The notes under the pieces: model-generated
Database searches by the model: none
Seen by the model: only the letters and a program-made list of their open reading frames with translations
Told to the model about the DNA's origin: nothing
Source of the DNA: Gemmataceae bacterium
GTDB taxonomy: Bacteria; Planctomycetota; Planctomycetia; Gemmatales; Gemmataceae
Reading direction: 5' to 3'
Length of the DNA stretch: 64,000 nt
Assembly: GCA_009697105.1 (NCBI GenBank)
Contig: SIAQ01000004.1
Span: 1 to 64,000, forward strand
Shown here: piece after piece, positions 1-64,000 of the stretch
Layout of the letters: each line of letters starts with the position of its first letter
Numbering within the stretch: the stretch's first letter is position 1
Program-made: the position numbers and the translations under genes

Positions 1-2
1 AA

Positions 3-125
3 TACCTCCGGGCCGCAGTCTATAAAGGTAAGGACGACGGTGTGGAAAACGTTACAAACCAAACTTACAAGCAGGGACACTTAGATCGTCGCCGCATTCG
101 GATGTCACGATGCGGTAAAACTTAA
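3..125 (+). CDS. C-terminal end of an unidentified protein (partial, cut by the window edge)
   Basis: An open frame enters from the left edge and ends at TAA (123-125), giving about 40 residues (YLRAAVYKGKDDG... to ...MSRCGKT). The other two forward frames also stay open for a short distance (stops near 22 and 82), so the evidence is only that this one runs longest and reads as a plausible mixed-charge tail. It cannot be assigned to a family. A half copy of the PAL-F palindrome begins two bases after the stop, as happens after other genes here. Confidence 0.35.
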   Translation, partial: YLRAAVYKGKDDGVENVTNQTYKQGHLDRRRIRMSRCGKT

Positions 126-126
126 G

Positions 127-148
127 GCTGGCGCTCAGGCTCGGACAA
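127..148. repeat. Half copy of the PAL-F palindrome
   Basis: The sequence GCTGGCGCTCAGGCTCGG followed by ACAA matches the right arm of the complete PAL-F hairpin at 36676-36732. No left arm is present, so this copy cannot form the long stem. It lies between the convergent partial gene and the hydrolase gene. Confidence 0.7.
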
Positions 149-164
149 TTGACCTATGCGACAC

Positions 165-1007
165 TCACACGCCGCAGAACGAGTGAACGCGTTGAGCAAC
201 CAGATCGGGTTTGGTGACGAACGCCAAATGGCCGGCGTCAGGCAAGCGGTGAACCTTTGCTTTGGGTAAACCACGAACCAGTGCGTCGAGACTCGTCGCA
301 GAGACGAAGACATCGCGATCACCGGACAGGATCATGGTCGGGGCCTTGATGCGGTGGAGATCGGATTGCAGGTCGAGGCCTTCGATCAACCGGAAACGAT
401 GGGCCATCACGCTCTGGTCGGTCTGCCAAACCTGACGAATGATGAAGTCACGTAAGACATCCTGTTTTTGGCGCCCGCCAAACAAAAGATTGAAGAACTG
501 ATTGACGAACGGGCTATCATTGGGCAATGGAAAGCGCGACAAGACCGTACCCGCGATCTGATGAATCAGCCCGCTTTCGTAAAGTGCACCTACACCTTGC
601 ACGATCAGCCGGCCAACGCGGTACGGGTAGCGGATCGCGAACTTGAGCGCGATAACGCCACCGAACGAGACGCCCATAAGCGTTGGTTGTTCGAGCTTCA
701 GCTTGTCGAAAAGTTCCGCAAGATCATCGACGAGATCATCCAGATCGAACGGATGGCGAAGAATAAAGCAATCGTTCTCACCACGTAGCTGATAGGCGAA
801 CACACGACACCGCTCTGCAATTCGTTTTGCGAGAGGATCCAACAGGCCAATCCCACCGGCAAGACCAGGGACCATGACAATCGGGCTGCCCTGACCGAGC
901 GAGCTTAATTCCGAGGTATATTGGTCAAAATGAACTACTTGCGAGTTATGGGAGAGAAGCCCATAGTCGCCGTTCATTGTCGTTGACCAAGATTCTGTAG
1001 CTTTCAC
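165..1007 (-). CDS. Alpha/beta hydrolase
   Basis: A 280-residue single-domain alpha/beta hydrolase, probably cytoplasmic because no signal peptide is seen. The nucleophile elbow GVSFGG places the serine near residue 114. The acid is in SGDRD (about 230-232) and the catalytic histidine in DAGHLAF (about 260). HG-type oxyanion sequence is replaced by VPGLAGG near residue 46. The start is GTG at 1007, with AGGA seven bases upstream. The family includes esterases, haloperoxidase-like enzymes and C-C hydrolases, and nothing here identifies the substrate. It is divergent from the sigma-54 activator at 1376, so the gap of about 370 bp carries both promoters. Family assignment is firm; function is open. 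Confidence 0.88.
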   Translation of the reverse strand: MKATESWSTTMNGDYGLLSHNSQVVHFDQYTSELSSLGQGSPIVMVPGLAGGIGLLDPLAKRIAERCRVFAYQLRGENDCFILRHPFDLDDLVDDLAELFDKLKLEQPTLMGVSFGGVIALKFAIRYPYRVGRLIVQGVGALYESGLIHQIAGTVLSRFPLPNDSPFVNQFFNLLFGGRQKQDVLRDFIIRQVWQTDQSVMAHRFRLIEGLDLQSDLHRIKAPTMILSGDRDVFVSATSLDALVRGLPKAKVHRLPDAGHLAFVTKPDLVAQRVHSFCGV

Positions 1008-1127
1008 ATGAACATCCTAAAAAAAGGTAGGATTAATGAGAGCAATAATCATACCAATCCTGATAATCGGCTTTTCTTTTGCCTTTTTTCGCCCATAATG
1101 ATAACGAAGCGCTCAATATTGGCGAAT

Positions 1128-1141
1128 TTTCGTTAACGAAA
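1128..1141. promoter_or_regulatory. 14-bp perfect palindrome, possible operator
   Basis: TTTCGTTAACGAAA is a perfect palindrome in the divergent gap between the hydrolase and the sigma-54 activator. It shares the TTCGT/ACGAA half-site with the larger palindrome at 1308-1340. A further single half-site TTCGTCA lies at 1191-1197. Fis-type activators bind dyads upstream of sigma-54 promoters, so it may be a binding site; that is inference. Confidence 0.45.
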
Positions 1142-1307
1142 TCACGCAATCGCTAGCTGTCGAAAACTCGCTAACATGGCGTCGTTATTTTTCGTCAATC
1201 GTTTTTTCGCAAAATACCCTGGTTGGGCGAGCGCCATTGCACGGGACATAATTCGCGTACCTGTTTTTCCGATTTCCCCCAAAGTGTGACGAAAGGTGCC
1301 GAAGATT

Positions 1308-1340
1308 GTCGAAAAGTGACGAATTTTCGTCATTTTCGAC
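1308..1340. promoter_or_regulatory. Extended dyad just upstream of the sigma-54 activator gene
   Basis: The core TGACGAA-TT-TTCGTCA is flanked by GTCGAAAA on the left and TTTTCGAC on the right, so 15-bp arms are complementary with one extra G in the left arm. It sits 35 bp before the ATG at 1376. Related single motifs lie at 1287 (TGACGAAA) and 1159 (GTCGAAAA). Its proximity to the gene suggests repression or autoregulation by the encoded Fis-type DNA-binding domain. A terminator or mRNA leader hairpin is the alternative. Confidence 0.5.
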
Positions 1341-1375
1341 TTTTGCAATAGCAGAAGGACACCAGGCAAAATACC

Positions 1376-4300
1376 ATGAATAGATTTTTGCGAGAGCACA
1401 CTCGTTTGGAGTTCGCGTTGATGATGGCGCTAGCCATCGTCATCGTTGGTTATGGCACGTTTGTGCTGTTTTTCGTCAGTTCCACCTATCAAATCGGCAT
1501 TCGCAGTGCGTTGACTCCCAATATTCAGGGCACACCCACCCGATATTTAGCGAATCGAAGCACGGGCGAACCGCAGTCGGGCGATGCGGTTGAACACGTG
1601 GGCAATGAGCCCAACATCCGCACGTGGTCTGATATGCTTCGTTCGCCGGGCAATCTGGAGCGAAAGATCGCTCGCGGGGAGACCGATCCTTCGTGGTATT
1701 ACTTCGACGAGGACGAGGACCGTCATTACATTGCCGTCGCCTGCACGCGCCCCGATGGCACGGGCGGCTACACCCTGTGGTGCGAACTTTATCGCTATCC
1801 GCTTGAGGAAATGGTCCCCTCGCTGATTTGGCTGTTCTTAAAGACTGCGCTCTTCGTCATCGGTTTCGCCGTCTATTGGAAGCGTCCGGATGATCTATCT
1901 GCTCGGCGGTTCTACATCGTCTGCGTCGTCACGCTGGGGGCGTATATTGGAGGATACCACTGGTCGTACATTGCTGTCAATCCGATCCTGTTGATTGGGT
2001 TTATGACCTGCGGGGTGCTCTTGCCGGTTGTGAATCTGCATTTTTATTTGACGTTCCCGCGCCCGCATGGATTGCTGGCGAAATACCCGAGGCGAACGCT
2101 TGCGGGGATCTATGGCATTGCTGGGATTAACCTGGCGGTGCTGTTTGTTTTGTACGCCGGTGTGCGTTTCTCTGACCCTGGCGCACCGGTGAGGCAGTAT
2201 CTGCTGTGGGCGATCTATGGTACATTCGGGCTTGCCTTACTCTGGTACCTCGCCTGCATCGCGTCGTTGGTGCATGGTTTGGGCACGGTTCAGAACACGA
2301 TGGAACGCAATCAGGTGAAGTGCATCCTGGTTGGCGTGTTTTTCTCGCTGTTTCCGATCGCACCGTCGCTGTACATCGTCGTGGCGTCGCCGGAACGCTT
2401 TGTCGAAGGCGCCGTCACCTGGCCGATGTTCGGCGCCTCGCTAATGGTGACGGTGGCGTTCGCCGTCGGCATGACGCGCTATCGGCTCATGGAGCTCGAC
2501 AAAATCGTCAATTCGGGCATGGGCTACGTCCTGGTCACGGTGCTGGCGGGTTTGCTGTATTATGCCGTGGTTTTCGTCGGCGCCCTTTTCTATAGCCGAT
2601 TTGTGTCAGGTCCGACCCTGCCAGCGGCGTTGGCGGTGAGCACAACGGCATTGATTTTCGTGCTGATTCTCGACACGGCGCGCAGCCGAATCCAACGCGT
2701 GCTCGATCGGCGCATTTCGCGAAGCAAGTCGCAGATTGATCAAACGCTACAGCAGATGAGCCAGGCGGTATCGCAGCTGGTCGATCCGCCGGTTCTGGCC
2801 CAGCGCCTGTTAGTAACGGTCGGCGAGACCTTGGGAGCGATACGCGGCTCGATCTACCTGCGCGACGATCCACCGACGAGTTTCCGGCTTGCCGCCAAGC
2901 TTGACGAATCCGCACCCGCGCCGGCTTCCCTGTCCTCGGAAAACCCACTCGTCGAAGCGATGCGTAACGGCCTGGGCTTCGATGGGTCGGCAACTTCGGA
3001 TGGCCCGCTGTCGGCGGCGCAACGCCAATTGTCCGAACTCGGCGCGGAAGTGGCCCAGCCGTTGATGAGTGACGGAAAGTTGGTCGCGTTTCTGATGCTC
3101 GGCCCGAAGGATACGCCATTTCGGCCCGAAGATTGGAACCTGCTGTCGGCCTTCGCGCGAATCACGATTGTCGCTCTGGAAAGCGCCGCCAAACATCGCA
3201 CCATCGAGCAGTTGAACCAAGAATTGCAAACCAAGGTCGCAAAGATCGGCGAACAGCAACGCCGAATCGTGGCATTACAGACACAGCTGCGCGGTCGTTC
3301 GGGCGTCGCGACCGTTCCGCCGACCGCGCGGACCGAGGCGGGCGAGCGACCGACCGTTCTCCCGGCACCGGCCTCGGAGCGGACGCCCCGCGGTGCCGAT
3401 CCGATCGCCCCGACGCCTGACGCGGGCGGAATCGTGGGTTCCAGTCCCGTGGTCAGGCAATTACTGACGCTGGTGCGCAAGGTCGCCGTCACCGATGCCG
3501 TAGTTCTGCTTCGCGGTGAGAGCGGGACAGGCAAAGAGTTGCTTGCCCGCGCCGTGCATGAAACCAGCGCCCGCGCCGCCCAGCCGTATGTAAAGGTCCA
3601 CTGTGCCGCGCTGTCCGCGAATCTACTCGAGAGCGAATTGTTTGGCCACGTCAAAGGCGCGTTCACCGGCGCCCTGCGCGACAAGGTTGGGCGATTTGAA
3701 CTCGCCGACCGCGGGACGCTGTTCCTCGACGAAATCGGCGATATCAGCCTCGATGTGCAAACAAAGCTCCTGCGCGTGATTCAGGAAAAGACCATCGAAC
3801 GCGTCGGTTCCAGCGATACGCTTGGCGTGAACGTGCGCATCATCGCAGCGACGCATCAGAACCTTGAAGTGTTGATTCGGCAGGGCCGATTCCGCGAAGA
3901 TCTGTTCTATCGGCTCAACGTCTTCCCGATCATCGTGCCGCCGTTGCGCGATCGCGTTGAGGACTTGCCCGAGTTGGCGTTGTTCTTCGTGCAGCGTTCG
4001 GCGCAGCGCATGGGCAAGAGAATTCGCCAAATCGACGACGATGTCCTTATGCTGCTCAAATCGCAACGCTGGCCGGGCAACGTGAGGCAGCTGGAGAACG
4101 CCATCGAGCGTGCGGTCGTGTTGGCGGAGAAAGAGACGCTGACCATCACGGATATGCCGCCGGAATTTTTGCTAGCCCCGACGGACGTGGACGAGACCTT
4201 CGCGCCAGCGTCGGAAGCCGATCCGATGCTGGCAGCGGACTTTCGCGCCGACCGCGATCGGTGTGAACGCGATCAATTGGCGCGAGCTTTGACGACGGCC

Positions 4301-4390
4301 AACGGCAACAAGTCCGAAGCGGCGCGCATCCTCGGCATCGCCCGCTCCACGTTCGTGAGCCGAATGAAAAAGCTCGGTGTTCCCGAATAA
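1376..4390 (+). CDS. Membrane-anchored sigma-54-dependent transcriptional activator (TM-GAF-AAA+-Fis)
   Basis: A 1004-residue one-component regulator. Residues 14-36 form a first membrane helix, 40-145 a probable extracytoplasmic segment, and 147-435 roughly nine more helices. A GAF-like domain follows (about 465-605), then a coiled coil (608-640) and a Pro/Ala-rich linker. The sigma-54 interaction AAA+ domain starts near 687, with Walker A GESGTGKE (714-721), the sigma-54 contact loop GAFTGA (761-766) and Walker [10 protein letters not shown] (781-789). A Fis-type helix-turn-helix ends the protein ([16 protein letters not shown]). There is no receiver domain, so the signal is probably sensed through the membrane or GAF part. 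The arrangement recalls the PrsK kinase sensor module fused directly to an activator. Palindromes at 1128 and 1308 may be its targets. Confidence 0.92.
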
Positions 4391-4455
4391 CGCCCGAACT
4401 CGTATCTTCAACAACGGCGGGGTGCCGCGCCTATTTGTTTATACGGGCGCAGGTT

Positions 4456-4536
4456 CGGCGAGCCTGGCCGCGTAAGCGGCAGGTTGAACTGACGACGGCT
4501 CGTGTCAACCTGCCGCTTACGCGGCTAGGCTCGCCG
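4456..4536. repeat. PAL-A inverted repeat
   Basis: Arms of 32 bp (4456-4487 and 4505-4536) are complementary with one mismatch around a 17-nt loop. The left arm starts CGGCGAGCCTGGCCGCG and ends GGCAGGTTGA. It lies between the activator and the transketolase subunit gene. The second copy is at 35581-35658, where the middle of the stem has changed from GGCCGCGTAAGCGGC to AGCTCCGTAAGGAGC on both sides. Confidence 0.9.
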
Positions 4537-4580
4537 CGCGACGACTACCTCCATCGGATTCCTTTTCAGGAGCTACGAAC

Positions 4581-5408
4581 GTGACCGTGCGACTTAGTTT
4601 GCCCGATTTGCTGGCCAAGGCCAAAGTGATTCGCCGACATATCGTCATGAGCACGACGGCGGCGGCCTCGGGCCATCCCACGAGTTCGATGTCGGCGACC
4701 GATATCGTCACCGCGCTCTATTTCGGCGGCGTGATGCGCTACGACGCGAAGAACCCCACCGCACCGGGACGCGACAAATTTATCCTGTCCAAAGGCCACG
4801 CCGCTCCGTTGCTGTACGCCATCCTCGCGGAAGCGGGCTATTTCTCGACCGATATGCTGCCGACCTTACGCAAAATCGGCAGCCCGCTTGAAGGCCATCC
4901 CAATTACCGTAGGTTGCCCGGCGTTGAGGCATCCACCGGTTCGCTTGGCCAGGGCCTCTCGATCGGCGTCGGTGCCGCGCTTGCCGCCAAGCTCGACAAT
5001 TTCGACGCCCGCACCTACGTCCTCACGGGCGATGGCGAAGTCGCCGAAGGCCAAATCTGGGAAGCCGTCATGTCCGCCGCCAAATACAGGCTCGACAATC
5101 TCGTCTGCATCGTCGATCAGAACGGCTTCCAGCAAACCGGCGCCACCACCGACGTGCTCGACCTGCGACCTCTGGTCCCGAAATTCGAGGCCTTTGGCTG
5201 GTTCGCCCAGGAGATCAACGGCCACGACGTGAACGAGATCCTCATCGCCTTCGACAAGGCCAAACATATCAAGGGCAAACCTAGCGCGATCGTTTGCCGA
5301 ACGGTTAAAGGCTACCCGATCCACCAGATGCTCGCCAGCGATCCGAACCATCACGGCAAGCCGCTGACGAAAGACGAAGCGGTACAGGCGTACGCGATTA
5401 TTGGATAG
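4581..5408 (+). CDS. Transketolase, N-terminal (thiamine diphosphate-binding) subunit
   Basis: A 275-residue protein equal to the first domain of transketolase, which moves two-carbon units between sugar phosphates in the non-oxidative pentose phosphate pathway. It shows the diphosphate/Mg-binding region GDGEVAEGQIWEA with the following DQNGFQQ, and the conserved SKGHAAPLLYA and GSLGQGLSIGVG segments. The start is GTG at 4581 with AGGAG seven bases upstream. The C-terminal half is encoded separately at 6644, a split form known in archaea and many bacteria. The two halves are not adjacent here: a membrane protein gene and a PAL-B repeat lie between them. Confidence 0.93.
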   Translation: MTVRLSLPDLLAKAKVIRRHIVMSTTAAASGHPTSSMSATDIVTALYFGGVMRYDAKNPTAPGRDKFILSKGHAAPLLYAILAEAGYFSTDMLPTLRKIGSPLEGHPNYRRLPGVEASTGSLGQGLSIGVGAALAAKLDNFDARTYVLTGDGEVAEGQIWEAVMSAAKYRLDNLVCIVDQNGFQQTGATTDVLDLRPLVPKFEAFGWFAQEINGHDVNEILIAFDKAKHIKGKPSAIVCRTVKGYPIHQMLASDPNHHGKPLTKDEAVQAYAIIG

Positions 5409-5413
5409 TGCAT

Positions 5414-5499
5414 GCAAGCCCAGGGGTGAGGTACTCCGAACCCCTGGGATCATAATCGCGTGATCCCAGGGGTTCGGAGTACCTCACCCCTGGGCTTGC
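5414..5499. repeat. PAL-B inverted repeat (perfect 39-bp arms)
   Basis: Arms 5414-5452 and 5461-5499 are perfectly complementary around an 8-nt loop. Each arm is itself a hairpin: CCCAGGGGT, then GAGGTACTCCGA, then ACCCCTGGG. The DNA can therefore form either one long stem or two short hairpins. The copy sits six bases after the transketolase stop. An open frame entering the next gene runs through the right arm, but no ribosome binding site supports starting there. Confidence 0.95.
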
Positions 5500-5525
5500 T
5501 AAGTAATCCATTTTGGACTCGTTCC

Positions 5526-6572
5526 ATGAATCCCTGCGTCGTCTGTCCGGTCGGTCATCCCGTTGTGGTGCATCCGAGTAGGCTCGGGTCCGAAGTCGCC
5601 TGCCCGCGCTGCCTCGAATTTTTCCTCGCCGAAATACCGCGCATGGACGCCGAGTTCGCCAGCAAGGACACCGGCAAACGTCCCGCGAAAAAAAAACCCG
5701 ATGATGATGACGAAGAGGAAGACGAAAAGCCGCGAAAAAAAAAGCCGGCCAAACCGGCCAAGGAAACCAAAGACGACAAGAAGAAACCGGCGGCCAAAAA
5801 GAAGCAGAAGGAAGAAGACGAAGAAGACGAGGACGACGAGGACGACGAGGAAGCCGACCCGGAGGATGACATCTCCTGGAGCGCTCGCAAGTACGGGCTG
5901 AAAACGTGTCATAGCGGGCTGGCAATCGTCAACTTTGGCTACTTTGGGCTGATCGCGCTCTACGTTCTCACCCTACTAGGTGTCAGCCTAGCGTCGTCAG
6001 GCATCGGAATGGGCAACATGGTTGTGAAATTCGGTGGCTTGGCGACTGCCCATATCGCGCTGGCCCTGTTCGTCGTCGGCATGTTCATGAACATCCGCGT
6101 TCCCGCCAAAGCCGAGGCGGGCGTCGGTCTGTATTCCTCGATCGCCCTGGGGTTGTTCACGTTCTTTGTCGCCATCATCATGATCGTCGCCAACACGGGA
6201 GCTTTCTTTGAAGATTCCGCACGAACGGAACGCTTCGTCGGACTCCTGTTCGGCGCCCTGGTCCTTTGTTACTTGGCCACCTGGATGGCGATGATGGGGT
6301 ACATGTGCAGCGTGCTTGCCTTCATGCGCATGGCCAACGACGCCAGCGCACCGATCACGAATGGGGTCTTCGGGTCGCTTCCGTTCGTTGGCATGCTCGC
6401 GCTTCATTTCTTCGGCGGAGCACTGCGATCGGGAATCGGCGATTTCATGAATTGGGTCATTATCGGCATCAGCGTGGCAATGAGCGGTTATGGGATTTAC
6501 ATGATGGTGCTCCAGCTCATGCTCACTGCCAAACTCCGCGCCAAGATTTGGGATCACATCGTCTGGGAATGA
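5526..6572 (+). CDS. Zinc-ribbon membrane protein with a charged linker, unknown function
   Basis: A 348-residue protein. The N-terminus carries a CxxC-x18-CxxC pair (Cys 4, 7, 26 and 29), typical of the short zinc ribbons found in planctomycete membrane proteins. Residues 48-113 are a low-complexity run of Lys/Pro and Asp/Glu blocks. From about 130 onward there are six predicted membrane helices. The longer frame begins inside PAL-B at 5460; the ATG at 5526 was chosen because the ribbon starts there. The gene lies between the two transketolase halves on the same strand. No enzyme motif is visible, and co-transcription with transketolase does not by itself assign a role. Confidence 0.8.
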   Translation: MNPCVVCPVGHPVVVHPSRLGSEVACPRCLEFFLAEIPRMDAEFASKDTGKRPAKKKPDDDDEEEDEKPRKKKPAKPAKETKDDKKKPAAKKKQKEEDEEDEDDEDDEEADPEDDISWSARKYGLKTCHSGLAIVNFGYFGLIALYVLTLLGVSLASSGIGMGNMVVKFGGLATAHIALALFVVGMFMNIRVPAKAEAGVGLYSSIALGLFTFFVAIIMIVANTGAFFEDSARTERFVGLLFGALVLCYLATWMAMMGYMCSVLAFMRMANDASAPITNGVFGSLPFVGMLALHFFGGALRSGIGDFMNWVIIGISVAMSGYGIYMMVLQLMLTAKLRAKIWDHIVWE

Positions 6573-6643
6573 ACGGCTCGTTTTTCATTTTCCCGAACAT
6601 ACAATAGATGCGATAATTCGGATTTAATTTAGGAACCGTGCTC

Positions 6644-7570
6644 ATGAAACTCGGCAAAGCAACACGCGAAGCATTCGGCCTGGCCCTCGCCCAACTCGGC
6701 GAAACCAATCCCGACATCGTCGTCGTCGATGGCGACGTCGGTAACTCGACCCGCACCGAACTCTTCGGGAAAAAATTCCCCACGCGATTCTTCAACGTCG
6801 GCATCGCCGAGTCGAACCTCGTCAGCGTTGCCGCCGGCCTGGCGTCGTCAGGCAAGCGGGCCTGGCTTGCCAGCTTTGCCGCGTTTGTGATGTGCAACGC
6901 CTACGATCAGCTGCGCATGTCGGTCGCGTTTCCGTGTCTCGACGTGAAAGTCGTTGGCACGCACGCCGGCATCTCGATCGGCGAAGACGGCCCGTCGCAA
7001 ATGGGCATCGAAGATGTCGGCCTGGCCTGCTCACTGCCGAACTTCACCGTTATCGTACCCGCTGACGAACCGTCCACCTTCAGGGCGATCGAAGCCTTGA
7101 ACAAGATGCACACGCCGGCCTATCTTCGTGCCGGTCGGCCTAATGTGCCGATTGTTTACGAAGGCGACTTTGAATTTCAGATCGGCAAGGCGAACCAGCT
7201 CCGCGCGGGCAGCGACTTGACGATCATCGCTTATGGTTTGATGATTGGCCCAGCCTTGCAAGCAGCGGAAGAGTTGGCGAAAACCGGCGTGCAGGCGCGG
7301 GTGCTCGACATGCACACGATCAAGCCACTCGATCACGCCGCTGTCCTCGCCGCCGCCAAGGAGACAGGCCGAATCGTCGTCGCGGAGGAGCATCTGCTAC
7401 ACGGCGGCCTGGGCAGCGCAGTGGCGATGTCGGTGGTCCGCCAGCATCCTGTGCCGATGCGTTTCGTCGGCATCAACGACACCTTCGCCGAGTCAGGCAA
7501 ACCGGACGAATTGCTCGCGAAGTACGGCCTGACCGCCGCGGATATCGTGAAGGCGGCGAAGGCGTTCTAA
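6644..7570 (+). CDS. Transketolase, C-terminal subunit
   Basis: A 308-residue protein corresponding to the pyrimidine-binding and C-terminal domains of transketolase, the partner of the protein encoded at 4581. The family segment DGDVGNSTRTELF, the active-site glutamate region FNVGIAESNLVSVAAGLA and the SIGEDGPSQMGIED segment are present. The ATG at 6644 is preceded by AGGA (6631-6634) at nine bases; a GTG at 6638 in the same frame is too close to that site. The two subunits should form the active enzyme together. The PAL-E palindrome begins four bases after the stop. Confidence 0.93.
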   Translation: MKLGKATREAFGLALAQLGETNPDIVVVDGDVGNSTRTELFGKKFPTRFFNVGIAESNLVSVAAGLASSGKRAWLASFAAFVMCNAYDQLRMSVAFPCLDVKVVGTHAGISIGEDGPSQMGIEDVGLACSLPNFTVIVPADEPSTFRAIEALNKMHTPAYLRAGRPNVPIVYEGDFEFQIGKANQLRAGSDLTIIAYGLMIGPALQAAEELAKTGVQARVLDMHTIKPLDHAAVLAAAKETGRIVVAEEHLLHGGLGSAVAMSVVRQHPVPMRFVGINDTFAESGKPDELLAKYGLTAADIVKAAKAF

Positions 7571-7573
7571 TCC

Positions 7574-7653
7574 GTTTAGCCGCTCGCCTTCGACGAGCGC
7601 GATGCCGCGCCAACAACGACACGTTCGCGCTCGCCAAAGGCGAGCGGCTAAAC
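7574..7653. repeat. PAL-E inverted repeat
   Basis: Arms 7574-7600 (GTTTAGCCGCTCGCC...) and 7627-7653 (...GGCGAGCGGCTAAAC) pair with a few mismatches. Each arm also holds a smaller dyad of the type CGCTCGCC-TTTG-GGCGAGCG. The repeat fills the gap between convergent transketolase and response regulator genes, where a bidirectional terminator would be expected. Other copies are at 32199 and 50117. Confidence 0.88.
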
Positions 7654-7655
7654 AA

Positions 7656-8147
7656 TCACGCCCCTTTCCGTAGCCGATCCACTTCTTGCTCCAGCGCCGT
7701 GATGCGCTCGCGCAACAGGTACAACTCGCTACGCAGCTTCTCCATCATATCCGCGTTCTCGACGAGCCGATCGTACTCGGCAGCGGCCTCGCGCACGGCC
7801 TGTTCGAGGTCGTCCGGCTGCCAGGGTTTCTTGAGAAACTTGAAGATATGCCCCTGGTTGATCGCCGAGATGACCGAATCGAGATCGGCATAGCCCGTGA
7901 ACAGAATGCGGATCGCCTGCGGATGGCGGGCGTGAATCGAGCGCAGCAACTCGATGCCGGTCATCTTCGGCATGCGTTGATCGGTCATGATGATGTGCAC
8001 TTCGTTTTCGCGCATCAGCTTCAGGCCGTCGTCAGCATTGCGAGCACGCAGGACGACGAACTCGCGCCGCAGCAGATTGTGTACCGAGTCGCCGACGTCC
8101 GGTTCGTCATCGACCACCAAGAGCGTGTATTTCTTCATCGCTGTCAT
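7656..8147 (-). CDS. Response regulator: receiver domain with C-terminal coiled coil
   Basis: A 163-residue regulator with a CheY-like receiver (about 7-125). The acidic pocket is VVDDEPD (11-17), the phosphorylation site is Asp56 in MTDQRMP, and the conserved lysine is in FLKKPW (about 105). The receiver resembles those of HupR/RpfG-type regulators (GYADLDSVISAINQGHIFKFL). Instead of an output domain there is a heptad-rich tail (about 126-160). The first four bases of the gene overlap the end of the kinase gene as ATGA, so the two form an operon and are probable partners. Output is most likely by protein interaction; that is inference. Confidence 0.92.
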   Translation of the reverse strand: MTAMKKYTLLVVDDEPDVGDSVHNLLRREFVVLRARNADDGLKLMRENEVHIIMTDQRMPKMTGIELLRSIHARHPQAIRILFTGYADLDSVISAINQGHIFKFLKKPWQPDDLEQAVREAAAEYDRLVENADMMEKLRSELYLLRERITALEQEVDRLRKGA

Positions 8148-10969
8148 CGCGGATTCCTCAATTCTTTTATGGGCAGAAAGACTTGGAAACGCGTGCCCTC
8201 GCCGACTTTCGAATCGACCTCGATTCGCCCGCCATGCGCGGACACGATCGAATGCGAGATCGACAGGCCAAGGCCAGTCCCTTCGCCCACTTCTTTCGTC
8301 GTAAAAAACGGATCAAACAAGCGCGGCATCGCCTCCGGCGTGATGCCGCCGCCGTTGTCGGCAATTTCGATCAACAACTCGTCATTGATGCGCTGCGTGA
8401 GAATAGCGATCTGCCCGCCCTGGGAACGATGGGGTTGGATCGCCTGAAATGCATTGACGAGCAGATTCAAGACCACCTGGCTGATCTGGGTCGACACGCA
8501 GGAGACGACCGGATTCGGGTCATGATTCTGTTCAACGACGATGCCGAGGTGTTTGTATTTCCCGGCCAGAATTTCCAGGCTGCTGTTGATGAGATCCGTG
8601 ACTCGCGTGTCCTGCTTGCGCGGCGCGTCGGTGCGGGCCATGCCGCGCAGACTATGAACGATGCGCGTGACACGATCGATGCCGTCGCGAGTTCGGCTGA
8701 CGATGCGGGCCAGATTCGCACGGATGTAGGGGAGGTCGATTTCCTGCTGTAACGCGGTGATGTGGTCGGCCAAGACCGGATCGCCGGCCTTGATGATGGG
8801 ATGCGCCGATTCGTACAAGTCGAGCGTAGCGAGTATGCCCTTGTTCTCGCGCTCCAGCACGACGAGGTTGTTGGCGACAAACGCCAGCGGATTGTTGATC
8901 TCATGCGCAACGCCGGCAGACAACAAGCCGATCGACGCCAACTTTTCGTTTTGCACGAGCACGGCACGCATCCGGTTGCGTTCGGTCAGGTCGCGGATCG
9001 CCGCTAATACCTGAAGCGGTTGAGCGCTCGCATTGGGATCGATGAGCGTGCTGAGCGCGATCTCGACGGGAAATTCGCTGCTGTCCTTGCGTCGCGCATT
9101 GAATTCGTGCGGTCTTCCAATCAAGTCCGCCAGTCGCGCTCGGAGTTGCTTGCCAAGGCCCATCGTGAGAACATCCTGAAATTCACCAGGGATCAGACGA
9201 CTCGCATCTTCGCCAAGTATCTCTTCCGCGGTGTAGCCGAACATACGCTCGGCCGCGGGATTGAAGAGAAGAATCACCCCGCCGGCGTCGATGAGGATGA
9301 TGCCGTCCATCGTGGCTTCGGTCAGCTGGCGATAGCGGCGTTCGGAGTTGGTAATCGCTTCGTTGACCAGCGTTTCTTGAGTGACATCCCAGAAGATGCC
9401 CTGAACGCCGATGGCATTGCCGTCCGCATCAAGCACCGGCGTCTTGACGACATGCACGAACAGTCGGTTGCCGTCGGGTAGGCGATGCACTTCGACCGTA
9501 TCGAGCGTGTTCTTCAGACGCATAAGTTCGCGATCGTCAGCCACGTATTTGGCGGCGAGGTCCTCCGGAAACAGATCAAAATCGGTTTTACCCAATAGTT
9601 CGCCGGCCGTACGATTCAGACTCTCGCAATAGCGTCTGTTGGCATAGGTCACCCGGCCCATCTGATCCTTGCGAAAGATGTTCTGCGGCAGCGATTCGAC
9701 AAGCGAGACGTAGAGCGCTTCGGAATCGCGCAGTTCCTTTTCGACACGCTCACGATGCAGATATTGGCCAATCTGATTGACGCCGGAGCGAATCAAATCC
9801 AGGAAGGCCGGCTCTTCTTCTTGAAAGGTTTGGCTCCAAAATTCGAGCACGCCGATGATTTCCTCGCCGCTGGCGATCGGGACGGCGAGCACCGTTTGCA
9901 GGCCCGATTGCCGTGCGGAGGCCCAGCGCGGCAGGGACGCCCAGGGCGCATCGGCCGTGTTGGCGCTTTGCAGCTTCCCCGCACGACGCACGGTCGAGAC
10001 CAGGTCACGCTCGCAAAACGGCACCGACAACAAAGCGACGGCGTGAAAGCCCGGTTCGGCAAAGCGTGGATGGCGCCACGCCAAACGCCGGCGGAACTGG
10101 TCGCGCGTCGACTCGGTTTGCCACAATACACCAACTTCACAATCGAGTTCCTCGCAGAGCAATCGCATGATTTGCGCCAGCGCGAGATCGGTGCCTTCGC
10201 CCGAAGCGATGACCCGCGCAACCTCGTGTTGGACATGCGCCCGGCGTTCGCTGCGCTTGTGAGTGGAGATGTCGTGACAGACGATCACGCCGCCCTTGAT
10301 GCTGCCGTCGTGTTCGCGCAACGGCCTGCCCGCGACGCTGATCCACAATCCCGCAGGCGCGTCGGCGTGCCGAACGAATAGCTCGAGCGCGTCAAACGAT
10401 TCGCCGCCCACGCAGCGTGCCGTCGGAAACGTGGGTAACCGCGTGATGCGGTCCGCATGATAAAGCTGGTACGCACTCTGGATCAGTCCCAGGCCGAAGA
10501 TGCGCTCGGCCTGCGGGTTGAACAACACAATCTGATCGCTCGCATCCGAAACGACGATAGCGTCGCTCATGTTATCGAGTATCGACTGCAACAGGTGCGT
10601 CTGTTTGGCAAGCGTCGCTTCAGTCTCCTTGCGGGCGCTGATGTCGCGCATGACAGCCAAAACCGCGGGCATGCCGTTGAACTCAATCTTGGAGGTGTAA
10701 ATATCGACGTGAATCCGCTTCCCGTCTTTCGACCGATGCACGCCTTCGCAGCGCATTTGGCCGGTCTGTAGCTGCGAATTCAAACGCGACTCGAACCCGC
10801 TGGCGAACTCTGGGTCGTCGATGTCGCGCGTGTTCATGCGCAGCAACTCTTCGCGCGCGTACCCCAACCGCCGACAGGCTGCGGGATTCGCATCAAGGAT
10901 GTTGCCCGCTTCGTCGTGAACGAATACGGCATCATCGATCGCTTCAAAAAGTATGCTTGTCCACGACAT
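8144..10969 (-). CDS. Cytoplasmic sensor histidine kinase with four PAS domains and a GAF domain
   Basis: A 941-residue kinase without membrane helices. Domain order (numbering from ATG 10969) is PAS (about 5-115), PAS (120-235), GAF (250-400), PAS (415-530), PAS (540-665), HisKA and HATPase_c. The phosphorylated histidine is in GVAHEINNPL, near residue 689. The ATP-binding part shows NLLVNAFQA, DNGGGI and the G2 box GEGTGLGLS. HEINNP-type kinases commonly serve NtrC-like or atypical receivers. The gene overlaps the response regulator gene by ATGA. A longer frame begins eight codons upstream, but MSWTSILFEAIDD fits the normal start of a PAS domain. Confidence 0.93.
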   Translation of the reverse strand: MSWTSILFEAIDDAVFVHDEAGNILDANPAACRRLGYAREELLRMNTRDIDDPEFASGFESRLNSQLQTGQMRCEGVHRSKDGKRIHVDIYTSKIEFNGMPAVLAVMRDISARKETEATLAKQTHLLQSILDNMSDAIVVSDASDQIVLFNPQAERIFGLGLIQSAYQLYHADRITRLPTFPTARCVGGESFDALELFVRHADAPAGLWISVAGRPLREHDGSIKGGVIVCHDISTHKRSERRAHVQHEVARVIASGEGTDLALAQIMRLLCEELDCEVGVLWQTESTRDQFRRRLAWRHPRFAEPGFHAVALLSVPFCERDLVSTVRRAGKLQSANTADAPWASLPRWASARQSGLQTVLAVPIASGEEIIGVLEFWSQTFQEEEPAFLDLIRSGVNQIGQYLHRERVEKELRDSEALYVSLVESLPQNIFRKDQMGRVTYANRRYCESLNRTAGELLGKTDFDLFPEDLAAKYVADDRELMRLKNTLDTVEVHRLPDGNRLFVHVVKTPVLDADGNAIGVQGIFWDVTQETLVNEAITNSERRYRQLTEATMDGIILIDAGGVILLFNPAAERMFGYTAEEILGEDASRLIPGEFQDVLTMGLGKQLRARLADLIGRPHEFNARRKDSSEFPVEIALSTLIDPNASAQPLQVLAAIRDLTERNRMRAVLVQNEKLASIGLLSAGVAHEINNPLAFVANNLVVLERENKGILATLDLYESAHPIIKAGDPVLADHITALQQEIDLPYIRANLARIVSRTRDGIDRVTRIVHSLRGMARTDAPRKQDTRVTDLINSSLEILAGKYKHLGIVVEQNHDPNPVVSCVSTQISQVVLNLLVNAFQAIQPHRSQGGQIAILTQRINDELLIEIADNGGGITPEAMPRLFDPFFTTKEVGEGTGLGLSISHSIVSAHGGRIEVDSKVGEGTRFQVFLPIKELRNPR

Positions 10970-11119
10970 GGCGATTCGTTCGTTGCTCCCCACAAGAAAA
11001 ATTGGCGCCCGCAGATTCGCGTTATTCTACGCCGTCGCTAAATTGCGTCGCCAAATAAATCATGGCAAGATAATCCGCACAAGCTCAATGATAGGACGAA
11101 CGAAGCGTCGGTAGCGATT

Positions 11120-11188
11120 GTAACCCCAAGGGTGAGGCACGAACCCTCGGGATCCCAGAGGTTCGGAGTACCTCACCTCTGGGCTTAC
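11120..11188. repeat. PAL-B repeat, divergent copy
   Basis: Two inverted units, 11125-11151 (CCCAAGGGT ... ACCCTCGGG, with a shortened GAGGCACGA loop) and 11154-11183 (CCCAGAGGT ... ACCTCTGGG, with the full core). The two units no longer match each other at the variable positions, but each still pairs with itself. This copy lies in the divergent gap upstream of the gene at 11269, so it cannot be a terminator for both flanking genes. Confidence 0.9.
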
Positions 11189-11268
11189 ACGTTGCGAATA
11201 TCCCCACGATATTATAACATGAACTGGCGTTGCGCCCGATTCAGGTCCGTCATCTCGGAGGCAATTCC

Positions 11269-13686
11269 ATGTCGCGCTTCTTCGCATGTATCACGTTCTT
11301 GTTGCTCGCCGGAATCGCCGCGGCCCAGGCACAGCCGGAACCGCTCGTCAAGCAGGTGAAGACCGGCATCGCCCGCGGTGTTGCTTACCTCATCGCTCAA
11401 CAACAGACCATCGGGGCCTGGGAAGAATTGGCAGGCGACGAGAAATCGGTCTATCGCGGCGGAACCAGCGCGCTCATCGTCCTTGCGCTCATCCAATGTG
11501 ACGGCGTTCTCGACGACCCCAAGCTCGAACAACGCCGGCTACGCGCTGTCAAAATCGGACTCGAGCACATCCGCGCGATCGATTCGGGCAAAGTCTACGT
11601 TCGCGCACTCCAGACCATGGCTCTTGCCGACGCGCGCAATCCCAAGGACCTCAAGCAGCTTGACAACAACGTGCAATGGCTGCTCGATGCGCGTGTCTAC
11701 AAAGCGAACAAGTTCATCGGCTGGGGCTACGATCAACGCCATATCACGCAAGCTTCCGACGCTTCCAATTCGCAGTACGCCATGCTCGCCCTTTGGCATG
11801 CCCGTCAAGCCGGTGCCAAGATACCGCGCAACGTCTGGGAGGAAATCCGCGACTACTACACGCGCACGCAAACCAAAGACGGCGCCTGGATCTATTCCAA
11901 CGACTACGGACCGACCGACGAGAAAGGCGCCAGCGTCACCATGTCGGTAGCCGGGCTGTGCGGACTCCTCATCGCCGGCATGGAACTCAACGCCGGCCGA
12001 GAACAATGGCTCAGCCCTGGTCGCTTTCAGGGCTGTGGCAGCTACAGCGAAAACGAACCTCTCGCCAAGGCCCTCGCCTGGGTCAGCCGTGATAAGAATT
12101 TCTCCTTAACCCTCTCCGGCCGTTCCTATTACCACCTCTACGGCATCGAACGCGCCGGTCGCCTGTCCGGGCAACGCTTCTTCGGCGCGCACGACTGGTA
12201 TCGCGAAGGTTGCAAGTTTCTCGTCAAACGCCAAGAACCCGACGGCTCGTGGCAGAAGCTCGCCGGCTGGGACCGCTGGCCGAACATCAACACCGCCTTC
12301 GCTCTGCTCTTCCTATCCAAGGGCCGAACGCCTGTTGTCATCAGCAAACTCGTGCATGGCAATTGGCCGCGCCGCGAGGACGACACCGACTGGAACAACG
12401 ACCGCAACGACCTGCGCTTTCTCACCGATTACCTCAGCCGAAGCGAACTCTTCGACCGCAAGCCGCTCGCCTGGCAGACCTACGACATCCAGCGTGCGAT
12501 CGAAGCCCGGCTCGACAAGAACGCCGTGCTCAACATCGACGAGGAAGACGCCGTCCTCGCCGACATGCGTCAATCGCCGATCCTCTATTTCAACGGCCAC
12601 ACCTCGCCTCTACGGCGATTTCAAGATGTCGAAATCAAGCTCATCAAACGCTTCACCGAGAACGGCGGCTTCCTCGTCGCCGAGGCGTGTTGTGGCGATC
12701 CGCGTTTTGACGAAGGCGTGAAGGAATGGGTGAAAGAGGTTTGGCCCGGCAGCGAATTGCGCTATCTCGATAGCACGCATCCGATCTGGGCCAGCTATCA
12801 CACCATCACCGGCGGCGAACCGTACAAGCTGATGGGCCTGCAAGTCGGTTGCCGAACCGTCATGATCTACAGCCCGCAGGATCTATCGTGCTGGTGGGAA
12901 TCGAACAAGTACGAAGGCGATGCCCGCGGCGTGCTGGCGTTTCGCCTCGGTGCCAATATCGTGGCGTATGGCACAGGCCGCGTGGCCCCGCAACCGCGCC
13001 TGACGCCGATCGACATCGCCTCGGCCACGAGCGTCAAGGAACCGCCGCGCAAACGTGGGTTCTTCGAGATTCGTCAAATCTACCACCAGGGCGATTGGCA
13101 GCCGGCCCCGCGAGCGATGCAAAACGTACTTCTGCATGTGCACAAAACCGCCGGACTTGACGTGCGACTTCAAGTGCAACGCGTGCTGCCGACTGATTCC
13201 GATATCGCGTCGGCGAAGTTCCTCTACCTGCACGGTCGGCAAACATTCACCATCAACAAAGGCGGCCTGGACCACCTACGCCTCACGCTCGACAACGGCG
13301 GCCTGCTGCTCGCCGACGCCTGTTGCGGCAGCCCCGAGTTCGACAAGGCGTTTCGCCTCTTCGCGGCCAACCTCTTCCCGGGCGAAAAGCTCGTCACCGT
13401 CTCGAACGATCTCGATAACCCCGATCCGCTGTTCTCGGCAACGCTCAACGGCGAAGCCCTGACCACCTCCAACATCAAATGCCGAACGAAAGTCAACGGC
13501 CCGATGCAACCGATGGCCCCGCAAATCGAAGGCATCAAGCGCAACGGCCGCTGGGTCGTCCTGTACAGCAAATACGACCTCGGCTGCGCGTTAGAGAAAC
13601 ACGCCTCACCCGATTGCGTAGGCTACGACCCCGACAGCGCCCTGCGCATCGCGACGGCGGCAGTAAGGTACAACGTGCGGCCGTGA
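11269..13686 (+). CDS. Secreted protein: cyclase-like alpha/alpha-toroid followed by two DUF4159 domains
   Basis: An 805-residue secreted protein. The start ATG at 11269 has GGAGG seven bases upstream, and residues 1-20 form a signal peptide ending AAAQA. Residues about 25-400 contain squalene-hopene cyclase/prenyltransferase-type repeats (AYLIAQQQTIGAWEE, RTQTKDGAWIY, RQEPDGSWQK). Two DUF4159 units follow: about 430-590 (ILYFNGHTSPLRRF..., GGFLVAEACCGD) and 645-800 (FLYLHGRQTFTINK..., GGLLLADACCGS). Cyclase-like repeats joined to DUF4159 are common in planctomycetes, and no enzymatic activity has been assigned as far as I know. The doubling of DUF4159 is clear from the matched motifs. Confidence 0.88.
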   Translation: MSRFFACITFLLLAGIAAAQAQPEPLVKQVKTGIARGVAYLIAQQQTIGAWEELAGDEKSVYRGGTSALIVLALIQCDGVLDDPKLEQRRLRAVKIGLEHIRAIDSGKVYVRALQTMALADARNPKDLKQLDNNVQWLLDARVYKANKFIGWGYDQRHITQASDASNSQYAMLALWHARQAGAKIPRNVWEEIRDYYTRTQTKDGAWIYSNDYGPTDEKGASVTMSVAGLCGLLIAGMELNAGREQWLSPGRFQGCGSYSENEPLAKALAWVSRDKNFSLTLSGRSYYHLYGIERAGRLSGQRFFGAHDWYREGCKFLVKRQEPDGSWQKLAGWDRWPNINTAFALLFLSKGRTPVVISKLVHGNWPRREDDTDWNNDRNDLRFLTDYLSRSELFDRKPLAWQTYDIQRAIEARLDKNAVLNIDEEDAVLADMRQSPILYFNGHTSPLRRFQDVEIKLIKRFTENGGFLVAEACCGDPRFDEGVKEWVKEVWPGSELRYLDSTHPIWASYHTITGGEPYKLMGLQVGCRTVMIYSPQDLSCWWESNKYEGDARGVLAFRLGANIVAYGTGRVAPQPRLTPIDIASATSVKEPPRKRGFFEIRQIYHQGDWQPAPRAMQNVLLHVHKTAGLDVRLQVQRVLPTDSDIASAKFLYLHGRQTFTINKGGLDHLRLTLDNGGLLLADACCGSPEFDKAFRLFAANLFPGEKLVTVSNDLDNPDPLFSATLNGEALTTSNIKCRTKVNGPMQPMAPQIEGIKRNGRWVVLYSKYDLGCALEKHASPDCVGYDPDSALRIATAAVRYNVRP

Positions 13687-13926
13687 CGGCGGGATGATGT
13701 TCAGACGCGTTTCTGGTGGCAATGCGTTCGATCTCGTTGAGCTCGCGGGGCATCTCGAAGCACAACGTCGGCGAGCCGGCGCACCGACGAATGGAAGCAT
13801 AAAGAACAGCGCTTGCCGCGCCCAAGGATAATCGGAAGAACGCCCGTGCGACTTGGACTGCGGAATCTCATATCATACCACTATCCCGCGCGGCCAAAAT
13901 ACCGGACCGAGAGAATAGGCGAGCGA
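13687..13926. other. Intergenic gap before folE, nothing recognised
   Basis: About 240 bases between the DUF4159 protein and folE. No convincing reading frame, palindrome of the PAL families or consensus promoter was found. The A/T-richer part from about 13870 may carry the folE promoter. Confidence 0.5.
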
Positions 13927-14538
13927 ATGGCACACGACAGTGCGAAAAAGAAAAAGTCGTCCCAAACCTTCGATCGACCGGTCGATCTGGATCGGATCGC
14001 TGCTGCGGTGCGCGAGATCCTACTCGCAATCGGCGAAGATCCCGATCGCGATGGTCTGCGTGAGACGCCGGCGCGCGTGGCTCGCATGTATGACGAGATG
14101 TTCGCCGGGCTGCGCAAGGATCCCGCCACGGTATTGCAAAAAACGTTCATCGAGAAGTATGACGAAATGGTGCTCGTGAAGGATATCGAGTTTGAGAGCA
14201 TGTGCGAGCATCACCTGCTGCCGTTCTTCGGGACGGCCCATATCGCCTATTTGCCGAACGGTCGGATCGTCGGATTGAGCAAACTCGCGCGGATCGTGGA
14301 GATTCTTTCGCGAAGGCCCCAGGTACAGGAACGCATGTCGGAGATGCTCGCCGACTTGGTGATGGCGGAGCTGGATGCCCGCGGCGTCGGTGTCGTCGTA
14401 GAGGCGTCGCATACCTGCATGTCGATGCGCGGCGTGCGTAAATCGCACAGTCGATGCACGACCAGTGCGATGCGTGGCGTGTTCCAGTCGAACCTCTCGA
14501 CGCGCGCAGAGTTCATGGCGCTGATTCAGACAAAATAG
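13927..14538 (+). CDS. folE: GTP cyclohydrolase I
   Basis: A 203-residue FolE, which converts GTP to 7,8-dihydroneopterin triphosphate, the first step of folate and pterin synthesis. The zinc site is visible: Cys and His in MCEHHLLPFFG and the second Cys in EASHTCMSMRG. The substrate-binding segments GRIVGLSKLARIV and RPQVQERM are intact. A lysine-rich leader (HDSAKKKKSS) precedes the conserved domain. ATG 13927 was chosen because the family domain begins shortly after it. The stop TAG (14536-14538) forms the first three bases of the PAL-J repeat. Confidence 0.95.
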   Translation: MAHDSAKKKKSSQTFDRPVDLDRIAAAVREILLAIGEDPDRDGLRETPARVARMYDEMFAGLRKDPATVLQKTFIEKYDEMVLVKDIEFESMCEHHLLPFFGTAHIAYLPNGRIVGLSKLARIVEILSRRPQVQERMSEMLADLVMAELDARGVGVVVEASHTCMSMRGVRKSHSRCTTSAMRGVFQSNLSTRAEFMALIQTK

Positions 14539-14606
14539 TCCGTGGTCCGTTGCAAGTTGTTGTTGGGAAATCGTAGTATTTGCATTTTTCGACGGACTAC
14601 GGACTA
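14536..14606. repeat. PAL-J inverted repeat
   Basis: Arms TAGTCCGTGGTCCGT (14536-14550) and ACGGACTACGGACTA (14592-14606) pair with one mismatch around a 41-nt loop. The arms themselves are a direct doubling of AGTCCGT. The left arm contains the folE stop codon. Confidence 0.75.
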
Positions 14607-14636
14607 CGCACAACCTCTGAAGCGGGGACGAAGCGG

Positions 14637-15386
14637 TTGATTGCAACGTTCTGCCTACGATTGGCTGCGGGGATGATACTGATTCTGCCGGCGTTGCCTG
14701 CGAGCGATCTGCCGCCGCGGTTTTTTCGCGTGCATTTCTTGACGGCGTTGGGCTTGTTGGGCGTGGTTGGCGTGTTCGTGGCGGATTCGGCGACGCCGGC
14801 GTTCTGGGCGCTGTATGCGGGTGCGATTCTGTGGTGCGTTTTCGGATCGATCGTTTGGCATCTGAACGACGCGCCAGGCGGAAGATTGGCGATCTGGATT
14901 ACGCCCATCGTGCTCTCGGCGTGCATGGTCCTCGGCGGCATGCTGATTCGGAGCGACCGCGATTCGGCCCTGCGCGTCGCCGATGACATCGCCTCGGCAC
15001 TTGTCGTCGGCAGTGCGATTACCGCGATGCTTATCGGGCATTCGTATCTCATTTCTCCCGCGATGACGATTACGCCACTCATGCGGTTGTTAGCTGCGCT
15101 GGGCATTGCCATCCTGATACGTCTCACGTTGGCGTGTTACGGACTTTGGATCTGGTCGACAGATCAACGCATCACGTCGATGGAAACGGAGTTGCTGCTC
15201 TGGCTAAGCGTGCGTTGGGCTCTTGGACTATTCGCCCCGATGATCCTCGGCTGGATGGCTTGGGAGACGGCACGCATTCGCTCGACGCAATCAGCGACCG
15301 GGATCCTATACGTGGTTGTGATCGTCTGCTTCCTCGGAGAGCTTACGAGCATGCTGATTGCGGAGAAAACGGGCTTTCCATTGTGA
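14637..15386 (+). CDS. Integral membrane protein, unknown function
   Basis: About 249 residues, nearly all hydrophobic, with seven to eight predicted helices and almost no loops. No family signature was recognised. The start is uncertain. The frame is open from 14580, but its first codons are encoded by the PAL-J repeat. TTG at 14637 follows GGGGA at about eight bases and was used; ATG at 14673 is the alternative. It lies downstream of folE on the same strand and before another small membrane protein. Confidence 0.65.
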   Translation: MIATFCLRLAAGMILILPALPASDLPPRFFRVHFLTALGLLGVVGVFVADSATPAFWALYAGAILWCVFGSIVWHLNDAPGGRLAIWITPIVLSACMVLGGMLIRSDRDSALRVADDIASALVVGSAITAMLIGHSYLISPAMTITPLMRLLAALGIAILIRLTLACYGLWIWSTDQRITSMETELLLWLSVRWALGLFAPMILGWMAWETARIRSTQSATGILYVVVIVCFLGELTSMLIAEKTGFPL

Positions 15387-15540
15387 ACTCGCAGCTTTCC
15401 TGTTTTCGCGATCCGATTTAGGTTGCGACTCCGCCGGGCCGGGCCATAAAACAGAATCATGTGAGTTTGGACGAGATTCAGCACTCGGATTGTCCGACGC
15501 AAGCGCTACGCCGCAAGCGGAAAACAGTAAGGATTGTTTC

Positions 15541-15990
15541 GTGAAAGTGACGTTTGCTTGTCCGGCGTGTGACCAACCCGATGCTGTGCTTGTTGACGCA
15601 ACGCACGATTGGCAATGCTCGGCATGCGATCATCGCCAGCATTTTGCCGCGGCGGATTCCGCCTTGCCTGATTGCGTGGTATGTAGCAACCACGAGTTCT
15701 ATAAACGGAAAGACTTCCCGCACACCCTTGGCATGGTGATTCTCGTGGGTGCGTTACTGCTCTCCACGATCACATATCACTCGTACGAAAAATGGTGGTC
15801 GTGGTCGTTTCTCATTGGCTCTGCGATTATCGACGGCGGTTTGTACCTGTTGGTGGGCGATGTCGTGGTCTGCTACCGCTGCAACGCCCACTACCGCGGG
15901 CTGACGGCGAGCGACGCGCACCAACCGTTTGAGATTACGATCGGCGAACGATATCGCCAGGAACGAATCCGGCAGGAGCGGCTCAAGTAG
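15541..15990 (+). CDS. Small zinc-ribbon membrane protein
   Basis: A 149-residue protein with CxxC pairs at its start (CPAC, then CSAC and CVVC, about residues 7-46), two closely spaced membrane helices (about 65-105) and a last CYRC near 114. The pattern fits a double zinc ribbon attached to the membrane. GTG 15541 is preceded by AAGGA (15529-15533) at seven bases, which decides the start against the longer frame from 15358. No function can be named. Confidence 0.75.
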   Translation: MKVTFACPACDQPDAVLVDATHDWQCSACDHRQHFAAADSALPDCVVCSNHEFYKRKDFPHTLGMVILVGALLLSTITYHSYEKWWSWSFLIGSAIIDGGLYLLVGDVVVCYRCNAHYRGLTASDAHQPFEITIGERYRQERIRQERLK

Positions 15991-16003
15991 AAAACGCAAG
16001 ACA

Positions 16004-16261
16004 AGGGGTGAGGTGCTCCGAACCCCATAGGCACCAACTTAAGGAACTCAGGCCAGGCAATCAAATTTGAACCACAGAGGCACAGAGGACACAGAGCAAA
16101 TACGAAGCATGGGGAAAGAGAAGGCGAACTAAATCGTTAAGTGTTTAATTCAATATTCCGCGCATTTCCTCTGTGTTCTCTGTGCCTCTGTGGTTAGTTT
16201 GCGTTTTTCTGACACTGTTTCCTTAAGTTGGTGCCTATGGGGTTCGGAGTACCTCACCCCT
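16004..16261. repeat. Composite inverted-repeat element: PAL-B half-units flanking a PAL-M hairpin
   Basis: Outer arms of 43 bp (16004-16046 and 16219-16261) pair with one mismatch and each contains a PAL-B unit plus the tract CACCAACTTAAGGAA. Inside them, 27-bp arms (16070-16096 and 16169-16195, ACCACAGAGGCACAGAGG type) pair with one mismatch. Between the inner arms there is no coding frame. The 258-bp nested design looks like a small non-autonomous element in which the two PAL-B units have been pushed apart. No target-site duplication was identified. Confidence 0.85.
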
Positions 16262-16285
16262 GGGCTTTGCCAAAGGGATATATCT

Positions 16286-19201
16286 GTGGATGCGCGTCGG
16301 TTGCAAGATGATCTGCACGGCTTTTTCAAAGGTGAAGTCCATTTCGACGACGTCACGCGGACGCTTTACGCCACGGATGCGAGTATTTTTCAAGTTACGC
16401 CTGCCGGCGTCGTAGCGCCATTCGATGACGAGGATGTCAGACTACTCGTAAAGTATGCTCACGAAAACGGCGTCTCGCTAATCGCTCGCGGCGCCGGCAC
16501 GGGTGTCGCTGGCGAGTCGCTCGGTGATGGGCTGGTCGTCGATTTCTCGCGACGCTTTCGTCGAATTTCCGCTATCGACAACGCGACTGTTCGCGTGCAA
16601 GCCGGCGCGACGCTCGCCGCACTGAACGCCCGACTCGCTGAGGTCGGTCGCCGACTAGCGCCGGACCCCGCCAATGCCGGCGTGGGAACGGTGGGCGGGA
16701 TGCTGGCGCGCAACGCCTCGGGGCCTCGCGCGATCAAGTACGGTCGAACGCTGGAACAGATCCTATCACTGCGCACAGTGCTCGACAACGGCGAAGTGAT
16801 CGAATTGAGCCGGGAAACGCCACTCGCAGCCGGCAAACCGGGGTCACATTTCTCCGACATCCTAACCGCGCTCGACGTGCTGTTTGAGCAAAGCCGCGAA
16901 CTCGTCACCGGTATTCCCGAGCGCACTCGGCATGACCGCCTGGGGTACAACATTCGCGCGGTTCAGAACGGCCAAACGCTGGACCTGCCGAAGCTATTGA
17001 TCGGCTCGGAAGGCACGCTCGCGCTGTTCACCGAGGCGACATTGCGGACGATTCCGCTGCCGATCGGTCGCTCGATGGTGTTGGCGAATTTCGCTCGATT
17101 TGACAGCGCGTTGCAGTGCGTGGCGAGCGTGATGGCGACTAGACCGTCGGCCTGCGAACTTCTCGATCGGCGGCTGCTCGGCCTGGCGCGAATCGGCGAC
17201 ACAAGCGCCATCGCGGGATTCATTCTGCCCACTGCCGAGGCGGCGCTGCTGATCGAATGGGAGGCCGACACCGAAGCCGAGGCCCAGCGCGAAGCCGACG
17301 GGCTCGCCGATTGCCTCCGCAGTGCCGATGGTGTGATCGCGGTGCATTCGGCGTTGACGCGCCAACAACAAGACACTCTCTGGCAGATCCGCGAAATCGC
17401 CTTGCCGACCATGCATGCGGCCCGCGCGGGCGTGCAGCCGATTTCGCTGGTCGAAGACGTAGCGGTGCCAATCGAGGCGTTGCGCGAATACGTTCGGCGT
17501 TCCCAGGAAATCCTACAGGAACACGAAACGACGGGCAGCTTCCTCATCCACGCCGGCGCGGGGCAGGTCCACGCCAAGCCGTTTCTCGATCTGAGCCAGC
17601 TGGAGCATGTCTCGCGGCTCTGGTCGATCGCCGACAAAATCCACGCATTGGCGCTGGAACTGGGCGGCACCGTAAGCAGCCAGGACGGCACAGGATTGGC
17701 GCGCACGCCGTGGGTCGCCAGGCAAGCCGGGCCGCTCTATCCGATCTTCCGCCAAATCAAGTCGATCTTCGATCCGAAGAACATCTTCAATCCGGGCAAG
17801 ATCGTCGATCCCGATCCGTTGCAACTCAAGAGACCGCTGCGCGAGTTTGTCGCACGTGCAACGACAACGATCCCGCTGTCTCTGGCCTGGACGGCGGAGG
17901 CGGTGACGCAGGAGGTGAACCACTGCAATGGCTGCGGGCAATGCCGAACCGCCCTGCCGAGCCAACGCATGTGCCCGATCTTTCGCGCTACCGGAACCGA
18001 GGCGGCGACCCCGCGAGCCAAGGCGAATCTGCTTCGGCACATTCTGCATCAGGCCGAGGTAGGCACACGCATCGGTTCGGAGGAGGTGCGCGCCGTCGCC
18101 GACCTCTGCGTCAATTGCAAGATGTGCGCCGTCGAATGTCCGTCGCATATCGACGTGCCGCGACTGATGCTCGAAGCCAAGATCGCGAACGTGGCCGAGC
18201 ATGGCATGGACAACACCGATTGGTTCTTCGCCCGAATCGAGAACGTGTTGCGCTGGGGCCATTCCATGACTTTGCTAACGAACTTCGCGTTGTGGGCCAG
18301 GCCGACGCGCTGGCTGCTCGACAAGTTTTTCGGCGTCTCTGCCAAGCGCCGGCTGCCGCGCCTTGCCTCGCGCACATTCCTCGCCCTCGCCAAGAAACGT
18401 GGCTGGACACAGAAGCCCAACGGCAATCGACCCACGGTCGTCTACTTCGTTGACCTCTTCGCGAACTACTTCGACCCGCAGATCGGCGAGGCCGCCGTTG
18501 CCGTCCTGCGCCATAATGGCTTCGACGTATTCGTGCCGCCTGAGCAACGCGGCAGCGGCATGGAATCACTCGTGCACGGCGACATCGAAGGGGCACGCGA
18601 GTCAGCCAAGCAGAACCTTCGAGTTCTCGCCGAGGCAGCCCGGACGGGTTGGCCAATCGTTTGTTCGGAACCGACCGCCGCCGTCGCCTTGAAGCAAGAT
18701 TACCTTGACCTCCAGCGTGACGACGACGCTCGCGCCGTCGCCGAGCAGACTATCGAACTAAATGCGTTCCTTTGGCGATTGCGCCAAGAAGGCAAATTGC
18801 GGACCGACCTGCAGCCGCTCGATTTCGGCGTCGGGCATCACGTTCCCTGCCACGTCAAGGCGTTGACCGGACCGGTCGCCGGACCGGAACTCATGCGGCT
18901 CATCCCGCAAATGCGCGTGCAAACGATCGACAGCGGCTGTTCGGGCATGGCCGGCACGTTCGGATTGAAGTCGGCGAACCGCGCGGTTTCGCTCCAGGCC
19001 GGGGAAGTGATGCTGCGTGAATTCCACCAGCCCACCAACGCCTTCGGCTCGACGGAGTGCAGCAGTTGCCGCATGCAGATGGAAGACAGCGCCGGCAAGC
19101 GCACACTTCATCCGGTGCAATATCTCGCCCTGGCCTATGGCCTAATGCCCGAGCTTGCCGCCCGCTTGCGTGAACCGATCCGAGATTGGAACCAGCGATG
19201 A
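16286..19201 (+). CDS. FAD-linked oxidase fused to an Fe-S (GlcF-like) domain, D-2-hydroxyacid dehydrogenase type
   Basis: A 971-residue protein of the YdiJ/GlcD-GlcF fusion type. The N-terminal half is a PCMH-type FAD domain (LIARGAGTGVAGESLGDG, GVGTVGGMLARNASG) with the FAD_oxidase_C region. Near residue 560 two [4Fe-4S] motifs follow (CNGCGQCR and CVNCKMCAVECP), then two cysteine-rich CCG-type domains (HVPCHVKAL, SGCSGMAGTFG, STECSSCRMQ). Relatives oxidise D-2-hydroxyglutarate, D-lactate or glycolate and pass electrons to the respiratory chain; the substrate here is not determined. GTG 16286 follows AAAGGG at eight bases, just after the composite repeat. The stop overlaps the moaD start as ATGA. 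Confidence 0.93.
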   Translation: MDARRLQDDLHGFFKGEVHFDDVTRTLYATDASIFQVTPAGVVAPFDDEDVRLLVKYAHENGVSLIARGAGTGVAGESLGDGLVVDFSRRFRRISAIDNATVRVQAGATLAALNARLAEVGRRLAPDPANAGVGTVGGMLARNASGPRAIKYGRTLEQILSLRTVLDNGEVIELSRETPLAAGKPGSHFSDILTALDVLFEQSRELVTGIPERTRHDRLGYNIRAVQNGQTLDLPKLLIGSEGTLALFTEATLRTIPLPIGRSMVLANFARFDSALQCVASVMATRPSACELLDRRLLGLARIGDTSAIAGFILPTAEAALLIEWEADTEAEAQREADGLADCLRSADGVIAVHSALTRQQQDTLWQIREIALPTMHAARAGVQPISLVEDVAVPIEALREYVRRSQEILQEHETTGSFLIHAGAGQVHAKPFLDLSQLEHVSRLWSIADKIHALALELGGTVSSQDGTGLARTPWVARQAGPLYPIFRQIKSIFDPKNIFNPGKIVDPDPLQLKRPLREFVARATTTIPLSLAWTAEAVTQEVNHCNGCGQCRTALPSQRMCPIFRATGTEAATPRAKANLLRHILHQAEVGTRIGSEEVRAVADLCVNCKMCAVECPSHIDVPRLMLEAKIANVAEHGMDNTDWFFARIENVLRWGHSMTLLTNFALWARPTRWLLDKFFGVSAKRRLPRLASRTFLALAKKRGWTQKPNGNRPTVVYFVDLFANYFDPQIGEAAVAVLRHNGFDVFVPPEQRGSGMESLVHGDIEGARESAKQNLRVLAEAARTGWPIVCSEPTAAVALKQDYLDLQRDDDARAVAEQTIELNAFLWRLRQEGKLRTDLQPLDFGVGHHVPCHVKALTGPVAGPELMRLIPQMRVQTIDSGCSGMAGTFGLKSANRAVSLQAGEVMLREFHQPTNAFGSTECSSCRMQMEDSAGKRTLHPVQYLALAYGLMPELAARLREPIRDWNQR

Positions 19202-19434
19202 TCGTGCTCTTTTTTGCGCGAACCCGTGATCTCGCCGGCGTTGACCGCGTGCAATTTACACCGGCACCCGCAAACGTCGGGATGCTGCGCCAGGAAATTG
19301 CAGGACGATTTCCGAAATTAGCAGGATTGCTTGACAAATGCGCGGTCGCCGTGGGCAACGAATTCGCTGGCGACGACGCCGTTTTGCAAGAAACCGACGA
19401 AGTCGCCCTGTTGCCCCCGGTCAGCGGCGGGTAA
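19198..19434 (+). CDS. moaD: Molybdopterin synthase small subunit (sulfur carrier)
   Basis: A 78-residue ubiquitin-like MoaD, which carries the thiocarboxylate sulfur for molybdopterin formation. The required C-terminal Gly-Gly is present (LLPPVSGG). The ATG at 19198 overlaps the TGA of the oxidase gene, so translation is probably coupled. It is followed by moaE after a PAL-C repeat. Length and fold pattern (MIVLFFARTRDLAG start) match the family. Confidence 0.93.
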   Translation: MIVLFFARTRDLAGVDRVQFTPAPANVGMLRQEIAGRFPKLAGLLDKCAVAVGNEFAGDDAVLQETDEVALLPPVSGG

Positions 19435-19459
19435 AATGAAGTGAGACCAGCCTGCGGCG

Positions 19460-19536
19460 CAGAGCCACGCACGAAGTAGGTAGTTTGAATCAGCAATCCC
19501 GGTGTGTTTAGACCACTTACTTCATGCGTGGCTCTG
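19460..19536. repeat. PAL-C inverted repeat, degenerate
   Basis: Arms 19460-19486 (CAGAGCCACGCACGAAGTA...) and 19510-19536 (...TTCATGCGTGGCTCTG) pair with about four mismatches. The loop contains CGGTGTG, also found in the loop of the 53596 copy. It splits moaD from moaE. Confidence 0.82.
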
Positions 19537-19562
19537 ACGGGATCGCAATAGTGGTTTTAGCC

Positions 19563-19976
19563 ATGATCCGCCTGACTCGCGATGTCATCGATTACACAGC
19601 CCTCACGGAAGCCGTGCGCAAGGACGGTTGCGGCGCCGTCGTGCTGTTTCTCGGCACGGTGCGCGATCTCACCGGCGAGCGCGTCACTGTGGCGCTCGAT
19701 TACGAGGCCTATCCCGGCATGGCGGAGAAGAAGATGGCGGAGATCGAAGACGAAACGCGCCGACGTTGGCCCGTCGGCGAGATCGCGTTTGAACATCGCC
19801 TCGGTCGGCTCGAAGTCGGCGATGTCAGCGTCGCCGTGGCCGTCAGCTGCCCGCATCGCGGTCAGGCGTTTGAAGCGTGCCGATACGCGATTGATCGCCT
19901 CAAGGAACTTGTGCCGATCTGGAAAAAAGAAAACTGGGCCGACGGATCGACCGAATGGGTCCACCCTGGAGCATGA
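19563..19976 (+). CDS. moaE: Molybdopterin synthase catalytic subunit
   Basis: A 137-residue MoaE, which with MoaD converts precursor Z to molybdopterin. Family features are GCGAVVLFLGTVRD, LDYEAYPGMAEKKM, CPHRGQAFEACRYAID and the catalytic lysine segment PIWKKENWADGS. ATG 19563 was chosen by alignment to the usual N-terminus; upstream sequence has no good ribosome binding site. The stop overlaps the moaA start as ATGA. Confidence 0.94.
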   Translation: MIRLTRDVIDYTALTEAVRKDGCGAVVLFLGTVRDLTGERVTVALDYEAYPGMAEKKMAEIEDETRRRWPVGEIAFEHRLGRLEVGDVSVAVAVSCPHRGQAFEACRYAIDRLKELVPIWKKENWADGSTEWVHPGA

Positions 19977-21004
19977 ACGTGATACGACTGCCATTGGCAA
20001 ATGAAGCGATACCTCGGCAAGACGCATTGCTCGATACTTTTGGCCGCGTGCATAACAACCTGCGCATCAGCGTGACCGATCGTTGCAACCTGCGCTGCAC
20101 CTATTGCATGCCCGAAAATGTCACGTTCATGAACAAGCGCGAGCTGCTCACGTTCGAGGAAATCACACGCTTCGTCGAGATCGTCGCTCCGCTGGGCATC
20201 GACAAGATTCGACTCACCGGCGGCGAACCGCTGCTGCGTCGCGATTTGCCTAACCTCGTCAAAATGATCGTCCGCATCCCTGGCATCAAGGACGTTGGCC
20301 TGACGACGAACGGCATCACGCTAGCCGAGTCGACGCAAGCGCTCTTTGACGCCGGCCTGCGCCGCATTAACGTCAGCCTGGATGCGCTCGACCCGGATCG
20401 CTTCCGCGAATTGGCGCGACGCGACGGCGTCGAGCGTGTCATTGCCGGCATCCTCGCGGCGAAGAAAGCGGGCTTCGAGCCGGTCAAGATCAACGCCGTC
20501 GCGATCCGGGGCGTCAGCGAGTTCGAGGTTGTGCCGCTCGCACGTTTCGCCCGTGAGCATGGACTGGAGGTGCGGTTCATTGAATACATGCCCATCGGCG
20601 CCGATCGATGGGAACGCGAGAAGGTCTTCTTTGCTCACGAGATCATTGACCTGCTCGAAACGCACGTCGGCTCGCTCGTTCCCGCCGCGGATCAGGACCC
20701 GCGTGCACCTGCCCAGGACTTCGATTACACCGACGGCGGGGGGCGCGTTGGCATCATCGCGTCGATATCCAGGCCGTTCTGCCTGAGCTGCAATCGCGTC
20801 CGCTTGACGGCTGAGGGGAAGCTGCGAAATTGTCTGTTCGCGCTGAACGAGATCGACCTGAAACCATTGCTGCGAAACGGCGGCCCGCCGGAGGAAGTCG
20901 CCGAGTTAGTTCGGCAAAACATCTGGGCGAAGTGGGAAGGTCACGAGATCAACACCGCCCGCTTCGTGAAACCGGATCGCACGATGCACGCGATTGGGGG
21001 ATAG
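19973..21004 (+). CDS. moaA: GTP 3',8-cyclase (molybdenum cofactor biosynthesis protein A)
   Basis: A 343-residue radical SAM enzyme that starts molybdenum cofactor synthesis from GTP. The N-terminal cluster motif is CNLRCTYC, the SAM-binding GGEP motif is present (LTGGEPLL), and the C-terminal cluster is FCLSCNRVRLT with a further Cys in LRNCLF. The protein ends in the conserved Gly-Gly (AIGG). GGAG at 19968-19971 and overlap with moaE support ATG 19973. moaC, moaB and the later mo genes are not in the window. A molybdoenzyme is not adjacent. Confidence 0.96.
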   Translation: MNVIRLPLANEAIPRQDALLDTFGRVHNNLRISVTDRCNLRCTYCMPENVTFMNKRELLTFEEITRFVEIVAPLGIDKIRLTGGEPLLRRDLPNLVKMIVRIPGIKDVGLTTNGITLAESTQALFDAGLRRINVSLDALDPDRFRELARRDGVERVIAGILAAKKAGFEPVKINAVAIRGVSEFEVVPLARFAREHGLEVRFIEYMPIGADRWEREKVFFAHEIIDLLETHVGSLVPAADQDPRAPAQDFDYTDGGGRVGIIASISRPFCLSCNRVRLTAEGKLRNCLFALNEIDLKPLLRNGGPPEEVAELVRQNIWAKWEGHEINTARFVKPDRTMHAIGG

Positions 21005-21037
21005 GCAGCCCTCCGCCAGAGTTGTGGAGTTTGACAT

Positions 21038-21105
21038 AAGCCCAGAGGTGAGGTACTCCGAACCTCTGGGATCCCAAGGGTTCGGAGTACCTCACCCTTG
21101 GGCTT
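21038..21105. repeat. PAL-B repeat with two differently varied units
   Basis: Unit 1 (21041-21070) has stem CCCAGAGGT/ACCTCTGGG and unit 2 (21073-21102) has CCCAAGGGT/ACCCTTGGG. Both share the core GAGGTACTCCGA in opposite orientation. The changes preserve pairing within each unit but break it between the units. The repeat lies between convergent moaA and the gene at 21257. Confidence 0.93.
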
Positions 21106-21204
21106 GCATTTTCATTTTCACAATCTTGAAGGAGAGCCGAAATTGTGAACGGATGGTTTGACAATTCTTCCTGCCTTCATCGTCACAAACTCCGCGGAAT
21201 TCCA

Positions 21205-21234
21205 CTGTGTTCTCTGTTTCTCTGTGGTTAGTTT
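21205..21234. repeat. PAL-M single arm
   Basis: The sequence CTGTGTTCTCTGTTTCTC followed by TGTGGTTAGTTT matches the right inner arm of the composite element at 16169-16200 apart from a two-base difference. No complementary arm was seen nearby. Confidence 0.65.
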
Positions 21235-21256
21235 CTTCGATTAGGCCTTTTGCCTA

Positions 21257-23884
21257 TCACGGCTCCACGAACGGCGTCAGGCGGTACTGCAGCGACAGCT
21301 TGCTCGCCAGCGTCGGGGTCGTGCAGAGCGCGATGAGCAGCGTGTTGTTTTGACCGCGTGCAATCGAACGGGCGCGGTCGAGTTGGATGCGCACGCCGAA
21401 ACCGCCGCGGTCGATGACGATGGCGTCGGCCTCGATCGGTTCCTTGCCAAGTACGCCAACCTCTTTGTCCTTGACGAATAGCGTGATCTGCGTGTCGTTG
21501 CTGCCGCCCTTTTTGGCGGCGCGCTTTGACTTTGGCATAAACGGGATCATCTCGTAACACTCAGCGACTTTGCCTCGCTCTTTGTTGGGAATCCAGAGGC
21601 CGAGCAGATCATTGTGGCCGGTCTCCTTCAGACTCACATTGCAAGCGATGGAACCGTCGTCGAACGTGTAGCTTCTCGACGCCTCGAGTGCGCTCTCGCG
21701 GATTTGGCCGCTGCCGGTGACGACGTTCTTGGCGAGCTTGGCGTCGGCGTGCTCAGAGTTGCCGGCGACGAACGGACGACCATCGGTCGTCATGCCGACG
21801 ACGGAGTGGATATGGAAGTTGCGCCACTGGTGCAGCGCCATCCCGTCGCCGTACCCGCCGTTGAGCGTGGAGGCGAGGACCAGACCTCTGCCTGGCACAT
21901 GCAGCTGGCAGATCGCGCCGCCACCGTAGCCGATTTGCCCGGCGAAGGCGTTGCCCAGCCAGCTCGGCGTGAGTCGACCGTGATAGGTGAGTACGTAATA
22001 ATTCTTACGTCGAGCGGCAAACCATTCGTCGCCGCCGTTGACGCTATCGGTGAGATCAGGACCAGGCAGGCCTTTCCACGCGAATTGGCCTTCCTTTTCC
22101 ATGGCGAGCGGCGACGGATAGGGCGTGCGCGAGCCCCACGGGCAGGCGGCGGCCTCATCGTTCATCGTGTAGGCGTAGACCATGCGCATGCGGTCGTGCA
22201 GTTTTTGGAAGCGTGGGTCCTTCAGGTCGGCATTGATCGCGTTCCAGGTTTGAATAACGTAGGTGCCATAGTGGTGATCGTGCGCGAAGGACTCTTGGCA
22301 CGCCCCGGATTTGCTGATGCCCGAGCGCTCACCCCAACCGCCGTTGGCGAAGCGATCGAAATAAGTGTCGGCAAGTTTGGCGTGCATCTCGTCGCCCGTG
22401 GCTTCCTTGCAATAGCGCAAAGCCGCCGTGACTTGTGCGAAGCTGTTGCCGTTCGTGCGTGCCCAGGTAATGCAGAACGCGAGCCGATCGCCGATGGTGA
22501 GGTAGGCGTCGTGCACAATCGCTTTGACTTCGGGCGATGCGTCGGATTGTTGCAGGATGCGCCAGCCGGGTCGCCAATACTGCCAGGCGTAGTTGCCGAA
22601 TTCGTAGGCCATGTTGGCGAAGCCGCCGCCGATGGCGAGCGCGGGAATCTCGCCGGGGCCGATCGAACGCAGACCGTAGTGCAGATCGCGCAGGGCGACG
22701 TTGAGCGCTGCCTTATTCTTGTTCGCTTGGTAATTATGCATCAAGCCATCGCATTTGGGCGACGCCCAGTAGATGGCGTTGACGTTGAGAAAGCCCGGCT
22801 GCGTCGGCAGATTCGCGTAATGCCAATCGCCGGTCTTGGCCCTGGTAGGCTCAAGCGCTTTGCCCGCGGCGTCTTTGACAATGAACGCCTCGGCGGGTTG
22901 CTTCTTCAGCCAATCGTGCAGGCGAACCTGAAACGGGTGCCAAAAGACGCGCTCATCATGATAGATCGCCCCGCCCTGCACGGACTTGGCGGTTGCCTCA
23001 TCCGGCGCGAAGACGGCGACCGTCGCAGGATCGCCGCGCTGCGTGACCTCGACGTCTCTCTCTCGCAGCAGCTTGACGTTCATGAGGTAGTCGTCCGCCC
23101 CGACGCCGGTTTCGAGCGTGAGAATGCGGTCGTCCCATTTGCCCTTGGCGTCAAACATGATGCGTTTGACGACCAAGCCGCTCTCGGTCGTCGCATCGAA
23201 TAGCTTCTCGCCGTTCGGCGCGGTAAGCGTAAACTTTCGCGTGTGCGGGCGGTCGAACTCGGCGAGCAACAGAAACAGCCCGTTCGTTCCCTTTGGCACA
23301 TAGAGAAAGTGTTTCGCGGCTTTATTTCCGTCGCGCAGCGGCGAGCCATGCACCCAGTTCGGATGCCCAGCAACGCCGAACGGCAGGTCGGGATCGATCG
23401 CCAGCGTGACATAGTGATCGGGCACGCCGACGATTTGAATGCGATAGACGCCTTTCGCGCCGGCGGGTACGTTGTAGGTAAAGCTGCGTTTGGGGTGGGC
23501 GTTCAGTCGATCCGGCGACGAGAACGCGCTCCAGCGCAACATCGGCTGCACGCCTTGCATCTGGGCGAAGGCGTAGTACCATGCTTCATGGTCCCACGCG
23601 CCGGAGGGAGGCAGAAACGCCTTGCTGACGACGCCGTCATCGGGAATGACCGTGCGCGTCACGATTTTGCCGGCGGGATCGTAAATCTTCACGAGCACCT
23701 CGCGTGGCCCCGTCTCCAGCAGGTTGAGGTCGCGCACGTCCAGCTTGACGCTAAACGCCTTCCCTGCCGGGTTCGGCACGTACGCGGTGATGCCGTCGCA
23801 GAGCCGGTAGGTGTGTGCCGCCGGAGCGGGGGATGCCAGCGTTATAAGTAATAACGCGTACAGAATTTTCTTGTAACAGTCCAT
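21257..23884 (-). CDS. Large secreted protein of unknown function
   Basis: An 875-residue protein with a clear signal peptide (MDCYKKILYALLLITLASPAPAA, cleaved after about residue 23). The first 400 residues look like beta-rich, carbohydrate-binding-like sequence. Residues about 400-720 are helical with many aromatic residues, and contain SGACQESFAHDHHYGTY and a second stretch rich in Trp, Gly and His. This could be an alpha/alpha-barrel as in polysaccharide lyases or the planctomycete DUF6288 group. Neither assignment is certain. The ATG at 23884 begins the signal peptide. It stands alone between two PAL-B repeats on the minus strand. Confidence 0.75.
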   Translation of the reverse strand: MDCYKKILYALLLITLASPAPAAHTYRLCDGITAYVPNPAGKAFSVKLDVRDLNLLETGPREVLVKIYDPAGKIVTRTVIPDDGVVSKAFLPPSGAWDHEAWYYAFAQMQGVQPMLRWSAFSSPDRLNAHPKRSFTYNVPAGAKGVYRIQIVGVPDHYVTLAIDPDLPFGVAGHPNWVHGSPLRDGNKAAKHFLYVPKGTNGLFLLLAEFDRPHTRKFTLTAPNGEKLFDATTESGLVVKRIMFDAKGKWDDRILTLETGVGADDYLMNVKLLRERDVEVTQRGDPATVAVFAPDEATAKSVQGGAIYHDERVFWHPFQVRLHDWLKKQPAEAFIVKDAAGKALEPTRAKTGDWHYANLPTQPGFLNVNAIYWASPKCDGLMHNYQANKNKAALNVALRDLHYGLRSIGPGEIPALAIGGGFANMAYEFGNYAWQYWRPGWRILQQSDASPEVKAIVHDAYLTIGDRLAFCITWARTNGNSFAQVTAALRYCKEATGDEMHAKLADTYFDRFANGGWGERSGISKSGACQESFAHDHHYGTYVIQTWNAINADLKDPRFQKLHDRMRMVYAYTMNDEAAACPWGSRTPYPSPLAMEKEGQFAWKGLPGPDLTDSVNGGDEWFAARRKNYYVLTYHGRLTPSWLGNAFAGQIGYGGGAICQLHVPGRGLVLASTLNGGYGDGMALHQWRNFHIHSVVGMTTDGRPFVAGNSEHADAKLAKNVVTGSGQIRESALEASRSYTFDDGSIACNVSLKETGHNDLLGLWIPNKERGKVAECYEMIPFMPKSKRAAKKGGSNDTQITLFVKDKEVGVLGKEPIEADAIVIDRGGFGVRIQLDRARSIARGQNNTLLIALCTTPTLASKLSLQYRLTPFVEP

Positions 23885-23989
23885 CGTTGGTCCTCGTTCC
23901 CATGTTTCTGGAGTCAGGAAAAAACCGAATCACGAAAGGGTAACACAAGAGTAATATGGCTCCGCGCCAATCTTGTGGAAATAGTTAGG

Positions 23990-24080
23990 CAAGCCCAGGG
24001 GTGAGGTACTCCGAACCCCTGGGATCCGGCGAACACGTGGATTTATCCCAGGGGTTCGGAGTACCTCACCCCTGGGCTTG
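23990..24080. repeat. PAL-B inverted repeat (perfect 36-bp arms)
   Basis: Arms 23990-24025 and 24045-24080 are perfectly complementary around a 19-nt loop, with the same unit sequence as the copy at 5414. It lies upstream of the secreted protein gene and downstream of the DUF790 gene. A tract with repeated TTCCGTGT, related to PAL-M, follows at about 24137-24170. Confidence 0.94.
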
Positions 24081-24245
24081 GTTGAAAATCCACATGAATG
24101 AGGAAGAACCAGAATTCCATTTCCTGCTCCTGCATTTTTCCGTGTTCTTCCGTGTGTTTCCGTGGCTAGCATTCTCTGCCAGTGGTTGCGGCTTGGCCGC
24201 GCTATGTTCTCCGCGGTGGATTCTTCGGCATAGAGTCGAGCGACA

Positions 24246-25460
24246 TCAAAGCGACAGCACCTTCGCAGCTTGTTTTACGATCTCGTCAGGCAATGGCAGG
24301 TTACGGAAACGCACGATATTCGCGGGCAGCGCCTCCAACTCCTCATCTTCCACTTTGAGTTGATCGGACAGCGCCAGCACGAACGGCCGGTCGGCCTCGC
24401 GTAGCATCGCCAGGTGTTTCTCGACGCTCGAGCGCCGCCAAAAGCCGAGGATGTCGAGCATCACGCTTTGGCCCGTCGCGCGATGCACGAGTTGATAGTC
24501 GGGAATCCAGAAGCTTTTGCCGACCGGGATGATCTCGGCGTCTTCGTTCAGCTCCCAATCGCTGATTTTCTTGCGAAAGAGTTCGACGAACATCGGCACC
24601 TCGGCAGGGACATAGGCGCCAACCTCCGCCTTGTGTGTCACCAGGCCGTCTTCATGTGAAAGGCGAAACTGCTTCTCCTTGCGTTCCGCGCCCCAGCGCA
24701 GATTCGCGTGCAGCTCAAATGCGTCGCACAACAGCAGCGTCGGCAGGAAGAAGGCGAGCTGCATGCCATACTTTTGCGTCGCGCTGAAAAGACTGAGCGG
24801 GCCATCGAGCCGCAGACGATACGTGTTTTTTCGTACAAGCTCCAGGTCGCAGATAAGGCGATGAAACTTGATCGCGCGAAAAAGCTGGCGGTATCGTTTG
24901 GGCGACTCGGCATGCAGCGTAATCTCGACGCCTACGGAGCGCATCAGCACGGCCTGGGCCAAGGCGACGTTGTAGCGATTAAGCAAGCGTTCAGCCGTCG
25001 TGTCCTGGAATTGCGTGAGCCGTTGTTCGCTCTTGAGGTCGGCAAACATGCCGGCTTCGATCTGATCCACGGCAGTGTTCATCGCCCCGGCGACCTCGGC
25101 AACGATGGCGTCGCGCGAAAACGTCTGCCCAAGCTCCGTCAGCGTAACGTGGCGCTTCTTCGCCGACGCCGTGAACAAGGCAGCGCGAACCTCCTCCGGC
25201 ACGAGGCTGGCCTGCATCTCGAACTCGCAACGATCTTCGAGCAGCTTCGCGATACCCTGGTGAATCTGCGGTTGCGACAAGCTGCCGAATAGCTCGTCGA
25301 TCTCCGTTTCCAATTCACCGCGAGATATGCCCTGGCGAGCGCGGAAGATCGTCAGCAACTGGTCAGCGACGCCGAGCCAATTCGCATCGTGCGCGTCGAT
25401 ATAGTGCGGGATGATGTAATCCCGCGCGAACTTGACACGAACTTGTTTGCCGGTGAGCAT
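24246..25460 (-). CDS. DUF790 family protein (Bax1-like nuclease)
   Basis: A 404-residue protein matching DUF790, whose archaeal member Bax1 is a nuclease that binds the XPB helicase in DNA repair. The N-terminus MLTGKQVRVKFARDYIIPHYID is typical in spirit, and the C-terminal part has a PD-(D/E)xK-like arrangement (FWIPDYQLVH ... VMLDILGFWR, with a lysine in the following helix). In many bacteria an XPB-like helicase gene is adjacent; none is present here. The upstream neighbour is a UxaA-type enzyme. ATG 25460 was preferred over a longer frame that begins in the PAL-D region. Confidence 0.82.
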   Translation of the reverse strand: MLTGKQVRVKFARDYIIPHYIDAHDANWLGVADQLLTIFRARQGISRGELETEIDELFGSLSQPQIHQGIAKLLEDRCEFEMQASLVPEEVRAALFTASAKKRHVTLTELGQTFSRDAIVAEVAGAMNTAVDQIEAGMFADLKSEQRLTQFQDTTAERLLNRYNVALAQAVLMRSVGVEITLHAESPKRYRQLFRAIKFHRLICDLELVRKNTYRLRLDGPLSLFSATQKYGMQLAFFLPTLLLCDAFELHANLRWGAERKEKQFRLSHEDGLVTHKAEVGAYVPAEVPMFVELFRKKISDWELNEDAEIIPVGKSFWIPDYQLVHRATGQSVMLDILGFWRRSSVEKHLAMLREADRPFVLALSDQLKVEDEELEALPANIVRFRNLPLPDEIVKQAAKVLSL

Positions 25461-25477
25461 GGGATTTGTGGATCTCC

Positions 25478-25527
25478 GCTTGCCGTTTAGCGCTCGCAAG
25501 GATCCACGCGAGCGCTAAACGGCAAGC
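25478..25527. repeat. PAL-D inverted repeat
   Basis: Perfect 20-bp arms, 25478-25497 (GCTTGCCGTTTAGCGCTCGC) and 25508-25527, around a 10-nt loop. Compared with the other PAL-D copies, GCGGCTTAG has become GCCGTTTAG on one side with the matching change on the other. It lies between two minus-strand genes. Confidence 0.93.
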
Positions 25528-25539
25528 AGAATGCGATTT

Positions 25540-27117
25540 CTACAGCGTCGGCCCAATCGACCACGGCGCGAATTCTTCCTCGCCCACGCCGTTGATCTCG
25601 CTCTTGGTGTGTTTGCCGGAGGCGACGGCGAGTATCTCTTCAAAGATCTGTTTGCCGACGACCTCGACGGGCGTGCCGTTGAGGATGACGCCGGCGTCGA
25701 TGTCCATGTCGTCGATCATGTGGTGATAGAGCGGCGAGTTCGTCGCGACTTTGATCGACGGCGACGGCTTGCAGCCGAACACGCTGCCGCGACCGGTCGT
25801 AAAGACGCAGACGTTGGCCCCGCCGGCGACGATGCCGGTCATGCTGACGGGGTCATAGCCAGGCGTATCCATGACGACGAAGCCCTTGGCCAACACGGGC
25901 TGCGCGTATTGCACAACATCGACCATCGCCGTGCTGCCGGCCTTGGCGATGGCGCCGAGCGACTTTTCGTAGATCGTGGTCAGGCCGCCTTCTTTGTTGC
26001 CTGGCGATGGGTTGTTGTTGATCTCGGCGCCGAAGATGCCGGTGTACCATTCCCACCATTTGATGCGTTCGATGAGCTTTTCGCCGACTTCGCGGGAAAT
26101 GGCGCGACGTGTCAGCAGATGCTCAGCCCCGTAGATTTCGGGCGTCTCGCCGAGGATGGAGGTGCCGCCCTGAGCGACGAGCATATCCGACGCGACGCCA
26201 AGTGCGGGATTCGCGGTGACGCCGCTGTTGCCATCCGACCCGCCGCAGTTCGTGCCGAGGATGAGGTGCTTGGCGGATAGCTCGGTTCGGCGAATGTCAC
26301 TGAAGCGAGGCAGCAGCTCGGCGACCGCCTTGACGCCCGCCTCGACGGTCTTGCCGATGCCGCCGCACTCCTGAATCGAAAGCACGATCGGCCCCGTGCG
26401 TTGCTGTGAGCCGTGGTTGATCTTGAGCTGCACCAGCCCTTGGCCTTCGACGAGGTGCATCGCCTGGCCCGTTTCGCAGCCCAGGCCGATGAGGATATAC
26501 GCCGCCACGTTGGCATGCTTGGCGAACCCGGCGAGCGTACGGTCGAGTTGATTGTGGTCCGAGCCGTCGAATTGCATCGCGCAGCCGGCTTTGTGCGTGA
26601 TGGCGACGACGCCATCGACGTTCGGATATTTCTTGAGCAGCTCGGTCGCGTTGAAGCGCTGCGTGATGTATTTGCTCGTCTGGGCGGAGCAGTTTACCGT
26701 GCTGATGACGGCGATATAGTTGCGCGTGCCATAGCGATAGGGTTCGGGCCGATCGGGGCCGCGATCATAGCCGAGAAACGTACGTCCCGACACGGCGGCC
26801 GGCGGTGGCGGACAATCCCGGCAAAAGGCATAGTCGCGCTCGAACGCCTCGGCGACGACGTTGTGTACGTGCACCCAATCGCCCGGCGCAATGTCCTTCG
26901 ACGCGAAGCCGATGATTTGGCCGTATTTGTAGACCGCCTCGCCTTTCTTGATCGCCTTCAGCGCGAGCTTGTGGCCCATGCCGATCCGGCTCGACAACGT
27001 GATCTTATCGCCGTTAGCCTGGATGATCGTTTCCGCAGAAAGCGGCTTGGCAACGACGGCAACATTATCTTCCGGTCGCAACTGAACGGCGACATCGTGG
27101 AGTGCTAGCACAGACAT
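25540..27117 (-). CDS. Altronate dehydratase family protein (UxaA-like)
   Basis: A 525-residue full-length UxaA-type hydro-lyase. An N-terminal SAF domain (about 10-80) is joined to the catalytic domain, with YGTRNYIAVISTVNCS, TNCGGSDGNSGVTANPALG and TGRGSVFGCKPSPSIKVATN visible. UxaA removes water from D-altronate in hexuronate breakdown; related dehydratases act on galactarate. No other hexuronate gene is nearby, so the substrate remains uncertain. The ATG at 27117 gives the normal N-terminus. Confidence 0.88.
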   Translation of the reverse strand: MSVLALHDVAVQLRPEDNVAVVAKPLSAETIIQANGDKITLSSRIGMGHKLALKAIKKGEAVYKYGQIIGFASKDIAPGDWVHVHNVVAEAFERDYAFCRDCPPPPAAVSGRTFLGYDRGPDRPEPYRYGTRNYIAVISTVNCSAQTSKYITQRFNATELLKKYPNVDGVVAITHKAGCAMQFDGSDHNQLDRTLAGFAKHANVAAYILIGLGCETGQAMHLVEGQGLVQLKINHGSQQRTGPIVLSIQECGGIGKTVEAGVKAVAELLPRFSDIRRTELSAKHLILGTNCGGSDGNSGVTANPALGVASDMLVAQGGTSILGETPEIYGAEHLLTRRAISREVGEKLIERIKWWEWYTGIFGAEINNNPSPGNKEGGLTTIYEKSLGAIAKAGSTAMVDVVQYAQPVLAKGFVVMDTPGYDPVSMTGIVAGGANVCVFTTGRGSVFGCKPSPSIKVATNSPLYHHMIDDMDIDAGVILNGTPVEVVGKQIFEEILAVASGKHTKSEINGVGEEEFAPWSIGPTL

Positions 27118-27204
27118 TCGATGGTCTCGTTGGAATTTCGTGGAACATTGTTCGTTCTGTCACCATATCGCGCCAGGCGGATGATGCAAGGACTCCTCAC
27201 GATT

Positions 27205-27275
27205 GCGTCAGAGCCACGCACGAAGTAAGTGGTTGATTGAGAAAAAACCACTTACTGCGTGCGTGGCTCTGACGC
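27205..27275. repeat. PAL-C inverted repeat overlapping the kinase stop
   Basis: Arms 27205-27234 and 27246-27275 (30 bp) pair with one mismatch around an 11-nt loop. Read on the minus strand, the right arm encodes the last residues ASEPRTQ and the TAA stop of the histidine kinase. Confidence 0.92.
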
Positions 27276-28673
27276 GAGCGGCAGGCGCACAGTGAACCGG
27301 CTGCCGCGGCCGAGAACCGATTCGACGGCGATTTCACCACCCAGCGATTGGACAATCGTTTGGCAGATGCTGAGGCCCAGGCCGTAACCCCCGCGGCCTT
27401 TCTCGCGCGATCGCGACCGATCGACGCGGTAGAAGCGCTCAAACGCTCGCGAGAGAGATTCATCGTCCATGCCAATGCCCGTATCGGCGATCGTCAGAAC
27501 CGCTTGACATCGCCCGGAATCGACTTCGAGATTGACGATAACCTCGCCCTCCGGTCGGTTGTATTTGATGGCGTTGTCGATGAGATTGCGGACGACCTGA
27601 CGCAGATACGTCTCCTCGCCGGGAACCACGGCCGACGCCATGGCTTTACCAGTGCTCAAACGAACCGAGTTGAATTCGGCGACGCCATCGAACATATCGA
27701 CCGATTCGCGGACGATACGATCCAGGTGCGTGACATGCCCCGGGACGGAGGTGCGGTCGCCATCGGTCTCGGCCAAAAGCAACAGGCGATTGATCAGCCC
27801 CGATAGCCGCGTCACTTCCTCCATAACATCTACGAGGAGGTGATCGTATTCCGCCGGCGTGCGTTCGCGCTCGATCGTTACTTCGACGGAAGCGCGAATG
27901 GCAGCCAAGGGCGAGCGCAGTTCGTGGGCGGCGTTGGCGATGAAGTCGCGATGCTGGTGAACATACGACGCGATGCGGTCAAGCATGCCGTTGATCGTTT
28001 GCGACAACTGATCCAGTTCGTCGCCCGTGCCCTGGATCGGCAGACGTTGGTCCAAATTGCTCGGTTGCAGCTGGGCGGCGGATTGAATGATGTTCGAGAT
28101 CGGCCGCGTCGCCCGCAGGGCGATCACGTAGCCGCCGAGCGGCGCCGTCAGCAGGATGCAGACAGTTACGATGAAGATGTTGCGATTCAGCAACTCGATG
28201 TCATCCTGCAACGCCGATTTGGGAAACCCGCAGCGGACAAAGTAAACCTCATGATTCGCGTTTCGTATTCGGCTCGTGAGAATTCGATGCCGGTTTGAAT
28301 CATAGGGTCCATGGGCGTCGTTTGCGAAAGCTTGGAACGCCATGGCGGGAGCGTTTTCGCTGCTCCAAATCAGTTGGTGATCGACATCGAAGATCGTCAG
28401 GAACCAATTTCGATATTCGTACACCTTGCGCTTTTCACGCAGAATCGCGTCGAAAGTAAGAGGCAGCTCTGCTTTACTCGCCAAGAATCCGCCAACGTCA
28501 TCAAGGGTTACCTTCAAGAAGTCGTCGTAATTTGCGCGAAGCGATTCTTGTTCGACCTCGCGGACCGTCAGATTCGTTAGAACCACCATGAGGACGACAA
28601 TTACGATGATCCAGGCCACGAGACGGACCCGCAGCGTCGAGAATAGCTCCCTAATTCGTCGCATAAATCGCAT
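27252..28673 (-). CDS. Membrane sensor histidine kinase (HAMP, OmpR-partner type)
   Basis: A 473-residue kinase: membrane helix (about 10-33), periplasmic region, second helix (about 160-182), HAMP, HisKA with ANAAHELRSPLAAIRAS, and HATPase_c with NLIDNAIKYN, ADTGIGM and GGYGLGLS. It resembles the heavy-metal/copper kinase group but no ligand can be deduced. The start lies inside the end of the response regulator gene; ATG 28673 and ATG 28664 are both possible. The last residues come from a PAL-C repeat. It forms an operon with the regulator at 28651. Confidence 0.93.
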   Translation of the reverse strand: MRFMRRIRELFSTLRVRLVAWIIVIVVLMVVLTNLTVREVEQESLRANYDDFLKVTLDDVGGFLASKAELPLTFDAILREKRKVYEYRNWFLTIFDVDHQLIWSSENAPAMAFQAFANDAHGPYDSNRHRILTSRIRNANHEVYFVRCGFPKSALQDDIELLNRNIFIVTVCILLTAPLGGYVIALRATRPISNIIQSAAQLQPSNLDQRLPIQGTGDELDQLSQTINGMLDRIASYVHQHRDFIANAAHELRSPLAAIRASVEVTIERERTPAEYDHLLVDVMEEVTRLSGLINRLLLLAETDGDRTSVPGHVTHLDRIVRESVDMFDGVAEFNSVRLSTGKAMASAVVPGEETYLRQVVRNLIDNAIKYNRPEGEVIVNLEVDSGRCQAVLTIADTGIGMDDESLSRAFERFYRVDRSRSREKGRGGYGLGLSICQTIVQSLGGEIAVESVLGRGSRFTVRLPLASEPRTQ

Positions 28674-29325
28674 AGCCGCGCCCTCGCACGGTATGAATGA
28701 TTGGTGTCGTGGAGCCGCGCTGAAGCTTGGTCCGCAAACGGTTGATGTGGACTTCAATCACGTTCGTTGTGCCTTCCCAGTCGGATTTCCACAGGCTCTC
28801 GCACAACATCGTCCGGGTAACGATTTGGCCTGCATGGCGCATCAAGAGTTCCAGGATGCTGAACTCTGTTGGCGTCAATTCAATCTCGCTTTCGCCACAG
28901 ATAACACGCCGAGTCAGCAGGTCAAGCTGCAGTATGCCGACGCGAAGGTTCGTTGTGGGTTTGATGGGGGACCTGCGATTGAGCACCTCGATGCGAGCCA
29001 GCAGTTCGGGCATGAAGAACGGCTTGACGAGATAATCGTCGCCGCCTTTCTTGAGGCCACTCACGCGATCGTTCACGGAACCCATCGCGGTGAGAATTAG
29101 AACTGGTGTCTGGATGCCATCCATGCGGATTTTTTGCAGCAGCGACAAGCCAGGCTCGCCCGGGATCATGAGGTCCAGGATGATCACGTCGTGCTTCCGC
29201 GACCGGGCCACTTCCAGGCCCTTGGTTCCGTCAGTGAGCCATTTGCAGACATGTCCGACGGCTTCCAACCCCTTCTGTACGGCGCTGCCAATTGCCGGAT
29301 CGTCTTCGATGACGAGGATCTCCAT
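28651..29325 (-). CDS. OmpR-family response regulator
   Basis: A 224-residue regulator with receiver (VIEDDPA; phosphoacceptor in VIILDLMIPG, near residue 51; conserved lysine in YLVKPF) and a winged-helix DNA-binding domain (ELTPTEFSILELLM, VIEVHINRLRTKL, VRGRGYAIYA). ATG 29325 was chosen because the receiver begins directly after it. The gene overlaps the kinase gene by up to 23 bases, so the two are translated together. Confidence 0.95.
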   Translation of the reverse strand: MEILVIEDDPAIGSAVQKGLEAVGHVCKWLTDGTKGLEVARSRKHDVIILDLMIPGEPGLSLLQKIRMDGIQTPVLILTAMGSVNDRVSGLKKGGDDYLVKPFFMPELLARIEVLNRRSPIKPTTNLRVGILQLDLLTRRVICGESEIELTPTEFSILELLMRHAGQIVTRTMLCESLWKSDWEGTTNVIEVHINRLRTKLQRGSTTPIIHTVRGRGYAIYATN

Positions 29326-29581
29326 CGAGATCGGCGCTTCAGCTTCCTGCTCACCAAGGACGTTTGACGTAGTTAGGCCCATCGGTGTAATCCACATTAT
29401 TGTGCATCATGGAAATGAAAACGTCGCCACTTACGGTATTGTAAGGAATTTCGATCCCAACTGAAGATCGATGCTCTCAACAAGAGTCGCCGTTGGTTAT
29501 CGTCGCTATCACGCGGAGCGCAATGGCTTCGGTTACAGAAAACACTTGCCCGTCGGGCGGCACTTCACATACAAATCCAAC

Positions 29582-30307
29582 ATGACGCTCATCGCCGAAC
29601 TTTTGCGCGGGTTCTCGCAACTGATCTATCCCAACATGTGCTGGGCATGTCATACCGTGCTGGGCCCCGATGACGGTCTTTTCTGCGGCGATTGTCTGCC
29701 ACAGCTCACCATCGATTTATTTCCGACCTGTCCGCGTTGCTCAAGCTCGGTCGGGCCGTATGTCGTACTGAACAAGGGTTGCACGCAATGCACGGGTCAA
29801 ACGTTCGGCTTCGATGGTGCGTTTCTCGCGGGGCCATACGATGGCCTCCTGCGTGAAGTCATCCTGCGCATGAAGGCGTGGTCCGGTGAGGATTTGACCG
29901 AGGCGCTTGCTACCGTCTGGGCCGACGCGATGGCCGAACGCCTTAAGCCGCTCACTGCCGATTGCGTGATCCCAATCCCGTTGCATTGGCGGCGCCGTTG
30001 GTGGCGCGGGTTCAACCAAAGCGAAATCCTCTCGCTGGCGTTGGCGAAGAAACTCGACGTTCCCTGTTTGCTCAAGGCCCTGCAGCGGACCCGGCACACA
30101 GCATCGCAGACCGCTCAATCAGGCGCGACCGGTCGGCAGGAGAACGTCCACAAAGCCTTCGCGGCAACGAGGTCACTCGACCTTGCTGGGAAAACCGTAT
30201 TGCTCGTTGATGACGTCCTGACCACCGGTGCCACAACCAGCGAGGCCGCCAAAGCACTGCGTGTGCACAAACCGAAGGCGATCTACGCGGTCGTCGTCGC
30301 ACATTGA
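29582..30307 (+). CDS. ComF family phosphoribosyltransferase-like protein
   Basis: A 241-residue ComF-type protein. A double zinc ribbon at the N-terminus (CWACHTVLG...FCGDC, CPRCSS...GCTQC) is followed by a phosphoribosyltransferase fold with the PRPP-binding loop VLLVDDVLTTGATTSEAAK. ComF is needed for DNA uptake in competent bacteria, but many members lie in genomes where competence is unknown. No other com gene is nearby. ATG 29582 was preferred because the family starts with a short leader before the first Cys pair. Confidence 0.9.
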   Translation: MTLIAELLRGFSQLIYPNMCWACHTVLGPDDGLFCGDCLPQLTIDLFPTCPRCSSSVGPYVVLNKGCTQCTGQTFGFDGAFLAGPYDGLLREVILRMKAWSGEDLTEALATVWADAMAERLKPLTADCVIPIPLHWRRRWWRGFNQSEILSLALAKKLDVPCLLKALQRTRHTASQTAQSGATGRQENVHKAFAATRSLDLAGKTVLLVDDVLTTGATTSEAAKALRVHKPKAIYAVVVAH

Positions 30308-30337
30308 GAGATGACGTTTTTTTGGACGATATTTCCA

Positions 30338-30366
30338 TTGACAAGGCTCAATAAAAGTGGTATTAT
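30338..30366 (+). promoter_or_regulatory. Near-consensus sigma-70 promoter
   Basis: TTGACA (30338-30343), a 17-bp spacer and TATTAT (30361-30366) give a perfect -35 box and a 5/6 -10 box at optimal distance. Transcription would start near 30373 and read into the small zinc-ribbon gene. Such a clean match is exceptional in this GC-rich window. Confidence 0.7.
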
Positions 30367-30407
30367 GTACACATGAACAAATTTACCGTACCGAACATTT
30401 TCCAGCA

Positions 30408-30623
30408 ATGTTCACGACGTGGATGGGCAACATGGAAACAAACACGCGATGGGTCCACTTACCAAGTTTTGCCGAGACCGGGGCGAAGCCCTCCTGCCCG
30501 GGGTGTGGTGGGACGTTGACGCCGCAGCGGAGCGCGTGCAAGTGTACGCGCTGTGGCTATGTCGCCTGCGAAACCTGCGATATCGAGCCGCTCAACAACG
30601 ATTGGCCGAGTGAGATGAGGTGA
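30408..30623 (+). CDS. Small zinc-ribbon protein
   Basis: About 71 residues, or 63 if ATG 30432 is used. Cysteine pairs CPGCGG, CKCTRC and CETCD suggest one compact zinc-binding fold covering most of the protein. The near-consensus promoter at 30338 would exclude starts upstream of about 30373. No family was recognised. The gene lies downstream of comF on the same strand but has its own promoter, so it is probably expressed independently and strongly. Confidence 0.65.
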   Translation: MFTTWMGNMETNTRWVHLPSFAETGAKPSCPGCGGTLTPQRSACKCTRCGYVACETCDIEPLNNDWPSEMR

Positions 30624-30638
30624 TCGTTAAATATCCTG

Positions 30639-30700
30639 TATTCCGCTTGCGGCTTAGCGCTCGGAAAACCTCACGCGAGCGCTAAGCCGCAAGCGGAATA
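30639..30700. repeat. PAL-D inverted repeat
   Basis: Perfect 25-bp arms 30639-30663 (TATTCCGCTTGCGGCTTAGC...) and 30676-30700 around a 12-nt loop. It occupies the gap between the convergent zinc-ribbon and secreted-protein genes, a bidirectional-terminator position. Confidence 0.94.
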
Positions 30701-30722
30701 CTGAAAAGTTGGGCTGATTCGG

Positions 30723-31478
30723 CTACTTCTTCTTCTCCAGTTCGATGAGCGTTTTGGGATCACCGAAGAAAACCACGCCGTTGCCGCCCTTGTCAGGTCC
30801 GACGAGGTGGAGCACTTCGATCTCGAAACTGAATGCGTTTCTTGTCGTGCGGATGACGCCGTGAAACATGCGTGCCTTCTTGTGTGTTTCGATCAGCAGC
30901 TGGGATTGTTTCGAGAACGGCGCCGCCTGGCCGTTGATGAAGCCGTAAATATCGTATGGCGCGGTTTTATCCGCGTAGTGGCGATAGATAAACGGGTCGG
31001 CCTCGATGCTCCATTTGTGGAACCAGTTGTTGGAGTTGTACAACTTCCAGTCATTCTTTTTCGGCTCGTTTGCACCATCGACCCAAACGAGATGCGCGGT
31101 GGCGATATTCGGGTCGTTAAGTTTGAAATCGTAAAAGGTCGCAGGTAGCCGATCAACGCCCGTGACGCCGACGATTTTCACGCGTGGGTCCTTCTTCCAA
31201 TCAGGTTTGAGCCCAGTAAAGGTCGTGCCCATGCGCCAATCGTAAGCCGGCGTCGGTTCGCGCGACAGGATGCGCCAGGATTTACCCGTCGTTTCATCCT
31301 TTAGCAGAAACGTGAAATCCTCACGCCAGTAATAGCTGTTGTAGTTCTTCGTGAAATAGAACTCGCTGGCCTTGCCGACCAGTTCCACGGGCTTCGGCGC
31401 CGGCGGCTGGGCGCGCGTCGGCGTGACGATTACCAAGGCAGCCAACATCATCGCGGCAACAATGCGTGACAGCATCAT
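30723..31478 (-). CDS. Secreted protein of unknown function
   Basis: A 251-residue protein with a signal peptide (about 1-23, ending TRA-Q). The mature part is rich in aromatic and charged residues (YFTKNYNSYYWRED, WFHKWSIEADPFIYRHY) and ends in a Lys-rich tail. No domain was recognised. The start overlaps the phosphatase stop as ATGA, which suggests coupled translation, but a functional link is not evident. Confidence 0.78.
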   Translation of the reverse strand: MMLSRIVAAMMLAALVIVTPTRAQPPAPKPVELVGKASEFYFTKNYNSYYWREDFTFLLKDETTGKSWRILSREPTPAYDWRMGTTFTGLKPDWKKDPRVKIVGVTGVDRLPATFYDFKLNDPNIATAHLVWVDGANEPKKNDWKLYNSNNWFHKWSIEADPFIYRHYADKTAPYDIYGFINGQAAPFSKQSQLLIETHKKARMFHGVIRTTRNAFSFEIEVLHLVGPDKGGNGVVFFGDPKTLIELEKKK

Positions 31479-32173
31479 TGGACCATTTCATCCGGTTGCA
31501 GCCAACCCTCGCGCTGCTCACCGGTTTGTTTCGCTTGCCAGTATTTACCTGTTCGCACATCCAGACAGGTCAGCCAACCATTACCATACACCCACGTATC
31601 AATACAGATTGCATGAGGCACCGCCAACGGCGCGCCGGTCTTCTGCGCCGTATGCCCACATACCATGACCTTCCCCGATTCATGCGGTCTCGACAGATCG
31701 GCATCAAAGCATTCCCAATACAGCATGAACTCCGGTTGCTCCTGAAGAGGCATCTCCGGGAACACATTGGCGTGCACGAAAAAATGCGTATCGATCTCGA
31801 AATAGGGCACACTGCGATTCTGTAGGAAATTCCAGTGCCTCGTCGGGACGCTGTCCTGGAATAGGTTCCACCGCAGATCGGCCCCGTAGGACTGCAGCGT
31901 TTCTTCGCCGCCGCACGCGAACCAATTGTCGAAGGCACCGCGATCACGGCGCGATTGGAGCATCATGATATCGTGGTTGCCGAGGATGACGATATGCTTG
32001 CACCGTTTGCGCAATCCGATGAGGCGATGGAGCGTGCCGGCGGAATCCGGGCCGCGATCGATATAGTCGCCCAGTGTGACGAGCAGATCGCCTTTCGTCG
32101 GTTGTGCCATATCGAGTAGCAGATCGAAGGCTCGCAAGCAGCCATGAATATCGCCGATAGCCAGCACGCGCAT
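31475..32173 (-). CDS. PP2A-like metallophosphoesterase
   Basis: A 232-residue bacterial serine/threonine phosphatase of the PPP family. All metal-binding blocks are present: GDIHGC (7-12), GDYIDRG (36-42) and GNHD (about 66-69), with later HAN and GHT histidines. Relatives remove phosphate from proteins or hydrolyse symmetrical diadenosine tetraphosphate. It is cytoplasmic by absence of a signal peptide. It overlaps the downstream secreted-protein gene. Confidence 0.9.
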   Translation of the reverse strand: MRVLAIGDIHGCLRAFDLLLDMAQPTKGDLLVTLGDYIDRGPDSAGTLHRLIGLRKRCKHIVILGNHDIMMLQSRRDRGAFDNWFACGGEETLQSYGADLRWNLFQDSVPTRHWNFLQNRSVPYFEIDTHFFVHANVFPEMPLQEQPEFMLYWECFDADLSRPHESGKVMVCGHTAQKTGAPLAVPHAICIDTWVYGNGWLTCLDVRTGKYWQAKQTGEQREGWLQPDEMVQ

Positions 32174-32198
32174 TACAGGACTAACCCTTTCGTTGTAT

Positions 32199-32287
32199 GT
32201 TTAGCCGCTCGCCTTTGGCGAGCGCGGACGTGGCGCGAATAGACGGAAAAGCACAGGTATGCGTTCGCCAAAAGCGAGCGGCTAAAC
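32199..32287. repeat. PAL-E inverted repeat overlapping the psd stop
   Basis: Arms 32199-32225 (GTTTAGCCGCTCGCCTTTGG...) and 32261-32287 pair with few mismatches around a 35-nt loop. On the minus strand the right arm supplies the psd stop TAG (from GTTTAGCC). Confidence 0.9.
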
Positions 32288-33223
32288 AGTTGGCCGCAGC
32301 TTTAGAAGCACCGTGCTCCCGCCCGCTACTTTGTCGCCAACCTTGACGCGAATCTCAACCGCGGCGTCCACGGGAATCAGCACATCCGTGCGCGAACCGA
32401 GCTTGATCATACCAATCCGTTCGCCGCGCTGGAGCTTATCACCGGGCTTTAGCCAACAGACGATGCGCCGGGCGATCGCACCGGATATCTGCTTTACACG
32501 CATGCGGCGATTGGTTCCCGCGTCAATCAAATCAACCCAGAGCTGTTCGTTGCGCACCGCGCTCTCGGCATTGCGTGCGTCGAGGTACTCACCCGGAAAA
32601 TAGCGGACATCCACCACTTCCGAATCGCATGGCGTACGGTTGACATGCACGTTGAAGACCGAGAGAAAGATGCTGATGCGCAGCGCCTTGCCGAACTCCG
32701 GTTCATCAACCTCCTCAACATTCGTGACCACGCCATCCGCAGGGCTGACGAGAATGTTCGGCTCCGTGGAAACGACGCGCTCGGGATTGCGAAAGAACGT
32801 GACGATCTCCAGTTCGAGCAGCGCCAGCGCCGTGACCGGAATCCAGAACAGCCAATGGATCGCGAGCGCCGCCCAAACGCACGGACTCGCCAGCGAGGGG
32901 AAGAGCAGCGTGAATAGCAGCATCTCCGCGAAGCCGTGGCGTGCGAAACCGAGCCGATTGCGATAGGCGTAGGCGTCATCCTCGGGGCGAAAGGAATAGC
33001 CGCAGACGTTGCGCGTGTACTTCAGATCGCGCGCGTCGATGATGTCGTGTGTGCAGTCAGTGCAGTGACCCTGGCGTTTCGCGAGCATCGTCTGCACGTA
33101 GCCGGGACAAAGCCGACGCAGCCAAAACTTGCGGAACCGCGCCCAGGCGAGTTCGATCGCCATGCAATTCCCGCCGCCGGGTTGCACGCTGCTCGGTTTC
33201 TGTGGAGTCGTGGGAAGGGACAT
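32282..33223 (-). CDS. psd: Phosphatidylserine decarboxylase
   Basis: A 313-residue decarboxylase that makes phosphatidylethanolamine. The self-cleavage site that forms the pyruvoyl group is the GSR type (KLGSRTDVLIP; Gly276-Ser277), as in short archaeal-like PSDs. Other family segments are VSPADGVV, SVFNVHVNRTP and GEYLDARN. The N-terminal 90 residues form an unusual extension with Cys39, Cys54, Cys57 and Cys74, which could bind zinc, followed by two membrane helices (about 96-142). The stop is inside a PAL-E palindrome. No pssA is adjacent. Confidence 0.9.
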   Translation of the reverse strand: MSLPTTPQKPSSVQPGGGNCMAIELAWARFRKFWLRRLCPGYVQTMLAKRQGHCTDCTHDIIDARDLKYTRNVCGYSFRPEDDAYAYRNRLGFARHGFAEMLLFTLLFPSLASPCVWAALAIHWLFWIPVTALALLELEIVTFFRNPERVVSTEPNILVSPADGVVTNVEEVDEPEFGKALRISIFLSVFNVHVNRTPCDSEVVDVRYFPGEYLDARNAESAVRNEQLWVDLIDAGTNRRMRVKQISGAIARRIVCWLKPGDKLQRGERIGMIKLGSRTDVLIPVDAAVEIRVKVGDKVAGGSTVLLKLRPTV

Positions 33224-33241
33224 GTATTTTCCAAGTCTCTG

Positions 33242-33295
33242 CCGCTTACAGCATAGCGCTCACGTGGGATATCCCGAACGCTAAGCCGCAAGCGG
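33242..33295. repeat. PAL-D repeat, degenerate
   Basis: Left arm about 33242-33261 (CCGCTTACAGCATAGCGCTC) and right arm about 33276-33295 (...CGCTAAGCCGCAAGCGG) pair with several mismatches. The right arm keeps the consensus, so decay is one-sided. Confidence 0.72.
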
Positions 33296-33316
33296 AAAAC
33301 AACGAACAGGAAATTC

Positions 33317-35536
33317 CTAGCGAGGCCTGCCCAAGTGCTTCTGAAAGAACAGCGCGATACGGCCATGCAGACGTTCCATGACGAGTGGGTCGGGGACCAT
33401 GTGCGTCAGGCCGGAGAGCGGGACCATCTCGAAGTCCTTGCCCGCGCGGAACAGCGAATCCACCATGCGCAGTGAATGGCGCAAGTAGACGTTGTCGTCC
33501 GCTGTGCCGTGCAGGATCATCAACGGCCGCTTGAGATCATCGGCATATGTCAGCAGCGAGCCTTCCTTGTACGCTTCAGCATCCCTGGGAGGCACGCCTA
33601 GATATCTTTCCGTATAGTGCGTGTCGTAGTCCATCCAGTCGCAGACGGGCGCGCCGGCGACGCCGGCCTTGAACACATCCGGCCGGCGCATGACCGCGAG
33701 GGCCGACATGTACCCGCCAAACGACCAGCCGTCGATACCCACGCGATCGGCGTCCATCATTGTATATTTGGCGGTCAGCGCCTTCAGCCCGGCGACCTGA
33801 TCGTCCAGCGGGACCGAGCCGAACTTTTGGTAGATCGCCTGTTCCCAGGCAGCGCCGCGTCCGGGCGTGCCTCGGCCATCGATCGCGACGACGATGAAGC
33901 CCTGATCCGCGTACCATTGGTCGAGCAGCCAGCGATTCTGAGCCGCCAGCACGTGGAGATGATGCGGCCCGCCGTAGACATCGACGATCACCGGGTACTT
34001 CTTCTTCGCATCATAGTCATGCGGGAATACCACGGCAGCCCGGAATTTGCGCGGCTCGACGCCGACTTCGAGCATCTCCACCACCGGTGCACGCGGCGGA
34101 TTCTCGGCGACCGACGGCAGCTCGCCAAGCTGCTTCCCGTTCTTGCCAAACACAAACGAGCGCGGCATCGACCGCATCGTCCGCGACGTGACCACATACG
34201 CATCGAGCTTGCGCGAAAAAACCGCGCTGTGTATGCCCGGCTCCTTCGTCAGCTTCTCCGGCTCGGCGAACGAGTCCTTCAAGCTCATGCGAAACAGATG
34301 CGACTCCGTCGGATTTCGGCTCGCGTTGAACGTGATCGCTTCTTCCTTCGGATCGACGCTGATGAGGCTCTGGTAGCCAACATCGGCGCCGACGATCACT
34401 CGGCGAATCTTGCCATTGCGGTTGCGCAACTCCAGACGCGGATAATCGTCGATCTCGCTGACCCAGAGAAACTCGTCGCCAGACGGCAGCCAGCGCGGCA
34501 TCTCCTGGCGCAGGTTGACCCACGTCGAGCTTTTCTCCGTGAGCAGTTTCGTCGTCTTGCCCGACTTGACTTCGACTTCGAGCAGCACGAGTTCACGTTG
34601 ATCGCGCGTCTGCACAGCAATGCACAGCGGTGCTTTCTTCGCCCAGCGAACGGTGGCGAGATACGGATACTTTTTGTCGTCCCATCCGATCCACTGCGTC
34701 GCCCCGCCGTCGATCGAGACAACGCCGAGCTTGACCGTCGCGTTGTTCTTGCCTGGGCGCGGATAGTAGAACGGCGTCGGTTTGACATCGGGATGGATCG
34801 GGTCGGCGACATGCCAAACCTCTACATCCGAGTTGTCGGTCTGCTGATAGACAATGCGCTCACTGTCCGGCGCCCACCAGTACCCGGTGAAGCGGCCCAT
34901 CTCTTCCTGGGCGACGAACTCGGCGGTGCCGTTCGGCTTCAGAGCCGTTCCGCCCGTGGTGACACGTGATTCCTTCCGCGCGGCGAGATCGAGCACGTAA
35001 ACATCATGATCGCGAACGAACGACACCTTCTTGCCATCGGGCGAAAACCTCGGATCGAGCAGAAAACCCTTCCCGGTCGCCAACTCCGTGATCTTGGTTC
35101 CCGCGCGTTCGACAGTGTAAAGGCGTCCCGACAGACTGAGAAGGATGAGCGTGCCATCGTCGGTGAGCTGAAAGTTCGTGAACCCGCCGGTGCTGACACG
35201 CATGCGCTCGCGGATCGCTTTCTCTTCCGGCGAGAGCTTTTCGGCGGCGCCCTTGAGCAACTGTTCCGGCGTGAGCAGCTCGCGCGTCTTGCCGGTCTCG
35301 ATGTCGAACTCGAACAGGCTGAGCTTCGCCGAGCGCGCTTCGGATCGCAGGAACAGCACTGCGCTACCGTCGGGCGTGACCATCGGTTTCTGCGGGCGAC
35401 CCAGTTGAAAACTGCGCGTCTGCGCCAGCGTGCGGAGGTAGGTGGTATCCACGGCCAAGTCCTTCGGCTTAGGTTGCGCGAATGCGGGGTGGGAAAACAT
35501 CAGCAGTGCGACAAGGCCGACGTAGTAATGTTTCAT
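33317..35536 (-). CDS. S9 family (dipeptidyl peptidase IV-like) secreted peptidase
   Basis: A 739-residue protein with signal peptide (1-20, ending AFA-Q), a DPP IV-type beta-propeller (about 60-470) and an alpha/beta hydrolase peptidase domain. The catalytic triad is visible: Ser605 in GWSFGGY, Asp680/681 in HGTADDNVY and His712 in LTHMV. The glutamate motif of the propeller is suggested by VAQEEMGRFTGYWW. Members cleave dipeptides after proline or alanine from peptide N-termini. It acts outside the cytoplasm and probably helps peptide scavenging. Confidence 0.94.
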   Translation of the reverse strand: MKHYYVGLVALLMFSHPAFAQPKPKDLAVDTTYLRTLAQTRSFQLGRPQKPMVTPDGSAVLFLRSEARSAKLSLFEFDIETGKTRELLTPEQLLKGAAEKLSPEEKAIRERMRVSTGGFTNFQLTDDGTLILLSLSGRLYTVERAGTKITELATGKGFLLDPRFSPDGKKVSFVRDHDVYVLDLAARKESRVTTGGTALKPNGTAEFVAQEEMGRFTGYWWAPDSERIVYQQTDNSDVEVWHVADPIHPDVKPTPFYYPRPGKNNATVKLGVVSIDGGATQWIGWDDKKYPYLATVRWAKKAPLCIAVQTRDQRELVLLEVEVKSGKTTKLLTEKSSTWVNLRQEMPRWLPSGDEFLWVSEIDDYPRLELRNRNGKIRRVIVGADVGYQSLISVDPKEEAITFNASRNPTESHLFRMSLKDSFAEPEKLTKEPGIHSAVFSRKLDAYVVTSRTMRSMPRSFVFGKNGKQLGELPSVAENPPRAPVVEMLEVGVEPRKFRAAVVFPHDYDAKKKYPVIVDVYGGPHHLHVLAAQNRWLLDQWYADQGFIVVAIDGRGTPGRGAAWEQAIYQKFGSVPLDDQVAGLKALTAKYTMMDADRVGIDGWSFGGYMSALAVMRRPDVFKAGVAGAPVCDWMDYDTHYTERYLGVPPRDAEAYKEGSLLTYADDLKRPLMILHGTADDNVYLRHSLRMVDSLFRAGKDFEMVPLSGLTHMVPDPLVMERLHGRIALFFQKHLGRPR

Positions 35537-35580
35537 GCGAGAAGCTCAAGTTGTTTATTACATACAAGAAAAAAACCAAT

Positions 35581-35658
35581 CCCGGCGAGCCTAGCTCCGT
35601 AAGGAGCTGGTTGACTGCGTGTCATCAACCTGCTCCTTACGGAGCTAGGCTCGCCGGG
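35581..35658. repeat. PAL-A inverted repeat overlapping a stop codon
   Basis: Arms of 34 bp (35581-35614 and 35625-35658) pair with one mismatch around a 10-nt loop. On the minus strand the right arm encodes PASLAP and the TAA stop of the isomerase-like gene at 35637. The core GGAGCTTAC-type middle differs from the copy at 4456 by paired changes. Confidence 0.94.
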
Positions 35659-36611
35659 AAATCGAGCCGCTGCACGAACTTCAGCGCTTCCTCGGCGCCG
35701 AAGTCGCGATCCATGCCGGCGTCGCTCCACTCGATCGACAAAGGGCCTTCGTAGCGGATCGCATTCAACGCCCGGAAAACCGATTCCCAATCGATCCCGC
35801 CATGGCCCGGCGAGCGATACTCCCACCCACGCCGTGGATCGCCATACGGCTGATACGAATTCAGCACGCCCGTTCGGCCATTGAGCGTCATCGCCAAATC
35901 CTTGATGTGTACATGATAGATGCGATCCGGAAATCGCTTCAAGAACTCGGCGGGGTCTATGCCCTGCCAATGCAGATGGCTTGGGTCGAACGTAAAGCCG
36001 AACTCCTCCCGGCCATCGAGCGCATCGAGTGTCATCTCGGCACTGAAGACGTCGAACGCAATCTGCCCGGGATGCACCTCGAGGGCGTAGCGGATGCCCG
36101 CGGATTGGCAGGCGTCGAGGATCGGCTGAAAGCGATGAGCGAAATCGCGCAGGCCTTCCTGGACTTCATCGGGATTGCATGCCGGATAGCCGAGCACGCC
36201 GTTCCAGATCGACGATCCGGAGAAGCCGCTGATGGTCCCGACGCCAAGCTTCTGGGCCGCCTGAACCGTGGCAAGCATCTCAGCGGTGGCGCGCTCGTTG
36301 ACACCGGCGGGATCGCCGTCGCCCCAAACGTAGTCGGGCAGAATCTTGCGATGCCTCGGCTCGATGCGATCGCACACCGCCTGGCTCACGCGATGATTGC
36401 TGAGTACGAGAATCTGCAGATCATGCCGAGCGAGCTGGTCGAGTTTGGTCTGGCAGTATTCGTCTTCGCTCAACGCGCGTTGGACTTCAAAGTGGTCGCC
36501 CCAGCAGGCGAGTTCCAGACCCGCATAGCCCCATTCGCCGAGCTTCTGCGTGAGTTCCTCGAACGGGCAATTCGTCCATTGGCCGCTAAAAAGCAATATC
36601 GGACGTGGCAT
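35637..36611 (-). CDS. Sugar phosphate isomerase/epimerase-like TIM barrel protein
   Basis: A 324-residue AP-endonuclease-2-type TIM barrel. Probable metal ligands are Glu in ALEVHPG, Asp and His in [10 protein letters not shown], the His in YHVHIKD, and Glu in LSIEWSDAG. The family covers sugar isomerases, inosose dehydratases and related enzymes, and is abundant in planctomycetes. The last six residues are encoded by the PAL-A repeat. The ATG at 36611 gives a normal strand-one start ([10 protein letters not shown]). Substrate unknown. Confidence 0.88.
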
Positions 36612-36675
36612 GACGAAATCCTTTAACGAGTGGATAGTGTAGCATCAACCCTCGGGAGTTGGGTGCGATTTATTT

Positions 36676-36732
36676 CCGAGCCTGAGCGCCAGCGAAGGGC
36701 AGTCTTGGCCCTTCGCTGGCGCTCAGGCTCGG
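36676..36732. repeat. PAL-F inverted repeat (perfect 25-bp arms)
   Basis: Arms 36676-36700 (CCGAGCCTGAGCGCCAGCGA...) and 36708-36732 are perfectly complementary with a 7-nt loop, a very stable hairpin. It lies between two minus-strand genes, downstream of the M48 protease gene. Confidence 0.94.
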
Positions 36733-36755
36733 ACAACGACATCCCCGACTCCTGC

Positions 36756-38240
36756 TCAGAACCTTCCGACCAGTTCCCAGATGCGCTCAAAGTTGTAGCA
36801 CCAGAGCAGCAATCCTAGCGCGACATAACACGCCAGCTGCAGCATGAGCAAGGAGCGATGGAAGCTCGCTACGTCAGCGGGGTGGTCTTGCATCTCGCGG
36901 AGAAAATCGATGCGTTGGCCAATCGTCGGGTGCTGCCAAGAGACCAGCCAATTGCCCGAGCCTTCGCGCGGGATGCCGTTGATGTCGGCTACTTTTTCGA
37001 GAGCGTTGATGAACACCTCCGTCGAGACCGTGCTTGAACCGAACAAATCCGCCTGACGTTCGCAGCGGCGCGAGAGATATCCGAACACGAACAAGGTGTA
37101 AGCGGCCATTAGCACAAGTTTACAGAAGCTGCTGACGGTGGCGAGGAACATTTCGATCTCGTCGTTGCTATAATTGGCGGTTATCCATCCCTGTAAAGAG
37201 TCCAGGCGATTCTCGGTGCGCACCCATTCGGCGGCATTCTCCCAAAGCAGTCCGAGCAGGACGAAGCTTACGACAAAAAACGCGAGATAAAAAAACAGAT
37301 GCCGATAGTGGATATGCCCGACTTCGTGCCCAAAAACGGCTTCGATTTCATCAGGCGTGAGTTCGTCGATGAGCCGATCGGTCAGGATGACATAGCGCAA
37401 CCACGGCACGAACCCGGTGACGAGGGCGTTGGCGACCTGATTTCGCGTGTCCCACACGAGAATGTTGCTGAAGCGAAACTTCAGCCGACGAGCAGTGCTC
37501 TCCAATCGTTCGCGGAGCGGCCCCGGCGGCATCGGCTTGAGACCGAGGAAGAGGCGCAGCAGCAGAGGTAGCAGCAGAAAGGCCGACGCCATCGTGAGCG
37601 TCGCCAGCGCCGCAAGCAAACGATTGCCGTCGCGCGATTCCGGTAATATCGACAGCAGCACCTGATTGAACAGCAGCAAGACGATGGGCGGGACGACAAA
37701 GAGCCACTGATTACGAATCTGTGCCAAGAGGTAGGCACGCTTTGTAATGAAGTGATCGGGATAATTTCTTACTTCGTAGGCGGTCTTTTCCACGCGATAG
37801 AACCGCTCCCACGAGAACAACAGAGCGAGGAAAAAGGGAGCCAACAATACTAACTCACGGCCCACGAGGAGCCTTTCGGGTGTCTCGTCATCGGTCGGCG
37901 CCATCGCTCCGGTGAACCAGGTAAGTGCTTCACCCATCCAGGTGGTCGCGACATCGCCCCAACCGAAGAAATAGAGCGCCGCCAGGTAGGCGACGACAAT
38001 TGCGATGAAATGATATCGCCGAGCGCGCCCATAGCGGCGAAGGAGATAGAGTTGGAATTCGGATTGTCGAATCAGCTGCCAACGGATTACCTTGGCGATC
38101 AGCCCAGCCGTCAACCACGAAGCAATGACGAACGTGCCAACCAGAATCGCGCATCCCGCCGGCGTCAGCCAACCTGGCGGCGCAGGCCAGCGCGTTTGCA
38201 TGCAAATCAAAGCGAGCAGCAACAAGTACACAAATGGCAT
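36756..38240 (-). CDS. M48 family membrane metallopeptidase
   Basis: A 494-residue CAAX-prenyl-protease/HtpX-like protein. The zinc motif HEVGHIHYRH lies near residue 305 and the third ligand Glu in CERQADLFG about 85 residues later. Six to seven membrane helices surround it (N-terminal pair, about 80-105, 130-150, 185-240, then two after the zinc motif). Members cleave prenylated or misfolded membrane proteins. A longer frame starts with TTG at 38276; ATG 38240 with GGA six bases upstream was preferred. Confidence 0.9.
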   Translation of the reverse strand: MPFVYLLLLALICMQTRWPAPPGWLTPAGCAILVGTFVIASWLTAGLIAKVIRWQLIRQSEFQLYLLRRYGRARRYHFIAIVVAYLAALYFFGWGDVATTWMGEALTWFTGAMAPTDDETPERLLVGRELVLLAPFFLALLFSWERFYRVEKTAYEVRNYPDHFITKRAYLLAQIRNQWLFVVPPIVLLLFNQVLLSILPESRDGNRLLAALATLTMASAFLLLPLLLRLFLGLKPMPPGPLRERLESTARRLKFRFSNILVWDTRNQVANALVTGFVPWLRYVILTDRLIDELTPDEIEAVFGHEVGHIHYRHLFFYLAFFVVSFVLLGLLWENAAEWVRTENRLDSLQGWITANYSNDEIEMFLATVSSFCKLVLMAAYTLFVFGYLSRRCERQADLFGSSTVSTEVFINALEKVADINGIPREGSGNWLVSWQHPTIGQRIDFLREMQDHPADVASFHRSLLMLQLACYVALGLLLWCYNFERIWELVGRF

Positions 38241-38353
38241 AGAAAGTCCATCGATCCCTGCGAGTGCACGGGACAAACATCAGCGCTGTGGCGTCGCCTG
38301 GCGTTCCGTCGCAACACAGAATGTATTTTATGGGCTCGCGCCGTTCTGGCTTT

Positions 38354-40138
38354 TCACAACAACGAACGATCATCAAAGCGCACTGTCAGCCGCCACCACA
38401 ACAGGCTGGCCAACAGGCCGTAAACCGCCATTACGCCGAGAGCCAACAGGATGCGCTCCGGTTTGGAATCGTGCAATCCCCAGATGGGCCACATGAACGC
38501 GTTGAGGTAAGAAAACGCCAGGACATCATTGGTGTTCGCCATCTGCGACAGGCTAATGTACACGATCAGCGTGATCACAAGCGTGAGGTACGCCCGCATC
38601 ACGGTACGCATCATCACGGACAAGTACATCCCGGCAATCAGGAAGAATGCCGTCATCGGCAACGGGCCAACCACCAGGCAGATGAAACTGAACGGATGAA
38701 ACACGCCGACGAACAGACCGATGATCAGATCGACGCCGATCAGCGCCAACCAAGGCCAACCGCGATACAGACAGCCGATGAACTTAGCGACGAGAATCTC
38801 GCGGCGATCGATCGGCAGTAGCAGCAACGGCTCCAGCGTTTGCTGTTGCCGTTCCCGCGCGATCGAAGCGCTAGCGCGGTAGGTGCTGCTGAGAAGGAAG
38901 AAGCCGAGGAACGCCCAGTAAAAGAAGCGGACCATGTCCGCCAGCATGTCATGCGAAATGCGCTGGCCGCTTGACCCTTCAAAGATCGCATTCCAAATTG
39001 CCGCGAAAACGAGACAGAAGACCGACGCGATAAACGGTATCGCTGGAACGAGGAAGATCGGCGTAAACACCAGGGACGGGCCGCCGAGATAGCGTTCTTT
39101 CCACCACAGGGCGTCGCCCCTGACCGGTGGAAGCGCGTACGGCATGCCGAAAATATCGATCCGATCCAGGGCCATGCCGGGGCGGGGCGGGGCGGCGGGT
39201 TCCGCAGCGGTCGGCGTCGGCTTCGCCTCGATCGGTTTCGGGGCGCTTTTCGGCGGAGGCGGTATCATCGGTGGCGCGAACGGTTCGTGCTCGCGGATCG
39301 CCATGACCGCCAACCATAAACAAAACGCCGAGATCAGCACGTGAACCATCGCCAAGACGCCGACATCTTGCACAGTGATCGCCTGAAAGGAGCCCGCCAT
39401 GCGAGCATCTTGCAGTACGAGCGGGAAACCGTTCAGCGTGCCTGAGCAGCAAGTTCCGATCGGCAGGACGATCGCGTAGGCCGTCATCACCGCACTCGTC
39501 GTGCCGCGGGCGAGTGTCGAAATCAGCAAGCACAAGCTGCCGATGGTCAAGGCGTTCAGGAGGGTATTGAGCAGATTGCCGACGATGAGGAGATAATCGA
39601 TGCCGCCCCATAATTGCGCGATGGCGAGAATCGGAAAGCCGGCGATGACGAAGCCGAACAGGTGCACGACGCGCGCGCTGAGGATGCCGAGGACGATTTC
39701 CCGATTGCTCATCTGCGTGGAGAAAAGCAGTTCCAGTGTGCCGCGCTCGCGTTCCTCGGTCACGGTGCTCGCGATATATGCCGGCGCAAGCAAGAGGATG
39801 GCGAGGTTCTGCGCCGCGAAGAGTGCATAGGCGAACTGCACGGAGATGCGGGCGAAATCGTTGGGCCGCATGCGCTCATGCCGACCGAAATCCAGGTAAA
39901 CGATGAAAAGCCCGCCGAGCATTGCGAACAAACAGAACACGCGAAGCATCGTGCTGCGTCCCCGCCGTGCCAGGCGGATGACGTCGTAATAGACGTGTGG
40001 GCCGACGAATTGCCAACCGCCGTGTCGAAAGGCAATGATCTGTAACACGGCGAAGGCGACAAGCGTTGTCAATCCCGCCGATAGACTAGCGGCTTGGCCA
40101 TAGACGCCAAGTAAAAGAATCGGCACAGCCCAAAGCAC
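38354..40138 (-). CDS. ABC transporter permease, ABC-2 type with two membrane halves
   Basis: About 594 residues. The first half (1-300) has six helices with the cytoplasmic STVTEERERGTLELLFST motif typical of ABC-2 permeases. A Pro/Ala-rich linker (PPMIPPPPKSAPKPIEAKP, about 305-345) leads to a second half with SIARERQQQTLEPLLLLPIDR, the equivalent motif. The protein is therefore a fused pair of permease domains. No ATPase gene is adjacent. The start is unclear: GTG 40138 was used, and the frame upstream is closed by the TGA of the small gene at 40166 in the same frame. Confidence 0.85.
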   Translation of the reverse strand: MLWAVPILLLGVYGQAASLSAGLTTLVAFAVLQIIAFRHGGWQFVGPHVYYDVIRLARRGRSTMLRVFCLFAMLGGLFIVYLDFGRHERMRPNDFARISVQFAYALFAAQNLAILLLAPAYIASTVTEERERGTLELLFSTQMSNREIVLGILSARVVHLFGFVIAGFPILAIAQLWGGIDYLLIVGNLLNTLLNALTIGSLCLLISTLARGTTSAVMTAYAIVLPIGTCCSGTLNGFPLVLQDARMAGSFQAITVQDVGVLAMVHVLISAFCLWLAVMAIREHEPFAPPMIPPPPKSAPKPIEAKPTPTAAEPAAPPRPGMALDRIDIFGMPYALPPVRGDALWWKERYLGGPSLVFTPIFLVPAIPFIASVFCLVFAAIWNAIFEGSSGQRISHDMLADMVRFFYWAFLGFFLLSSTYRASASIARERQQQTLEPLLLLPIDRREILVAKFIGCLYRGWPWLALIGVDLIIGLFVGVFHPFSFICLVVGPLPMTAFFLIAGMYLSVMMRTVMRAYLTLVITLIVYISLSQMANTNDVLAFSYLNAFMWPIWGLHDSKPERILLALGVMAVYGLLASLLWWRLTVRFDDRSLL

Positions 40139-40165
40139 GCCGAGGATGGCCCATTCGATGCGCGA

Positions 40166-40384
40166 TCATTTCGGCAGCGCGATCGGCGCGGACCCCGGCC
40201 TGCCCATTGCCGCCGTGATCAGATTGCCAACGGCGAACAGCGCGATCACCAACAGCGGAACCGTAGCCCAGATGGCCCAGGGAACGCCGATCGAGAATAA
40301 GAGCATAGTCGCCATGACGCACAATCCGAGGATTGTGCCAGCGCGAGGCCAGCCCGAACTCGGTGGTGGCGAAGGATCGTGCAT
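40166..40384 (-). CDS. Small two-helix membrane protein, possibly a detached N-terminus of the permease
   Basis: About 72 residues (MHDPSPPPSSGW... ) with two hydrophobic helices. Its stop TGA (40166-40168) is in the same frame as the permease that follows, and the intervening codons are open. One reading is a separate small subunit gene; another is a permease gene interrupted by one TGA. The cysteine or serine alternative at that codon cannot be decided here. No ribosome binding site was seen. Confidence 0.45.
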   Translation of the reverse strand: MHDPSPPPSSGWPRAGTILGLCVMATMLLFSIGVPWAIWATVPLLVIALFAVGNLITAAMGRPGSAPIALPK

Positions 40385-40405
40385 GGCGCAGTCTGCTTTA
40401 GTAAT

Positions 40406-40459
40406 CCGCTTACCGCATAGCGCTCGGAACATCCCGCGCGAGCGCTAAGCCGCAAGCGG
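40406..40459. repeat. PAL-D repeat
   Basis: Left arm 40406-40426 (CCGCTTACCGCATAGCGCTCG) and right arm 40439-40459 pair with two mismatches around a 12-nt loop. Confidence 0.85.
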
Positions 40460-40510
40460 CAACCAAGGGAGTTGATATTTTCGCTTCTCTTACACTACGA
40501 AAAGCATGGG

Positions 40511-40556
40511 CGTGTAAAACGAAAACAACCCGCGTCATGAAGATGACGCGGGTTGC
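40511..40556 (-). terminator. Rho-independent terminator after the DUF1501 gene at 40683
   Basis: On the minus strand AACCCGCGTCAT, a four-base loop and ATGACGCGGGTT form a 13-bp perfect stem (40527-40556 on the plus strand) followed by TGTTTTCGTTTT. It lies downstream of the DUF1501 gene, after the PAL-G repeat. It differs from the PAL elements by its short loop and U-tract. Confidence 0.85.
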
Positions 40557-40576
40557 AATGTTATTAAATAACTACT

Positions 40577-40659
40577 ACAGTGACTCTTGTAGCTGAATTC
40601 GTGAGAATTCGGATTCGTCGCACCCGAATTCTCACGAATTCAGCTACAAGAGTCGCTGT
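40577..40659. repeat. PAL-G inverted repeat with nested GAATTC dyads
   Basis: Arms of 36 bp (40577-40612 and 40624-40659) pair with one mismatch around an 11-nt loop. Each arm contains GAATTC-GTGA-GAATTC, so four GAATTC sites occur within 60 bp. It sits between the DUF1501 gene and its apparent terminator. Confidence 0.94.
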
Positions 40660-40682
40660 AAAACTAACCACCACCCACGATC

Positions 40683-41948
40683 CTAGAACAACTGCGCGAT
40701 TGGCATGGCGGGCCGGTCGACGATGCGGATCGGTCGGCCGTTCGGAGCTTGGTTTTGCTTGTTGTAGTCGATGCCCAACGCACGGCAAACGGTTGCCATG
40801 AAGTCGAGCGGGCCGACCGGACGGTCAACGACGGTTGCGGCTTCGGCGTCGGTGCGGCCGATGACCTGGCCGCCGCGGATGCCGCCGCCGATCATGACGC
40901 TCGACCATGCACGCGGGTAATGATCGCGGCCCGGCAGAGCGCCGCGTTGATTGATGCGTGGCGTACGGCCGAACTCGCCCATCCAGATGATGAGAGTGTT
41001 GTCGAGCAAGCCGCGATCGCGGAGGTCGCGGGTCAAAGAGCTCATGGCCGGGTCAACTTGGCCGGAGAGCTGACGGACGCGTTCGAAGTTGTTCTGGTGA
41101 GTGTCCCAGCCGCCGAGGGTGACTTCGACGAACTTGACGCCGGCTTCGATCAATCGGCGAGCCATCAAGCAGCCTTCGCCGAACTTGTTGGCACCATAAG
41201 CGGCGCGGCTGGCAGCGGGTTCGAGCGAGATGTCGAACGCGCGGGTGCCGGTGTCGCGCATCAGGGTGACCGCACGCTGAATCGTCGTGGCGTGTGCCGT
41301 GGCGGTGTTGGCGTTGTGCTGGCGCTGGAAGCCCGATTCGAGTTCATTGAGGAGGTCAATTCGGCTGTCGAATTGGCCCGCAGTGACGCCGGTGCGGAGG
41401 TTCTCGACGCCGCGCGCCGGATCGCTAACGATCAGGGGTTGGTGGCGAGCCCCGAGGAAGCCGGAGCCGTAAGCGCGGTTGCCGACCGAGACGAAGTTCG
41501 GCATGGCGTTGGTTTCGCTGCCGAGTTCCTTGGAGACGATTGCGCCAATGCTCGGGTAGACGATGCCGCCCTGGCCTTCGCGGTAGCCGGTGTGGAGGTT
41601 ATATTTCGCACGGCCGTGAGCGCCTTCCGGCGTGCTCATGCTGCGGATGATGGCGGCATGGTTGGTCAGGCGAGCGAACTGCGGGAAATGTTCGCTGATC
41701 TGGATGCCGTTGGTCGCCGTCTGAATTTGGCGATACGGGCCACCGTTATCTGTGCCGGGACGGAGATCCCAGGTGTCTTTGTGAGTCGGGCCGCCGTCCA
41801 TCCACAGAAGGATGCAGTTCTTGGTCGTTTGGCGGGTCGTGGCGGCATGCGTCGCCAGGATGTTGAACCAATTGGACATCGAGTACGACAGAACGCCAGC
41901 TGCGGACAGCTTCAGCGCGTCGCGGCGATTGAGGCCTTGATCGAACAT
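40683..41948 (-). CDS. DUF1501 domain protein with Tat-type leader
   Basis: A 421-residue member of the DUF1501 family (sulfatase-like alkaline phosphatase fold), very abundant in planctomycetes and without an established substrate. The leader NRRDALKLSAAGVL fits the twin-arginine pattern. Family blocks are LLWMDGGPTHKDTWD, GVKFVEVTLGGWDTH and LIIWMGEFGRTPRIN, with a late GRDHYPRAWS. ATG 41948 has GGAG at the correct distance. It is directly downstream of the DUF1549/DUF1553 gene, the usual planctomycete pairing. Confidence 0.93.
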   Translation of the reverse strand: MFDQGLNRRDALKLSAAGVLSYSMSNWFNILATHAATTRQTTKNCILLWMDGGPTHKDTWDLRPGTDNGGPYRQIQTATNGIQISEHFPQFARLTNHAAIIRSMSTPEGAHGRAKYNLHTGYREGQGGIVYPSIGAIVSKELGSETNAMPNFVSVGNRAYGSGFLGARHQPLIVSDPARGVENLRTGVTAGQFDSRIDLLNELESGFQRQHNANTATAHATTIQRAVTLMRDTGTRAFDISLEPAASRAAYGANKFGEGCLMARRLIEAGVKFVEVTLGGWDTHQNNFERVRQLSGQVDPAMSSLTRDLRDRGLLDNTLIIWMGEFGRTPRINQRGALPGRDHYPRAWSSVMIGGGIRGGQVIGRTDAEAATVVDRPVGPLDFMATVCRALGIDYNKQNQAPNGRPIRIVDRPAMPIAQLF

Positions 41949-42023
41949 TGGATACTCCAAAGGATAGAGGGTGGTGTATTGTTAGGTCCCCGCAGTTAAA
42001 TGGCTGCGGGGATCGGTTGTTGT

Positions 42024-43727
42024 TTAATGATTCAGCACAAATTCGCTGGAGTTAAGCAACGCCCAAAGAATGTCGCCATAGGCTGCGCGGGTAGTTGCAC
42101 CGGGGCGAGCGACATAGGTCGTCAACCGGGTCGTTTCTTGCGTGGTCGGGCGACGTGACAGCGCGGTGACGTAGATTCGTTCGATCGCCTCGGCGGGCGT
42201 CTTGGCGTTGCCGGCGATTTGAGCGGCGATCACTTCGGCGCGATTGGTGAATGCCGAGTTCATCATACGTAGCGCCTGCGGGATGCCGTTCTGGTATTCC
42301 AAGGGATTCGATTCTTCAACGCGGAAGAAGGTTATGAAGGTATCGCGTGGCCCCTGCGGGCCTTTTTTACCGGCGGCCTTTTCTTTCGGTTCGCCTTTGG
42401 CGCCGGTTCCCAAAATCGTCGTCAGCGAATCGAACATTTGCTCCGGGTTCATAACGCGGATTTCACGACGGCTGTACACGTCATGATCGACCGACCCGGC
42501 GTCGACCGTTGAAATGCTGCTCCGTTGATAGACCTCGCTCAGGCAGATGGCGCGAAGGAGATACTTCGCGTCGAAGCCATGCAGTTTCATCTGCTCAGTC
42601 AACGTGGAAAGGAGTTCCGGGTGCGTGGCCGCGTTGTCCTCGTGCATGTCGTCAACCGCGTTGACCAAGCCACGACCGAACATGTTGAACCACAGGCGGT
42701 TCGCCATCGCCCGTGCGAAGAAGCGATTGTCGGCCGAGGTCATCCACTGCGCCAACACCGGACGATACGGATCCGCGACATTCATTTTCGGCTCGATGCC
42801 CTGGAGGAATTTCGCGGGCACGATTTTCACGGATTCGGGCAGGCTCTTTTTGTTGGGAGCCTTGTTATTCTCGGTGATCGAAAGCGTCGCGCCCTTCTTG
42901 GCCGCCTGTTGCGGCGTGCCGCTGGCTTTGGTCTTCATGAAGAAGGCCGCCATCGCCCAATATTCCGTCTGTTTCCAGTCCGTAAATGGGTGATTATGGC
43001 ATTGGGCACACTGAAGCTGCACGCCAAGGAATGTGCGCGTCACATTGTCGGTGATCTTGTCAACGGTATTGTTGCCGACGAAGTACGCACCGGCGGGGTT
43101 CTTGTCGATTTCACCCGTCGCGGTAACCAACTCGTAAACCGTCTTGTTCAACGGCGTGTTGGCGTTGAAGTTCTCGGCGAACCATTTTTCGAGCGGCTTC
43201 TGGTTGAGCAGCCGATTGTTTGTTTCGCGCGGGATCATCAGGTTGACGAGTTGCTCGGCGTGATAGTTGCCGTAGCGCGAATCGGCGAGAAGCTCGTCGA
43301 TCAGCTTGGCCCGTTTGTCTTTATCTTTGCTATCGAGGAAGGCGACAACCCGCGCGGCGGGCGGGATGACGCCGACGAGGTCGAGATGTGCGCGGCGGAC
43401 GAACTCGGCGTCGTCGCATAGGCCAGTCGATTTCACGCCTTCGGCCTGAAGCCGTTTGTTTACTTCTTGATCGATGAGCCGGGCCAAGGCCACAGCGTCT
43501 ACCTTTTTGCCAGCGGTAAGGCTCTTCGCTTCGGGCAGGCCTTTGGATTTCGGAGCGTATTCGCTCTTCTTGGCGTCAACCGTTTTGGCTTTAGTCTTCG
43601 CTAGCTGCGCTTGCGCCTCGTCGTTACCCAGGGTCAATGCGCCGATTACGAAGGCGCCGAAAATAAAAGTGGCCACCGGCCACATTTTCGCCCAAGACCG
43701 ACCGGGCTTCGCGTGCTTTTCGGTCAT
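42024..43727 (-). CDS. DUF1549/DUF1553 domain protein
   Basis: A 567-residue exported or membrane-anchored protein. One hydrophobic helix near the N-terminus (WPVATFIFGAFVIGALTL) is followed by DUF1549 (about 70-280, containing FLGVQLQCAQCHNHPFTDW, a CxxCH haem-binding-like motif) and DUF1553 (about 320-560, RAMANRLWFNMFGRGLV, ... LNSSEFVLNH end). The N-terminal PSCyt1 cytochrome domain often present in this family is missing. ATG 43727 has GGGAG upstream. It forms an operon with the DUF1501 gene. Confidence 0.93.
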   Translation of the reverse strand: MTEKHAKPGRSWAKMWPVATFIFGAFVIGALTLGNDEAQAQLAKTKAKTVDAKKSEYAPKSKGLPEAKSLTAGKKVDAVALARLIDQEVNKRLQAEGVKSTGLCDDAEFVRRAHLDLVGVIPPAARVVAFLDSKDKDKRAKLIDELLADSRYGNYHAEQLVNLMIPRETNNRLLNQKPLEKWFAENFNANTPLNKTVYELVTATGEIDKNPAGAYFVGNNTVDKITDNVTRTFLGVQLQCAQCHNHPFTDWKQTEYWAMAAFFMKTKASGTPQQAAKKGATLSITENNKAPNKKSLPESVKIVPAKFLQGIEPKMNVADPYRPVLAQWMTSADNRFFARAMANRLWFNMFGRGLVNAVDDMHEDNAATHPELLSTLTEQMKLHGFDAKYLLRAICLSEVYQRSSISTVDAGSVDHDVYSRREIRVMNPEQMFDSLTTILGTGAKGEPKEKAAGKKGPQGPRDTFITFFRVEESNPLEYQNGIPQALRMMNSAFTNRAEVIAAQIAGNAKTPAEAIERIYVTALSRRPTTQETTRLTTYVARPGATTRAAYGDILWALLNSSEFVLNH

Positions 43728-43908
43728 AAACCCAATCTCCCATTGAGGTTGATTCAAGTTGGCGGATGCTGGTAAATTCCCAGAATCGCGCGCTTATTGG
43801 TATCTAACACCCGTGAATTTGAAAAGTTTCGCAAAATAATAATGATTTATTGTGTTTATTTCAGTCGTCTGTAATCTAGCCTAAGATTTCGGCTTGACAA
43901 GTATTAAT

Positions 43909-43965
43909 GTTAGCCGGACGCGCAAGCGACGGTGCGCCTTAACGTCGCTCGCGCGTCCGGCTAAC
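43909..43965. repeat. PAL-H inverted repeat
   Basis: Arms 43909-43931 (GTTAGCCGGACGCGCAAGCG...) and 43943-43965 pair with one mismatch around an 11-nt loop. It lies in a divergent gap, 29 bp before the start of the next gene, so it is not a terminator there. The copy at 51603 has CCCGACG instead of CCGGACG, with the partner changed to match. Confidence 0.92.
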
Positions 43966-43994
43966 GAATGTCTTCCCTAACAGGATATTAATTC

Positions 43995-45608
43995 ATGCGC
44001 ACTCTTTTCTCGGCCACACTTCTCGTGCTGGCATTCATGCCAACCATCTCTTTGGCACAGGACGGTTTGGCTGGTTCGTGGAAATTCAGTATTTTTGAAG
44101 GCCCGCAGCAGCTGCCGCTTTGGCTCTTCCATATCGACGCCAAAGACGGCAAGATTAACGTGAAGGCGGAACCCCTCCGCGGATCGCCGCGCGTCAAGAT
44201 CGACGATCCGAAGCAAGTCGGCGATAACCTGACCATGAAAATCCTCGCAAGCGTGGGCATGGGCGGGGCGCAGACCGTTGTCTTCCACCTCGAAGCACCG
44301 CTGCCCAAGCCTGGCGCGAAGAAAATTTACGGCTCGATCGTGCAAACCGGGTCGAGCAACGCAACACCAGTTTTGCTGGAGGCTACCAACACCAAGACCG
44401 TGTTCGATCTCAATCGCGAAACGCTCCAACGCAACCCAGCCGATCCGCGCGCGTTGGTGGCGATTTTTGAATTCATCGAAGATGCCAAGGACAACAAGTT
44501 CGCCGTCGCCGACTTGCAAGAGATCATCGACACATCGATCAAAGCCTCCGATCTGTATGGCCCACGCTTTAGCCTGCGACACCAGGGCAAACTTCTGGAC
44601 GCGCTTGCTGTCGAAAAGACGTATGTATCGGTAGCCCTCGAAACGGCCCGAAAGGTCAGCAAGCTGGTCGATCCGAAGTTGCCGATCGACACCCAGTTGC
44701 AGATTCTGACGACCATCGCCAATGTGTTTGAAAAAGGCGGCGCGAAGACCGAGGCCGTCGCACTCAACACGCGCCTGGAGAAGATCGAAGGCGACGCCTA
44801 CGCGGAGTACACGAAGGCCGGCCTGGGCTTCAAGACGCCGAAGTTTTCCGGACGCAAGAGCAAGAGCACCCGTACCGCCCTGATCGAACTCTTCACCGGC
44901 GCCCAATGCCCGCCGTGCGTCGCCGCCGATGTCGCCTTCGACGGCGTCGCCAAAGCCTACGGCCCGACCGACGTCGTACTGCTTCAGTATCACATGCACA
45001 TCCCGCGTCCCGAACCGTTGAGCGGCCCGGACAGCGAAGCCCGCTTCGAATACTACGTCGAAGCCTACGCCAAGCAGATCCGTGGCACCCCCGCCACGCT
45101 ATTCAATGGCAAGCCGACGGCCCCCGGCGGTGGCGGGCGTGACGACGCCCCCGAAAAATTCAAGGAATACTCTGATGTGCTCGACAAACTTCTCGAAACC
45201 CCGACGACCATCACTTTGACCGCAAAGGCCGTCCGCAACGGCGACAAAATCGACATCCAGGCCGACGTCAAAGGCGTCGAGAAGCCTGGCGACAAAATCA
45301 AACTCCGCATCGCCCTTACCGAAGGTTGGGTCCGTTACAAAGGCTCGAATGGCCTGCAATACCATCACCACGTCGTCCGCGCCCTCGCCGGCGGTGCCAA
45401 GGGCGTTGCGATCAAGCAGAAGGACCTTGACCACAAGGTGACCGTCGATCTGAGCGACCTGCGGAAAACGCTCAACAAGTACCTCGACGAGGATTATCCC
45501 GAAGGCCCGCGCCCGCTGCGCTTGCGCGACCTGAGCATTGTCGCCTTCGTGCAAGACGACGCCACCGCCGAGGTGCTGCAAGCCGTGACGATTCCCGTGA
45601 AGGAATAA
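43995..45608 (+). CDS. Secreted protein with thioredoxin-like CxxC domain
   Basis: A 537-residue protein with signal peptide (1-21, ending SLA-Q). A C-terminal thioredoxin-like region contains TALIELFTGAQCPPCVAAD, near residue 300, resembling DUF1223/Omp28-type redox folds, and a later KQIRGTPATLFNG with the cis-proline. The final 120 residues are beta-rich. The first 270 residues have no recognised domain. A role in extracytoplasmic thiol chemistry is likely but the partner is unknown. Confidence 0.82.
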   Translation: MRTLFSATLLVLAFMPTISLAQDGLAGSWKFSIFEGPQQLPLWLFHIDAKDGKINVKAEPLRGSPRVKIDDPKQVGDNLTMKILASVGMGGAQTVVFHLEAPLPKPGAKKIYGSIVQTGSSNATPVLLEATNTKTVFDLNRETLQRNPADPRALVAIFEFIEDAKDNKFAVADLQEIIDTSIKASDLYGPRFSLRHQGKLLDALAVEKTYVSVALETARKVSKLVDPKLPIDTQLQILTTIANVFEKGGAKTEAVALNTRLEKIEGDAYAEYTKAGLGFKTPKFSGRKSKSTRTALIELFTGAQCPPCVAADVAFDGVAKAYGPTDVVLLQYHMHIPRPEPLSGPDSEARFEYYVEAYAKQIRGTPATLFNGKPTAPGGGGRDDAPEKFKEYSDVLDKLLETPTTITLTAKAVRNGDKIDIQADVKGVEKPGDKIKLRIALTEGWVRYKGSNGLQYHHHVVRALAGGAKGVAIKQKDLDHKVTVDLSDLRKTLNKYLDEDYPEGPRPLRLRDLSIVAFVQDDATAEVLQAVTIPVKE

Positions 45609-45663
45609 CGCTTGCCGACCATCATCTATTGTGATGTAGGACGAGCCGGACAAAAAGTTGATA

Positions 45664-45724
45664 AACGAGCCGAAAGCGTGAGCGTAAGATTGGAGAAATC
45701 CGTCGCTCACGCTTCCGGCTCGTT
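45664..45724. repeat. PAL-I inverted repeat
   Basis: Arms 45664-45684 (AACGAGCCGAAAGCGTGAGC...) and 45704-45724 pair with one mismatch around a 19-nt loop. It occupies the convergent gap after the thioredoxin-like gene. A single ACGAGCCGGA half-site lies at 45641. Confidence 0.88.
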
Positions 45725-45749
45725 CTATTGTCGGACGTGTCAGAGATGC

Positions 45750-45790
45750 AAAAAAAGCACCATGGAATTACGCTGAATTCCATGATGCTT
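45750..45790 (-). terminator. Rho-independent terminator after the CAP-domain gene
   Basis: On the minus strand AAGCATCATGGAATT, a six-base loop and AATTCCATGGTGCTT form a 15-bp stem with one wobble pair (45755-45790), followed by a run of seven T (A-run at 45750-45756 on the plus strand). It lies 36 bp downstream of the CAP-domain gene stop. Confidence 0.88.
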
Positions 45791-45825
45791 GAATTCGAAA
45801 GGTTGTACGAACAATTCGCAATGCG

Positions 45826-46398
45826 TCATGCGCGTGGATTCGTAACGATCAGGATCGTCACATAATATGGGCCAGGGTTCGATTGGAACGAGGCGCCGAA
45901 GTGAGTCGCGTTCCGGTCATAGATCGCGAGTCGGGAGTTGACATCGGCCAATAGTTGCGCGAAGACCTGGGTCGGCGTCTGCGTTTTGGCCGCGAAGCCA
46001 TAGGCTTCGTCGAAGTTGATGGCGGGATTGGACGACACCATGCGTTCATACGGATCGATGCCTTCCGGAGACACAATGTTGACGTATTTCTTCGTGTTCA
46101 TGTCTGCCGAATGAAGTTGGGCAACCAAGGCGACGCCGTCGTGCCAGGTGAGCGCTCTGAGCCCGTTCCGAACGCGCTCCATGTTAATCTGATCGTAAAG
46201 ATCGCCGGAGAACGTCAACGGGTCATAGGGGAAGCTGCCGTAATACCAGGCGGTAGTGCCAGACCCGGCTACGGGCGTTATCTTACTGCTCGGACCGGCA
46301 GCATTATTGCCGGATACGCTGCACTTCGCGCCCATGAGGGGGAGCATCAGCATAATAATCGGGAACAGTTTCGCACGATGTTTGAGAAAACGCTTCAT
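45826..46398 (-). CDS. Secreted CAP-domain protein
   Basis: A 190-residue exported protein. The N-terminal hydrophobic stretch (LFPIIMLMLPLMGAKC) is a signal peptide; the Cys after it is not in a standard lipobox because of the Lys at -1. The CAP/SCP fold is indicated by LYDQINMERVRNGLRALTW, VALVAQLHSADM and, at the end, GPYYVTILIVT. The second conserved His is replaced by a less usual context (RNATHFGAS). CAP proteins are extracellular with varied functions. A convincing terminator lies downstream. Confidence 0.82.
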   Translation of the reverse strand: MKRFLKHRAKLFPIIMLMLPLMGAKCSVSGNNAAGPSSKITPVAGSGTTAWYYGSFPYDPLTFSGDLYDQINMERVRNGLRALTWHDGVALVAQLHSADMNTKKYVNIVSPEGIDPYERMVSSNPAINFDEAYGFAAKTQTPTQVFAQLLADVNSRLAIYDRNATHFGASFQSNPGPYYVTILIVTNPRA

Positions 46399-46476
46399 CG
46401 ATACACCTTTCGTTCAAGAAAAACTTGCGGTCACGGTTGCGCCGATTATTAACCGCTGTTACGTTGCTGGGTTGAT

Positions 46477-47328
46477 TTACCAATCAAAGTCAGGATTGCC
46501 GTCGCGCGGCTTTAAGATCAATTTCCAGGTGCTTGCCGGGATCGATCCGCTGACAAAGCGCGAGCTGCCGTCGCCCAAGGCCACGGGCATCGCGGAATGC
46601 GCAGTTTGGGTTCGGAGTTTGTCGCAATTTAAGGGTTTGACCTGAAACATCATGTAATCCACGGGAGCATACGACGGATGGTCGCTGGGCAGCCCCTTCT
46701 GGGTTAAACCGAAATTGTGATACGGGTAAGGCTGCATCGCAATCCGCGAAACCCGATCGCAAGCGCGATAGCCTTCCGCGAAGAGAACGACGTTGGAGGG
46801 GCCGTCCTCCAACTCACGAAAAGGTTGACCGAGGCCGTACGGCCCTTTCTCCTGTTTGGTGAGCGCGTACCAATTCGCCAAATAATTGGTCCGCGGTTGA
46901 TCGTCCGCTTGCCCCGATGGATCGGAATGGCAGCGAAGCTCGTGGAACGGCATGCCTTTCAAATTGGCATCGACTGAGCTGACCATGTAAAAGCCATTCG
47001 TCGAATTGTTCTTCTGACTCTTCACCAAGCGGTCGTACGCGTCCTGATAACCCAGGTAGGGCAATAGGTGGACGAACCAGCCGCCGAAAATATCATCGCC
47101 CATGCCCGTGGCGTAGGGCGGCATGACCTTTTTGGCATCATGGTGTAGATGCACGGCCAGCGCGAGATTCTTCAGATGCGCCAGACATCGGACTCGATTG
47201 GAATGTTCTCGCGCAGCCTGGATCCCGAGGACGGACAAGCCCACGACCGTGGAAATCACGGTAAAAACGACGAGTACTTCCAAAAGCGTGAAGGCGGTCC
47301 GTCGCCGGTATTCTCGCTCAGTATACAC
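46477..47328 (-). CDS. DUF1559 pseudopilin-like protein
   Basis: A 283-residue protein with a type IV pilin leader (FTLLEVLVVFTVIS, cleaved before Phe13) and the H-x9-DG type C-terminal segment (HSAMPVALGDGSSRFVSG). This is the DUF1559 family, present in dozens of copies in planctomycetes and of unknown role, possibly in a surface pseudopilus. The start appears to be GTG at 47328. It lies next to the CAP-domain gene on the same strand. Confidence 0.9.
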   Translation of the reverse strand: MYTEREYRRRTAFTLLEVLVVFTVISTVVGLSVLGIQAAREHSNRVRCLAHLKNLALAVHLHHDAKKVMPPYATGMGDDIFGGWFVHLLPYLGYQDAYDRLVKSQKNNSTNGFYMVSSVDANLKGMPFHELRCHSDPSGQADDQPRTNYLANWYALTKQEKGPYGLGQPFRELEDGPSNVVLFAEGYRACDRVSRIAMQPYPYHNFGLTQKGLPSDHPSYAPVDYMMFQVKPLNCDKLRTQTAHSAMPVALGDGSSRFVSGSIPASTWKLILKPRDGNPDFDW

Positions 47329-47950
47329 GGTGAGGTTTCTGACTGATTTAGGGGTTACCGAACGCAGCGGGGTAGCGGCGGCGGCGATTATTACTTAGTC
47401 CAATTTATCCATTTATCCCATTTTGTCAACAGCGGTTTTGCCTGTTTAATGTCTCCCTCATGCGGATTATGCTCAAAACCCCGACTGTTACGATTACGCA
47501 GCTTGGGACGGTTGAGAATGCTGAATAGTCTGGGGTTTCTGTCGCCTATTGAAGACGATGAACACGCACGACTGCAACAGGCTAGAGAACCATTTTTCAT
47601 TCCTCCCTCATAAATAAGCAGGTTGGACACCTTAACGTTACCGTGCCACGACCGTAAGGGAGTGGCCGACTGGTGGATGCGGGGTTTTGGCGGCCGCTCC
47701 CTCACGGTCGCAGCTCGGTAACACTTGCGCCCCTCTTCGATACCGCATGTTCAACAAATCCCGGCTCGCCGATGTGGTTATTAAGTCGCGCATGTTGCTC
47801 ATGCCAAATGGATGAGCGAGATGCGCGACATCCAACTTGAACCTCCCGAGATCGCAATTGGGCTTGTTTTTTTCGTGTCGGTTTGCCATCCTTACCAGGG
47901 CTGACGCAATGGGTGCGCTAGGATCAATAGGCGAATTCCATGGATGGTCG
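47329..47950. other. Long intergenic gap
   Basis: About 620 bases between divergent genes. The G+C content is visibly lower in 47395-47640. Two short minus-strand frames exist (one within about 47391-47600 with several cysteines), but neither has good support. A PAL-K palindrome lies at 47650-47709. No consensus promoter was recognised. Confidence 0.5.
47650..47709. repeat. PAL-K inverted repeat
   Basis: Arms 47650-47667 (GACCGTAAGGGAGTGGCC) and 47692-47709 (GGCCGCTCCCTCACGGTC) pair with two mismatches that would be wobble pairs in minus-strand RNA. Only one copy is in the window. Confidence 0.75.
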
Positions 47951-48565
47951 ATGCTGCCTTTAACGGTTGACGATCTGCTTCCTCTCGAAGAATACGTCGC
48001 CCGGCGTAAGGAGTTCTTCGACGCGCATCGGCGCTACGTCGATCGCTATCGCCGCATTCGTATTGGCCCGAAACTCACACTGATTTTTGAAAACCGGCAA
48101 ACACTCTGGTTCCGCGTTCAGGAGGTGATGCGTATCGCCCGGCTCGCGTCCGATCCCGAGGTTCAGGCGGAGCTAAATCTCTACAATCGCCTGCTGCCGA
48201 GCCGAAATCTGTTCCAGGCCGCCTTGCTGATCGAAATCGACTCCGCAAAGTTTGGCAGCGAAATGAGCAGTTGGAACACGCTCGCCGGCAATCAACTCGC
48301 GCTACACGTCGGCACCAGTGTTACGCCGGCCCGACTTGTCACCAGTCGCCCAGAGGATCGCGCGATTGGGACGGCACATTGGGTGCAATTCATCATCGGC
48401 CCGGACGTTCGCAAACAATTCGCAAACTTCAATCTGCGCACCTACTTTCGCTTTGAAAACGAAACCTATCAGCACAGCAGTCCGCTGCTGGGCGACGAAT
48501 TTCGCCAAAACCTCATCGATGATCTCGTCCTCTCCGACCGCGACAACGAAAAACGCGCGGGTTAA
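47951..48565 (+). CDS. DUF3501 family protein
   Basis: A 204-residue cytoplasmic protein with the DUF3501 pattern LTVDDLLPLEEYVARRKEF, IGPKLTLIFENRQTLWFRVQEVMR. In other bacteria DUF3501 genes often lie beside a rubrerythrin or Fe-S cluster-like (DUF3501/GlpC) pair; nothing of that kind is adjacent here. ATG 47951 was chosen from the family start. The final codons GCG GGT TAA lie inside the PAL-D repeat. Confidence 0.85.
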   Translation: MLPLTVDDLLPLEEYVARRKEFFDAHRRYVDRYRRIRIGPKLTLIFENRQTLWFRVQEVMRIARLASDPEVQAELNLYNRLLPSRNLFQAALLIEIDSAKFGSEMSSWNTLAGNQLALHVGTSVTPARLVTSRPEDRAIGTAHWVQFIIGPDVRKQFANFNLRTYFRFENETYQHSSPLLGDEFRQNLIDDLVLSDRDNEKRAG

Positions 48566-48644
48566 ATTCTCTGCCGCTTGCGGCTTAGCGCTCGCGCGGC
48601 GCCTTGCGAGCGCTAAGCCGCAAGCGGCAGAGAATTCAACCCGC
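48557..48644. repeat. PAL-D repeat containing both stop codons of convergent genes
   Basis: Arms of 39 bp (48557-48595 and 48606-48644) pair with one mismatch around a 10-nt loop. The stem extends beyond the usual PAL-D core into both coding regions. DUF3501 ends GCG GGT TAA on the plus strand and the NtrC-type gene ends GCG GGT TGA on the minus strand. Confidence 0.95.
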
Positions 48645-50087
48645 TTCATCGTCCTCTCCATCACCACCAGCACTCCCCGCCCGATGCACGTTGGCCAAAC
48701 CGTATTCCGCGAGCTTCTTGCGCACCGTCGCGCGATTGAGGCCAAGCCATTGGGCGGCGATCAGGCGGTTGCCATTCAAGCGGCGCATCAGGTCCTCCAG
48801 CAATGGCGGTTCCACGCACTTCAGTAGATCAGCATAAATCTCCGTCGGCGTTTGCGTGCCGGCGGTGCGAACGCGATCCTCAAGCCATATCAATACCGCA
48901 GCGGCGAGTTGCTCGCCCGGCTGCGTGCCCATACCGACACCCGCGCCGACAGGAAAATGTTCCGGCAAGAGCGGCCCGCCACGGGCGACGATCACTGCAT
49001 GTTCGAGCGCATTGCGCAGTTCGCGAACGTTGCCCACCCAGCGTTGTGCCGTGAGAAACTCGGTCGTCGCTGGAACCAAGGGCAACAGACGAACGTCGAA
49101 CCGCCTCAGAAAATGCTCGGCGAGCGGCACAATGTCCTCGCGGCGTTGCCGTAACGGCGGGAGATGTATTTCGAACACATTGAGCCGAAAGAAGAGGTCA
49201 TTGCGAAATGTCCCCGCCGCGACGTTGCGCTCGAGGTTCTGATGCGTTGCCGCGAGGATGCGCACATTCAGCGGCGCCGGCTGACTGCCACCGACGGGCG
49301 TGATCTCATTCTGTTCGAGCACGCGCAGTAACTTCACCTGCACCGGCAACGGGATCTCGGCAATCTCGTCGAGAAACACGGTCCCGCCATCCGCCAGCGC
49401 GAGCAGTCCGGCCCGCGTTTGCGATGCGCCGGTGAAGGCGCCTTTGACGTGGCCAAACAGCTCGCTTTCGACGAGGTTCGGATTCAACGCAGCGATATGC
49501 ACTGGTAGAAACGGCCGATCCCGGCGGGCACTGTAGCGATGGACAGCGCGGGCGACGAGTTCCTTGCCGGTGCCGCTTTCGCCGGTGATGAGCACGCAGG
49601 CGTCGCGCGGGGCGACGAGGGCGATGCGTTTGAAGACCTCCTGCATCGCCGCGCCGGTGCCGACCATCTCCTCCGGCGGCGCGACGGTCCCATTCGCCGG
49701 CGGTTCAACGGCGGCCTGCTGCATAGCACGTTGTTTCAGGGCTCGGGTCACGGTGTCGATGGCCTGGGCAAGGTCGAACGGTTTGGCGAGATAATCGAAC
49801 GCCCCGCCTTCGACGGCGCCGACCGCCGTGGCGAGATTGCCAAACGCCGTAACGACGACGACCGGAGCGTTGCCAGTTAGCGAGCGCAATTTCGCCATGG
49901 CGGAGATGCCGTCGAGACCGGGCAACCGCACGTCGAGCACGATGGCGTCGAAGCGTTGTTTCGCCGCCAGCACGAACGCTTCCTCTGCCGATGGCGCGAC
50001 CGCGACGTGATGTCCCAGCTTGCTGAACGCTTTCTTCAGCGCCCAGCAGACAGCTTCTTCATCGTCAACGATAAGCAGTTGGCTCAT
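48636..50087 (-). CDS. NtrC-family sigma-54-dependent response regulator
   Basis: A 483-residue activator: receiver (about 1-120, Asp52 in IVLDVRLPG), AAA+ sigma-54 interaction domain (Walker [15 protein letters not shown] loop, Walker B GGTVFLDEIAE) and a Fis-type helix-turn-helix at the end (GNRLIAAQWLGLNRATVRKKLAEYG). It activates sigma-54 promoters after phosphorylation by a partner kinase, here almost certainly the one at 50219. The stop lies in a PAL-D palindrome. Confidence 0.95.
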   Translation of the reverse strand: MSQLLIVDDEEAVCWALKKAFSKLGHHVAVAPSAEEAFVLAAKQRFDAIVLDVRLPGLDGISAMAKLRSLTGNAPVVVVTAFGNLATAVGAVEGGAFDYLAKPFDLAQAIDTVTRALKQRAMQQAAVEPPANGTVAPPEEMVGTGAAMQEVFKRIALVAPRDACVLITGESGTGKELVARAVHRYSARRDRPFLPVHIAALNPNLVESELFGHVKGAFTGASQTRAGLLALADGGTVFLDEIAEIPLPVQVKLLRVLEQNEITPVGGSQPAPLNVRILAATHQNLERNVAAGTFRNDLFFRLNVFEIHLPPLRQRREDIVPLAEHFLRRFDVRLLPLVPATTEFLTAQRWVGNVRELRNALEHAVIVARGGPLLPEHFPVGAGVGMGTQPGEQLAAAVLIWLEDRVRTAGTQTPTEIYADLLKCVEPPLLEDLMRRLNGNRLIAAQWLGLNRATVRKKLAEYGLANVHRAGSAGGDGEDDEAG

Positions 50088-50116
50088 GGTGGGTCTTTGT
50101 TATTTTAGTCGCATTC

Positions 50117-50204
50117 GTTTAGCCGCTCACCTTTGGCGAGCGCGGGCATCGTGTTATTCGTCGAACATCCCGCGCCCACGCTCGCCAAAGGCGAGCAGCT
50201 ATAC
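50117..50204. repeat. PAL-E inverted repeat
   Basis: Arms 50117-50146 (GTTTAGCCGCTCACCTTTGG...) and 50175-50204 pair with several mismatches around a 28-nt loop. It lies between the kinase and regulator genes of one operon. Confidence 0.85.
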
Positions 50205-50218
50205 AACACATGGAACAG

Positions 50219-51586
50219 TTACGCCCCCGGTAATTCCACACGGAAACAGGTTGCCTGTCCGTCACGCGACCAGCGGATCGCGCCACCGTGGGCGACCACA
50301 ATCTGCCGCGCGACTGCCAAGCCCAAACCAACGCCTTCGCGTTTGCCGGTGACAAACGGCTCGAACAGCCGCGCTGCGACTTCCACGCTCGGGCCGGGGC
50401 CGGAATCGCGTATTTCTAGGAACGCGCCGCCGCCTTCGCCTCTACCCCAACGTATCGCGATCCAGCCGCCCGGTCCAGCGGCTTCGATGGCATTCGTCAA
50501 CAAATTCATAAATACTTGGGCAAGCTGCTCGGCGTCAGCGCTCAGACTCAGCGAGGGCGGCGGCGTCTCGGCCTCGCGCAATTCGATCCCGGCATGGGCA
50601 CACTGCGCACGAATCAACGACATCGCGTCGGCAACAATCTTCTCCAGTTGGCACAGCTGGCGATTCAGCTCCAACGCTTTACCCAGGTCGAGGAATTTCT
50701 TCACGTGCATCTCGACGATTGCGAGCTGACGTAGCGCGACATCCAGCGATTCGCGATTGGCGTCGTCGGCCAAATCGGCCGCGAAAAGTTGCACTGCCAG
50801 GCGTGCACCGGCGGCGGCGTTGCGCAGTTGATGCGCCAGGCCGCCGCTGACTTGGCCGAGCAATCGCAACCGTTCGGTCTGCCTCGTCTGCTCTTGATAG
50901 TTCGAGAGCCGATGGGCCATGTCGTTGACAGACCGCGTCAAATCGCGCAGCTCGTCATTGAGCGAAGTCAAAGGCATCGGACTGAAGTCGCCCTCGGCAA
51001 TCAGTCGCGTACGTCGTTCGAGGTTCGAGATGCGCCGGCCGATCTGTTGCACGAGCACCCCGCCGAGCAGCGCCGACACGCCCGTGCCGATCGCACCCAG
51101 CCAAAGCGCCGGCCGCAACGCCTGCCAAACCGCTTCACGATACCGCGATTCGGGCGATAGGACATACAACACCGCGCCAGGCCGAGCACTATGTTGCAAG
51201 GCGATACCCGCACAGAAATAAACATCGGCGCCGGCAACGATCGTTGACTCGAAACTCGTCGCCGGGTCATCGCTCGGCGCCGGCAGCGTTTCGGGCACGT
51301 TCTCAATCGTCGCGATGCGTCGGCCTTCCGGATCGCGGATCGGATGGCGATGCTCATCGCACAGCACAAACTCGGCTCCCGATAAGCCCGTCATCAAGCG
51401 AAGCGTCTGCGCGTTGAGCGGAATCGTGACGGCGTTGACCGTCGTCGCAATCGCCCGCACCTGGGCGACCATGCTCTGACGCGCCTGCTGGCCTGCCGAC
51501 CACGCATTCCACGCGCTTACGCCGACCAGCCCCAGCACGATCGGCAGCAAAGGCAACAGCAACTGCAATCGGATGCCACAACGCAT
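50219..51586 (-). CDS. Membrane sensor histidine kinase, NtrB-like
   Basis: A 455-residue kinase: helix (about 8-30), periplasmic sensor segment, second helix (about 165-187), HAMP, HisKA with GGLAHQLRNAAAGARLAV and HATPase_c with NLLTNAIEAAG and GVGLGLAVARQI. HQLRN replaces the common HEIRN form of the H-box. ATG 51586 has GGGAGG five bases upstream and starts the first helix. It precedes the NtrC-type gene, so the pair forms a sigma-54 two-component system. Confidence 0.93.
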   Translation of the reverse strand: MRCGIRLQLLLPLLPIVLGLVGVSAWNAWSAGQQARQSMVAQVRAIATTVNAVTIPLNAQTLRLMTGLSGAEFVLCDEHRHPIRDPEGRRIATIENVPETLPAPSDDPATSFESTIVAGADVYFCAGIALQHSARPGAVLYVLSPESRYREAVWQALRPALWLGAIGTGVSALLGGVLVQQIGRRISNLERRTRLIAEGDFSPMPLTSLNDELRDLTRSVNDMAHRLSNYQEQTRQTERLRLLGQVSGGLAHQLRNAAAGARLAVQLFAADLADDANRESLDVALRQLAIVEMHVKKFLDLGKALELNRQLCQLEKIVADAMSLIRAQCAHAGIELREAETPPPSLSLSADAEQLAQVFMNLLTNAIEAAGPGGWIAIRWGRGEGGGAFLEIRDSGPGPSVEVAARLFEPFVTGKREGVGLGLAVARQIVVAHGGAIRWSRDGQATCFRVELPGA

Positions 51587-51602
51587 GGATGCCTCCCTTT
51601 CT

Positions 51603-51659
51603 GTTAGCCCGACGCGCAAGCGAGGACGGTGTTTTCCCTAGCTTGCGCGTCGGGCTAAC
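51603..51659. repeat. PAL-H inverted repeat
   Basis: Arms 51603-51625 (GTTAGCCCGACGCGCAAGCG...) and 51637-51659 pair with one or two mismatches around an 11-nt loop. Compared with the copy at 43909 one base pair of the stem is swapped (G-C for C-G), leaving pairing intact. Confidence 0.9.
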
Positions 51660-51667
51660 AAGCGATT

Positions 51668-52471
51668 CTACCCGCCGAACGCGCTGTAATGTCGCAGACC
51701 GCGGGCATAGAGCCAGCGCGTGAAGACGATGAAGGCCACGACCCACGTCAATTCCACCAGCAATCCCAAGGCCAATTCCCTGCCCGTTATCTTTTCGAGA
51801 AACACCATCGCTGGGAAGTATGCCAGATATTGGAAAGGCAGCAGGTCCAACACGAACTTGATGCGCGGATCGAGCAAATCGAGCGGGAACATTTGGCCGG
51901 AGATGAAGTAGTTGAGAATGCCGATAATGTACATCAGCGACGTTACTTCGAGAAACCAGAACCCCACGATGCCGACGGCCGCCTCGAAGAAGAAGCCGAT
52001 GAGAAACGACAAGATTAACGACACAACATACGCCAGCCACACCCACGGCCCCGGCATATGATCGAATACCTCGTGGAAACAATAGAAGAGGATCGCATAT
52101 GGCAACGCCGTCGTGGCGATGTAGGCGATTTTGTGCGCGCCGCGATACGACAGCAGATACCAGAGCATGTCGATCGGTTGCAGCAGGTACTTCTTCAGGT
52201 TGCCGTCGCGGATGTCGCGGGCGATGCCTGTGCCGAGTCCGGGCATGCTCGAGAACATTCGGCTAATCTGCACGAGCAAAAGGTACGCGATCATCGTATC
52301 GCGCGAGAAGCCGGCGATCTCCTGCTGCCCAGAACCGCGGTAAACCGCTTCCCAAAGCAGAAATGTCGTAACGAGCGGCAAGAAGCGGAAGAACGTCGTG
52401 AGGAAGAAGTCCGCCCGGTACGCGAGCCGTTCCACCAACGCGATTCGCATGATCCGCAGATATTTTCGCAT
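51668..52471 (-). CDS. ABC-2 type transporter permease
   Basis: A 267-residue membrane protein with six helices and the pattern AYRADFFLTTFFRFLPLVTTFLLWEAVY, GLGTGIARDIRDGNLKKYLLQPIDML of the ABC-2 (DUF990-like) permease family. ATG 52471 was chosen because the family starts MRKYLRIM. Members normally occur as a pair of permeases with one ATPase. Only one permease gene is present, so it would have to form a homodimer or use a partner elsewhere. It follows the ATPase gene on the same strand. Confidence 0.88.
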   Translation of the reverse strand: MRKYLRIMRIALVERLAYRADFFLTTFFRFLPLVTTFLLWEAVYRGSGQQEIAGFSRDTMIAYLLLVQISRMFSSMPGLGTGIARDIRDGNLKKYLLQPIDMLWYLLSYRGAHKIAYIATTALPYAILFYCFHEVFDHMPGPWVWLAYVVSLILSFLIGFFFEAAVGIVGFWFLEVTSLMYIIGILNYFISGQMFPLDLLDPRIKFVLDLLPFQYLAYFPAMVFLEKITGRELALGLLVELTWVVAFIVFTRWLYARGLRHYSAFGG

Positions 52472-52583
52472 GGCATGGTTCCCGCGACTTTTCGTAGTCA
52501 TCACACGGAGAGCTTGTGATTTTCTTGTGGAGCAAGCTGGCAGCTTGCCCCTCGGCATAAATCCATCCCGCCGAGCGTGATGG

Positions 52584-53570
52584 CTACGATGCGACGCCGC
52601 CTTGCTCGAAGACCTTGGCGATCATCTGGTCGAGCGGCGGGTCGTGGATGCTGACATCGGCGATGGCGTGGCGATCGAGCAGCACAGCGAGCACCTCGGC
52701 AATCTTAGAGCGATCAATCTTCAGCTCGACCACGAGACCTTCACGCGACACCTCGTGGCCGAATGAACTCAAATCCGCCGGCGCCTCGGCTGTCTCAAAT
52801 TGGAGCTTGACTAACTTCTCCTGCCCAAAGCGTTCGATAATACCCGTCAACGGCCCGTCGTACACCAATTTCCCTTGCGTGATGATGAGCACGCGTTTGC
52901 ACAGTGCTTCCACATCGCGCATGTAATGGCTCGTCAGCAAGATCGTCACGCCACGCGTTTCGTTGTACGCCCGCAGGCATTTCTGAATCGTCACCTGCGC
53001 GACGACGTCCAAGCCAATCGTCGGCTCGTCTAGCAACAGCAATTGCGGCTGATGCAACAGCGCGGCGATCAGCTCCATCTTCATCCGCTCACCCAAGGAC
53101 AGCTCGCGCACCGGCTGGCGAGTCAGTTCCTTGACGCCGAAAAGGTCGGTAAGCTCGCCGAGCGTGCGCTCGAATTGATCCGTCGGCAGCGAATAGATTT
53201 CGCGATGGAGTTGGAAGCTGTCGGCAGCGGGAAGATCCCACCAGAGCTGATTCTTTTGCCCCATCACAAGAGCAAAGCGTCGGCGGAAGGCGTCCTCGCG
53301 CTGCCAGGGCACGAAACCGAGCACGCTCGCAGCGCCGCTGGACGGGTAAATGAGGCCGGAGAGTATCTTGAGCGTCGTCGTCTTGCCCGCGCCGTTCGGC
53401 CCGAGGAACCCGACGATCTCGCCTGGCTCGATCGTGAAGCTGACGTTTTCGACTGCCTTGATGTCTTTGTATTCGCGATGAAACAACCCGCGCAGCGCGC
53501 CGAATAGCCCGTCTTTCTTCTGATAGACCCGATAGATTTTGGTCAACCCCTCGGCTTCGATCATCGGCAT
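52584..53570 (-). CDS. ABC transporter ATP-binding protein
   Basis: A 328-residue ATPase with Walker A GPNGAGKTTT (near residue 65), signature LSLGERMKMEL, Walker B LLLLDEPTIG and the H-loop LTSHYM. The C-terminal 90 residues form the extension seen in exporters of the NatA/DrrA type. ATG 53570 follows a weak GGA-rich leader (the longer frame begins in PAL-C). With the permease at 51668 it forms an exporter of unknown substrate. Confidence 0.94.
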   Translation of the reverse strand: MPMIEAEGLTKIYRVYQKKDGLFGALRGLFHREYKDIKAVENVSFTIEPGEIVGFLGPNGAGKTTTLKILSGLIYPSSGAASVLGFVPWQREDAFRRRFALVMGQKNQLWWDLPAADSFQLHREIYSLPTDQFERTLGELTDLFGVKELTRQPVRELSLGERMKMELIAALLHQPQLLLLDEPTIGLDVVAQVTIQKCLRAYNETRGVTILLTSHYMRDVEALCKRVLIITQGKLVYDGPLTGIIERFGQEKLVKLQFETAEAPADLSSFGHEVSREGLVVELKIDRSKIAEVLAVLLDRHAIADVSIHDPPLDQMIAKVFEQGGVAS

Positions 53571-53595
53571 GGATTGTTCTCGTGAATGATGCACT

Positions 53596-53680
53596 GTGTC
53601 AGAGCCACGCACGAAGTAAGTGGTTGGAATTTAGATTCGCGGTGTGTTCCAACCACTTACTTCGTGCGTGGCTCTGACAC
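53596..53680. repeat. PAL-C inverted repeat (perfect 34-bp arms)
   Basis: Arms 53596-53629 (GTGTCAGAGCCACGCACGAA...) and 53647-53680 are perfectly complementary around a 17-nt loop that includes CGGTGTG. It lies between two minus-strand genes. Confidence 0.95.
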
Positions 53681-53724
53681 AATTGGCGACAACATCATTT
53701 TACGGACGAATCACTCGGACGGAC

Positions 53725-54276
53725 TTATTCATAATACACCGCCAGCCAAACCGTCGGCTCGGCGGGCGTCGTCCCCTCGACGCGATGTTTGACATGAGCC
53801 GGGATATTGACATGATCGCCCGGCTTCAGTTCCAGTGATGACTGCTCGAACTGCAACCGAGCCGAACCGGTCAAGAGCAGGACCCATTCGTGTTGATCTT
53901 GATCGTACCAGAATCCCGTCGGCGACGCATGTCCGAGCGAAACGATGCGCTCGATGCGCACGTGGCTGCTGGAAAGAATCGTCGTCACGATTTCCTCGGG
54001 CAGATGCACAGGTAGATTCGCGAGCAGGTTCGTTTCGCCGGTCGGCGGCTCGCCGAGATAATGAAACCTTGGCACGGTTTGGTCGGCAACCGTCACGGTC
54101 TCAAGGAACATCGTCAACGGTCTGACCCACAGGCCGTGCTCGCCGTACGAGGCTCGATAGACGACGACGACCTCGCGTGTCTCGCTATGCCGAGCGATGT
54201 CAAGCACCGTATATTCGTTGCCCTTGTAATGGCGATATCGGCCAAGCGGGATTTGCGCTGGTTTCGGATGGGTCAT
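53725..54276 (-). CDS. DUF1653-cupin fusion protein
   Basis: A 183-residue protein. Residues 1-65 match DUF1653 (GRYRHYKGNEYTVLDIARHS, GLWVRPLTMFLETV). Residues about 85-183 are a cupin (HEWVLLLTGSARLQF, LKPGDHVNIPAHVKHRV). DUF1653 is usually a stand-alone protein of about 70 residues, so the fusion is less common. Cupin metal ligands of the first motif are partly present (His in HEW, Glu in WVLL region). No function is established. Confidence 0.85.
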   Translation of the reverse strand: MTHPKPAQIPLGRYRHYKGNEYTVLDIARHSETREVVVVYRASYGEHGLWVRPLTMFLETVTVADQTVPRFHYLGEPPTGETNLLANLPVHLPEEIVTTILSSSHVRIERIVSLGHASPTGFWYDQDQHEWVLLLTGSARLQFEQSSLELKPGDHVNIPAHVKHRVEGTTPAEPTVWLAVYYE

Positions 54277-54426
54277 GCGTGATCCTTCGGGTCGTGTCCG
54301 TGTGCGGAGTTTTCTGCATACATCTGGCGCGCAGGTATTCCAAAGAAGCAGGCAGATGAGGCCATTCTATTGACGTCGGGGTAGATTAATCATGTGGTTT
54401 CATCAGCACACGGCAGGGATTCCGTC

Positions 54427-55858
54427 ATGTGGCCTCGCTTCCATTGCCAACATCCCTTGCACGAGGGCGTTTCCCGGCGCGACTTGATTCGCGTTGGCGC
54501 CTTGAGTGTGTTGGGGTTGGCGCTACCCGATTTGCTCCGCGCTCGTGCGAACCCGGTGCAGCCAAGAAGCGGCTCTGCGAAGTCTTGCATCTTCCTTTAT
54601 CTGTCGGGCGGTCCGGCTCAGCACGAAACCTGGGACCCGAAACCGGACACGCCGGCGGAGATTCGCGGCGAGTTCAAGGCCGTTGCGACGAACGTGCCCG
54701 GCATTTTCCTGGGCGAACATTTGCCGAGACTCGCGCAGATCGCGGACAAGTTTTCGCTGATTCGGTCCTGCACGCATGAGGATATCCGCCATTCTCCATC
54801 GTCGTATACGTTGGTTACAGGACGGAGTTTTGCCGGCCCCATCAATGGCAGCGATGCAGCGCCGTCGCGTCGGGATTTTCCGCCGTACGGCGCGGTCATC
54901 AGTAGGCTCCGACCGCCGACAAGGCCTGTTCCCGGTTGGGTAATGGTGGGTGAACAGCCGGTGACCACACCCGCCAGCGTGGTTTATCCGGGTCAGCACG
55001 CGGGTTTTCTGGGAAGTATTCACGATCCGTTATGGATTCGCAACGATCCCAATGCTGCCGATTTCCAGGTGGAAGGCCTAACGTTGTCCGACGCCGACAT
55101 CGCCCACCTCGACGCCCGCTGGGCGCTGCGTCAACGCGTGGACAACGGGATGCGCCGGCTGGAACACGACGATCAAGTCCAAGGGATGAACGCTTACCAG
55201 CAACGTGCCATGCACCTGCTGACATCTTCCGAAACTCGCAGGGCGCTTCAGATCGGCCAGGAAGCCGCATCGGTTCGAGATCGTTATGGTCGAAATATCT
55301 GGGGCCAAAGCATGCTCTTGGCCCGGCGACTCGTGGAAGCGGGCGTGCCGTTGATTAACGTCTATTTGCGCGACATCACCAGCAACGTCAAAGCCCCCTT
55401 CGGCCAATGGGACACGCACACGGATCAATTTCCCACGCTGAAGAACAAACTACTACCTCCGTTCGATCAAGCTTTATCAGCGCTGTTAACCGATCTCGAC
55501 GCCCGCGGCCTGCTGGCTGAGACGATCGTCGTGGCGGCTGGCGAGTTTGGCCGAACGCCGCGCATCGGTCAGGTGTTGACGGGTGTTGACGGGTGCCGGC
55601 GCGCGCAACGGACGCGACCATTGGCCCTGGGTCTATTCGATGTTGTGTGCCGGCGGCGGATTTGGCGGCGGGCTTGTGCATGGGAGTTCGGACCGAATTG
55701 GCGACCGTCCCGCCAGCCAGCCCGTGTCGCCCGCCGATTTCGCCGCCACGCTCTATCATTTTCTTGGCATCGATCCCGCCAGCGAGATCCACGATCCACA
55801 AAGGCGACCGTACCAAGTATGCGAAGGACGCCCCATTACGAACTTCGGCCGGCCGTAG
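54427..55858 (+). pseudogene. DUF1501 gene broken by a 10-bp tandem duplication
   Basis: The frame opens at ATG 54427 (AGGGA seven bases upstream) with a Tat-type leader SRRDLIRVGALSVLG and the family blocks FLYLSGGPAQHETWD, PAEIRGEFKAV and VVAAGEFGRTPRIGQ. At 55572-55591 the 10-bp unit GGTGTTGACG occurs twice. After it the original frame becomes unrelated arginine-rich sequence (to 56022). Deleting one copy joins the frame exactly to GAGARNGRDHWPWVYSMLCA and continues to the normal family C-terminus, stop at 55858. Either a recent inactivating mutation or a sequencing error. Confidence 0.9.
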
Positions 55859-55912
55859 CGCTGCTACGCCGGACAATTGCGAGAGCTTTCACACCTAACC
55901 TCCGAGTTCCTC

Positions 55913-57205
55913 ATGGCACGAATGACGCAAGCTATTGTCTTGATCCTATGCCTCGTTGGTCTTGCCCGCGCAGACAACTGGGATCGCTTCCGTGGCCCCA
56001 ACGGCTCCGGGACTGTCGATGACAAGAACGTCCCGCTGAAGTTCGGCCCCAACGAGAACGTCCTTTGGAAAGTCGCGCTGCCGGGCGTCGGTAACTCCAG
56101 CCCTATCATCTGGGGCAAGCACCTTTTCATACACTTGGCCAGCACCGACGGCAAACTGCGGAGCCTCCTCTGCATCGATACGTCAGACGGCAAGACCCGC
56201 TGGCAGCGGAGCGTCCCCGGCATGCCGGCAAAGATTCGCAGCGATAGTTCCGTTGCCTCGTCCACGCCGACGACGGACGGGCAGGCTGTTTACGTCTCGT
56301 TCTGGGACGGCAAGGACATCTTGCTTGCCGCCTACGATTTCCAGGGAGAAAAACTCTGGACCAAAGAGTTGGGCCTGTTCAACAGTCAGCACGGCGCGGG
56401 GGCGTCGCCGATCCTCTATCAAGACAAGCTCATCCTCGCCAATGACATGGACAAGGATGACTTCACCACCAAAGTTCCGAACGTCCGGCCATCGATGTTG
56501 ATGGCGCTCGACAAGCGGACCGGCCGGCTGGTGTGGGAAACTGCGCGCGTGGCTGAGCGCGCCTGCTACTCCGCGCCATTCTTGCTGCAGAGGCCCGGTC
56601 AAAAGAAGCCGGACCTGATCGTCACCAGCACCACGGCGGTCAGCGGTTACAATGTTGAGACGGGCGTGAAGCTCTGGGAAGCCAAGGGCTGGCAGGAGCA
56701 TGCCGTCAAGGCGCCGATGCGCACCGTCGCGTCGCCTGCGCTGGTTGGTGACATCTTGTGCGTGTGCAGCGGCGGCGACGCCGGCAAGTTCGCCGTCGGC
56801 CTCGCCCTGCCTGGCGCCGGCAGCACCGACGCCCCGCAACGCGCCTGGGAGAACCGCAAGGATTTCCCGTATGTCGCCAGCCCCGTGGCACGCGGCGAGC
56901 ATGTTTACCTCGTCAACGACACAGGCTTCGCCGGCTGCTACCACGCCCGCACCGGCAAGCGAGTATGGTTCGAGCGGATCAGTGACATCGGCTTCAACGC
57001 CTCGCCGTTGGTGATCGATGGCAAAGTGTTTGCCGCCAATGTCGCGGGTGACGTGTACGTGTTTGACGCCGAGCCGACGTATCGGCTGCTTGCCCGCAAT
57101 CCGTTGGGCGAGACGGTCCGAGCCACCGCCGCGGTTGCCGACGGTCGGCTGTATGTGCGCGGCAACACGCATTTGTTTTGCGTGGGCAAGAGCCGCAGAG
57201 AATGA
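55913..57205 (+). CDS. Secreted PQQ-type beta-propeller repeat protein
   Basis: A 430-residue protein with a signal peptide (ARMTQAIVLILCLVGLARA) and blades of the PQQ-like type (NWDRFRGPNGSG, NVLWKVALPGVGNSSPIIWG, LLCIDTSDGKTRWQR and repeated LVWETA / LWEAKGW). Such planctomycete propellers are usually structural or binding domains without quinone cofactor. ATG 55913 begins the signal peptide. It is 55 bases downstream of the DUF1501 pseudogene and probably shared its transcript. Confidence 0.9.
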   Translation: MARMTQAIVLILCLVGLARADNWDRFRGPNGSGTVDDKNVPLKFGPNENVLWKVALPGVGNSSPIIWGKHLFIHLASTDGKLRSLLCIDTSDGKTRWQRSVPGMPAKIRSDSSVASSTPTTDGQAVYVSFWDGKDILLAAYDFQGEKLWTKELGLFNSQHGAGASPILYQDKLILANDMDKDDFTTKVPNVRPSMLMALDKRTGRLVWETARVAERACYSAPFLLQRPGQKKPDLIVTSTTAVSGYNVETGVKLWEAKGWQEHAVKAPMRTVASPALVGDILCVCSGGDAGKFAVGLALPGAGSTDAPQRAWENRKDFPYVASPVARGEHVYLVNDTGFAGCYHARTGKRVWFERISDIGFNASPLVIDGKVFAANVAGDVYVFDAEPTYRLLARNPLGETVRATAAVADGRLYVRGNTHLFCVGKSRRE

Positions 57206-57254
57206 AGACGCCTATCCGACAAGCAATTCACCACTAAAACCGGAGACCCTTCCC

Positions 57255-58091
57255 ATGCTTCACTCTATCCTATCGCTCGCCATGGTCGCCGTCGGGCAAG
57301 GCCCAGCCGATTGGAATGAGCCGTTCCCTGCACACAAAGTCGTCGGCAATGTCTACTACGTCGGCTCCAAGGATTTGGCGACCTATCTGATCACCACTCC
57401 CGAGGGGCATATTCTCATCAACAGCAGCTTTGACCGCACGGTTCCCTTGATTCAAAAATCGGTCGAGTCGCTCGGCTTCAAGATGACCGATGTCAAGATT
57501 CTGCTCGCGAGTCATGCCCATTCGGACCACGTTGCGGGACACGCGCTTCTGCAACAAGTGACCGGCGCCAAGGTTTTTGTCATGCGCGGCGACGACCAGG
57601 TCATCGCTTCGGGCGGCAAGGGCCAATACTTCTACCCGAAGGACCGCTGGTCTCCGTGCAAGGTAGACCGCGTGCTCGAGGATAAGGACGAAGTCAAACT
57701 CGGCGGCGTCACGCTAGTCGCTCGTCGGACGCCCGGCCATACGCGCGGCTGCACCACATGGGCCTGGAGCGTCGCGGACGGCGGCAAGAAATACGACGTC
57801 GTAGTCATCGGCAGCCCGAACGTCAATCCGGGGTATCAGCTCGTCAACAACAAGGAATATCCCGAAATCGCCGACGACTTTGCCAAGACCTTCGCGATTC
57901 TCAAGAGCTTGCCCTGCGATGTGTTTCTCGGCGCGCATGGCGGTTATTACGGCATGGTCGAACGGCACGCCCTTCTCAAGAACGGCAAGGCAAACCCCTT
58001 CGTAAATCCCGAAGGCTACCGAGAGTACGTCGCGCTCAAAGAGCGTGCCTTCCGCAAAAACCTGGCCATGCAGCAGGATAAAGCGAAATAG
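57255..58091 (+). CDS. Subclass B3-like metallo-beta-lactamase fold protein
   Basis: A 278-residue MBL-fold hydrolase. The zinc motif is HAHSDHVAGH, a later ligand is in PGHTRGCTTW and a final one in FLGAHGGYYGM, an arrangement typical of subclass B3 enzymes and their environmental relatives. The N-terminus (LHSILSLAMVAVGQ) may be a signal peptide. ATG 57255 has CGGAGA upstream. B3-like proteins are widespread in soil bacteria and many have weak or no beta-lactam activity, so resistance should not be inferred. Confidence 0.9.
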   Translation: MLHSILSLAMVAVGQGPADWNEPFPAHKVVGNVYYVGSKDLATYLITTPEGHILINSSFDRTVPLIQKSVESLGFKMTDVKILLASHAHSDHVAGHALLQQVTGAKVFVMRGDDQVIASGGKGQYFYPKDRWSPCKVDRVLEDKDEVKLGGVTLVARRTPGHTRGCTTWAWSVADGGKKYDVVVIGSPNVNPGYQLVNNKEYPEIADDFAKTFAILKSLPCDVFLGAHGGYYGMVERHALLKNGKANPFVNPEGYREYVALKERAFRKNLAMQQDKAK

Positions 58092-58214
58092 GGAAAAGCC
58101 GAGCGATGCACGCCTCCCGCCGTCTCGGCAATCAGCGATCGGCCACGCAAAGACATCGCCACCCAGGAGGTCGCCGATCGATCGGTGTTGGCGTTTTCCG
58201 AGCGACGCACGGTT

Positions 58215-58658
58215 TCATCCACCCGATTCTTTCGCATTCGCCGCAGCATCCAGGTACGCCTGCAGCAACATCTGGGCGGCCACACGGTCGCGCCGTGCCT
58301 GGCGCTTCTTCTTGGTCAAACCCGCGTCTAACAGGGCCGACTCGGCGGCGGCCGTCGTGAAACGTTCATCGTAGTATTCGCAGGGCACGCCGGTCGTCTC
58401 CGCCAGCCAGGCGCCGAAGGTGCGGACGATCTTGGCCTGCTCGCCTTCGTAGCCGTTCTCGCGCGTCGGCAACCCGATGACGATAGACGCGATCTCCTCA
58501 TCGGCGACGACCTTTTTGAAAAACACGGCGTCCTGTTTCGCATCGCGCCGCTCGTAGGTGGCCAAAGGCGAAGCGATACGCCGATCCGGGTCGCTGATCG
58601 CCAAGCCAACACGAACGCTGCCGGGATCGATGCCAAGGATGCGTGTGAAAGAAGTCAT
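58215..58658 (-). CDS. ruvX: RuvX/YqgF family protein (putative pre-16S rRNA nuclease)
   Basis: A 147-residue YqgF. The RNase H-like fold motifs are present: ILGIDPGSVRVGLAISD at the start, VIGLP in the middle and the DERFTTAAAES segment before the C-terminal helix with Asp in RRDRVAAQMLL. YqgF processes the 16S rRNA 5-prime end in E. coli; the older name is Holliday junction resolvase-like. ATG 58658 gives the family length; the longer frame runs into a PAL-B repeat. Confidence 0.94.
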   Translation of the reverse strand: MTSFTRILGIDPGSVRVGLAISDPDRRIASPLATYERRDAKQDAVFFKKVVADEEIASIVIGLPTRENGYEGEQAKIVRTFGAWLAETTGVPCEYYDERFTTAAAESALLDAGLTKKKRQARRDRVAAQMLLQAYLDAAANAKESGG

Positions 58659-58708
58659 GGCGATCACCCAGGGAGGACAACACGAAACACAATGGCGGAT
58701 GGGAATCC

Positions 58709-58776
58709 AAGCCCACGGACAATACACACGAAACCCTTGGGATCCCAGGGGTTCGGGGTACCTCGTCCGTGGGCTT
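58709..58776. repeat. PAL-B repeat, atypical copy
   Basis: Outer arms AAGCCCACGGAC (58709-58720) and GTCCGTGGGCTT (58765-58776) pair perfectly. Inner tracts ACCCTTGGGATCCCAGGGGT nearly form a second dyad. The core GGTACTCC has decayed on one side. Here the long stem, not the short hairpins, is what remains. Confidence 0.8.
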
Positions 58777-58777
58777 A

Positions 58778-59863
58778 CTATAGATACTCATCCAACCCGC
58801 GTTGATTGAGGCGGTCGACAATTTTCTTGATATCGCCTTCGCGATCGCGATGCGCTACTAATATGGCGTCGCCGTCTTGAATGATGATGAGGTCGGTAAC
58901 GCCAAGGGTCGCAATGAGGCGATTGCCGTCGCCTTCTTCGAAAATAATGCAGTTGTGCGTGTCGATGCCGAGGTGGTTGGCGAGCACGGTGTTATGGGCG
59001 GCGTCCTGCGGCTGGCGACGTTCGAGGGCCAGCCAACTGCCGACGTCGTCCCATTGAAACGGGGCCTGGACCATCAGCACCTCCGGCGCCTTCTCCATGA
59101 CGGCGTAGTCGATGCTGACCTTCGTCAAGGCTGCGTATTCCTTTGCCAACACCTCATCGCGTGCCGATGTATCCCACGCCGTTACGATACGGGTGACGGC
59201 GGCGGCGAGGGCGGGCTGATTCGCTCGCAAGAGCGCAAGGATCGTCGCCGCACGCCAGGCAAAAATGCCGCTGTTCCAGTAATGTCGGCCCGACGCCAGG
59301 AGCTGCTCGGCGAGATCGATGTGCGGCTTCTCGCGAAATGAACCGACACGGAACGTCGGCACGCCCTGGCGTTTCGCCAATTCCACGCCGCGCTCGATAT
59401 ACCCGTACCCCGTGGCGGCGAACGTTGGTTGAATGCCAAACGTGACCAAGGCATCGGGATGTTCGCTCACCATCAATTCGGCGACCTGGGCGGCCCGGCG
59501 AAATTCCTGGGCCGGTTCGATGACATGATCGGCAGGCATGACGAGCATGACGGCGTCGGGATCGTCACGCAGGCACAAAGCGGCACCAAGCCCGACGCAC
59601 GCCGCTGTATCACGCCCGCACGGTTCGCCGACGACACGATCGGCACGCAGCGATGGCAGTTGACGGGCAGTCTCGGCGACATAGTCGGCGCCAGTGATGA
59701 CCCACGTCCGTTCGGGCGGCGTGAGCGCTTCGATGCGCTCGAGCGTTTGCTGGATCAGCGTCGCATCGCCGGCCAATTTCAGGAACTGCTTCGGCTTCGC
59801 TCGTCGGCTGCGAGGCCAAAACCGCGTCCCGCCGCCGCCGGCCATGATGACTGCGTGCAACAT
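58778..59863 (-). CDS. manC: Mannose-1-phosphate guanylyltransferase
   Basis: A 361-residue nucleotidyltransferase that makes GDP-mannose from mannose 1-phosphate and GTP. Signature sequences are GGGGTRFWPRSRRAKPKQFL, VMPADHVI, YGYIERG, FREKPHIDLA, WNSGIFAW and FQWDDVGSW. It lacks the C-terminal isomerase domain of bifunctional forms. ATG 59863 starts the conserved LHAVIMAGG. It is a route to exopolysaccharide or glycan precursors. It lies next to ruvX on the same strand, separated by a PAL-B repeat. Confidence 0.95.
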   Translation of the reverse strand: MLHAVIMAGGGGTRFWPRSRRAKPKQFLKLAGDATLIQQTLERIEALTPPERTWVITGADYVAETARQLPSLRADRVVGEPCGRDTAACVGLGAALCLRDDPDAVMLVMPADHVIEPAQEFRRAAQVAELMVSEHPDALVTFGIQPTFAATGYGYIERGVELAKRQGVPTFRVGSFREKPHIDLAEQLLASGRHYWNSGIFAWRAATILALLRANQPALAAAVTRIVTAWDTSARDEVLAKEYAALTKVSIDYAVMEKAPEVLMVQAPFQWDDVGSWLALERRQPQDAAHNTVLANHLGIDTHNCIIFEEGDGNRLIATLGVTDLIIIQDGDAILVAHRDREGDIKKIVDRLNQRGLDEYL

Positions 59864-59938
59864 TGGAATCTCCAGCATATTCCTAGCCCGGGCGACATCC
59901 ACGCCTAAAGCCAACACCATTTAATCGAAAATACATTC

Positions 59939-60053
59939 AACCACAGATAACACCGATGAGCACGGATAAATATCAGCACCCATGCGTCGTTTTTTGCTAC
60001 AGGCTCGTTTCCAGCAATTGTATGATCCGTGTTGATTCGTGTTATTGGTGGTT
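59939..60053. repeat. PAL-M-like inverted repeat
   Basis: Left arm 59939-59967 (AACCACAGATAACACCGATG...) and right arm 60025-60053 (...GTGTTATTGGTGGTT) pair with about five mismatches. The motif resembles ACCACAGAGGCACAGAG at 16070 in design but differs in sequence. Confidence 0.65.
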
Positions 60054-60095
60054 TCATTGAAGCTGATTGAAGCGTGCCGGGTTGGGATTATCGCA

Positions 60096-60167
60096 TGGTC
60101 CGAGCCTGCGCGCCAGCGAAGGGCCAAGCGGCTTCCTTCGCTCGCATGCAGGCTCAGATCAGGACCA
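60096..60167. repeat. PAL-F repeat, degenerate
   Basis: Left arm TGGTCCGAGCCTGCGCGCCA... (60096-60123) and right arm ending GGACCA (60135-60167) pair with several mismatches and small bulges. It lies upstream of the DUF1501 gene. Confidence 0.7.
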
Positions 60168-60280
60168 TCGCGTCGAGATTGGCGGTTGACGCAGCCATCC
60201 GCTATTCCCTTCTTTGCATCCGTCTGGTTTAATAGTATGAACAGTGACCTTCCACTCTCCCGACACTTGAGGAGTTTCAC

Positions 60281-61645
60281 GTGCCTTCCCAACATCGCAT
60301 TGGCGTTAATCGCCGTGAGTTCTTGCAAGTCGGATACTCCGGGCTGCTCGGCGTCGGATTGTCGTCGCTCCTCACCAAACGGGCGCAAGCGAACGAGACA
60401 CGCACGCCGAAATCGGTCATCATCGTTTTCCTCACCGGTGCACCGAGCCATCTCGATACGTTTGATCTGAAGCCCGATGCCCCCGCCGAGATTCGCGGCG
60501 AATTTCGGCCGACCGCCACGCGCGTGCCGGGGCTGCATGTCTGCGAACATCTGCCACGATTGGCGGCGCGTGCGGACAAATACGCTGTCGTGCGGTCGCT
60601 GTCGCATCGCGAGAACAACCACCTCGTGGCAACGCATCACGTACTCACCGGCCATCAACAACCCGGCGCGTTCTTCGACAAGGTCGCCTCCCGCGATGAT
60701 TGGCCGAGCTACGCCTCCACCGTCGATTACCTGCGGCCACGCTCTGACGGTCTGCCGAGCGGCGTCAACCTGCCGACGTTCTTGATGGAAGGCCCGCTCG
60801 TTTGGCCAGGCCAACACGCCGGTTTCCTCGGCCCGCGGTATGATCCCTGGCAGATCACCCGCGATCCGAATCGGCCCGGCTTCGGTCTCGACAGCCTGCG
60901 TCCCGCCGAAGGCATCGACGCCAGCCGACTCGACAATCGCCGGGCCTTGCTCGCCGAGGTCGATGCCCAGCAACGCCAGCTCGCGCGCTCGGCGGAAGGC
61001 CGGCGCTTGAGCGATCAGCAACAGGCAGCGTTCTCGATCCTCGCCTCGGGCCGAGTCGCTCGCGCTTTCGCAATCGATCACGAACCGACGGCGGTGCGCG
61101 ATCGCTATGGCCGACATGCGTTCGGGCAATCGCTGCTGATGGCGCGTCGGCTGGTGCAGGCGGGCGTGCCGGTGGTGCAGGCGAACATGGGCATCGTGCA
61201 GAATTGGGATTCCCACTCCGACAACTTCGGCCGGCTCAAGAACACGCTGCTGCCGCCGCTCGATCAAGGCGTCTCCGCGTTGCTCGACGACCTGGAGGCG
61301 ACGGGCCTGCTGGATGACACACTGGTGATGATGCTCGGCGAGTTCGGCCGCACGCCCAGGATTTTCGCCGTCGGCGCCGGCGCGATCCCCGGCCGCGACC
61401 ACTGGGCGCCCTGCTTCTTCGGCGTCTTCGCCGGCGCCGGCGTCCGCGGCGGCCAGCTGATCGGCCAATCCGACCGCATCGGCGCCTACCCGTCCACCAA
61501 CTCCTACTCGCCCAACGACATCGGCGCGACCGTCTACCACACCCTCGGCGTCAACCCCGGAGTCGAGGTGCGCGACCGCCAAAACCGCCCCGTCAACCTC
61601 AACGGCGGCGAAGTGATCCAGGCGTTGTTCACCGGCCGGGCGTAA
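60281..61645 (+). CDS. DUF1501 domain protein
   Basis: A 454-residue DUF1501 protein with Tat-like leader (NRREFLQVGYSGLLGVGLS). Family blocks FLTGAPSHLDTFDLKP, PAEIRGEFRPTAT, GVPVVQANMGIVQNWDSH, MMLGEFGRTPRIF and GRDHWAPCFFGVFAGAGV are complete. The start is GTG 60281 with GAGGAG six bases upstream. The end DRQNRPVNLNGGEVIQALF is repeated in a gene remnant at 62482. It is a paralogue of the broken gene at 54427 and the one at 40683. It lacks an adjacent DUF1549 gene. Confidence 0.93.
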   Translation: MPSQHRIGVNRREFLQVGYSGLLGVGLSSLLTKRAQANETRTPKSVIIVFLTGAPSHLDTFDLKPDAPAEIRGEFRPTATRVPGLHVCEHLPRLAARADKYAVVRSLSHRENNHLVATHHVLTGHQQPGAFFDKVASRDDWPSYASTVDYLRPRSDGLPSGVNLPTFLMEGPLVWPGQHAGFLGPRYDPWQITRDPNRPGFGLDSLRPAEGIDASRLDNRRALLAEVDAQQRQLARSAEGRRLSDQQQAAFSILASGRVARAFAIDHEPTAVRDRYGRHAFGQSLLMARRLVQAGVPVVQANMGIVQNWDSHSDNFGRLKNTLLPPLDQGVSALLDDLEATGLLDDTLVMMLGEFGRTPRIFAVGAGAIPGRDHWAPCFFGVFAGAGVRGGQLIGQSDRIGAYPSTNSYSPNDIGATVYHTLGVNPGVEVRDRQNRPVNLNGGEVIQALFTGRA

Positions 61646-61660
61646 GAGGGGATATTTTTT

Positions 61661-62107
61661 ATGGTACAAAGAACGACCGATGCCCTGTCCGAACTGTATG
61701 AAACCGACGAAACGGCCTGGCTTGATGAGATGTCGGAACGAATCGGCACAGGCCAACTTGGCGATCTCGATTACCCTCATCTCAAGGAACTTCTCGAGGA
61801 CATAGCCCGCAGCGATCGACAGAAAGTGGAAAGTCGGCTGGCGATTCTCATCATGCATGTCCTCAAATGGATGCACCAGGCCGAGAAACGTACGCCAAGC
61901 TGGCGGCGCACGATTACCGAACAACGGCAACAGCTTGCAAGGTTGCTGAAAAGCGGATCGTTGCGAAAACACGCCGAAACCGTGCTGGCCGAGATCTACG
62001 CCGATGCGGTCGAACTGGCTGCAGATGAGACCGCGTTGCCGGAGGAGACATTTCCAGTGCAATGCCCGTTCACGCTGGATGAGCTGTTATCGGCGGAGGT
62101 GTTGTAG
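61661..62107 (+). CDS. DUF29 family protein
   Basis: A 148-residue protein matching DUF29 (LYETDETAWLDEMSERI, LDYPHLKELLEDIARSDRQ, LAILIMHVLKWMHQ, ... SWRRTITEQRQQLARLL, and ECPFTLDELL-like end). DUF29 occurs in many copies in cyanobacteria and planctomycetes and has no known function. AGAGGGGA lies eight bases before ATG 61661. It is 15 bases downstream of the DUF1501 gene. Confidence 0.88.
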   Translation: MVQRTTDALSELYETDETAWLDEMSERIGTGQLGDLDYPHLKELLEDIARSDRQKVESRLAILIMHVLKWMHQAEKRTPSWRRTITEQRQQLARLLKSGSLRKHAETVLAEIYADAVELAADETALPEETFPVQCPFTLDELLSAEVL

Positions 62108-62144
62108 GGATATCTCAATTAAACTGCCGATCTAGGTCCCGATT

Positions 62145-62402
62145 TCAGGTGGTCGGTGTCGAAGAGGAAATGTGGCATTCCTCGTCCTCCCGCAGCATTT
62201 GGTCAAGATCTTCACCGCGACGCCGAGCCAACTCCGCAATAAATTTTTGCTCAATCGGATCGTTCGGGTCGAGATGGCCTGAGAATTGAAGCAGCGGATT
62301 CACGCTGGAAACAGCGCCAGCTTCAAAAGGGTCGCCTTTGGGATTTGGCGACACGGGAATAACAACACCGTTCGTGACGCCGCGAGTGATAGTTGTGGCC
62401 AT
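62145..62402 (-). CDS. Small hypothetical protein
   Basis: An 85-residue hydrophilic protein starting MATTITRGVTNGVVIPVSP and ending ECHISSSTPTT, with a conserved-looking helical segment EQKFIAELARRRGEDLDQML. AGGAGG (62412-62417) nine bases before ATG 62402 is a strong ribosome binding site, which supports this start over the longer frame. No family recognised. Confidence 0.65.
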   Translation of the reverse strand: MATTITRGVTNGVVIPVSPNPKGDPFEAGAVSSVNPLLQFSGHLDPNDPIEQKFIAELARRRGEDLDQMLREDEECHISSSTPTT

Positions 62403-62481
62403 GATGATGAACCTCCTGGGGTAATTTATTATAGCAATCAGACTTCGATCACGGTAGAGCAGATTCCCAGCATCAAAGTCG

Positions 62482-62549
62482 GCGACCGCCAAAACCGCCC
62501 CGTCAACCTCAACCGCGGCGAGGTGATACGGGCGTTGTTTGGGGCGTGA
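62482..62549 (+). pseudogene. Remnant copy of a DUF1501 3-prime end
   Basis: The sequence from 62482 repeats 61572-61631 of the DUF1501 gene with few changes. It encodes GDRQNRPVNLNRGEVIRALFGA and a stop, against RDRQNRPVNLNGGEVIQALF in the intact gene. No other DUF1501 sequence precedes it, so it is a duplicated tail separated from its gene by DUF29 and a small gene. Confidence 0.88.
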
Positions 62550-62619
62550 GGCGTAGTGATATAGGTTTTTTTTCTTATATAGTCGCTCATTGCCACGCCG
62601 ATTCACAAACAAACGAGAC

Positions 62620-62877
62620 ACGCCCGTTTACGGGCGTTTGCTCCCCGCGTTGCTTTACCCTCGTCGTTTACGACGGGGTGTCGATTGCACACCATGCCTC
62701 CGAAGCCCCGTTCGCGGGGCTTGCCACCAAACCGGCTTTAGCCACCGCGCCGCCCACGGCTAAAGCCCCCCGCGAGAAGGACCGTAAACGGCCCTTCGGC
62801 AATCTTCCAAACCGTCGTCACCCCGCCGTAAACGGCGGGGCTAATACAATGCAAGGAAAACGCCCGTGAACGGGCGT
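62620..62877. repeat. Island of short tetraloop hairpins
   Basis: Seven dyads in 260 bp: 62620-62637 (ACGCCCG-TTTA-CGGGCGT), 62656-62679 (CGTCG-TTTA-CGACG), 62703-62722 (AAGCCCCG-TTCG-CGGGGCTT), 62734-62767 (GGCTTTAGCC with GGCTAAAGCC), 62777-62796 (CCG-TAAA-CGG), 62821-62840 (CCCCGCCG-TAAA-CGGCGGGG) and 62860-62877 (ACGCCCG-TGAA-CGGGCGT). Six share a four-base loop; the stems differ, so this is not a simple tandem repeat. No reading frame is convincing. Confidence 0.88.
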
Positions 62878-62891
62878 CGCCGAGGGATGAG

Positions 62892-62980
62892 GCGGTAGGG
62901 AGCGTCCTGCGTCAGCGCTGACGCACCAGCTACTTGCGGGTTCATGGTGCGTTGGCGCTGGCGATTGACGCACGCTACCG
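62892..62980. repeat. PAL-L inverted repeat
   Basis: Left arm 62892-62928 (CGGTAGGGAGCGTC... to ...GCACCA) and right arm 62945-62980 (TGGTGCGT... to ...GCTACCG) pair with several mismatches. The left arm contains the perfect 16-bp dyad GCGTCAGCGCTGACGC (62909-62924). It follows the SAP-like gene in the minus direction. Confidence 0.82.
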
Positions 62981-62983
62981 ACT

Positions 62984-63625
62984 TCAATACGCAATCGCAT
63001 CTCTTGCGATTTTCGTCGCAAAGACCTTTCGGCGAATCCCCTCAAGCACCTGTTCTCGCGTGGTTGTCGTCAGAATAACGCCAAACGCTTCGGCGGCACT
63101 CACCAATTCATCCACGGCAAGTGGCTTGGTCAACGCCATCAGGTCGGCTTCGATAGCAGCATAGTCCGCATCCGCGGCATCCGCGCGGTTTCTCAACTCT
63201 TGGAGACGACGGACCATGTCGGGCGTTTTCGATGATTGAAACTTCGCTCGAATCGCATCTACAATGTCCGTTTTCTTTCCCTTGGGCGAGATTTCGAGGT
63301 GGGTGCATAGTTCTTTGAGCTTGGGGACGGTAAGTTTGCCAACGGCTTTTAGCTTGTCGGCGAGAATCGGTTTTCCGACGCTCTCAAGCAATTCGGCCGC
63401 AAGTTTTTTTGTGCCACCGTCGGACGAATTGGACCATGCGCCCGTAAGTTCGTAGTCCTTTGCGCGAGTTAAAAATGCGACGAATTCGTCCGTCGATCTG
63501 TCCCGGAAGTGATCGAATACATCACACGCTTTTTCCCATTCCGTTACGACCTTCTGATTAGCGCCGGATTCCTTCAACGCTGGGACCAATGAACGAACTA
63601 TCTGTGACAATGTGCTCACTTTCAT
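62984..63625 (-). CDS. Hypothetical protein with a SAP-like motif, linked to a ParA-like gene
   Basis: A 213-residue, mostly helical protein. Residues about 96-128 (KLTVPKLKELCTHLEISPKG, then KKTDIVDAIRAKF) match the SAP motif, a short helix-extended loop-helix that binds DNA in other proteins. The rest has no recognised family. Base composition is lower in G+C than in the upstream genes, which hints at transfer. The start ATG 63625 overlaps the stop of the ParA-like gene as ATGA, with a GGAGGATGAGGA purine-rich leader. A DNA- or ParA-binding partner is a reasonable guess but unproven. Confidence 0.75.
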   Translation of the reverse strand: MKVSTLSQIVRSLVPALKESGANQKVVTEWEKACDVFDHFRDRSTDEFVAFLTRAKDYELTGAWSNSSDGGTKKLAAELLESVGKPILADKLKAVGKLTVPKLKELCTHLEISPKGKKTDIVDAIRAKFQSSKTPDMVRRLQELRNRADAADADYAAIEADLMALTKPLAVDELVSAAEAFGVILTTTTREQVLEGIRRKVFATKIARDAIAY

Positions 63626-64000
63626 TTCCTCATCCTCCCTAAAACTTCATCCATGAGTTTCGTGAATGTCTGCCCGAACTCTGGCGACAATAATGCGACG
63701 AATCGATTCCTCTGTAGTGCTTCAAAAAAACTCACTTTGTCTTGCTTGATCTTTGTCTCGAATACCGTTACCTTGCGCCCCCACGCCTCATCAATTCTCT
63801 TGTCTGCCATTTCTGCAATCATGTCTCGGTGAACCCTAATGAGTTGACCATTGTGAAACTTTACGCTGTTCGCCAATACTCCAAGCACCTCGATATGTTC
63901 AAGGACTTTGGCTTCCTTGAGCTTACGCATTTTCCGAAGGAGATTCGGTGCCGAAAGTGCGGCGAGCGAGTCGAGTTCAATCGGCACGATTGCAAAATCG
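63622..64000 (-). CDS. ParA-like ATPase, C-terminal part (cut by the window edge)
   Basis: The frame enters from the right edge and gives about 125 residues. DFAIVPIELDSLAALSAPNL resembles the segment after the second Walker-type motif of ParA/MinD ATPases (the pattern D-hydrophobic-P-x-x-P/L-x-S-L-x-G/S), and VLEHIEVLGVLANSVKFHN then VFETKIKQDKVSFFEAL matches the usual end. The ATP-binding P-loop would lie outside the window. The similarity is by eye and only covers the C-terminal third. ParA-type ATPases position DNA or large protein complexes. Confidence 0.6.
   Translation of the reverse strand, partial: DFAIVPIELDSLAALSAPNLLRKMRKLKEAKVLEHIEVLGVLANSVKFHNGQLIRVHRDMIAEMADKRIDEAWGRKVTVFETKIKQDKVSFFEALQRNRFVALLSPEFGQTFTKLMDEVLGRMRK

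Follow-up and report, generated by a model that had tools for sequence, protein, structure and literature searches.

The locus and its two proteins

The window (the whole stretch of DNA that was analysed, 64,000 nucleotides) comprises bases 1-64000 of contig C129 (103,348 bases). At its right edge, on the minus strand, lie two overlapping genes: a ParA-type ATPase gene that runs on past the edge and, directly downstream, a gene for a small partner protein (Table 1). The overlap reads ...AAATGAAAG..., with ATGA common to the stop of the ATPase gene and the start of the partner gene. Because the contig extends beyond the window, the truncated ATPase gene could be traced to the right within locus L009 (contig 60001-80000), where its open frame reaches contig position 65163.

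Table 1. Features of the two-gene locus in the window and in the adjoining part of the contig
Feature	Position	Strand	Remarks
Partner gene, 213 aa	62984..63625	-	4-nt overlap (ATGA) with the ParA stop
Partner C-terminal SAP-like motif, residues 154-207	63005..63166	-	Common to the partner family; profile A6
Partner canonical SAP domain, residues 96-126	63248..63340	-	Pfam PF02037
Partner N-terminal domain, residues 1-65	63431..63625	-	Predicted three-helix bundle, family-conserved; alignment A3, AlphaFold pLDDT 91-97
ParA-type ATPase gene, C-terminal 125 residues	63622..64000	-	Gene runs on past the right edge
Walker A KGGVGKT	contig 64450-64470	-	Within the continuation of the ParA gene
131-bp MITE, copy 1	contig C129 65056-65186 (L009 5056-5186)		Adds a TAG stop
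131-bp MITE, copy 2	contig C129 65426-65556 (L009 5426-5556)		Adds a TAG stop
Probable original ParA start, with ribosome-binding site and predicted transmembrane helix	contig 65561-65668

The ATPase domain is intact in the full upstream protein, which contains NLKGGVGKTT and LLDCPPRL and matches the Pfam families AAA_31 (E=1e-28) and CbiA (2.3e-18). The deviant Walker A pattern KGGxGKT with its signature lysine, the mark of the ParA/MinD (A/D) superfamily, is present as KGGVGKTT. A PHROGs search returned generic ParA matches only. In a tree of the ATPases, the window copy groups with sequences from genomes G016, G017 and G026 and not with those of the same-genus genomes G001 and G002. One of the latter, the G001 ATPase at L030 6507-7985, has the Walker A sequence KGGVGMT, in which the second lysine is replaced and the family pattern is otherwise unchanged.

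The partner is predicted to be a folded, helical protein (AlphaFold, mean pLDDT 88.6), with a bundle at residues 3-61, SAP helices at 100-109 and 118-129, and a C-terminal helix-loop-helix at 171-180 and 190-212. Its canonical SAP domain scores 27.3 bits against PF02037, above the gathering cut-off of 23.9, and it is the only partner to exceed that cut-off: in relatives the SAP-type motif stays sub-threshold (Rho_N/SAP/HeH). A second motif lies at the C-terminus. A profile of this motif from 24 partners (A6), built with the SAP region of the window protein left out, scores that region at 21-22 bits, and at E<0.05 its matches among the 2,596 ORFs of these loci are confined to partners. The same motif gives sub-threshold Pfam matches to Rho_N, SAP, HeH and FANC_SAP and, in the PDB, a match to the SAP region of FAN1 (E 0.005) among unrelated weak ones. 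From these comparisons we read the C-terminal motif as SAP-like and family-wide, with the window protein carrying two such motifs. Foldseek with the partner model gave weak matches that include the SAP proteins Ku70, DEK and T4 endonuclease VII, none with an E-value <0.001, and a direct search of the PDB with the partner profile gave no match. None of the partners has a ParB-like Pfam domain, the matches being SAP/Rho_N-like instead, and they are basic (pI at least 7.9 in 28 of 29). The N-terminal domain is likely to be the part that binds the ATPase.

The part of the pair inside the window has a G+C content of 0.501, against a window mean of 0.589 (s.d. 0.030), and just 1.2% of the window's 1-kb stretches fall below 0.501. 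Taken whole, the two genes have 0.509 and their flanks 0.606. In the loci of relatives the drop is mostly smaller or absent, so that it is largely peculiar to the window copy and suggests transfer. The sole other stretch of the window as poor in G+C (0.48-0.50) is 501-2000. Beside the partner stop codon lies an element of about 84 bp (62895-62978), related copies of which (71-85% identical) occur at about 20 sites in the genome, one of them at contig 68177-68260; its ends look inverted (GACGCACCA / TGGTGCGT). Further along is a remnant at 62480-62550, within which 62510-62539 is a copy, at 87% over 30 nt, of the 3′ end of a DUF1501 gene (61570-61645).

Much of what the preliminary description had proposed from the window sequence holds up. 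The ATGA overlap, the lowered G+C, the adjoining repeat island and the gene remnant are all where it had placed them, and its ParA call, made from a partial sequence, is confirmed by the P-loop that appears once the contig is extended. Its SAP motif in a 213-residue protein is borne out by the profile score, and it was right that this directly downstream partner is not the usual ParB. Neither of the findings that it had named as refuting it, a full upstream protein lacking Walker A or a profile search without a SAP match, came up. What it could not contain are the key features that lie outside the window: in the family, an N-terminal transmembrane helix and a coiled coil, and in this copy, the two MITEs that disrupt it.

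Insertions in the window copy of the ATPase gene

The called ParA frame begins within a 131-bp MITE, one of two copies in the gene that share 99% identity. The same element is present in about 32 copies in the genome, at 98-100% identity; the sites inspected are all 131 bp long, and a 4-bp NTAN duplication (TTAA, GTAA, CTAA, TTAG, TTAT, CTAC) borders nearly all of them. By its look, the 131-bp element is presumably a MITE that was active until recently and was mobilised by an IS630/Tc1-like transposase. The two insertions lengthen the gene by 135 bp each and keep the frame, but each brings in a TAG stop, and a frameshift is also present between the two copies. Upstream of both MITEs, a strong ribosome-binding site precedes an ATG (AAGGAGAGAAG-ATG) that opens MNQNWVAIIGPAVSAIVAVVSTLLFLGGILWWYIRR, a predicted transmembrane helix. 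This arrangement indicates an ancestral protein whose membrane anchor has since been split from the ATPase.

Judged from its sequence, then, the window copy is damaged: two MITEs and a frameshift part the transmembrane helix from the ATPase. An assembly error could account for the frameshift but is unlikely to account for the MITEs. At most, this copy could still give a soluble, re-started ATPase, for which TTG 65163 and ATG 64905 are candidate internal starts.

Anatomy and distribution of the family

The anchor that is cut off in the window copy is a regular feature of its relatives. In all untruncated relatives a transmembrane helix is predicted 88-256 residues ahead of Walker A, with Kyte-Doolittle scores of 1.6-3.0 (one of 1.2) in the order and of 2.1-2.6 in seven loci outside it. 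The window copy (through its MITEs) and two sequences cut by contig ends depart from this, and for L163 the only ATPase frame read was a disrupted one. In the AlphaFold model of an intact relative (L029), a continuous helix spanning residues 33-158 (about 125 residues) is followed by the ParA domain (mean pLDDT 85), and Foldseek matches this model to the Soj/ParA/McdA fold with E down to 5e-18. The ATPase domain also differs from ordinary ParA at a position implicated in DNA binding. In Caulobacter crescentus ParA, the stretch R221-x-V223-R224 binds nucleoid DNA, with R224 as a DNA contact (PMC7229837). The equivalent of R224 is arginine in only 3 of 30 family members, as against lysine or arginine in all 14 ordinary planctomycete ParAs taken as a control. 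DNA-binding basic residues vary between P-loop ATPases (PMC7229837), and the loss of the basic residue here does not exclude DNA binding through other positions.

The distribution of the pair was followed with searches for both proteins. A partner search found relatives in 11 of 149 genomes, the home genome counted, and in several of these the partner lies directly 3′ of a ParA whose N-terminus bears a hydrophobic helix. The ATPase profile is positive in 29 of 102 genomes of the order, with a clear gap between members (157-650 bits) and ordinary ParA (about 108), and the profile of the partner N-terminal domain is positive in 27 of the same 102. With a 20-sequence ATPase profile, 30 of 298 genomes of the class were positive, 7 of them outside the order. 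A first search of the phylum with a seven-sequence profile had found just the home genome above generic ParAs; this negative was discounted because the 20-sequence profile later found members in other orders of the class. A 343-genome sample of the phylum searched with the better profile again gave the home genome only, a weak negative because only four candidates were scored per genome. In a scan of genome contigs, the single match to the ATPase was in Larkinella, and it was rejected as a generic plasmid-type ParA with neither transmembrane helix nor partner. No partner relative was detectable in 72,556 plasmid records or in a scan of viral contigs, and the plasmid and phage matches to the ATPase cover just its generic domain.

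Where the family occurs, its two genes keep together. In all 38 loci examined (31 in the order and 7 outside; several families, one class), the 3′ end of the ATPase gene lies within the start of a homologous partner gene, the overlap being mostly 4, 32 or 35 nt. Since the pair is present in every relative examined, it is more than a chance juxtaposition. The distances between the ParAs and those between the partners correlate (Spearman 0.34, 1/2000 permutations), a correlation that also reflects shared descent. By these comparisons of gene order and sequence, the pair is a conserved, co-inherited two-gene cassette of Planctomycetia-type bacteria. It is also patchy, and hence not essential. A search for shared neighbours showed no gene that recurs beside the pair, and the neighbours scanned are mostly metabolic genes. 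Adjoining one pair is a gene (L178 5185-6522) that matches the candidate defence family PDC-M36A with E 7e-28. Stand-alone partner paralogues without an adjoining ParA are found at L024, L025, L027 and L028, in two genomes near an EF-Tu-like gene; three of the four genomes with such paralogues also hold a ParA-partner pair elsewhere.

Possible functions and comparison with known systems

Canonical ParA/MinD ATPases bind to the nucleoid or the membrane and leave it again in cycles, and in the usual ParA layout the nucleoid carries the ATPase and the cargo carries the partner. The reading that we prefer, though tentatively, is that a membrane-fixed ParA and a DNA- or cargo-binding partner form a switchable tether between DNA and membrane. 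Gene 1 would encode an ATPase of the ParA/MinD superfamily that a single N-terminal transmembrane helix anchors in the inner membrane, facing the cytoplasm, with the coiled coil holding the ATPase domain off the membrane. Gene 2, presumably coupled to it in translation through the overlap, would supply the small basic partner, whose N-terminal helical bundle would bind the ATP dimer of the ATPase and whose one or two SAP-like motifs would bind DNA. ATP-dependent dimerisation of the membrane ATPase would thus capture the partner and hydrolysis would free it, so that DNA (or a cargo bound by the partner) could be tethered to the membrane in a switchable way. On the best reading, this layout reverses that of canonical ParA systems. 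Some of it follows general rules for A/D ATPases, which work with a matrix, a dimer interface and a dedicated partner (PMC10241942). As a rule such partners touch the ATPase with an N-terminus that is charged and disordered (PMC10241942); the N-terminus of the partner here is instead predicted to be folded.

The main rival keeps the membrane and changes what is held: the pair could position a protein cargo on the membrane, much like McdAB, PomXYZ or ParC, with the SAP-like motifs binding a protein complex or RNA. SAP-like motifs are able to bind RNA or protein as well as DNA. The C-terminal motifs of the relatives, which stay under the SAP threshold, are compatible with such a role, and the partners of A/D ATPases are highly diverse and cargo-specific (PMC10241942). 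But the partners are almost all basic, their best domain assignments are to nucleic-acid binding, no conserved neighbour offers itself as a candidate cargo, and a fixed transmembrane anchor is unlike the freely diffusing positioning ATPases; we regard this alternative as unlikely, though deserving of serious attention. The patchy occurrence within genera and the varied neighbourhoods would also suit an anti-phage or other conflict system in which a membrane-bound ATPase is joined to a DNA-sensing partner, and the low G+C and the tree position apart from the same-genus ParAs, which suggest transfer, speak for it too. The window protein matches the PADLOC candidate PDC-M28B at profile positions 96-166 of 438 (E 1.5e-8), all 7 of the family members tested match it weakly, and one locus adjoins the PDC-M36A-like gene. 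A match to the whole PDC-M28B profile was not found, however: the window match takes in about 79 residues, the end of the coil and the P-loop, and so short a match could be generic ParA similarity. Other PADLOC matches were rejected as short or as coiled-coil noise. As most scanned neighbours are metabolic and no effector domain is present, a conflict system is an improbable account of the pair.

The preliminary description had itself suggested a partition module on an integrated element and had advised looking for centromere-like direct repeats nearby. A ParABS-type module left by an integrated plasmid or phage would explain the ParA fold, the overlapping downstream partner and the lower G+C. 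This idea was already weakened by the plasmid and viral searches, in which the partner has no match and the ATPase domain only generic ones, the partners show no ParB-like domain, and near the pair there is no parS-like or centromere-like repeat array, only the two MITEs and isolated short matches. The transmembrane anchor and the loss of the canonical DNA-binding basic residue also tell against a partition module, which is now very improbable. Least probable of all is a tyrosine-kinase-like regulator of polysaccharide with the Wzc/BY-kinase architecture, in which a transmembrane part precedes a C-terminal P-loop domain. The two parts do stand in the same order here, and there are weak matches to eps/Wzc models, but those to ParA/Soj models and folds have much higher scores, one transmembrane helix is followed by a coil, and the Pfam matches of the window ParA lack a Wzz domain; we give this explanation hardly any weight.

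A switchable tether between DNA and membrane stays the preferred reading. A stronger form of it, in which the pair represents a new class of ParA (an ATPase permanently fixed in the membrane, with DNA binding moved to the partner, acting as an ATP-switched nucleoid-membrane tether in planctomycetes), is possible but rather doubtful. The two-gene system was previously unnamed. In the open-access literature searched, no ParA was described that combines a transmembrane helix at its N-terminus with a SAP-like partner, which is not proof of novelty because only open-access papers were covered; a ParA review uses the word "transmembrane" once, for TipN, and a planctomycete proteome paper does not mention ParA. 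Planctomycetes are known for their heavily invaginated membranes. If the proposal is true, it would describe an inverted ParA mechanism and give a direct handle on how planctomycete DNA relates to these unusual membranes, and the pair is short, conserved and easy to test.

Among known systems, chromosomal ParA/Soj of ParABS (for example Thermus thermophilus Soj, 1wcv/2bek) shares with the family the ATPase fold and motifs, the signature lysine and a partner gene directly downstream, but the family has an N-terminal transmembrane helix and coiled coil, has lost the basic DNA-binding position, and is paired with a partner other than ParB, with no parS seen. McdA/McdB, which positions carboxysomes, likewise combines a ParA-like ATPase fold (6nop/6non) with a small non-ParB partner; McdA makes gradients on the nucleoid, whereas the ATPase here has a transmembrane anchor and a folded SAP-like partner, and no microcompartment genes were among the few neighbours scanned. 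MinD belongs to the same ParA/MinD superfamily and shares the membrane as the likely positioning matrix. Its binding to the inner membrane is reversible, as an ATP dimer (PMC10241942), in contrast to the permanent membrane contact predicted from the N-terminal transmembrane helix of the family. The BY-kinases (Wzc/CapB type) also place a transmembrane part before a cytoplasmic P-loop domain, and they differ in that the family belongs to another ATPase subfamily, has a long coiled coil and no Wzz domain, and is encoded with an overlapping SAP-like partner. On the side of the partner, Ku70, DEK, T4 endonuclease VII and FAN1 share the helix-extended-loop-helix motif, which here occurs once or twice in a small bacterial protein encoded together with a ParA.
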